Of a stretch of 27,810 nucleotides of DNA, positions 1 through 27,810 are shown piece by piece. This DNA comes from a virus: positions 1 through 27,810 of the IMG/VR virus record IMGVR_UViG_3300033149_000611; one strand, written 5' to 3'. The notes beneath the pieces were generated by a model that was not told where the DNA came from, did no database searches, and worked only from the letters and a program-made list of their open reading frames with translations. The translations under genes were made by a program, and so were the position numbers. The first letter of the stretch is position 1; each line of letters begins with the position of its first letter.

Positions 1-181
1 CCCATTTCCAAAATATACCTTCGCCATTTGAAACAAACCTGCTCTGCTTCCAATTCTTATCCCTCATACAATCAAAAGACTCCACAACATTTTTCCTTAA
101 CAATCTATGCGTCTCTACTTTTAAGGTAAAAAAGTAATGCGTTTCTGTCTCTTCTGTTAATTTAAATTCTAGTAATTCCAT
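1..181 (-). CDS. Hypothetical protein, C-terminus cut off by window edge
   Basis: An open frame starts with ATG at 181-179 and runs off the left end of the window without a stop, giving about 60 residues (begins MELLEFKLTEETETHYFFTL). It starts 3 bases after the stop of the upstream small membrane protein, in the same direction, so it very likely belongs to the same operon. The visible part is soluble, mixed in charge, with a basic stretch followed by a Trp/Phe-rich end (around residues 54-60). I do not recognise the family. Codon use is AT-rich like its neighbours, which supports real coding. Function unknown. Confidence 0.55.
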   Translation of the reverse strand, partial: MELLEFKLTEETETHYFFTLKVETHRLLRKNVVESFDCMRDKNWKQSRFVSNGEGIFWKW

Positions 182-184
182 AAT

Positions 185-325
185 TTAGTTTTTAATAATT
201 AACCACAAGCAGAATACAATAATCCATATTAATATTTCTCCTGTGTACTTTGTTTTAATTTGATTTCGCTCTAGTACTATATTCCTTTCTCGCTGCTCTA
301 ACTCGTTCTGTGCTTCTCGTTTCAT
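185..325 (-). CDS. Small C-terminally anchored membrane protein (46 aa)
   Basis: ATG at 325-323 follows directly on the TAA stop of the NinB-like gene (TAAATG), and the frame stops with TAA at 187-185. The first 28 residues are charged (start MKREAQNELEQRER) and probably helical. Residues about 30-44 (GEILIWIIVFCLWLII) form one hydrophobic segment that reaches almost to the C-terminus, so this looks like a tail-anchored inner-membrane protein with its N-terminus in the cytoplasm. No family recognised. Its place at the end of the recombination block suggests an accessory early role, but that is inference. Confidence 0.55.
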   Translation of the reverse strand: MKREAQNELEQRERNIVLERNQIKTKYTGEILIWIIVFCLWLIIKN

Positions 326-745
326 TTAAATATATCCTTGATTTCTGTCTAATTGTATATCAATATTATCTTGATTGTCTAAGTATTCCTGTTCTGAACT
401 TGGTAAATGTATTCCTTGCTCGGCTGCAAACTTCAGTAGCCAATCAATAAATACTTGACACTCATCTTTACTTAGTTCACTAGTCCCTTTTAAAAATTTC
501 TCGCCGTTCTTTTCGTAAATCATTAGCTGTGCGCATTCTCTTTTTAGAACTGTTTTGGCTTCTGCTGCTGTGTAACCAGTTTCGACAGCGTATAACCCAA
601 ATAGTACATGCATGTAGGCGTTTTGAGGTAGGGTTCTTTTCTTTCGTTTCTCCTTGAGTTCAATTACTTTATTCTTAGCAATTAGAGCCTCTAATTTAAC
701 CCTCGCTTGATTTGCTTCGAATACTTTTCTAGTGTCGTAAAACAT
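326..745 (-). CDS. NinB-like recombination protein
   Basis: A 139-residue protein whose central motif KKRTLPQNAYMHVLFGLYA (about residues 35-53) resembles the R-[ST]-x-x-Q-N-x-x-x-H signature of NinB/Orf-type phage recombination mediators. In lambda, NinB (Orf) binds single-stranded DNA and helps the exonuclease/annealing system; the same role is likely here. The context fits: the ATG at 745-743 overlaps the stop of the YqaJ-family exonuclease gene (TAATG), and the protein before that is also from a phage recombination locus. The N-terminal part is basic, as expected for DNA binding; the C-terminal third is acidic. Family assignment rests on the motif and the neighbours only. Confidence 0.6.
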   Translation of the reverse strand: MFYDTRKVFEANQARVKLEALIAKNKVIELKEKRKKRTLPQNAYMHVLFGLYAVETGYTAAEAKTVLKRECAQLMIYEKNGEKFLKGTSELSKDECQVFIDWLLKFAAEQGIHLPSSEQEYLDNQDNIDIQLDRNQGYI

Positions 746-1371
746 TATACCTCGTATTTTTTTATCATTTCCATATTTGACTCAACCAGTTTCCAAAACT
801 CTTCTAATCTAGCTTTGAGCCTATTTATTCTTTCCTCATCTCTCATTACTCGATAAACGTACAGCCTTGCATTTTCAGGCATTGAGTGGCAGAACTGCAC
901 GAAGTCGCAATACTCTTTGTCTCCTAGCCATATATGCCCGTCAATCTGCCACGCATAAGCAGTATCATAACCGCCTTTTCTTATCCTGTTAACCTGCGTT
1001 GTTCTTATCACACATTTAACTTCAAGTACCCCTTTGTTGCCTATATTTCTGTCGGGGCTATCTCCAAATCGTTTGCATTCAGAGTAAAAATATCCTCCGT
1101 TTTGAGTGCCTATAAACTTTTCTTGCTCATAATATTCAACCGCAACAGGTTCGTATTGATGTCCGTCTTTCATGAACTGATTACTGTAAGAATCTTTTTC
1201 TTCTATCTCTCCAGTCAGTCTGTTTATAGCTATTTCCATAGCGTATTTCTTTGCAGGTTCACCAAACGATTTTCCTTCATTCGCCATGACTACGCCGAAT
1301 TTGGAGGAAGTCACCATGTCCTTCCTCCAATCAAACCACTCTTCTGAATTTTGTTCTACGTCTACAAACAT
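745..1371 (-). CDS. YqaJ / lambda-exonuclease-family nuclease
   Basis: This 208-residue protein has the hallmarks of the YqaJ viral recombinase (lambda exonuclease-like, PD-(D/E)xK) fold. The N-terminal QNSEEWFDWRKDMVTSSKFG (residues 7-26) is the usual Q-x-S-x-x-W-x-x-x-R-x-x-x-x-T/S-A/S-S entry motif. It is followed by an acidic helix DGHQYEP (69-75), SPDR (105-108) with the first metal-binding Asp, LEVKC (116-120) supplying the E-x-K pair, and YAWQIDG (139-145). It should resect 5' ends of linear double-stranded DNA so that a partner can anneal strands; the partner may be the gene just upstream or lie outside the window. Length is typical of the family. The start follows the TAG stop of the preceding gene by 2 bases. 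Confidence 0.85.
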   Translation of the reverse strand: MFVDVEQNSEEWFDWRKDMVTSSKFGVVMANEGKSFGEPAKKYAMEIAINRLTGEIEEKDSYSNQFMKDGHQYEPVAVEYYEQEKFIGTQNGGYFYSECKRFGDSPDRNIGNKGVLEVKCVIRTTQVNRIRKGGYDTAYAWQIDGHIWLGDKEYCDFVQFCHSMPENARLYVYRVMRDEERINRLKARLEEFWKLVESNMEMIKKYEV

Positions 1372-1373
1372 AT

Positions 1374-1874
1374 CTAAGCGTCTAACATTTTAAAATGCTC
1401 ATCTGAAATATCCCAATTCGCTCGGATAGTATCAATTGTAGCACCCTCCATTTGTACCGCCGTCATCGCTTTAGGCCAGCTTTTATGTTCAGGCGTTAAT
1501 TTGGGTTTTTGAACCGCTGCCTTGTCGGGTTTAATCCTTACACCGCCAACCATTTCACCCTTCATTTTTACATTAGGGTCAATATACAGTTCGATAGTCA
1601 TTCCTCCCCAATCTTCAACAAACTTACTACCTGTCATTCTAGCCATTATCTTTGAATTTGTTGCGTTAAGAACAAGAGGCTTAATATTGTCTTTGAAATA
1701 AGCAATATTAGCGTCAATCTTTTTGCCTGCTACCTTTGTTTGATATTCTTGAGTTACTTTGTCGACAGTAAAGATTAATCGCTTCTTTTCTTCAAGCATT
1801 TCCTCTAGGTCTGCACTGCCTAAGTGGTCACTTTTGAACACTTTTCTGTAATGTGTTTTTGATTCTGTTTTCAT
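1374..1874 (-). CDS. Conserved protein of phage recombination loci (possible ssDNA-binding role)
   Basis: A 166-residue soluble protein beginning MKTESKTHYRKVFKSDHLGS. The pattern YRKVFKSDHLG, then KPLVLNATNSKIMARMTGS (about 66-84), then WGGMTIELYIDPN and GVRIKPDK, is one I recognise from conserved uncharacterised phage proteins that sit next to RecB/YqaJ-type nucleases and ERF/RecT-type annealing proteins. Here it lies directly upstream of the YqaJ-family nuclease with 2 bases between them. A single-strand DNA-binding or annealing role is plausible from this context but is inference. The C-terminus (about 128-166) is separate and contains HKSWPKAMTAVQMEGATIDT. The leader carries the 13-mer AAACAATTAAAAC, ending 9 bases before the ATG, shared with two other genes of this block. 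Confidence 0.65.
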   Translation of the reverse strand: MKTESKTHYRKVFKSDHLGSADLEEMLEEKKRLIFTVDKVTQEYQTKVAGKKIDANIAYFKDNIKPLVLNATNSKIMARMTGSKFVEDWGGMTIELYIDPNVKMKGEMVGGVRIKPDKAAVQKPKLTPEHKSWPKAMTAVQMEGATIDTIRANWDISDEHFKMLDA

Positions 1875-1914
1875 AAAAAATTTGTTTTAATTGTTTATAT
1901 AAAAGTAAGTATTA

Positions 1915-2148
1915 CTACTGTAATTCACTAATAAATTCAGTTAATTTCTTTTTTAATTTTTCGCGTAAACAAACGTCAGTATCTTCGAGGTTAACAAGGT
2001 TTTTGCTTTGCTCCACAATATCCCCTCCGATAGACTTCCAATCTTCTATTCTTTTCTTTTGAGATTCTATTGCTGATTCTGTCGCTCCTATTTCGTCAGA
2101 GATTTGTTCTAGTTCAAATACTGCGCTGGTTATTTCTTCTGATTTCAT
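1915..2148 (-). CDS. Small coiled-coil protein (77 aa)
   Basis: ATG at 2148 to TAA at 1915. The sequence is rich in Glu, Lys, Ile and Leu at heptad-like spacing across almost its whole length (MKSEEITSAVFELEQISDEI at the start, KLKKKLTEFISELQ at the end), so an alpha-helical coiled coil is likely. There is one Cys and no signal peptide or membrane segment. I recognise no family. It stands within a run of small early genes that share A/T-rich leaders, between the 22-residue ORF upstream and the recombination genes downstream; a 40-base gap separates it from the next gene. Confidence 0.5.
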   Translation of the reverse strand: MKSEEITSAVFELEQISDEIGATESAIESQKKRIEDWKSIGGDIVEQSKNLVNLEDTDVCLREKLKKKLTEFISELQ

Positions 2149-2157
2149 AATTTAGTT

Positions 2158-2226
2158 TTATCCAATCCACAACCAAAAGTCATGAACTGCGTTTATAAAG
2201 TCTTCCCTTACTTCTTCTAGGCTCAT
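2158..2226 (-). CDS. Possible tiny protein (22 aa)
   Basis: A short frame with ATG at 2226-2224 and TAA at 2160-2158 fills the space between the LuxR-type gene and the 77-residue gene. It would encode a peptide starting MSLEEVREDFINAVHDFWLW. The composition (acidic helix followed by an aromatic cluster) looks like a protein rather than random sequence, and the start lies 1 base after the upstream stop. At this length chance cannot be excluded. Confidence 0.3.
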   Translation of the reverse strand: MSLEEVREDFINAVHDFWLWIG

Positions 2227-2227
2227 A

Positions 2228-2437
2228 TTAATCATTAATTGATAAAATACCCTCGGCATAACAAACCCGAAGAACACTAATAGCGTTTTTTACTCCTAAC
2301 TTGCTCATTATATTTTGCCTGTGGGCGTCTATTGTTCTTGTACTAATGCCTAATTCTGTTGCAATTTCACTGCTCTTTTTACCTGTAGACATTAATTTAA
2401 CTACTTCCGTTTCTCTTTTTGTTAATTTGATTTCCAT
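2228..2437 (-). CDS. Stand-alone LuxR/GerE-type helix-turn-helix protein
   Basis: The whole 69-residue protein is one LuxR C-terminal (GerE) DNA-binding domain: LTKRETEVVKLMSTGKKSSE (5-24), then IATELGISTRTIDAHRQNIM (25-44) as the helix-turn-helix with its recognition helix at STRTIDAHRQNIMSKLG, then a last helix. There is no receiver or ligand-binding domain, so activity is probably set by how much protein is made. It is likely a transcription regulator of phage or host genes. It follows the 71-residue gene by 4 bases in the early block. The domain call is firm; the targets are unknown. Confidence 0.85.
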   Translation of the reverse strand: MEIKLTKRETEVVKLMSTGKKSSEIATELGISTRTIDAHRQNIMSKLGVKNAISVLRVCYAEGILSIND

Positions 2438-2441
2438 GTTA

Positions 2442-2657
2442 TTAATTTAGTTGTTTAAAATATTTCTTTGTCAGTTTAGCGTGACCCTCATTAAGGATCG
2501 CTAATTCACCCTCAAATAGTTCTGCTCTATGACTATAGAAACTTCTTCTTTCGTCGTTACTGGCTTTCTTCGATAAGAATTGAGCCATTTTTAATTTATT
2601 GTTCTTGTCTGTTATTGCCTTGTCTAATGCTTGAAGGTCTTGTTCTGTGTTGTTCAT
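2442..2657 (-). CDS. Small helical hypothetical protein (71 aa)
   Basis: ATG at 2657 to TAA at 2442. A Lys/Glu/Leu-rich helical protein (starts MNNTEQDLQALDKAITDKNN, ends KLTKKYFKQLN) with no Cys, signal peptide or membrane segment. The first 30 residues have coiled-coil character. The leader before the ATG is A/T rich (AAATTAAAAATTAGAAAG), as for its neighbours. No family recognised; it lies 11 bases after the previous gene, and an operon with the small early genes is likely. Confidence 0.5.
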   Translation of the reverse strand: MNNTEQDLQALDKAITDKNNKLKMAQFLSKKASNDERRSFYSHRAELFEGELAILNEGHAKLTKKYFKQLN

Positions 2658-2668
2658 CTTTCTAATTT

Positions 2669-2854
2669 TTAATTTAAACTATTATGCACAGCCTCATGAA
2701 CAAAATCAACATCTTCGTTAATTTCTTCCAGTTGTTCGTCTGTCATTTCTACCCCGTTGTAATCTGCGTTAGATATAAACGCGTCGCAAAAGTCGGGATA
2801 GTCCCTCATGTTAAGTCCGTCTATTTCTATGTTATCTATTTTCTTATAATCCAT
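2669..2854 (-). CDS. Conserved small phage protein, acidic (61 aa)
   Basis: The sequence includes MRDYPDFCDAFISNADYNGV followed by a TDEQLEEINED segment and DFVHEAV. This D-Y-P-D-F-x-D-A-[FY]-I ... L-[TS]-x-x-[EQ]-L-[ED]-x-[LI]-N-x-D pattern is familiar from small conserved proteins of unknown function found in many tailed phages and prophages. It is strongly acidic and has no membrane segment. Its start lies 1 base after the stop of the previous gene. The role is not known; the recurrence in phages suggests an early accessory function. Confidence 0.6.
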   Translation of the reverse strand: MDYKKIDNIEIDGLNMRDYPDFCDAFISNADYNGVEMTDEQLEEINEDVDFVHEAVHNSLN

Positions 2855-2855
2855 C

Positions 2856-3089
2856 TTAATCTAATTTACTTATCAATAATTCTTCTAATTGTCTTTGTAT
2901 TTCCTTGTCGCTTAAAACATGCTCAAAATCATCTCCAAATGTTATAGATTCTATTTCAATCGAAATCTCATCTTCTCGGAACATGGTAGCGCCTCTCTCG
3001 TCCTTTTCTTGGTGCTCTGATACCTTAGTATAGAATCCATCTATTTGATACGTTAGAGAGCCTAATTCTAATTCTTGGTCGATAATCAT
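2856..3089 (-). CDS. Small acidic hypothetical protein (77 aa)
   Basis: I take ATG at 3089 (MIIDQELELGSLTYQ) as the start. A longer version from 3122 adds 11 residues but overlaps the previous gene by 29 bases. The chosen start is preceded one base away by AAACAATTAAAAC, the same leader found before two other genes here. The protein is acidic with a charged helical C-terminus (LSDKEIQRQLEELLISKLD). No signal peptide, Cys or membrane segment. No family recognised. Confidence 0.5.
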   Translation of the reverse strand: MIIDQELELGSLTYQIDGFYTKVSEHQEKDERGATMFREDEISIEIESITFGDDFEHVLSDKEIQRQLEELLISKLD

Positions 3090-3093
3090 AGTT

Positions 3094-3279
3094 TTAATTG
3101 TTTGCGCGTAACCTATCGCCATTGTTCCATGCTAGCTTTCCGTTAAGGAACACTTCCTGCATTAGATTGTCCTCGAAATTAATAGTCACATTGTCTGCAT
3201 TATTGACAGTAAGACCTTCTATGTGCCAACATTCATTAAACCACTTTCCGTTTCCTTGAAATTGTGTTTTGTTTTTCAT
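3094..3279 (-). CDS. Small hypothetical protein, first gene of early operon (61 aa)
   Basis: A 61-residue soluble protein (starts MKNKTQFQGNGKWFNECWH), with Trp at three places and a beta-like middle (VTINFEDN). I do not recognise it. It is the first gene after the promoter candidate at 3308-3338 and has the AAACAATTAAAAC leader ending 7 bases before its ATG, so it probably opens the early operon. AT-rich codon use matches its neighbours. Confidence 0.5.
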   Translation of the reverse strand: MKNKTQFQGNGKWFNECWHIEGLTVNNADNVTINFEDNLMQEVFLNGKLAWNNGDRLRANN

Positions 3280-3307
3280 AATTCTGGTTTTAATTGTTTT
3301 GTTTCCA

Positions 3308-3338
3308 CAAATATCTAAGTAATATTAATTATATGCAA
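3308..3338 (-). promoter_or_regulatory. Bacteroidota-type promoter candidate for early block
   Basis: On the minus strand TTG (3338-3336) is followed after 20 bases by GATATTTG (3315-3308), one mismatch from the TAnnTTTG -7 element; TTG at this spacing matches the Bacteroidota -33 element. It lies between the terminator at 3403-3432 and the first gene of the early block, where a promoter is needed. The predicted transcript start is near 3302. Confidence 0.45.
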
Positions 3339-3402
3339 GCAAATAGGTAAAAACTTTTAAATTAATTTCACTTTCCTAGTGTTTACAGGGTATACAGAAA
3401 GT

Positions 3403-3432
3403 AAAAAGCCACCCTAAATTAATAGAATGGCT
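3403..3432 (-). terminator. Intrinsic terminator after lipoprotein gene
   Basis: On the minus strand AGCCATTCT pairs with AGGGTGGCT (9 pairs, two of them G-U) around an 8-base A/T loop and is followed by a run of five T. It stands 32 bases after the stop of the lipoprotein gene and closes the membrane/lysis-like block. Confidence 0.8.
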
Positions 3433-3463
3433 CTTAAACGGTGTTCCGATCTTCAAATCAGAA

Positions 3464-3721
3464 TCACAAATCGCAATTTACAACTATATTGTTTCTAGTT
3501 ATATTGACTGAATCTAAAGATTGATAAGCAGATGTCTCATTTAGTATTCTATTGCTTACCGTGTCTTTGTAGGTTTCTAGGGTTAATCCGCAATAGCCGT
3601 CTTCTTGCTGCGAATAAGTATAGACGTGAGTATTATCACCCGTTATTGTTCCTTCACATGTAATGCAGTTCTTTTTACACGATGCGAATCCAATAGCTAT
3701 TATAAGTAGTATGTATTTCAT
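3464..3721 (-). CDS. Small lipoprotein (o-spanin or exclusion-protein candidate)
   Basis: An 85-residue protein with a short basic start and hydrophobic core (MKYILLIIAIGFASCKKNC) ending in a lipobox FASC, so Cys15 is the probable lipid-modified residue after signal peptidase II cleavage. The mature part is about 71 residues, with Cys at 15, 19 and 22 and more Cys later, and no proline-rich stretch. Lys16-Lys17 after the Cys is not the acidic surface-export signal of Bacteroidota lipoproteins, so a periplasm-facing outer-membrane position is likely. Directly upstream is a one-helix membrane protein, so the pair could be an i-spanin/o-spanin set; a superinfection-exclusion lipoprotein is the main alternative. 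A variant promoter octamer TAACTTTA (3740-3733) precedes it. Confidence 0.65.
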   Translation of the reverse strand: MKYILLIIAIGFASCKKNCITCEGTITGDNTHVYTYSQQEDGYCGLTLETYKDTVSNRILNETSAYQSLDSVNITRNNIVVNCDL

Positions 3722-3732
3722 TGTTTTTAGTT

Positions 3733-3740
3733 TAAAGTTA
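3733..3740 (-). promoter_or_regulatory. Weak variant of the TAACTTTG promoter octamer
   Basis: Minus-strand TAACTTTA, one base different from the octamer found before four other genes of this window, 11 bases before the ATG of the lipoprotein gene. No matching -33 element is visible. Confidence 0.25.
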
Positions 3741-3813
3741 GTAAATCTGTAGCAACTGCTAAAGTATATTAGTATCTCATAGCGTCGCGCATGCTTGTTT
3801 TAGTTTCTTATTA

Positions 3814-4071
3814 TCAAAAACTTATTGCTTTTCGCTTTAGCCTTTTTAATTCTGTACTTATTTCGTTTAGCGTTATATCATTTTTTGGAGTTTCTTCGCA
3901 TTTACTAACAAGGTGTAAATACAATTCATTAAGACTAACAGCATCACTCTCTATTTGCTTAAACCTTCTTAATTGAACCTCTCTATGTACTAATACAACC
4001 TTTACTGCATACATACAATAAACTATTCCATAAATACAAAATCCTATAAGTAATATTCTTATTTCTTCCAT
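3814..4071 (-). CDS. One-helix membrane protein with helical tail (i-spanin-like candidate)
   Basis: An 85-residue protein with an N-terminal membrane segment (residues about 5-28, ILLIGFCIYGIVYCMYAVKV) followed by a charged, Leu-rich helical domain (about 30-85) that could form a coiled coil. This is the topology of inner-membrane spanins of Gram-negative phages: short N-terminus inside, helical domain in the periplasm. The following gene is a small lipoprotein, the expected partner. No sequence family was recognised and no endolysin lies nearby in the window, so the lysis role is inference from shape and position. Confidence 0.5.
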   Translation of the reverse strand: MEEIRILLIGFCIYGIVYCMYAVKVVLVHREVQLRRFKQIESDAVSLNELYLHLVSKCEETPKNDITLNEISTELKRLKRKAISF

Positions 4072-4103
4072 AATCGCTTAAAAACTGTTTTTACACTTAC
4101 CAT
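4059..4103 (-). CDS. Possible 14-residue basic leader peptide
   Basis: A minute frame, ATG at 4103-4101 to TAA at 4061-4059, would encode MVSVKTVFKRLWKK and overlaps the start of the one-helix membrane gene by 13 bases. It could be a leader peptide for translational coupling, or chance. The amphipathic, strongly basic composition is the only positive sign. Confidence 0.15.
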   Translation of the reverse strand: MVSVKTVFKRLWKK

Positions 4104-4171
4104 TATGAATTAAAAATGCTCACCGTCAGGAGCACATTCCATCAGGCAAGCAATAATATTATTTAAAGGAT

Positions 4172-4273
4172 GTGCGCCTTTATTAAGGCAATGATATAAA
4201 TTAAAATCGGATTAAAAAAGTTGTGCGCCTTTATTAAGGCAATGATATAAATTAAAATCGGATTAAAAAAGTT
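4172..4273 (-). repeat. Perfect 51-bp tandem repeat, two copies
   Basis: Copies at 4172-4222 and 4223-4273 are identical over 51 bases and directly adjacent. Each holds a perfect inverted repeat GCCTTTATTAAGGC (4176-4189 and 4227-4240). The array begins at the stop codon of the 99-residue membrane gene and occupies half of the 200-base gap before the next gene. Its period is 17 codons; in the frame of the upstream gene each copy reads SDFNLYHCLNKGA followed after a few codons by TAA, and after the last copy the frame stays open to a TAA near 4121. Confidence 0.9.
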
Positions 4274-4571
4274 AATCGCTTTTTTTTAGCTCTCTTAAGA
4301 CCTTATCAACTATAGAGGCGGTCTTGTCTTCTGCTAATTCGCGTTCTTTTTTCTGAATATCTAGTTCTTTTTCTTTCGCTGATAGCCTTTTAAGTTTGTA
4401 TGCCATCCACAGAAAACCCAATCCAACGACAGAGCTAATCGCTCCCACCACGCTTTCAATACCCTCCGTCCATTCAAGTATTTCAGGCATACTATCTTTT
4501 ACTGTAGGGAATACGTGAGCTTGTAAAAGCGTGCCTGAAAAAGCTAAAATCCACGATGCAGCATCTCTCAT
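4272..4571 (-). CDS. Two-helix membrane protein with coiled-coil tail (holin candidate)
   Basis: A 99-residue protein with hydrophobic segments at about 7-22 (WILAFSGTLLQAHVF) and 40-59 (SVVGAISSVVGLGFLWMAYK), then a strongly charged helix (about 62-98, LSAKEKELDIQKKERELAED). Two membrane segments plus a charged C-terminal tail is the layout of class II holins, and it stands in a block of small membrane proteins after the tail genes, the usual site for phage lysis genes. Its ATG overlaps the stop of the 58-residue gene (ATGA). Its TAA stop overlaps the edge of the 51-bp tandem repeat, and the frame beyond the stop encodes a protein-like sequence, so the C-terminus may once have been longer. 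Holin function is inference. Confidence 0.55.
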   Translation of the reverse strand: MRDAASWILAFSGTLLQAHVFPTVKDSMPEILEWTEGIESVVGAISSVVGLGFLWMAYKLKRLSAKEKELDIQKKERELAEDKTASIVDKVLRELKKSD

Positions 4572-4744
4572 TTTCTTTTCTTAAATCGTTTTTCCATCTT
4601 CATATACAATCTTCCCGACTCAATTGCGTACATTATCAATATGTACATTTGTTGAACACTAGGGTTGCCCCATATTTTATGCGCGATACCCCAAAATGTT
4701 ACAATCTTAACTAAATACTTAATGATGAGAATGAGAGTTGCCAT
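4568..4744 (-). CDS. Small membrane protein with basic tail (58 aa)
   Basis: ATG at 4744-4742 to TGA at 4570-4568, 58 residues. The N-terminus MATLILIIKYLVKIVTFWGI is hydrophobic and amphipathic, and the C-terminus is basic (KMEKRFKKRK). It would sit in the inner membrane with one N-terminal helix. Its stop overlaps the start of the 99-residue holin-like gene (ATGA), so the two are probably co-translated. Four bases before its ATG is the promoter octamer TAACTTTG (4756-4749), so it may be the first gene of a separate transcript. No family recognised. Confidence 0.55.
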   Translation of the reverse strand: MATLILIIKYLVKIVTFWGIAHKIWGNPSVQQMYILIMYAIESGRLYMKMEKRFKKRK

Positions 4745-4748
4745 TAAG

Positions 4749-4756
4749 CAAAGTTA
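4749..4756 (-). promoter_or_regulatory. TAACTTTG promoter octamer before small membrane genes
   Basis: The minus-strand octamer TAACTTTG fits the Bacteroidota -7 consensus TAnnTTTG and lies in the 19-base gap between two genes, 4 bases before an ATG. An exact copy stands upstream of three other genes. No TTG element is seen at the usual -33 spacing. Confidence 0.4.
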
Positions 4757-4763
4757 GCGAATG

Positions 4764-5123
4764 TCATATTTCGCCGTTAAGCCATCTTTCAATATAATCT
4801 CTTAATTTATACAGCTCCAATAAGGTTACCCCAACTATAAGTATTGGCAAGTAATGAATGTACTCATTATAAAAGTGGCTATAAATAAAGCTAAATGCCT
4901 GCGCTACACCTAGTGAGATCATCAAAAACAATGAAGCTTTAGCCGCTAAATCCTTGGCAGAATGAAGGTATAAAAACAATCCTATCAATGCTATTATTGC
5001 CCCGTCAAAAACAAAGTATAATATATTGGCATCAAATAACTCATAGTTATCTTCAAAATACTCTGTGAACGATCGCGTAAGCGAATACAGGCTTAATATC
5101 ACATATAACCCTTTTGATTTCAT
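4764..5123 (-). CDS. Four-helix integral membrane protein (119 aa)
   Basis: A 119-residue protein with hydrophobic segments at about 5-20, 33-54, 60-82 and 90-107, so it is an integral inner-membrane protein. Beginning MKSKGLYVILSLYSLTRSFT and ending with a charged tail DYIERWLNGEI. No catalytic motif or family was recognised. Its ATG overlaps the stop of the 31-residue basic peptide (ATGA). In this block of small membrane proteins it may act in lysis (holin or antiholin) or in superinfection immunity; the sequence does not decide. Confidence 0.55.
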   Translation of the reverse strand: MKSKGLYVILSLYSLTRSFTEYFEDNYELFDANILYFVFDGAIIALIGLFLYLHSAKDLAAKASLFLMISLGVAQAFSFIYSHFYNEYIHYLPILIVGVTLLELYKLRDYIERWLNGEI

Positions 5124-5215
5124 TTACCTTTCCTTGTTTTAGTCCTTGTTCCTGGCCTTGTTTTAGATACTCCGTTAGTTGTTGTTCCTTTTCTTGTTCT
5201 TACTTTTTTTGCCAT
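5120..5215 (-). CDS. Very basic 31-residue peptide
   Basis: ATG at 5215-5213 to TGA at 5122-5120. The peptide starts MAKKVRTRKGTTTNGVSK and ends TRTKTRKGK; 12 of 31 residues are Lys or Arg, none is acidic, and Thr-Arg/Thr-Lys units recur. The start lies 2 bases after the stop of the previous tail gene and the stop overlaps the next start (ATGA), so the frame fits the operon exactly. It could bind DNA or RNA, or act at the membrane with the next gene. No family recognised. Confidence 0.55.
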   Translation of the reverse strand: MAKKVRTRKGTTTNGVSKTRPGTRTKTRKGK

Positions 5216-5217
5216 AA

Positions 5218-6165
5218 TTAACAATGTAGTTTTTCGAAGTTGCCCCCGAATGCGTGTTTAAATTTAATAGAAAATCCGATCTTGGAAAATTGCTTTATGT
5301 ATTCAGGCGTGTAACCGCTTGAAGCTTTTACTTTTAATCTGTCGTGTTTCGTTGGGTTGTTGTTTTGGTAGTTGGTCATTTCTACATAGTCCGCCATCCT
5401 AACTTGAAACTGTACATAGTCCCTTAATTTTTGAGGGTATACGTCGGTTTCTAAGGTATATTCTACCTTTAATATTTTTTTTGTATCCTCTTCGAATCCA
5501 TTGCTGAATAAAGTAGTTTCTTCCTCTAGTCCGTCTTCGTCGTTTCCAAAGATCGCAGCTAACCTCTTGCCGTCAGAATAATTGTCTGGATAGGTAAATT
5601 TGGACTCCCCTACATTACCTCTTCGCCATTCTGCGAAATTACCGCTATTAAAAGATTTTACGTAAACCGTAGTATTTGCCCGTGCATTGGTATAGTCTTG
5701 CACGTTGTATTCAAAATCACAATTAATTAGTACAGGCGTAGAAGGTAGCACACTGGTTGCCTCGGATATAAGCCTATATTTACCAACTCCAAAAGCCACT
5801 CTTATAGCAGTCCATTTAATATCATGAGCAGTTATATAGTTACGATTATCCTTGACCTCAACTCCAAAATCAATGAATTCACCTACATAAGTATCGTCTA
5901 CAATCGTATGCTTGTCTACCCAAGAACCACCCTCGCATTTCTGAATCTTAAATATTGCCGAGGCTATAGAGGTATCGAAATAATCAAACCATGATGTAAC
6001 GTCATTTCTTTTTACGTTGGTAGGGTCTGAATTATCGACAAGTAAGTTGAGTTCAAAACAGCATTCAGGTAATTCTAACTCTGATGCGTCAGGCAGTTCC
6101 GTCGGAGCGTCAGGGTTGCCAGTTATCACATATCCTTGTTTATAAAATGCTTCGCCTCTACTCAT
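5218..6165 (-). CDS. Distal tail / fibre-associated protein candidate (315 aa)
   Basis: A 315-residue, probably beta-rich soluble protein (starts MSRGEAFYKQGYVITGNPDA, ends HAFGGNFEKLHC) with no signal peptide or membrane segment. Aromatic and Asn/Asp-rich strands alternate through the sequence, as in phage structural proteins. It is the last large gene of the tail block, after the fibre and the cysteine-cluster protein, and its ATG overlaps the latter's stop (TAATG). A minor tail or receptor-binding role is likely by position only. It has a Cys pair near residue 36 (PECCFELN), one at about 76, one in the middle and one as the very last residue. No family recognised. Confidence 0.5.
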   Translation of the reverse strand: MSRGEAFYKQGYVITGNPDAPTELPDASELELPECCFELNLLVDNSDPTNVKRNDVTSWFDYFDTSIASAIFKIQKCEGGSWVDKHTIVDDTYVGEFIDFGVEVKDNRNYITAHDIKWTAIRVAFGVGKYRLISEATSVLPSTPVLINCDFEYNVQDYTNARANTTVYVKSFNSGNFAEWRRGNVGESKFTYPDNYSDGKRLAAIFGNDEDGLEEETTLFSNGFEEDTKKILKVEYTLETDVYPQKLRDYVQFQVRMADYVEMTNYQNNNPTKHDRLKVKASSGYTPEYIKQFSKIGFSIKFKHAFGGNFEKLHC

Positions 6166-6512
6166 TATCTTCTAGTGTCTACTAAGTTTATGCTAATGCT
6201 ATTCTTTTCCTGAATTAAATTGATGTAATTCATTATTGGGTCACCCTCGTAAACCTCACCTCTAAATAAAGAAGCTTGATAACTTCCATTACTTAGCAAT
6301 TCCAAAATAACTCCGCATTTATCAGGTCTTAATTCGGTATTCATATTGCCTCGAATATACATGCAATGGTAATCTTTACAGGTTTTTGGTCTAGTATTAT
6401 AAATCCCACAGCCTAACCCCGTACAGTTACTACACATAGTATTTTTAGGCTTGCTTATCTCGGGGATATGGTAAACCTCGCAACATGCTGTACAATCTCC
6501 GCACTCATTCAT
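6165..6512 (-). CDS. YkgJ-family cysteine-cluster protein
   Basis: This 115-residue protein has the CxxCxxCC pattern at Cys4, 7, 10 and 11 (NECGDCTACCEVYHI), then CSNCTGLGCGIYNTRPKTC (27-45), C50 and C66. This matches the YkgJ/UPF0153 zinc- or iron-binding cysteine cluster family, including the typical C-x-I-Y-x-x-R-P-x-x-C. The family is thought to bind a metal centre and includes the N-terminal part of flagellin lysine methylase FliB; its biochemical role in phage is unknown. It lies between the tail fibre gene and a distal tail protein gene with TAATG overlaps on both sides, so it is made together with the fibre. It could modify, fold or add metal to a tail protein (inference). Confidence 0.8.
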   Translation of the reverse strand: MNECGDCTACCEVYHIPEISKPKNTMCSNCTGLGCGIYNTRPKTCKDYHCMYIRGNMNTELRPDKCGVILELLSNGSYQASLFRGEVYEGDPIMNYINLIQEKNSISINLVDTRR

Positions 6513-8077
6513 TATTCCCTCGTTTCTGTTATGATTAGGTTTCTTTGAGTTTCAATCGCTGTTAATGTGTTTCCAGTTGTCCACATTCTTATAGTTATCG
6601 TATGTGACGCTACAGATAATAACCCTTGCCATTGAGTAAATAGGTGTCCATTAAAATCGCCGCCGCCTGATGAAACGTACTGCCTCCTTTCTGTTTCAGC
6701 CTGCAAGACTCCATCTATAAACACCCCGCATCTCGCGTTCTCATCTTTATTATTGCTGAACGACCCCGAAAACTCAACCTTAACTTTATTAGACGAGCTC
6801 GAAGGTGTAAATGTTTTAGTCATTTCGGCTATTACTGGTGCAGCGCCTGAAGTTGTCGCCGAGGTTGTTGGGTTTGATGTGGTGCCAACTATATAGTCGG
6901 AGAAAATAATTTTACTACCTGCCAAGGGGTCTCTGTGTAGTGCTATTAGGATAGGGTCTGTATCCACTACGATAGGGTCTTCACTAATAACCCACCAGCC
7001 AGTATTTGTATTTTGAGCGCCCTCTAACACATCCGCATAAGACCCTGAGCGAACTTCCAAAGCAATACTTCCATCGAAATCTGTGGCTCTAGTAAGTATA
7101 GCAGCAACGCCGCCTGTCCCTTCTGTTGTTACTTCATATATGCCATGATCTACATTGTCTAGGTTAGTGCTCGATCCATCCTCGTCTTTAATCCATACCC
7201 TGTCACCTAAAACCGTATTAACTCCATCGATAGCGAGTACTCCTACTGATCCTGCCGTAAGGGTTTTTCCTGCCCCGCTGCCCGATCTAGTCCACACACC
7301 TACGCCAACATTATCCAGATAGGTTGTTGTAGCAACCCTTGCTGGCATCTTAGGGAATAGCCCCGCTGAAACTGCTCCTATATTCGTGTCCACGTAAGCC
7401 TTTACTGCTTTTTCTACTGGCACTTTATCTTCCGAGTCCGAAGCGAAAGACCCGTCTGTAGAGAATTCGTTTACCCCTGTTCCGTTCAACAAGAACACTC
7501 TTTGATCGTCTCTGACCTGAAAAGAATAAGAGGTTCCACCTGAATTACTAGAAACTGTAAATGATTTTGTTGCACTAGTATCTCCATCCCCTTTTACGTG
7601 GGCTTTAGCACCCGCCGCAGGGTCTGAATGTGTCGTGCCTACTACTAAGTTCTTGTTATCTTCTATGCGTAGCCCTTCCGAGCTTGCTATCATGATTTGA
7701 TTGTTATTTACAGTAAAGAATATAGATGTTCCTAGAGGCGTATTGAGTTGTATCTCCCCGTCCACCCCTGACTGAAATAATGCATAACTATTTCCGTTAA
7801 AGTAATTTTCATGCGCCAAGTACAAGTCTCCGTCACTAAACAAGTCTCCGCCTTTTAAATTGCTGGCACCCGCCCCTGTTCCTGTTCCTGTTACAACAAC
7901 ATCTTGAGGTATAGCGCCCAAAACACCGAAAAATGCTTTAACCTCATCTACATAACCCCATTTACTAACATCAAACGATGTCCCACCATCGGTAGTATTG
8001 GAGAATAACCAGATATCCTTATCCTGTAAGGGCTTTGTTGTTAGATTGTCTACTACTTCCGAAAATTTAATGCTCAT
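6512..8077 (-). CDS. Tail fibre protein
   Basis: A 521-residue protein with four visible parts. Residues 1-60 form an attachment region. Residues about 60-230 are Gly/Ser/Asn-rich and repetitive, as in fibrous shafts. Residues about 245-390 include VATTTYLDNVGVGVWTRSGS and VLGDRVWIKDEDGSS and ILTRATDFDGS; this A-x-T-x-x-L ... G-D-R-V-x-[IV]-K-D ... G-[IV]-Y-x-V-T ... L-x-R-A-x-D-x-D pattern is a domain common in phage tail fibres. The C-terminal 120 residues look like a beta-sandwich tip, likely the receptor-contacting end. It follows the 862-residue tail gene by 27 bases, a gap that contains a TAACTTTG octamer, so it may have its own promoter. Confidence 0.75.
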   Translation of the reverse strand: MSIKFSEVVDNLTTKPLQDKDIWLFSNTTDGGTSFDVSKWGYVDEVKAFFGVLGAIPQDVVVTGTGTGAGASNLKGGDLFSDGDLYLAHENYFNGNSYALFQSGVDGEIQLNTPLGTSIFFTVNNNQIMIASSEGLRIEDNKNLVVGTTHSDPAAGAKAHVKGDGDTSATKSFTVSSNSGGTSYSFQVRDDQRVFLLNGTGVNEFSTDGSFASDSEDKVPVEKAVKAYVDTNIGAVSAGLFPKMPARVATTTYLDNVGVGVWTRSGSGAGKTLTAGSVGVLAIDGVNTVLGDRVWIKDEDGSSTNLDNVDHGIYEVTTEGTGGVAAILTRATDFDGSIALEVRSGSYADVLEGAQNTNTGWWVISEDPIVVDTDPILIALHRDPLAGSKIIFSDYIVGTTSNPTTSATTSGAAPVIAEMTKTFTPSSSSNKVKVEFSGSFSNNKDENARCGVFIDGVLQAETERRQYVSSGGGDFNGHLFTQWQGLLSVASHTITIRMWTTGNTLTAIETQRNLIITETRE

Positions 8078-8081
8078 AATG

Positions 8082-8089
8082 CAAAGTTA
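8082..8089 (-). promoter_or_regulatory. TAACTTTG promoter octamer before tail fibre gene
   Basis: Exact minus-strand TAACTTTG in the 27-base gap before the fibre ATG, with 4 bases between octamer and ATG. If it is a -7 element, transcripts would start at or within a few bases of the start codon, making them leaderless or nearly so. No -33 TTG is visible at the usual spacing. Confidence 0.35.
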
Positions 8090-8104
8090 AATTAATTTTT
8101 ATTG

Positions 8105-10693
8105 TCATTCTGCGTACAGAGGTATTCCGTTCTCTGTCTCTAATAATATACCGTCTTCTGTTGCTAGTCCGTCAGGAATACCCGAATCTGCTCTATTATC
8201 ATAAATCCTAAAAGCGGGTCTGTCTGGAATTTCGCCTTTTAAATTGGATTCCGCCGCTACCCTAAATATGTTACCAGATGGATTCGATTTCGTTGCTGTT
8301 AAATCATTGCCTAGCCCTTGCAAAGTACTGCTCACTCCGTCAACAGGATATTTACTAGAAATAGCGCTTAAATTCTTCCAGTTATCTATTCCTTCTCGAT
8401 TGGTATAGATTACCATTACTAGCTCGGATAATAAAGGATTTGCATCTAACCCAATATAAGTATTCTCACCATGAATTAAAGTGTTTTCAGTAGACATAAA
8501 GCCGTTATTAGGGATTAAATCACTGTTACCTGTTCTGAAATTATTAATCGTTTCGGTGTCCCACTCGCTACCCTCGGCGAAATCTTCAACAACTAATTGA
8601 GATTCTAAAACATAAGGAGGTAAGGCCGCGCCATCTTTAGTAGCGATAAGCTCAGACTTAAAGTACATTGTGTATCCTGTAGACTGAAAGTAATGCACCC
8701 AATTGTGATTCTTTCCTTTGTGTTCTCCGTCTGGCGCTGTTGGGTCTAAGAAATCGTTATTAGCAAGCGGTAAAGGTTCCCACGCTTCCCATCTCATAAT
8801 TGACGGAAAGGTCATTTCGTAATTAAAGATGCCCGCAGGAGTTAAGGCGTCTAAATCGTACCTTCTTTTTATTCTTACATTTCTTCTTAAATCGTCTACA
8901 GGCGCCCTAAATCCCCTATCCTGTGTTACGTCAATCTCTGGTATAGTCCCGTAAGTTGGATTATTGACTATTTCAAGGTTATTAAACGACGTGGTGAACT
9001 CGTCTAATACAAATGAAGTAGAGCTATCCTTGCGAGCTATTAACTGCATTGTAGCGCTTAAAAAGTTTATCTCTGAATCTATCCTATCAAAGTTAGGTAT
9101 ATCGTTTCTGTCTAATGTAAATATGGTTTGAGATACAAAATCATCTTGAGGTCTAAGTATTAAAGACTCCTTGACCGTGTCACCTTCGACCATCGGATGA
9201 TCGTAAAACCCATTCGTCATGGTTATCATTGTGGGGTCGGTGGTCTCTGAAAAGTAGTTTAGTTTGGCGATAGGCAGATTAACCTTGTCACTTTTCGATC
9301 TTGCTAAAGCTCTATTTGCTGTAGAAATCCACGCTTTAAACTTAATAGGCATTAAAGGGGCAATCTTGTCAACTGCCGCGCTAGCCATTTGAACAGTTAT
9401 TACTACATGTGCCTTACTTCCTGAAACATAAGTACTTTCAACCTCTTTTATAACTTGATCTACCCCGCCGAAATTCTCACCCGCTACCGCTCCTAAATCT
9501 AGCGAAGTAACCGATTTATCAAATAGAAAGTTTTCTTTTAAAGGGTGGTTTGATGTGTCTGGTGCAGTAGGGAATTCTGGTAATCTGTATTGTTCTTGGG
9601 CTGTTGGTAATGTTTCTATATTGGCAATAATTCTAGTCTCTGTACCTCCGCCATTAGAAAAAGGAGAAGATACAGTATTTTCAACATCAAATTCAATTGT
9701 TTGCTCGTTAGTGGTTAGTTCTAGCGCATCAATTACTCCACCGCCTGACCTTTTAAATACTACATTTGATATAAAGTAGTCTGTTGTACCTGTATTTGGT
9801 GTTTCGTTTTCCCAACCTACATTCCCTAGTGTTTCAAACTCAATAACTGTTTTGACATCGTTAGGATTACTCAAATCCCTACTAGCCTCTACCCTGAAAA
9901 CATACTTTAAACTACTGCTGTCTTTTAAATAAGGCGGAGCTATTCCGTTTGTGTCGTCGGTCGCTTGATCTACGGTAAAAAGCGGGGCTATTAAAAGTTT
10001 TTGCTTAAATATAAATGCTTGACTAACATCTGGCACACCAACAACAGGAGGGTTTGAGCCATCACCAATCCCGTTCCCTGCTACATCTAAACTCCCATAC
10101 TGATAAGCCTTGGAGCCTAACTGCTTCATCTGGGTATCGGTCAAATCGTTATTGCTTAACCCATTCGCAACAGCCCTGCGCGTTATTCCTGTGGTTAAAT
10201 CATTATAATTTACGGCAGCGTCATTCTCAATTAGGTTATGGAAAAACTCCATATCTTCTATAACTGTAGAAACAAAACCCTTTCTACCTATGTCTAAAAT
10301 AAGATCAAGCGGCGCCCCTGCATAGGAGCTATCCATTAATAGTAATTGATTGCTTTTCTTTTCGAGTACTGCTTTTGTCCTGTGAGATAGATCATTTAAT
10401 TGTACGGTGTAATCGTCACCCTCTTTTACACCCGCAAATCCTTCTGGATTGTTCGTCCATAAAAGCCTGTCGTCTTCGGATTCACCAGAAGTAACAGTAC
10501 TAGGATTGATTACTATTGCGTCCTTAGAGTCTTCTATATCATCAGTGGTGACGTGCAGAATTTCTTCAAGCCTAACCGCTGCCCTGACTTGAGGCGTATC
10601 ACCCATATTGTCGTACAGATAGGGTGTTGCGTCGGCCTCTTCTTCCCCTAGTTCAGGATTCCAAATAAGTAAATATTCACGGATAAAACCCAT
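8105..10693 (-). CDS. Large distal tail / baseplate protein (862 aa)
   Basis: The second largest protein of the window: 862 residues, soluble, rich in Asp, Asn, Thr and Ser, without signal peptide, membrane segment or recognised enzyme motif. It begins MGFIREYLLIWNPELGEEEA and ends TEDGILLETENGIPLYAE; a similar E-D-G-x-L-L-x-T-E-x-G ending occurs at the C-termini of phage minor tail proteins. It follows the hub-like protein and a small coiled-coil protein and precedes the fibre, so it is likely a baseplate or central-fibre component joining hub and receptor-binding fibre. The start directly abuts the previous stop (TAAATG). The middle (about 480-660) has alternating strands typical of beta-sandwich structural domains. 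Confidence 0.6.
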   Translation of the reverse strand: MGFIREYLLIWNPELGEEEADATPYLYDNMGDTPQVRAAVRLEEILHVTTDDIEDSKDAIVINPSTVTSGESEDDRLLWTNNPEGFAGVKEGDDYTVQLNDLSHRTKAVLEKKSNQLLLMDSSYAGAPLDLILDIGRKGFVSTVIEDMEFFHNLIENDAAVNYNDLTTGITRRAVANGLSNNDLTDTQMKQLGSKAYQYGSLDVAGNGIGDGSNPPVVGVPDVSQAFIFKQKLLIAPLFTVDQATDDTNGIAPPYLKDSSSLKYVFRVEASRDLSNPNDVKTVIEFETLGNVGWENETPNTGTTDYFISNVVFKRSGGGVIDALELTTNEQTIEFDVENTVSSPFSNGGGTETRIIANIETLPTAQEQYRLPEFPTAPDTSNHPLKENFLFDKSVTSLDLGAVAGENFGGVDQVIKEVESTYVSGSKAHVVITVQMASAAVDKIAPLMPIKFKAWISTANRALARSKSDKVNLPIAKLNYFSETTDPTMITMTNGFYDHPMVEGDTVKESLILRPQDDFVSQTIFTLDRNDIPNFDRIDSEINFLSATMQLIARKDSSTSFVLDEFTTSFNNLEIVNNPTYGTIPEIDVTQDRGFRAPVDDLRRNVRIKRRYDLDALTPAGIFNYEMTFPSIMRWEAWEPLPLANNDFLDPTAPDGEHKGKNHNWVHYFQSTGYTMYFKSELIATKDGAALPPYVLESQLVVEDFAEGSEWDTETINNFRTGNSDLIPNNGFMSTENTLIHGENTYIGLDANPLLSELVMVIYTNREGIDNWKNLSAISSKYPVDGVSSTLQGLGNDLTATKSNPSGNIFRVAAESNLKGEIPDRPAFRIYDNRADSGIPDGLATEDGILLETENGIPLYAE

Positions 10694-10903
10694 TTATCTC
10701 TTCTTGTTTGCTGCTTGAGCCATTTCATTTACTAAACCGTTTGCCTCTGCCGACCTCTTCTTGATCTCCTCCAATGTGTCCTTGATTTCATTCGCTTTCT
10801 CAATATCGTATTGTTCGTCTATATTTTTGAATCTTTTCTCAACACCGTCAATTACTTTGTTGGCTGCGTTTAATAAATCTGTTAGTTCGTTCTGTTGACT
10901 CAT
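10694..10903 (-). CDS. Small coiled-coil tail-region protein (69 aa)
   Basis: A 69-residue, highly charged helical protein (starts MSQQNELTDLLNAANKVIDG, ends MAQAANKKR) with Leu/Ile/Val heptads over most of its length. Its ATG overlaps the stop of the hub-like gene (ATGA) and its stop abuts the ATG of the 862-residue gene, so it is coupled to both. It may be a small baseplate component or an assembly chaperone for one of them. No family recognised. Confidence 0.5.
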   Translation of the reverse strand: MSQQNELTDLLNAANKVIDGVEKRFKNIDEQYDIEKANEIKDTLEEIKKRSAEANGLVNEMAQAANKKR

Positions 10904-12786
10904 AAGGTTTCTATTGTTTCTATCAAATTAGGGTCATTTAAATAAGGCACAGCCCATTCAATTTCTGAATTCGACGTGTGTATGTTGTGCTTAAATGATA
11001 TCAATTCTGACCTTTCACCGTTAGGGTCAAAGATAATACTATTATTAATTACCTTAACTAAGTCCTCTTTACACACTCTAGTGTTTAACCCTTCAAATAT
11101 TCTGCGTTGATTTCCGAAAGGGAACTGGTCGCTAGGTACGTGGCTTTGGCCTGCGTGGTAAGTTCTGTAAATATACTCCGTGTGCCATTTTTCATCATTA
11201 TCGCTTCTTATGTTGGTCAATCTGGGTATTGATTTTATGTCAAATGAAGCCACTTTGGTAACCGTAAAAAAGTCGTTCTCTATTGTCATCATTCCCTCCC
11301 TTTCTTCTATAATAGTTTCCTCTATAGGAGGGATTGGTGGAGCAGGTAATGGATTGAAAGGTATATCCACACCCAACGCCTTTAACACCTTTAGAACTTT
11401 TCTGATCTTTGGGATAGAGGCGTTTTTTAGATCGTTAGCCTGAATAATAAGGATGCGAACATCATTTATAGGTTCAATATATGCTTTCACCAATCTATCT
11501 GCAAGTATTTCAGGTGGCGTGAATCCTTTTTTTGTGGACGCTTTGGTAAATGGAATAATTACTTCTTGCTTGCCATCTATTAAGTTTTCCACTCCATCTA
11601 CAAGTCTTTTAGTTGTAACTATTGTAGTTGTTCCATTGTAATTCTGATACGTGTTTGTGTCTGCTGAATCTTGCAACATCCTTAACCCATAAAACCCTAT
11701 AATCTCATCTCCATTAGTTCTATGCTCTCGCATCCTTATTAATGGATTCATTCTAAAAGAAGGGTCTGACATAGGGGTTCCAACTCTTTCGATTACTAAT
11801 TCATTATTCGAAGTGATTGTAATAAATGCTCTAAAAGTGTCTTTGGTGTCTTGTAATAGATCAAAGAATGAACCTGTATAGTATCCATTTGCCCTTGTTT
11901 CTTCTGGTACGGTAAAACCAAATGAGGGCAGATTAAAATTAAAACCTCGCGCAGACACTTGATTGTTTTCGCTTTCTGGTGTCTCGAATTTAGCGGGAAT
12001 TATTACGGCGCTAGCTATGAATTCGTCATCAAAAATAGTACTCTTAAAGGTGTATCCTAGCTTTGCACATCCTATCTCAATTAACTGTTTCCACAACATG
12101 CCTGCATGGTACTTTACAGGTTGAATAAGTTGATCTAAAACCGACAGCATAAAAATAATCAGTGTAGCTAAGGTGATTATTACCCAAAAAACGAGCACAA
12201 TTATCTTAAGCACTCCAGCCATAGCACTTAATACACCGCCAATATCAGCTATAACCTTAGCCATTTCCTTAGCCATTACAACTAATTTATCCAAAACAAT
12301 AAAGGCCGTAACAGAGATAATCGCAGCGGCTTTGTAGTCAGGTCTAGAACTAAGCGTGTATGGTACTTGAATATAATCGGCAGTGGTAAAAAATCCCTCT
12401 TTTAATAATTCGGAATAAATCACTGTTTTAGCTCTACGAGAAAGAGAATCATCCTTACCTCTTCGCTCTACCCTCATATTCTCAATAAGCTCCTTTGAAT
12501 AAACTGTTTCGGCTCCATTAGGAAGTAATACACCGTCTAATATGGTTAGTTCTGAACCTTCTTCCTTTCTGGATATAGAATACTTGATACCTTGATAAAT
12601 ACCGTTTTTAGCAATTAGGTCGTTTATTTTCGTGGCTTCATCGTAAGCAAAATCTAATGAATTAACTGTCAGTAAAGGTTGTGCACCTACATTATCTGGG
12701 TCGGGCTTAATTTCTAGCTCAAATTCATTTGCATTAATAGCAGGGTTTACCTCTTGTTCTTCTAGCCTATTTATTATCTCCCTCAT
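10900..12786 (-). CDS. Tail hub-like protein with membrane-type helices (628 aa)
   Basis: Directly follows the tape measure gene (ATGA overlap), the usual place of distal tail/hub proteins in siphoviruses. Residues 1-148 and 225-628 look soluble and structural. Residues about 151-222 are strikingly hydrophobic, with likely membrane helices at 152-171 and 192-218 (KIIVLVFWVIITLATLIIFM) and an apolar Ala/Gly segment between. Near 485 is a proline-rich stretch NPLPAPPIPPIEETIIEE, probably an exposed linker. I infer a hub or tail-tip protein that may insert into the host membrane during DNA delivery. No sequence family was recognised, so the role rests on position and hydrophobicity. Confidence 0.55.
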   Translation of the reverse strand: MREIINRLEEQEVNPAINANEFELEIKPDPDNVGAQPLLTVNSLDFAYDEATKINDLIAKNGIYQGIKYSISRKEEGSELTILDGVLLPNGAETVYSKELIENMRVERRGKDDSLSRRAKTVIYSELLKEGFFTTADYIQVPYTLSSRPDYKAAAIISVTAFIVLDKLVVMAKEMAKVIADIGGVLSAMAGVLKIIVLVFWVIITLATLIIFMLSVLDQLIQPVKYHAGMLWKQLIEIGCAKLGYTFKSTIFDDEFIASAVIIPAKFETPESENNQVSARGFNFNLPSFGFTVPEETRANGYYTGSFFDLLQDTKDTFRAFITITSNNELVIERVGTPMSDPSFRMNPLIRMREHRTNGDEIIGFYGLRMLQDSADTNTYQNYNGTTTIVTTKRLVDGVENLIDGKQEVIIPFTKASTKKGFTPPEILADRLVKAYIEPINDVRILIIQANDLKNASIPKIRKVLKVLKALGVDIPFNPLPAPPIPPIEETIIEEREGMMTIENDFFTVTKVASFDIKSIPRLTNIRSDNDEKWHTEYIYRTYHAGQSHVPSDQFPFGNQRRIFEGLNTRVCKEDLVKVINNSIIFDPNGERSELISFKHNIHTSNSEIEWAVPYLNDPNLIETIETL

Positions 12787-15683
12787 AGCCTAGATCGTTT
12801 ATGTACGGTTTTCTTGGTGTGCTTTCCGAGCGTTGCCAAGGTATAAGGGTTGCCTTTCTTGTCTTTTCCAATAAAGAAACTAGCCTTGCTATCCTTAATC
12901 GCTTTTATCTGCCTGTCTGCGTTTTCGTTGTTATTCTTTATGATAGCATTAAGGTTTATATCTTGAGGTTTAACAGTATTACCCATCTCTAAGCTTTTAA
13001 AGGCGTGTGGTGACATCATTAAGTTGTCTGCTAAATGAACCTGATCCATCAATTCACGTCTCGTTCTCAGTTTTCCTGTCTTAGGGTCGGCTACCTCCTT
13101 TCTGTTATCATGGCTAAGCATTTGTTCGTGTGGATGTGCTTTCATCCAAAAACCGCCTTTATTATCTAAGTTTCCGCCTCTACCTGTATCATCTACACCA
13201 TCATACGCACTTAAAACACTTGCGATACTAGCAATCTCCCCTGTTCTTATTTCGACTATCTTTGCCCTTCTTAATGTCGGATTCTCGGTTTCCTCTGCCC
13301 TAATTGCAGACACCGCCCTTTCTGCATTTATTACTATCTCGCTTATTGCCAAAGCTTTTTGAGCGTTTTTAACTATCTCCGCTGCACTGCTTTCTTCATC
13401 TGCGAATCCTGCGAGAGTGTCTAATACATTTTTAGAAGATTTAATTCTGGCGTCTTGGATTTGCTCACGCTCTGACTGTAACTCCTTGTCGGACGCTAGT
13501 AGTTCTGCGTTCTTTTCCTTGTTAGCATCTATCTCTTCTTGAGCTAGAGCAGCTAAATCATCATTAAGCTTTTCTTGTATTAATAATTCTTCATTAGCTG
13601 TTTCCGCAATAGTATCCTTTTCGAATTGCGCAATTCTTTCTAATTCCGCCCTTCTTGATTCAAAGTCCTTATTTCTGGCGTTTCGTATTCGCCTTATCTT
13701 CTCAACAACGTCGAACTCGTTTAAAATCTCTTCTTCTTGATCTTCACCTCGCAGTTTTTTTATATCAGCAATCAACTTAGCGTTTATCTGTAGCTTTGCA
13801 GCGGCTAGTTCTTGTTCATTCTTAATATTAGCATCTCTCTGAATCCTAAACGATTCTATCTCTCTATCTGCCGCATCGGTTAATAATTCAATCCTTCTTT
13901 CAATTGTTTCCTCTTGATCTTTGGCGATTTGACGCAAGGCCGTAGCCTCCCTTACCAGTGCCATAGCGTTTTTGGTTGCTACTTGAACCTGTAATGCAGA
14001 AAGTTTTTTAATAGTAGTAGCTTGCTTGTCTAGTAAAGATTGGCGTGCTTGCTCTTGCTCTACTATCTTATCTACAATATCGCTTAAAGCCTCTGCGCCT
14101 GCTGCGCTGGACAATGTAAAGTCTGCGGCTTGCTGTACCGCCTCGGCTACTTCTATTTGTCCGTTCTTTATCTTTTCCACAAATTCCAATTGCTCTGCGC
14201 CTAGTTCCAATCGCTCCCTGTCTGCACTAATTGAATCCAGTGCTCCCGCCAATGCTTGTTCCTGCAATTCAACTTGTCTTTCTGCTAGCTCAACCTCTAT
14301 CTCGTTAGCTTCTTTTAATGCCTTAATTCGCTCTTGGTCGGTTCTTAATTTATCCCTACTAATCAGATTTAATTCTTTTATCGCAGTAATGGACGCGGCC
14401 TGTTGTGCTTCGAACAGCTTCTGTTCTCTTGTCAGGGTTTGGGTTAGTTTCCTTAGCTCGATAGCTAACTTTGTTTCTTTTTCTAACTCTGTGGTTATGT
14501 CTTTAAACGCATCTGCGACGCCTCTTACTCCGTCCGCTATCTGGCTAGGTGCCTCTTTAAGGTCTTCAAGTAATGAACTGATAGTGTCCCCTGCGTCGGA
14601 AAAATCACCTTTCAAAGCCTGTCCTGCCGCCTTAAGCACTCGAATAGTTGCTGTAGCGAAAGAAAACAGCCCTTTGAATATATTAGTAAACCCTTCTGCT
14701 GCTGCCGAAAACCTATCAATAAGAACGTCTAACGTCGCAGTTAAGCCTGCTGTTCCTTGGTCTACCTTATCAATTCCACTTTGAATCCTTGTAAGGAATG
14801 CTGCGAAGCTGCCTAATGCAACAAGAACTACCCCGATACCAGATGCAGCAAGAGCTACTTTTAACGCTTTTAACGCTTTTACACCGCCTGTCTGCGCTCT
14901 ATTAAGTGTTCTTTGAGCTAATGTTAATTGGGTAGTTGCTGTTACCTGTTGTTCTTTCGCAACCACGTCGGCCTCTTCTGCTATTACATTCTTTTTTGTA
15001 AGCGCCGCTAATGTGGCCTGAACTGCGTTTAGCTTTCCTAGTACACCCCCAAATAAGCCGCTTGCCTCAGCTGCTTCCTTTATTGAATTCGAATAGTTAC
15101 CGACATTTATTTTTTGCTTCTTTAGTTTGTCGCTATTTTTTTCAATAACCTTATTGTTCTTGTCTAGTTCCTTGTTTATTGCAATTAGTCTTTTACGCCC
15201 TTTCTCTGTGTCTAGATTTAATTTTTCTCGCTCACGCCTTAATTTACGATTCGAAGCCGCAATTCTCTCCAAAGTTCCTGCATTCTTATTGTTAAGAATT
15301 TCAGCATCCTTATTGATCGCGTTTTGCTCTTTAGCTAACCTGTTTAACTGGACGGTTTGCTGTATCTTATCAGAATTGAGTTTTTTTAGTTTCAGTTCTG
15401 CTTTGTCTCTTTCCTTAGCCAACTGAATAGACACTTTTCTAGTGTCGTTCAGGGTTTTAACATTCTTGTCAGTGGTTGTTATTGCTTTATTTAGCTGCTT
15501 AACCTCCTTTATATTAGTAGGGCTCTTGTATTGCTTAATTAGTTTCTTTTGGGCATCCATTAAAGAAACTATGTCTTTTTCTAGCTGTTCGGTGGCTTTG
15601 CTTGCCTCTTCAAGGCTTTTGATATAATCACCCGCAGGGTCTTTTACTGATACGTCCGACTTCTTTATTACATCATTTGCCAT
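12783..15683 (-). CDS. Tape measure protein
   Basis: At 966 residues this is the largest protein of the window and lies just after the tube-region genes. Residues 20-200 are almost continuous charged coiled coil, followed by a hydrophobic stretch at about 275-297 (ALAASGIGVVLVALGSFAAF), a further apolar region near 310-400, and long Glu/Lys/Ala-rich coiled coil from about 400 to 790. The end is basic (HTKKTVHKRSRL). Length, coiled coil and hydrophobic patches are typical of tape measure proteins, which set tail length and help DNA cross the inner membrane. With the usual 0.15 nm per residue, the tail would be about 145 nm. No peptidase motif was seen. The ATG overlaps the previous gene by 11 bases. 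Confidence 0.85.
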   Translation of the reverse strand: MANDVIKKSDVSVKDPAGDYIKSLEEASKATEQLEKDIVSLMDAQKKLIKQYKSPTNIKEVKQLNKAITTTDKNVKTLNDTRKVSIQLAKERDKAELKLKKLNSDKIQQTVQLNRLAKEQNAINKDAEILNNKNAGTLERIAASNRKLRREREKLNLDTEKGRKRLIAINKELDKNNKVIEKNSDKLKKQKINVGNYSNSIKEAAEASGLFGGVLGKLNAVQATLAALTKKNVIAEEADVVAKEQQVTATTQLTLAQRTLNRAQTGGVKALKALKVALAASGIGVVLVALGSFAAFLTRIQSGIDKVDQGTAGLTATLDVLIDRFSAAAEGFTNIFKGLFSFATATIRVLKAAGQALKGDFSDAGDTISSLLEDLKEAPSQIADGVRGVADAFKDITTELEKETKLAIELRKLTQTLTREQKLFEAQQAASITAIKELNLISRDKLRTDQERIKALKEANEIEVELAERQVELQEQALAGALDSISADRERLELGAEQLEFVEKIKNGQIEVAEAVQQAADFTLSSAAGAEALSDIVDKIVEQEQARQSLLDKQATTIKKLSALQVQVATKNAMALVREATALRQIAKDQEETIERRIELLTDAADREIESFRIQRDANIKNEQELAAAKLQINAKLIADIKKLRGEDQEEEILNEFDVVEKIRRIRNARNKDFESRRAELERIAQFEKDTIAETANEELLIQEKLNDDLAALAQEEIDANKEKNAELLASDKELQSEREQIQDARIKSSKNVLDTLAGFADEESSAAEIVKNAQKALAISEIVINAERAVSAIRAEETENPTLRRAKIVEIRTGEIASIASVLSAYDGVDDTGRGGNLDNKGGFWMKAHPHEQMLSHDNRKEVADPKTGKLRTRRELMDQVHLADNLMMSPHAFKSLEMGNTVKPQDINLNAIIKNNNENADRQIKAIKDSKASFFIGKDKKGNPYTLATLGKHTKKTVHKRSRL

Positions 15684-16206
15684 TGCTTACCGTCTTTTTA
15701 AAGTAGTTGATAGCAGTGTAAAAGTCTTCTACGCTGTCTTTCCTTAGATTTATATCTATGTCGGCCTTTTGAAGGATAAATTTAGTTTCTGAAATACTGG
15801 CTGGTTCCTCGTTTTGGGTCAATGAAGAAAGTTCGCCTTGTGCTAATTCTAGTCGCAGCTTATCCATGTTAGTTTGACTTTTAGCGTAGTCTATTTTGAT
15901 CAGCGCCACCTTTGCCAATGCCCTGAAATACTCCTTATTTAAAGTATCGAATTTTGTTATTTCCTCATTTCTAATACTATCCCAAGTGTCTAGGCAGTAC
16001 CTAATAAGTTTGTTTGGCGGGTCTTGTATTTTGGATTTTAGCAGTAAAAGAATGTTTCCTGTCTCTCTTATTTCCTGCCAATTATTTATTATTAACGTCC
16101 TAAGCGAATCGTACAGCTCAACATCAGGTTTAATGCTATACGGGAGCGACTTTTTACGCTGCCATTTTCTTTTTAATAAGTGGTACAATCTTTTCGCGTA
16201 TCGCAT
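15673..16206 (-). CDS. Tail assembly chaperone candidate (177 aa)
   Basis: ATG at 16206-16204 (MRYAKRLYHLLKRKWQRK) to TGA at 15673. It overlaps the end of the 161-residue gene by 53 bases and the start of the tape measure gene by 11. A pair of overlapping genes just before the tape measure is the hallmark of tail assembly chaperones (lambda G and GT type). The overlap contains an A-rich stretch (TTATTAAAAAGAAAATGG); joining the two frames would need a +1 or -2 shift, and no canonical -1 slippery heptamer lies in the needed frame, so separate initiation is at least as likely. The protein is helical and charged, with one Cys and no membrane segment. No family recognised. Confidence 0.5.
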   Translation of the reverse strand: MRYAKRLYHLLKRKWQRKKSLPYSIKPDVELYDSLRTLIINNWQEIRETGNILLLLKSKIQDPPNKLIRYCLDTWDSIRNEEITKFDTLNKEYFRALAKVALIKIDYAKSQTNMDKLRLELAQGELSSLTQNEEPASISETKFILQKADIDINLRKDSVEDFYTAINYFKKTVSNGK

Positions 16207-16639
16207 CAATAATTAATTGTAAGTTTTCGTCAGTCCATCCAACTATTCCTTTTCCAAAGTCATCAAAAAGGTTAGTGTCATCTCTGTTCGGATTGGCTGT
16301 TATTTTCATTAAAAAGGCGTTTCCTCCTGTAACAATTACGAAGGTGCTGTAGAATTTGCCTGTGTCTTTTAGGGTTATATGGTCGAACCTTTGTCCTTTA
16401 TCCTTCTTGCCTTGAAAACTAGAGGTTCCTTCAATGGTTGTTCCTGCGTAATCTCCTAAAGAGACACTAAAAGAATCAACCCCTTTCTCAAATAATTGGG
16501 AAGTGGGTTGACCTTCTGTGTTTAATTCAATTGCAAACTGCTGTAGTTCTTTTTCAGACACTATCTCCTGAAAGATGACATCCATATTAGCAGCCTTTTT
16601 GAACTTGTCGAGACGTTTTTTTACTCGACCTAAGCCCAT
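16154..16639 (-). CDS. Small tail-region protein upstream of tape measure (161 aa)
   Basis: I choose ATG at 16639-16637 (MGLGRVKKRLDKFKKAANMD), which overlaps the stop of the 61-residue gene as TAATG, the same coupling seen at many junctions here. The longer frame from 16693 would overlap that gene by 55 bases. The protein has a basic N-terminus, a beta-rich middle with TLKDTGKFYSTFVIVTGGNA, and a helical basic end (IREKIVPLIKKKMAA). It stands between tube candidate and tape measure. It may be a tail completion protein or the first member of a chaperone pair. No family recognised. Confidence 0.55.
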   Translation of the reverse strand: MGLGRVKKRLDKFKKAANMDVIFQEIVSEKELQQFAIELNTEGQPTSQLFEKGVDSFSVSLGDYAGTTIEGTSSFQGKKDKGQRFDHITLKDTGKFYSTFVIVTGGNAFLMKITANPNRDDTNLFDDFGKGIVGWTDENLQLIIDAIREKIVPLIKKKMAA

Positions 16640-16824
16640 TACTTGCTTTTGTGAATCTCTTCCCAAGCTTTGGAAGCGTCGAAACGTCCCCATTTGCCCC
16701 TTCCTTTAGCAGCCTTACTCTTTGCTTCGTAAGTCTTAATAAAGTCGGTCTTTTTAAAACCCTTCAATCCTGCTATGCTGAATTCAATATCTTGAATAAC
16801 AACATGTGTTTTTTTATCACTCAT
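16639..16824 (-). CDS. Small basic tail-region protein (61 aa)
   Basis: A 61-residue protein (starts MSDKKTHVVIQDIEFSIAGL) with a beta-like N-terminal half and a Lys/Gly-rich basic second half (KAAKGRGKWGRFD). Both ends share overlaps with neighbours: TAATG with the tube candidate upstream and TAATG with the 161-residue gene downstream. Its fixed place after the tube gene suggests a tail assembly or structural role. No family recognised. Confidence 0.5.
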   Translation of the reverse strand: MSDKKTHVVIQDIEFSIAGLKGFKKTDFIKTYEAKSKAAKGRGKWGRFDASKAWEEIHKSK

Positions 16825-17780
16825 TATGCAGGTATGATTGTAGTTTCAGACGGGAATCTGTTTAATGATAAAGGTTTCTTTACATTTAAGATAGGGTCTA
16901 CGTAAACAACCTCACCAACGTCTTGAGATGCGAATGTAGCATCATAACCGCCACTTACGGCAGGGTCAATAGTTAAAGTAGCAAAAGCCACAGCCCCGTC
17001 ATCGTCGATATTGTATAGTTGCAAATCAGAGTCCGTAAATACGTCTAATCCCTTAGTGCTTCTGTTTTTAGCAGAACCATAATCTAAAGTAGTTACGAAT
17101 TTCATAGAGGTTTGCGTAATAGCTGTTATCTTAATATTGACATCTCTCAAAGGCTCAATGTCTAAGAAAGAATAATCTGTTAAATCAGATGCAGCCACGT
17201 AGTCCACTTTATCCCATCCTGAACCTAATTCCAAATTGAATTGTACAGTGTATTTATTGGTAGCTGTAAAGTCGTTTGGAGCAGGAAGAATTACGAATGA
17301 ATTCTTAGCAATCAAAAGGCCTCCGAATAAATCGCCAGTTTCGCACTTGCCAAGCAAGTTGCCATCTGTGTCAATTAAAAAAGCCATCAAATCAAGACAA
17401 TCAACACCTTTCCATTTAGCTACCGACTTGTATATGTCATTGTCTCTAAATTCGAACATCATAGAAGCAACGCCATCTCTCACGTTGTCAATATCTCCAT
17501 TTGCCGCTTCATCTGTTACTGGTTCAGCTTGAGCAGGTGTATACGCTTTAATATTAGGAATTATGATATATCTGTTTGCGTCATCTTCTGCGCAGTAAAA
17601 ACCTTCAATGTAGGCTTGATCCCAATCAACGGATAAATCCATAAAATTGTCTGTACCGCCTGATTTTTTTCGCTGCGCAATCACAACCGCGTATGGTGCG
17701 CCGAGTTTTGTTAAGCATCCCGGTTGTCCGAAATTTTGAGGGCTACCCTCGCACGAACACGGGCTTATAGTTGTTGCCAT
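16824..17780 (-). CDS. Major tail tube protein candidate (318 aa)
   Basis: A 318-residue, soluble, acidic protein rich in beta-type sequence, placed four genes before the tape measure, as expected for the tube subunit. The N-terminus contains a small Cys cluster (MATTISPCSCEGS and PGCLTKLG) that is unusual for tube proteins. The middle (about 150-260) has alternating strands such as KYTVQFNLELGSGW. It has a leader of about 32 bases after its own TAACTTTG octamer (17820-17813), which fits a gene needing high expression. The main alternative is another major virion or decoration protein; the family was not recognised from sequence alone. Confidence 0.55.
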   Translation of the reverse strand: MATTISPCSCEGSPQNFGQPGCLTKLGAPYAVVIAQRKKSGGTDNFMDLSVDWDQAYIEGFYCAEDDANRYIIIPNIKAYTPAQAEPVTDEAANGDIDNVRDGVASMMFEFRDNDIYKSVAKWKGVDCLDLMAFLIDTDGNLLGKCETGDLFGGLLIAKNSFVILPAPNDFTATNKYTVQFNLELGSGWDKVDYVAASDLTDYSFLDIEPLRDVNIKITAITQTSMKFVTTLDYGSAKNRSTKGLDVFTDSDLQLYNIDDDGAVAFATLTIDPAVSGGYDATFASQDVGEVVYVDPILNVKKPLSLNRFPSETTIIPA

Positions 17781-17812
17781 GTGTATTTAAATTTAGAATT
17801 AATAATTATGTT

Positions 17813-17820
17813 CAAAGTTA
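17813..17820 (-). promoter_or_regulatory. TAACTTTG promoter octamer before tail tube gene
   Basis: Exact minus-strand TAACTTTG in the 62-base gap between the 74-residue gene and the tube candidate, 32 bases before the tube ATG. It matches the Bacteroidota -7 element TAnnTTTG. No -33 TTG is seen at the usual distance. Confidence 0.45.
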
Positions 17821-17842
17821 CTCATTTAATATTTTGCCTTTT

Positions 17843-18067
17843 TTACGCCTCGTCTGGTGGTTGTCCGTTCTCATCCATATAGTCCCAAAGCTCTTTCAAA
17901 CTGCCGTACATCTTTACATTTTCACCTGTCATGTCTCTAGATGTTTGAATAATTGCAACGTATTCAACTTCATTGCTAGAATTGAGTCTAGGCAGTTCAA
18001 TTATAAGCTCAACGCTTTCGTCCATGTCAACATCTAGTGCGCCTGTTATGATTCCGTACTCGCTCAT
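17843..18067 (-). CDS. Small acidic neck/tail-region protein (74 aa)
   Basis: I choose ATG at 18067 (MSEYGIITGALDVDMDESVE) because it overlaps the stop of the SprB-repeat gene as ATGA; a longer frame from 18154 lies entirely inside that gene for its extra 29 residues and looks like a shadow. The 74-residue product is very acidic, ends DYMDENGQPPDEA, and has no membrane segment. It stands between a large virion protein and the tube candidate and may be a head-tail joining or assembly protein. No family recognised. Confidence 0.5.
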   Translation of the reverse strand: MSEYGIITGALDVDMDESVELIIELPRLNSSNEVEYVAIIQTSRDMTGENVKMYGSLKELWDYMDENGQPPDEA

Positions 18068-19746
18068 TCCGTCGTTCTTGTTACAAATCGTATTGAACCA
18101 TCTACATAGCCCGAAAGTGTACCTGTAGTTCCTGAACCTGCCGAATCCGTACACGTTGCGCTATCGTCCGCCTCGTTCATTTTATACATTATAGCATTGG
18201 CTGCTCCACCCACTTCTGTAGTTGCTGTTGATGGATCGTCATACATATTTGTAGCTTGAGCATCTGTTGCGCCCATTCCGTCATTAATGTAAACATTGTC
18301 CATATAACCACCCATTACAAAACCACCATTACTAAAGGCGCCTATCCTTCCTACCCTCATTTGTCCTGAATCTGTCCATGTAGCAGTAGCATCCACGTTA
18401 TCTATCTTAACCGTTACAACATTTGAAATTCTCCTGATAAGCACATAGTGAGTAGTATCTACACTCATTGCAGGGATAGTGAATGTATTAACTGATCCGC
18501 TATGATTTATTACTAGCTGCGTGGTAGATAAAAACCTCACTGACCTACTAGAACCACCACTACACAAGTAAGGCGAAGACGCTACCTCTGTTCTATGCAC
18601 TTCTGCCGCTATTGTATAGTCAATACCTGCGCCTATTACTCTTTGTGTAAAATCAACCCACTGATTAACCCTATTAAAGAATAGCCATTTCAAATTTGAG
18701 TTAGGGACAAATACTGAACTTGCTTCCGCACATGTTCCGCCTACGCCAAGATCAACAACTGACACACCGATAGTTCCGATAGGTAAGTTTGTAGCAGGAT
18801 TGGTAGTTTGTCCTCCTTGCCATTTTATGCTTACAGCCCCTATGTTTCCGCTAAAGTTAACCGTAGCCGTCCCTTCTTCTAGTTCTGTTGTCGTGCCTGT
18901 TGATACAACACTGTCAATAATTAAATTACATACAGGCGGAGGGTCTCCGCCTTCGACTACCCCACTTCCTTGAGCTGTGCAATTTAGCGTGTTGTCGTCA
19001 GTTACTACAACACTATAAGTCCCAGCAGTTAATCCCGTGATAGGATTTGAAGTTTGACCATTAGACCAAGCGTAGGATAAATTCCCTTGATCACCTGTAA
19101 TAACAGCGGTTGCGGTTCCGTCATCAGCGCCCTCCATTGATTCAGGAGTCGTCTCTACTCTATCTACCTTAACTGTACATAGACTAGTAGCGTACTCATC
19201 AGTACAAGTGTACGAAAACTTAACATCCATGTCAAACCTAACCACATTGTATGGCTGATGGTCATCGCCATTTTTCTTTATTTCCTCCGTGTCAAATCCG
19301 CTATAAACATCATCTATACCTCTCGCTGTTTCGCCTACCGTAAACCTAGCATCTAAATTCCTGCTAACAGCCTTTATATCGTTTATAAGTTCTTCATCAA
19401 ACCTTCTAGGGGAATTGGGGTATAGTTTTTTAAGATCAGCCTGAAATATAGCGCTTATTGTTGCTGTTGATAATCCCTCGTCCTCATCGCCTATATTGGA
19501 AACTAAAAAGAACGATGTTACAGCAAACCCATCATTCATTAGAACGCCTTTATAATCGTTTTCCGAGGCGAAGTCTTTGGGCGTTATATTGTTATTACCC
19601 CTAGGGTCGATAAGCTTATAGGCTCTTGGGTAACTCTCGTAATCCGACCAACCTCTGTCATCAATAAGTCCGTTATAAAGGATTGTTTGCCACCTGTCAA
19701 CAAGTTTATCTACTCCTGTCGGGTTGTCTTTCCTTTTTAATGCCAT
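18064..19746 (-). CDS. Virion protein with SprB-like repeats and LamG-like C-terminal domain
   Basis: A 560-residue protein with three parts. Residues 1-180 look like a phage structural domain (head or neck). Residues about 190-264 form an SprB-type repeat, with EGADDGTATAVITGDQGNLS and YAWSNGQTSNPITGLTAGTY as its typical core (D-G-x-A-x-V ... Y-x-W-S-N-G-Q-T-x-x-x-I-x-G-L-x-A-G-T-Y) and a closing Cys. Residues about 272-347 are a second, diverged repeat (IKWQGGQTTNPATNLPIGTI). Residues 350-560 look like a concanavalin/LamG-type beta sandwich (DYTIAAEVHRT, HYVLIRRISNVVTVKIDN, GRIGAFSNGGFVMGGYMDNV). SprB repeats are known from Bacteroidota gliding adhesins. The protein probably decorates the virion and binds carbohydrate or the host surface. 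Repeat calls are firm; the lectin call is moderate. Confidence 0.75.
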   Translation of the reverse strand: MALKRKDNPTGVDKLVDRWQTILYNGLIDDRGWSDYESYPRAYKLIDPRGNNNITPKDFASENDYKGVLMNDGFAVTSFFLVSNIGDEDEGLSTATISAIFQADLKKLYPNSPRRFDEELINDIKAVSRNLDARFTVGETARGIDDVYSGFDTEEIKKNGDDHQPYNVVRFDMDVKFSYTCTDEYATSLCTVKVDRVETTPESMEGADDGTATAVITGDQGNLSYAWSNGQTSNPITGLTAGTYSVVVTDDNTLNCTAQGSGVVEGGDPPPVCNLIIDSVVSTGTTTELEEGTATVNFSGNIGAVSIKWQGGQTTNPATNLPIGTIGVSVVDLGVGGTCAEASSVFVPNSNLKWLFFNRVNQWVDFTQRVIGAGIDYTIAAEVHRTEVASSPYLCSGGSSRSVRFLSTTQLVINHSGSVNTFTIPAMSVDTTHYVLIRRISNVVTVKIDNVDATATWTDSGQMRVGRIGAFSNGGFVMGGYMDNVYINDGMGATDAQATNMYDDPSTATTEVGGAANAIMYKMNEADDSATCTDSAGSGTTGTLSGYVDGSIRFVTRTTE

Positions 19747-20822
19747 TAACCAAGAGTTTCAACAAATATTTCTTCGCCAAAATACCCCTCCCTCAACTTG
19801 TCTATTTCATCCCGAACCGTTTCAATAGACCTTTTAAGTTGCGCCTTAATCCCAACCTTATGAACTCTTCCATCATTGAATCCCTCAACCTCCAAGCGCA
19901 TCTTATCTAACATAGCTGCCGAAATCCTTTCGTTTCTATTCACTCTAATAGAAGCAAATATTTCTGAAAGAAAACTTACCTGCATGTCTAATTGAATAGC
20001 TCTTGCAAACATAGATTCGTTTTGAATCATTAAATCAGTGAAATCTTCATATACTGTTATGTCAGGATTCAGCCCTGTTGTCTCGCTCAATCCATCCTCA
20101 TCGTCAAGGTCGAAAAGCGTATTCGTGCTATGCCCTGCTACCTTAATCCTTGTAATACACAAGTCAGTTATCAAACTCTCGATGTCTGCGTTATTGTATT
20201 CTCGCTTGTAAGGAACTAGGTCGTTTATATCTACGTAATTAGTAAGATACCCTAAATAATAATCTCCTTTATACAAACCTCCTGAATTATCAACTGCCCA
20301 ATCTAAAACATACTCTTCATGGTCGGTTGAAATAGTTATTACCTGTGATTGTATCGGTGCCTTTTGGGAAGTATTAAATAGCAATAACTCTATGTCACCA
20401 GTGCCTTCAAAATCCAAAAGAACTCTTTTAATCTGAAAAGCAATATTTTTTTTACTTGACACTTGAATACGATATCCAACAAATCCGTCAGGTAAAGTTT
20501 CTGTGTCTATTTTGTTTGTGGCGTTTTTATATAACACCTGTCTATCTAGGTGGTCAACTCTATTAAATACAGCATTTCCAACACTGACTATGCTTTCCTG
20601 CTGCTTTATTTTTAGCCATGCGTTTAAATCTGTTTCGCTTATGGCTTGATAATCTTGGGAATCAATTATCGTTTCGGCTTTTACTAGTGGATTATCGGTT
20701 ACAAAGTATCCCGATCTTGAGCCTTGATTGTCTGTATTTATTTTTTGGTAATCAGGATTGTAGGGTTGGCGGATACCCACCAACCCGTACAATTTATCTG
20801 ATATGATTGTAGGATTTAACAT
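19746..20822 (-). CDS. Head-tail connector / virion structural protein candidate (358 aa)
   Basis: A 358-residue soluble protein directly after the major capsid gene (13-base gap). The first 250 residues are mixed alpha/beta (starts MLNPTIISDKLYGLVGIRQP); the last 90 are helical with charged residues (LKRSIETVRDEIDKLREGYF). One Cys. It could be a neck or connector protein or a second capsid-associated protein; no family was recognised, so the function is by position only. Its stop overlaps the start of the SprB-repeat gene (TAATG), linking their expression. Confidence 0.5.
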   Translation of the reverse strand: MLNPTIISDKLYGLVGIRQPYNPDYQKINTDNQGSRSGYFVTDNPLVKAETIIDSQDYQAISETDLNAWLKIKQQESIVSVGNAVFNRVDHLDRQVLYKNATNKIDTETLPDGFVGYRIQVSSKKNIAFQIKRVLLDFEGTGDIELLLFNTSQKAPIQSQVITISTDHEEYVLDWAVDNSGGLYKGDYYLGYLTNYVDINDLVPYKREYNNADIESLITDLCITRIKVAGHSTNTLFDLDDEDGLSETTGLNPDITVYEDFTDLMIQNESMFARAIQLDMQVSFLSEIFASIRVNRNERISAAMLDKMRLEVEGFNDGRVHKVGIKAQLKRSIETVRDEIDKLREGYFGEEIFVETLG

Positions 20823-20835
20823 TTAATCCTGTCTA

Positions 20836-21855
20836 CTAAACTAAAGCAAACGCTTGAAAAGTAGATTCGTTAGCAACCGATAAAGGCGCTTTGTCGAACG
20901 TTAGATCAATGGAAATCTCATGTTGTGTTTGAACATCTTGAGTATATCCATTTGTAGCTGTTCCGTCGAATCGAGCCTCGTAAGAGTGAGTAGCATAAGT
21001 TAATCCGTCTACTGGATTGATTAATGTGCCGTACTTATTAACGCTAGTAGTGATTCCTTGTCTGTTTTGAACTGGAATCCAGTCGGCTACACCATAAGTC
21101 CCGAAAGGCGCTGCAATCCAGAAACCTTTGGTAACAGATAAGGCTGCTGCTTTAGCGTCCATCTCAACAGAGTGAATAAATGTCATCCCTGAAAATTGGA
21201 AAGACAAGTTTTCACTATTTGAACTACCTTGGTTAGCTTGATACTGGAACTTGTTAAAAGAAACAGTGTCACAGTATACTACAAACTGACCTCTAGTGTA
21301 CTTATTAGAAACCATCACAGATTTAGTAATCTGAATTGATCTGTTTCCATTAGCTGCCTCTGTAATGTCGTATTTATATCCAACACCATCAAAAGCACCT
21401 TCACCCGAAGCATCCGTATTAACTTGCGATCTTTCGTTAAAGATAAAATCTGTCGAAACTACTTCGATCCCTTCCGCAAAGTTAGCTACAACGTTTTCGA
21501 TCTCATTCATAAACAACTCCTCTGCATTAAAGATGTTGTTATCAGCTAACTTAAGACTGTCGGTAAATACATCGTGTCTAGTAACCCATGAAGGAGTTAG
21601 TACGCCTGAATCTCCGATCGTGCCCGTATGATCGTGAGAACGTCCAGTTCCTAGCGATCTAGTTGATCTTAACTTGTAATATGCTTCTGTTGGTCGATCT
21701 TCTCTTGTTCTATCAACCTTTAATTCAAACATTCTATTTGATTGAACTATTGATCTAAAAACCGCAGGGTCTCTAAATCTCTTTTCAGGTGAAGCCATTA
21801 ATTCGTTAAGCTTTACCTGTGCTTTTATCCAATTACTTGGAACGTAATTTGCCAT
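20836..21855 (-). CDS. Major capsid protein
   Basis: A 339-residue soluble protein starting MANYVPSNWIKAQVKLNELM, following the scaffold candidate and the small-gene cassette and preceding the connector-type genes; this is the expected place of the major capsid protein, and the length is right. The N-terminal 100 residues are charged and contain an Arg-rich stretch (RSTRSLGTGRSHDHTGTIGD); the rest is mixed alpha/beta without signal peptide. It is preceded by a strong terminator for the cassette, then by a promoter-like TAAATTTG octamer and a stem-loop near the predicted transcript start, which fits high independent expression. I did not identify a named capsid family by sequence; the call is by order, size and regulation. 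Confidence 0.7.
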   Translation of the reverse strand: MANYVPSNWIKAQVKLNELMASPEKRFRDPAVFRSIVQSNRMFELKVDRTREDRPTEAYYKLRSTRSLGTGRSHDHTGTIGDSGVLTPSWVTRHDVFTDSLKLADNNIFNAEELFMNEIENVVANFAEGIEVVSTDFIFNERSQVNTDASGEGAFDGVGYKYDITEAANGNRSIQITKSVMVSNKYTRGQFVVYCDTVSFNKFQYQANQGSSNSENLSFQFSGMTFIHSVEMDAKAAALSVTKGFWIAAPFGTYGVADWIPVQNRQGITTSVNKYGTLINPVDGLTYATHSYEARFDGTATNGYTQDVQTQHEISIDLTFDKAPLSVANESTFQAFALV

Positions 21856-21913
21856 TTTATTAAATTTTTGATTATTAACTAAATTTCTTTTTTGTCTTTA
21901 CCGACTAGAACAA

Positions 21914-21929
21914 GCCAATAACCATTGGC
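21914..21929 (-). promoter_or_regulatory. Stem-loop at the 5' end of the capsid transcript
   Basis: Perfect inverted repeat GCCAAT-aacc-ATTGGC: six paired bases and a four-base loop. It starts 6 bases downstream of the promoter octamer, so it would lie at or near the 5' end of the capsid mRNA. It may protect the mRNA from decay, or be an operator for a dimeric regulator. Confidence 0.45.
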
Positions 21930-21935
21930 AATAAG

Positions 21936-21943
21936 CAAATTTA
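21936..21943 (-). promoter_or_regulatory. TAAATTTG promoter octamer for major capsid gene
   Basis: Minus-strand TAAATTTG matches TAnnTTTG exactly. It lies between the terminator at 21975-22001 and the capsid ATG, with a leader of 80 bases. The region upstream is A/T only for 16 bases; a TTG is present but 27 bases away, further than the usual spacing of about 20. Confidence 0.5.
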
Positions 21944-21974
21944 ATAATTATTTATTTAAGGGATTTTAGGCAAT

Positions 21975-22001
21975 AAAAAACCCTCTCCGAAGAAAGGGTT
22001 T
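21975..22001 (-). terminator. Strong intrinsic terminator with UUCG loop
   Basis: On the minus strand AAACCCTTTC pairs with GAGAGGGTTT over 10 positions (one G-U) around a TTCG tetraloop, followed by T residues (six in all counting the end of the stem). It closes the small-gene cassette and separates it from the capsid promoter. Confidence 0.9.
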
Positions 22002-22066
22002 AAAATGAATGTGTGCTGTTCTTAAGGGGAAGCAATCACATTACTGTTGCGTTCTTTTTTATTGTT

Positions 22067-22279
22067 TTACCACCCGCTCCTAAATGCGTTAATCCTGTCC
22101 AATCTCTCCTTTGGGGTTTCTTTTTTGGGAATTCCCGCTAAATAAACGCTTATCCTTTTATCTACGGAGCAGTCTTTCGAACTTTTGCCCTTAGCTAGCT
22201 TTTTGTGTCTGTCTTTCTCTTTATTGAGTTCATGACTATATTCATTTATCAACTCTTTCTTTGTTTTATTCTCACTCAT
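22067..22279 (-). CDS. Small basic hypothetical protein (70 aa)
   Basis: A 70-residue, Lys/Glu-rich helical protein (starts MSENKTKKELINEYSHELNK, ends RLDRINAFRSGW) with one Cys and no membrane segment. The start overlaps the end of the helix-turn-helix gene by 8 bases, and the gene is the last of the cassette, 65 bases before the terminator. No family recognised; it may act with the regulator before it. Confidence 0.5.
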   Translation of the reverse strand: MSENKTKKELINEYSHELNKEKDRHKKLAKGKSSKDCSVDKRISVYLAGIPKKETPKERLDRINAFRSGW

Positions 22280-22544
22280 CGTTTTTCTTTTTCATAAGTA
22301 TTACCCCTGTAGTCTTAGGAAAGCATTCCGAGCCTTTCAATATCTCTTCTTGCTTGATCCTTTCTTTGTCTTTTTCTCTCATCTCCTCAAACACCCAAAC
22401 AGCAAATTTAGCCCATCGACTAAAATCTGACGCTGTTTTGGCTCTTACTGATCTATACTCAAGCCCTGTAATCTTTGCTACGTCCTTTCTTGTTATGTTG
22501 AAATAATTCAAAAGGGCTTGGAATCTTTTACTGTAGTTATTCAT
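22272..22544 (-). CDS. Helix-turn-helix regulator candidate (90 aa)
   Basis: I choose ATG at 22544 (MNNYSKRFQALLNYFNITRK), 11 bases after the stop of the 24-residue ORF; a GTG start at 22592 would add 16 residues overlapping that ORF. Residues about 16-38 (NITRKDVAKITGLEYRSVRA) fit a lambda-repressor/Cro-type helix-turn-helix: short helix, G-L turn and a recognition helix with Arg. The rest is helical (FSRWAKFAVWVFEEMREKDK) and basic at the end. It is likely a DNA-binding regulator within a cassette between scaffold and capsid genes. The helix-turn-helix reading is by eye. Confidence 0.65.
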   Translation of the reverse strand: MNNYSKRFQALLNYFNITRKDVAKITGLEYRSVRAKTASDFSRWAKFAVWVFEEMREKDKERIKQEEILKGSECFPKTTGVILMKKKNDE

Positions 22545-22555
22545 GTAATCACTTG

Positions 22556-22630
22556 TTAATCCATCATTGATACTGCGCTTGCGAATAGGCACAGAGCCAC
22601 TAAAAATAAAAATCCTAATACTCCTGTCAT
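22556..22630 (-). CDS. Possible 24-residue membrane peptide
   Basis: ATG at 22630-22628 overlaps the stop of the 44-residue gene (ATGA), and the frame ends with TAA at 22558-22556. The peptide begins MTGVLGFLFLVALCLFASAV: almost wholly hydrophobic, one membrane helix with an acidic end. The coupling overlap supports translation; the short length leaves doubt. Confidence 0.35.
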   Translation of the reverse strand: MTGVLGFLFLVALCLFASAVSMMD

Positions 22631-22761
22631 GATTCTATTTCTTTTATATATTCATACATAGCATCCGAAGCCTTGTTTAGTTCTTGATGCCCAATTGCTT
22701 CATCATTGTACAATTGAGATATTAAAAACAATACCTCTTTTGCTTTCTCTTTCGGTGTCAT
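22627..22761 (-). CDS. Small hypothetical protein (44 aa)
   Basis: ATG at 22761-22759 to TGA at 22629-22627. Begins MTPKEKAKEVLFLISQLYND and ends with a charged helix EYIKEIES; helical and acidic. It has AT-rich codon use, lies 34 bases after the previous gene, and its stop overlaps the start of the membrane peptide ORF. No family recognised, though its M-T-P-K-E-K-A beginning resembles that of small helical phage proteins. Confidence 0.5.
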   Translation of the reverse strand: MTPKEKAKEVLFLISQLYNDEAIGHQELNKASDAMYEYIKEIES

Positions 22762-22795
22762 AATATTAGCTTTAATGTTATAAGTAATTTAATTT

Positions 22796-22999
22796 CTAGT
22801 CATCGCCATAACTACCCATTATATTAATCTGCTCTTTTAGTTCTTTATTCTCCTTTTTTAAACTACTTATAACATCACTTAAAGCAGATTTTGCCTCACT
22901 ATCCCTATACTCGGTAATCTTTTGCTTTATTTTTATTGCTAAATCTGGATTGCCTATTTCGCAAAGCAACTCAAGTAGTTCGTTTTCTATTTTATTCAT
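22796..22999 (-). CDS. Small coiled-coil protein (67 aa)
   Basis: A 67-residue, charged helical protein (starts MNKIENELLELLCEIGNPDL; SSLKKENKELKEQINIMGSY near the end). The segment about 40-60 has a leucine/isoleucine heptad pattern, so it may form a dimer. One Cys, no membrane segment. It is the second gene of the cassette, after the 49-residue gene. No family recognised. Confidence 0.5.
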   Translation of the reverse strand: MNKIENELLELLCEIGNPDLAIKIKQKITEYRDSEAKSALSDVISSLKKENKELKEQINIMGSYGDD

Positions 23000-23037
23000 A
23001 ATCTTTGACTTAGTTTCGAGTTAGGCTTGATTGCCCT

Positions 23038-23219
23038 TTATTTTATCTCCCATCCTTCTTCCATTGCCGTTAATGATTCAGGGTCAAGTTTTTCATGTCG
23101 TCCATAAGTGGATTACTCTCGCTAACACCAAATAAAATACATAACTCGTCCGTTATTTTAAATGCTGTTTCTGCTTTCTCTATGTGGTTCATTACCACTT
23201 TTAATATTTCTTCTCTCAT
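23038..23219 (-). CDS. Small gene, possibly frameshifted (49 aa as read)
   Basis: ATG at 23219-23217 starts a frame (MREEILKVVMNHIEKAETAF) that reaches TAA at 23072-23070, giving 49 residues. From 23112 to the TAA at 23040-23038 another frame reads STYGRHEKLDPESLTAMEEG, which looks more like this phage's proteins: its third codon positions are A/T rich, while those of the first frame turn G/C rich in the same stretch. I suspect the real protein joins the two through a one-base change near 23113-23125, meaning a recent frameshift, a sequencing error or a programmed shift. The feature spans both parts. It is the first gene of the cassette. No family recognised. Confidence 0.45.
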
Positions 23220-23250
23220 ATCGTTACGTTTTTATTCAACACGTTAACAA

Positions 23251-23258
23251 CAAAGATA
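23251..23258 (-). promoter_or_regulatory. TATCTTTG promoter octamer for the small-gene cassette
   Basis: Minus-strand TATCTTTG matches TAnnTTTG exactly. It lies between the terminator of the scaffold gene (23313-23346) and the first ATG of the cassette, 31 bases before it. No -33 TTG at the usual spacing. Confidence 0.45.
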
Positions 23259-23312
23259 AACAAAATAATTGTTTTGCCGATATATTTGGGCACTAATTTA
23301 ATGAAAGAGCAT

Positions 23313-23346
23313 AAAAAAGCCCCTCCAAATTAATGAAGAGGCTTTA
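23313..23346 (-). terminator. Intrinsic terminator after scaffold gene
   Basis: On the minus strand AAGCCTCTTC pairs with GGAGGGGCTT (10 pairs, including G-U pairs) around an 8-base A/T loop, followed by a run of T. It begins 12 bases after the scaffold stop codon and ends the packaging/head transcript. Confidence 0.85.
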
Positions 23347-23358
23347 CTGCGTACTTAA

Positions 23359-24162
23359 TTACAGGGTCAATGAGCCCTCGGAAACTGCTTTTGTGGTTGC
23401 TTTGTTGTAATCTTCCGAACCAACGTTTTTACCATCAGCTTCCCATTGCTTATTGAAAGCGTCTAGCGTGCCAGTCATCGGAGGGGTACCGTTGCCTTCT
23501 CCTCTTCCGCCTTCCGCGCCTTTTAAATAAGGCTTAACAAAGTCAGAAGTAAATGAGTCTACCGAAATAGGCTGCATTGTTTTCGTGTCCTTCATTACAT
23601 CTCCGTTTTGCTTGACAATCGTTTTGCCCTCTTCAATATCAAAGTCGTACCCTTGTGCTTTGGCCTCCGACATTATAGCCGAGTGACTAATAATAGTTTC
23701 TGCCTTGATGGATTTAGAGAAATCGCTAGAAATGTCTCTTTGCCTTTCCTTAACCTGTACGCCCTGCTTGAATTGATCGAATTCGCCCTGTAGGGTTTCG
23801 TTATTCTTTATCAAGGCGTCGTTATCTTTTTTGAGCTCCTGTATTTTCTTGTCAGGTTCAATCTTAGCCTCACTAAGCACTGATTCTTTAAAGGCTTCTA
23901 TGAACTTGTCAGGGTCTTTTCTTCCTTCGAATTCAAGCCCTAGCTTTTCTTTCATTGATTTTAAAACCATTTCGTGACCGAGCTTATTGCCTTCACTCAA
24001 CTTTGCCTCATCTCTAGACTTTAGTTCGTCTTCTGTGAATCGTTGTAATTGAGGTATTTCCAAGGTCACTTCTTCTTCTTTAGTTATTGCTTCACCAAGC
24101 GTACCTTTCTCTATACCGAGAACTACTTCGATTGCTTCTATGCTATCGTTATTAATTGCCAT
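23359..24162 (-). CDS. Capsid scaffolding protein candidate
   Basis: A 267-residue, highly charged, soluble protein between the portal region and the major capsid gene, the normal place of the scaffold. Residues about 100-140 (KKIQELKKDNDALIKNNETL) are a clear coiled coil; 58-100 are helical; the C-terminal third is less ordered and Gly-rich near 215-225 (GAEGGRGEGNGTPP). No serine-protease motif was seen, so it appears to be a scaffold without fused protease. The start lies 3 bases after the stop of the previous gene. It is followed by a terminator, so scaffold and capsid are not on one transcript unless readthrough occurs. Confidence 0.65.
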   Translation of the reverse strand: MAINNDSIEAIEVVLGIEKGTLGEAITKEEEVTLEIPQLQRFTEDELKSRDEAKLSEGNKLGHEMVLKSMKEKLGLEFEGRKDPDKFIEAFKESVLSEAKIEPDKKIQELKKDNDALIKNNETLQGEFDQFKQGVQVKERQRDISSDFSKSIKAETIISHSAIMSEAKAQGYDFDIEEGKTIVKQNGDVMKDTKTMQPISVDSFTSDFVKPYLKGAEGGRGEGNGTPPMTGTLDAFNKQWEADGKNVGSEDYNKATTKAVSEGSLTL

Positions 24163-24165
24163 AAT

Positions 24166-24591
24166 TTATTCTATTAAATCGTTATAAATTTTTAATGCTC
24201 CTTTTCGTTTTTCTCCTTTAAAGAAGATTTCTAGCTCATTGTCAGACATTTCCTTGCAGTACTCTTCTAGGTCGTCTACATTTACCTTTCTTGAACTTGG
24301 GGCGTCTGCCTTAACCCCTATAGCCATATTAGCAAGGGCGCTCCCCGCTGCTGCTCTAGCTAAATCGTCCTTATCGTGTTCGGATTTCTTAGCCAATAAA
24401 GCGGCTCTTGCTTCCTCTGTTTTCTTGTCGTCTATCTCGTATACTACACCTGTAGACTCCCATTCTCTAGTGGATTCTATGGCGTGCCTTTCTTCAATAA
24501 GGCAATCTTTACGATCTAGTTTTTTGCTTCCTTTGTCAAACTTGCCATTGTGAATGGTCAGCTTGTATTTATTCGCTACTACTAGTGTCAT
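24166..24591 (-). CDS. Small head-region protein (141 aa)
   Basis: A 141-residue, charged, soluble protein whose start overlaps the portal gene end by 23 bases. N-terminal 60 residues are beta-like (MTLVVANKYKLTIHNGKFDK); the middle is an Ala-rich helix (about 60-95); the C-terminus reads NELEIFFKGEKRKGALKIYN and looks like a small helical domain. It lies between portal and scaffold, so a head assembly or decoration role is likely. No family recognised. Confidence 0.5.
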   Translation of the reverse strand: MTLVVANKYKLTIHNGKFDKGSKKLDRKDCLIEERHAIESTREWESTGVVYEIDDKKTEEARAALLAKKSEHDKDDLARAAAGSALANMAIGVKADAPSSRKVNVDDLEEYCKEMSDNELEIFFKGEKRKGALKIYNDLIE

Positions 24592-26185
24592 CTATTTGTA
24601 AATTTAATTTATCAAATTCGGCGGTAAACTCTTCTTCTAGCTTTTTCTTTTCCTTATCAAGGTCTAGGCTGTCCAATGATTCCCACCAATCCACAAAAAA
24701 GGCTTTCTTTCTTGCTTCTTTTGAGCCGAATATACTGTTCACATCAATAATTGACATGTGTAAGTAAGGTTCTAGCTCTGCTTTTAACAGCTCCTTTCTA
24801 AGCCAAGAAGGATCACCCTTATACTTGGCTGTTATAAATTCGTTTAGCATTCTATCAAGCACAACAAAGGGCGCTCCGCTTGTCTTGCTTTCTTCGTATT
24901 TCTTCAACAATGCGTCAGGACTTTCAATTATAAACCTCTTGCCTAGTGATACATGGCTAACTGGCTCGTCTTTAGGTTTTGCAGGTAGCCAAAAATTAGC
25001 TAAATATTCAACGATCTTCCAAGTAACATATTCCGCTGCCTCCGAATACTTGGTCAATTTATTGATTCTAGGCTGTTGATCGATAAATTTACCTGTAGCA
25101 GTATCATTAGAACCCTCCTCTGTTTGCGTTCCCCAATGAGTTAACTCTGCTAATCTCTCAAGTATCTTGAGTTCATCGTTCATCGTGCTCCACGTCGCAA
25201 GATCAGGAGAGATGTAGCCTGCTAAATCGGGCGCTAATTTAACATCGTCTTTTTTAGGTGTTGGAATAGTTACAGCGTCCGTAACATCTTTCTTTTGATA
25301 AAACCCTTTCCCGTCACATTCTTTGCATTTACCTTCACCAGTCTTTCCTGTTCCTGTGCACTGCCTGCACTGCGAAACATAACGCCAAAATATAGGGAAG
25401 CCGTGTAGCTTTTTAAATAAAGTCTTAATTGACTGGTCTCTAGCGTACTCCTTCGATAGTTCAACGATCTTCTGAATAGGTGGTATCCTAACGGGTTTAA
25501 TTATGTGCTCTAGATCGGATATGACAATACTAGGAACCTGCCCGAATGGATGCTCAAACGTTTTGTCTTCAACCACAGAATAAGCCCCTCCATCCTCACG
25601 TATAATCCAGTCTTTTTCATCGTCTACTAATCTCCATAGTTTTACTCCGCTCTCAAGTATTTCAGGCTCAAACAAAAGCCATTCTAATTGCTGTCCGTCC
25701 GTTTCGTAATTTCTTACTGAATGAATTGACTTGTAGGTAGGATAAGCTGATCTTTCAGGCTCGGTAGTATATTCAATAAATATAAGCCCGTTTGGGTCTG
25801 TGTGATAAAGAGGCATCCATTTATTCTCTACAAACTTAGTTATACTTTTATTGTCAGAGGCTTGGGATAAGCGAGAAGTAAATTCAGTCAGTTCACTTCC
25901 TTCTAGTTCGAATTTAATAGAACCACCAGTAGCAGAAAATACATTATCTGTAGGCTGTAATAATCTTTCGTAAAAATCAACAACAGAACGGCTATACTTC
26001 TTTCGCACCTCGGCTTTTTCCTTGCTTTCTAAGTGCTCTATTTTGTTTATTAACTCTTCGGGAAACCCCTCGCCTTCCACAAGAGCCATTAATTCTTTAT
26101 TCTGCTCTCTCGCAAACTTAATTCTCGGCGTTAATTTTCGGTTTTCCTCGACGATTAATAACGCCTGATCTTCGTTGAATATCAT
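24569..26185 (-). CDS. Portal protein with a zinc-ribbon-like insert
   Basis: A 538-residue protein directly after the large terminase, the usual position of the portal, with the expected length and mixed alpha/beta composition. The region near 75-90 (LLQPTDNVFSATGG) and the long helical C-terminus (about 340-520) fit portal wing and stem/crown regions in a general way. Unusually, residues 271-295 carry CRQCTGTGKTGEGKCKECDG, that is C273-x-x-C276 ... C287-x-x-C290 with DnaJ-type C-x-x-C-x-G-x-G knuckles, so a bound zinc ion is likely. It is followed by a Lys-rich segment. The gene has its own TAACTTTG octamer 16 bases before the ATG. Portal call is by order and size. Confidence 0.75.
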   Translation of the reverse strand: MIFNEDQALLIVEENRKLTPRIKFAREQNKELMALVEGEGFPEELINKIEHLESKEKAEVRKKYSRSVVDFYERLLQPTDNVFSATGGSIKFELEGSELTEFTSRLSQASDNKSITKFVENKWMPLYHTDPNGLIFIEYTTEPERSAYPTYKSIHSVRNYETDGQQLEWLLFEPEILESGVKLWRLVDDEKDWIIREDGGAYSVVEDKTFEHPFGQVPSIVISDLEHIIKPVRIPPIQKIVELSKEYARDQSIKTLFKKLHGFPIFWRYVSQCRQCTGTGKTGEGKCKECDGKGFYQKKDVTDAVTIPTPKKDDVKLAPDLAGYISPDLATWSTMNDELKILERLAELTHWGTQTEEGSNDTATGKFIDQQPRINKLTKYSEAAEYVTWKIVEYLANFWLPAKPKDEPVSHVSLGKRFIIESPDALLKKYEESKTSGAPFVVLDRMLNEFITAKYKGDPSWLRKELLKAELEPYLHMSIIDVNSIFGSKEARKKAFFVDWWESLDSLDLDKEKKKLEEEFTAEFDKLNLQIDDTSSSE

Positions 26186-26201
26186 TTAAGGGTGTTTTTC
26201 A

Positions 26202-26209
26202 CAAAGTTA
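26202..26209 (-). promoter_or_regulatory. TAACTTTG promoter octamer before portal gene
   Basis: Exact minus-strand TAACTTTG in the 42-base gap between large terminase and portal, 16 bases before the portal ATG. It matches the Bacteroidota -7 element; no -33 TTG at the usual spacing is present. Confidence 0.45.
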
Positions 26210-26227
26210 TAAAATATTACCAACCTA

Positions 26228-27496
26228 TTATTCCTCCCATTCATCAGGAGATCGCCCTATATTCTCCTTAACCTTATCTTTTGATATTATAGCAACCTTC
26301 CCGTCTTGATCTATATTGGCCTGCTTAACTTGTTCTAACTCCTCAACTATCTTCTCTTTTACCTCTTCATCATGACATATTTCATACAACTCTTTGCTGC
26401 ATATTTTCTTGGCCATCATGAAACTACACTGACTCTTTAGATTGTTGTAATTTTCATTATTCACAGCCTTTGAGTTATTCACAAAACCTTCGCAGTCCAA
26501 TATATCAACAACGCCACCACCCACGCCGTCTTCATCGGCTACTGTCCTGCTCATTGGCACCTCATGCTTATTAGCCAATTCCCGTATAGCTTCCGCGCTT
26601 TCAGTAACCTTACTAACCTTCATTTCCTTACGCTCTATAATTACATATCCATGCCAAACACGTATTACCGTGCTATCCCTGCCTTTCCTAGCTATGTCCG
26701 CGGTAATATACTTGTGCCCTTCTTTTTTTACATGTTGATTAGTGAAATAGTCATTGCATGAGTTAAAATCTATCAACACGGAAGGGTCATCGTCATACTC
26801 CCAATTACCATAAAGAAGTCTTTCTCGTTCATTTTTAGTTAATGTCCTTTTTAAATTATCAATATATCCATCAGGAAGCATTTTATTGTCAGTAGGAAGC
26901 GCCTGAATAAATTTCCTGTAAGATGGCAATGTATTATTAGCGTGAGACTTGTAATAATCTTTGTATAGATAGTTTTTACTCGGATTACAGGTTTGTAACA
27001 ACTTTCCTGTTAAATCATAAATGTCATTCTTCCATCTTCCGATTGATGCAGCTAGATTGTTCTTAGCAGCAACCTCGAAGTCTCCCGCTTCTTCTATCCA
27101 TCCCCTAGTCATCTGCATAGAGCCAAACCTCATATACTTAGGATCACTAGGCATATACTTAGCCTCTATAAGAAATACTTTACTTTCGTTATGCAATTCA
27201 AAGAAATTATCCTTGCCGTCAAATCGATAGTATCTCTTATCCAAACCCCAATGCTCAAAAACTTCATAAACCGTTGGGGTTGTGTATTTCCTTAAATCTG
27301 TTAGCTTCTTTCTTGCTATAAAGTAATGCGTATTAGGATACATTAACGCATCCCCAAATATTAAAGAGGCGCCTGTATACGACTTAGCCGACCCTTTAGA
27401 GCCTCCGTAGGCTATGTCTGTCGTAATGTTGTCTGCCCAATAGATACAGCACTGCTTTTGTTTTTCATTATTATGGGTGTCAAAAGATATTTTCAC
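26228..27496 (-). CDS. terL: Terminase large subunit
   Basis: A 422-residue packaging motor. The N-terminal ATPase has Walker A GGSKGSAKS (31-39), the Walker B region RGWIEEAGDF (131-140) with the acidic pair E135/E136, and a coupling motif QTCNPS (168-173). The C-terminal nuclease has Asp267 in ITADIARKGRDS, acidic residues in VADEDGVGGGVV (319-330), and the last acidic site in RSPDEWEE at the very end (415-422). It cuts concatemeric DNA and pumps it through the portal. The start is GTG at 27496-27494, overlapping the small subunit's TGA as GTGA; the frame has a stop 9 bases upstream, so no earlier start exists. The protein ends just after the last catalytic motif, shorter than many relatives, which continue with an A-D-A-type helix. 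Confidence 0.95.
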   Translation of the reverse strand: MKISFDTHNNEKQKQCCIYWADNITTDIAYGGSKGSAKSYTGASLIFGDALMYPNTHYFIARKKLTDLRKYTTPTVYEVFEHWGLDKRYYRFDGKDNFFELHNESKVFLIEAKYMPSDPKYMRFGSMQMTRGWIEEAGDFEVAAKNNLAASIGRWKNDIYDLTGKLLQTCNPSKNYLYKDYYKSHANNTLPSYRKFIQALPTDNKMLPDGYIDNLKRTLTKNERERLLYGNWEYDDDPSVLIDFNSCNDYFTNQHVKKEGHKYITADIARKGRDSTVIRVWHGYVIIERKEMKVSKVTESAEAIRELANKHEVPMSRTVADEDGVGGGVVDILDCEGFVNNSKAVNNENYNNLKSQCSFMMAKKICSKELYEICHDEEVKEKIVEELEQVKQANIDQDGKVAIISKDKVKENIGRSPDEWEE

Positions 27497-27810
27497 TTGA
27501 TCTCAATACCTGTAACGGGGGTTACAGAAACAGAACCGCTGTGCTCTGTCTGAACTTTATCGCCATACTTCTTGGGAGCCAACTTAGAGGCTTTCCACTT
27601 ACGAGCGTCTACCTGTAACCTGCATCTAGCTACCCATTCGGCGTTTATTTGTGCTGCACCAGTATTAGGGTTTATTATAGTATCGTTATCGTGATTATCA
27701 GCTATGCTTATTATTTGATCGGCTAATAAATCAGCTTGGACTTCTCGCGCGCGCGTGTATTTCTCAAGAAACTCACTTTTACTCTCATCATTTAACCAAT
27801 TATATACTGT
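27493..27810 (-). CDS. terS: Terminase small subunit, N-terminus cut off by window edge
   Basis: An open frame enters from the right edge and ends with TGA at 27495-27493, giving about 105 residues. It contains SEFLEKYTRAREVQADLLAD, then QINAEWVARCRLQVDARKWK and ASKLAPKKYGDKVQTE, which I recognise as the Sf6-type terminase small subunit pattern (A-R-x-x-Q-A-D ... R-L-x-x-D-A-R-K-W-x-A-x-K-L-x-P-K-K-Y-G-D). The small subunit binds the packaging start site on phage DNA and feeds it to the large subunit. The missing N-terminus would hold the helix-turn-helix DNA-binding part. Its stop overlaps the GTG start of the large subunit. Confidence 0.85.
   Translation of the reverse strand, partial: TVYNWLNDESKSEFLEKYTRAREVQADLLADQIISIADNHDNDTIINPNTGAAQINAEWVARCRLQVDARKWKASKLAPKKYGDKVQTEHSGSVSVTPVTGIEIK

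Follow-up and report, generated by a model that had tools for sequence, protein, structure and literature searches.

A siphovirus tail terminator with a swappable, probably adhesive arm at the neck

What is a protein with surface-adhesin repeats doing among the head and neck genes of a phage? The question is raised by an ORF at positions 18064-19746 of a 27,810-base stretch of viral DNA, a whole IMG/VR record that we call the window. Encoded on the minus strand and opening with ATG, it runs without interruption for 560 residues. A preliminary description had read its product as a virion protein that joins a phage structural N-terminus to two SprB-type repeats, one clear and one diverged, and to a LamG/concanavalin-like C-terminus, and had proposed that the phage took the repeats from its host for loose binding to cells or polysaccharide.

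Gene order and the N-terminal domain

The larger ORFs of the window lie mostly on the minus strand, and read in that direction they follow the order of a head-neck-tail block that is the same in related phages:

26228-27496, minus-direction order: large terminase, first
24569-26185, minus-direction order: portal, after the terminase and followed by a 141-aa protein
23359-24162, minus-direction order: scaffold-like protein, after the 141-aa protein; small genes and then the capsid gene follow
20836-21855, minus strand: major capsid protein
19746-20822, minus strand: adaptor/head-completion protein, directly upstream of the terminator gene
18064-19746, minus strand: whole gene for the tail terminator with its probably adhesive C-terminal extension (560 aa)
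17843-18067, minus strand: small ORF (74 aa), whose ATG overlaps the terminator stop as ATGA
16824-17780, minus strand: putative tail tube protein, from position and homologues in relatives
16154-16693, minus strand: tail protein (phrog_6195)
12783-15683, minus strand: putative tape measure protein, from position, length and weak homology to its counterpart in the relative L011
about 5.2-10.7 kb, end of the minus-direction order: tip/fibre-like genes

This annotated order bears out the earlier placement of the gene among the head and neck genes rather than beside the fibres. The small ORF that follows it has a conserved position and is present in several relatives. Between the fibre-like genes, positions 6165-6512 encode a small Cys-rich protein of 115 aa (phrog_9155).

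The structural N-terminus of the preliminary description can now be specified as a tail terminator. In tblastn searches, residues 3-127 matched a gene of Pseudanabaena phage Pan5 that is annotated as tail terminator (E 4e-10). They also matched genes without annotation that occupy the equivalent position in phages of Polaribacter, Cellulophaga, Elizabethkingia and Bacteroides; all these products measure 177 to 211 aa. A family profile that includes the window domain (profile A1) matched the PDB entry 9wwa_h, "terminator protein," with an E value of 5.7e-43, a figure to be read with the closer kin of 9wwa_h that the profile holds; the window protein alone matched the same entry with an E value of 0.0054. 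The AlphaFold model of residues 1-184 has block pLDDT values mostly between 75 and 96, and fold comparison placed lambda gpU at the top (3fzb; Z 10.2, rmsd 2.6 over 118 residues), with P74-26, T5 p142, Mu, Sf14, R4C and further neck/terminator entries in the other top rows. The gene also occupies the terminator position, in the order capsid, adaptor, window gene, tail tube. By sequence, fold and gene order, residues 1-184 are a gpU-type tail terminator.

Proteins of this kind assemble into hexameric rings, which close the tail tube where it joins the head (PMC11784142). The window domain resembles members of the gpU family (lambda gpU, T5 p142, Pan5 and PDB 9wwa) in fold, gene position and length; these proteins are bare, whereas the window protein adds 376 residues with surface-type domains.

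Domains of the C-terminal extension

The protein is laid out as follows:

19195-19746, minus strand: tail terminator domain (gpU type), residues 1-184, from tblastn, profile, AF2 and fold comparison
18937-19179, minus strand: SprB-type repeat 1, residues 190-270 (Pfam core 19051-19131; Cys190/Cys256)
18712-18930, minus strand: SprB-type repeat 2, diverged, residues 273-345 (Pfam core 18805-18876; Cys273/Cys339)
18271-18639, minus strand: supported LamG_3/concanavalin A-like domain core, residues about 370-492, from a purpose-built profile

An HMM search against the SprB family, which the preliminary description had proposed, matched two stretches of the window protein to PF13573 (E 1.4e-6) at 28.3 bits, just over the Pfam cut-off of 28. 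Taken alone, the repeat 1 core scored 24.6 bits (E 7.8e-7) and the repeat 2 core was weak (15.2 bits, E 6.6e-4). Aligned with each other, the two repeats reached a score of 120 over 75 columns, which none of 2,000 shuffles attained (best 65), and each contains a pair of Cys residues with an equal spacing of 66 residues (190-256 and 273-339). The self-alignment and the shared spacing argue that both repeats are real, and the claim of one clear and one diverged repeat thus stands.

According to Pfam, SprB repeats are present in surface adhesins. The window protein shares the repeat sequence (PF13573) with the SprB-type gliding adhesins of Bacteroidota but is a phage protein with only two repeats and without their T9SS sorting domain or cell-surface architecture; a Pfam scan of the window protein found neither a T9SS sorting domain nor any further family. 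We therefore rejected the possibility that it is itself an SprB-like gliding adhesin, as no sorting domain was found and it begins with a phage terminator domain. The fusion to a terminator inside a syntenic head-neck-tail block likewise ruled out that the contig carries a cellular adhesin gene, and a frameshift or fusion artefact was excluded by the single open frame, the junction at the native C-terminus and the same arrangement in relatives.

Uptake of the SprB module from the host fared less well. The GC3 of the repeats (0.31 and 0.26) does not exceed the value for the terminator part (0.38), so composition gives no pointer to recent import, and no SprB repeat was found in 41 related viral contigs and 6 cultured phages. 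A host origin of the module is plausible. The only other phage with SprB in these searches is a huge one: the 642-kb uncultured phage genome LR756502.1 has a 1,675-aa ORF (515422-518520) with 14 SprB matches.

The C-terminal region gave no match to Laminin_G_3 (PF13385) or any other Pfam family at E values up to 10, no significant match in Pfam, PHROGs, NCBIfam or PDB sequences, and no close relatives in viral contigs. An AF2 run of this region without relatives had a pLDDT of 34 and is uninformative about a jelly-roll fold. Close relatives of the full protein were likewise not found in viral and genome contigs; as the extension has no close homologue, prediction did not confirm its fold. We built profiles from phage LamG_3 domains of cyanophages, other phages and relatives of the window phage, those members that were tested being LamG_3 in Pfam. 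A 17-member set contained S-WAM1, the top tblastn match of the C-terminal domain (E 0.7); as the query itself had led to S-WAM1, we removed this sequence, which did not change the outcome. The remaining 16-member profile scored 25.9 bits against residues of about 371 to 491, compared with 10.9 bits for the best of 2,000 shuffles, and two smaller subsets scored 15.7 and 23.9 bits, each above every shuffle. Earlier profiles built from 3, 5 or 9 mixed sequences gave no match or no clear one, the C-terminal domain not exceeding the best shuffle, and pairwise alignments with the LamG proteins that relatives carry mostly scored no better than shuffled sequence. As the match came after trials of more than one profile, we take a LamG identity as supported, not proven; assignment of the C-terminus to the LamG/concanavalin A-like group is supported at the superfamily level.

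The earlier observation of SprB repeats and a LamG-like end on a neck-region ORF is thus confirmed, the LamG-like end being supported by the purpose-built profile where Pfam misses it. As a whole, the preliminary reading holds for a neck-region virion protein with SprB repeats, a lectin-like end and a plausibly adhesive character; uptake from the host stays a plausible proposal.

Bare and extended terminators in related phages

Using the capsid and adaptor proteins as baits, we recovered about 40 viral contigs. These contigs, six cultured phages and the window together yielded 39 complete terminators after removal of duplicates. The terminator is bare (169 to 211 aa) in 32 of the 39 and extended in 7, including the window, and all extensions are attached at the native C-terminus of the terminator. 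They are of three unrelated kinds. SprB repeats with a LamG-like domain occur in the window only. An Lcl_C-type extension is found in four phages (L011, L012, L013 and L035), with 26 to 48% identity among them; two of the four match Lcl_C, below the cut-off. InlB-type repeats occur in L055 and in Rhodobacteraceae phage MD05, which adds a GDSL/SGNH hydrolase after the repeat. The adaptor keeps 50 to 54% identity in relatives with bare and with extended terminators alike.

The junction can be located by comparison with a bare relative, L015 (36% identical), which stops at a Cys aligned with Cys181, at the start of the window extension. On a tree of capsid proteins, the sister of the window is L018, which has a bare terminator of 178 aa (support 99/97). 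The extended or bare state requires at least three gains or losses on this tree, and a clade made up of the four Lcl_C-type phages plus the window was rejected (p-AU 2e-5). The arm is therefore a swappable module, with other modules or none at the same junction in relatives, which makes the neck look like a place where these phages can exchange parts for binding cells or their sugar coats.

Two relatives have further genes of note. In L015, two additional genes (L015:6568-8447; 325 and 300 aa, no Pfam match) separate the bare terminator from the tail tube gene and perhaps encode a separate neck appendage. The phage of L018 has a LamG_3 domain in a 1,011-aa ORF (L064, record G008) well downstream of its bare terminator; a 704-aa part of this protein gave no blastp match to the window.

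A possible second host-contact device at the neck

We consider it likely that the window protein is a siphovirus tail terminator with a swappable adhesive arm at the neck, its hexameric state, outward projection and binding of carbohydrate or cells being the inferred parts. Residues 1-184 would assemble, as a hexamer like others of the family, into a ring that closes the tail tube and joins it to the adaptor and head, and a flexible arm would start from the native C-terminus of each terminator domain. The two SprB-type repeats may serve as a spacer or adhesin stalk and the LamG/concanavalin A-like domain as the binding head. Six arms would then project outward at the head-tail junction and give weak, multivalent binding to the host surface or exopolysaccharide, aiding adsorption, and specific receptor recognition would be left to the tail-tip fibres. 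The outward direction is suggested by size: a channel of roughly 35 Angstrom has been reported for one siphophage tail (PMC13033339), and a folded extension of 376 residues per subunit would hardly fit within it. Counting against an outward arm, a C-terminal tag of the phage T5 terminator was suggested to fold into the lumen (PMC11784142).

The arm might instead be structural and strengthen the junction of head and tail or the first rings of the tail, like the extra domains of some myophage terminators that touch the sheath. Some larger terminators do have extra domains with structural roles (PMC11784142), and extended terminators of myophages and injection systems turned up in our fold search. 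Such a role is unlikely, since the modules are non-homologous among close relatives while the adaptor stays conserved, most relatives do without any extension, and surface-adhesin, lectin-like and hydrolase domains suit outward contact more than a fixed structural one. That bare terminators work in most relatives, and that SprB occurs in the window alone among the related genomes, would also fit a functionless fusion tolerated at a free C-terminus. We regard a neutral passenger as very unlikely, because the genome is compact and the 376-aa extension in it is an uninterrupted reading frame, four related phages keep extensions that have diverged to 26 to 48% identity, and the capsid tree implies several gains or losses.

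An adhesive arm need not bind the host cell. It could attach to an environmental matrix, such as algal or bacterial exopolysaccharide or particles, and hold virions near their hosts. This is possible rather than probable; the LamG-type domain and the occurrence of SprB repeats in surface adhesins would suit it, and adherence to mucus has been proposed for Ig-like domains (PMC6867891). An arm that contacts the host remains our preferred reading. More broadly, we lean towards the view that the terminator ring is a general docking platform in an uncultivated siphovirus lineage, probably of Bacteroidota, to which adhesin repeats, lectin-like heads and hydrolases would have been repeatedly added and from which they would have been stripped, which would turn the neck into a second device for host contact, and a fast-evolving one. 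Carbohydrate binding is not universal among LamG and SprB domains.

Among devices for adhesion at the phage neck, those of lactococcal phages are known best. The neck passage structure (NPS) of the 936 and P335 groups is a non-essential adhesion device with a conserved N-terminus of about 180 residues and interchangeable carbohydrate-binding C-termini; carbohydrate-binding modules are found among its tips, and weak binding to host cells was seen for one of these domains (PMC6669499). The NPS is a hotspot of domain exchange (PMC10684548), and models give its BppU-like N-terminus a collar of its own at the portal/adaptor without settling how it is attached (PMC10747895). The window lineage likewise pairs a fixed N-terminus with exchanged C-terminal modules at the neck, but its platform is the tail terminator, within an essential ring, and its N-terminus is not BppU-like. 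Accessory beta-sandwich domains that aid weak binding are also fused to virion proteins as Ig-like decorations (on tail tube, capsid, baseplate, fibre and Hoc proteins); these use Big_1, Big_2, I-set or FN3 domains, whereas the window protein uses SprB and LamG. Tail terminators are absent from the five classes of phage protein for which a review lists Ig-like domains (PMC9022992). We found no report of an adhesive extension on a siphophage tail terminator in the open-access literature, a search that leaves subscription papers outside its scope and in which absence is not proof.

Unlike in the NPS, the anchor of the neck device is evident from the sequence of the window phage as the terminator itself, which would give a defined six-copy site and a simple fusion point for adhesive or enzymatic modules. 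The window also offers an example, open to testing, of adhesin and lectin domains placed at the neck; the phages concerned probably infect Bacteroidota, for which little is understood about contact with the receptor. That the host is a member of the Bacteroidota is probable from the SprB repeats and the related phages; a search for relatives of the capsid protein in bacterial genomes found none and gave no host link. Two sequence-linked relatives have hosts outside this phylum: Pan5, a phage of a cyanobacterium, and MD05, a Rhodobacteraceae phage by its record name. The MD05 terminator gene (L008:8497-11244, RPMD05_78) is annotated as "InlB-like" and encodes the terminator, the InlB-type repeat, the GDSL/SGNH hydrolase and another region at the C-terminal end, a fusion that could possibly place a polysaccharide esterase on the neck.
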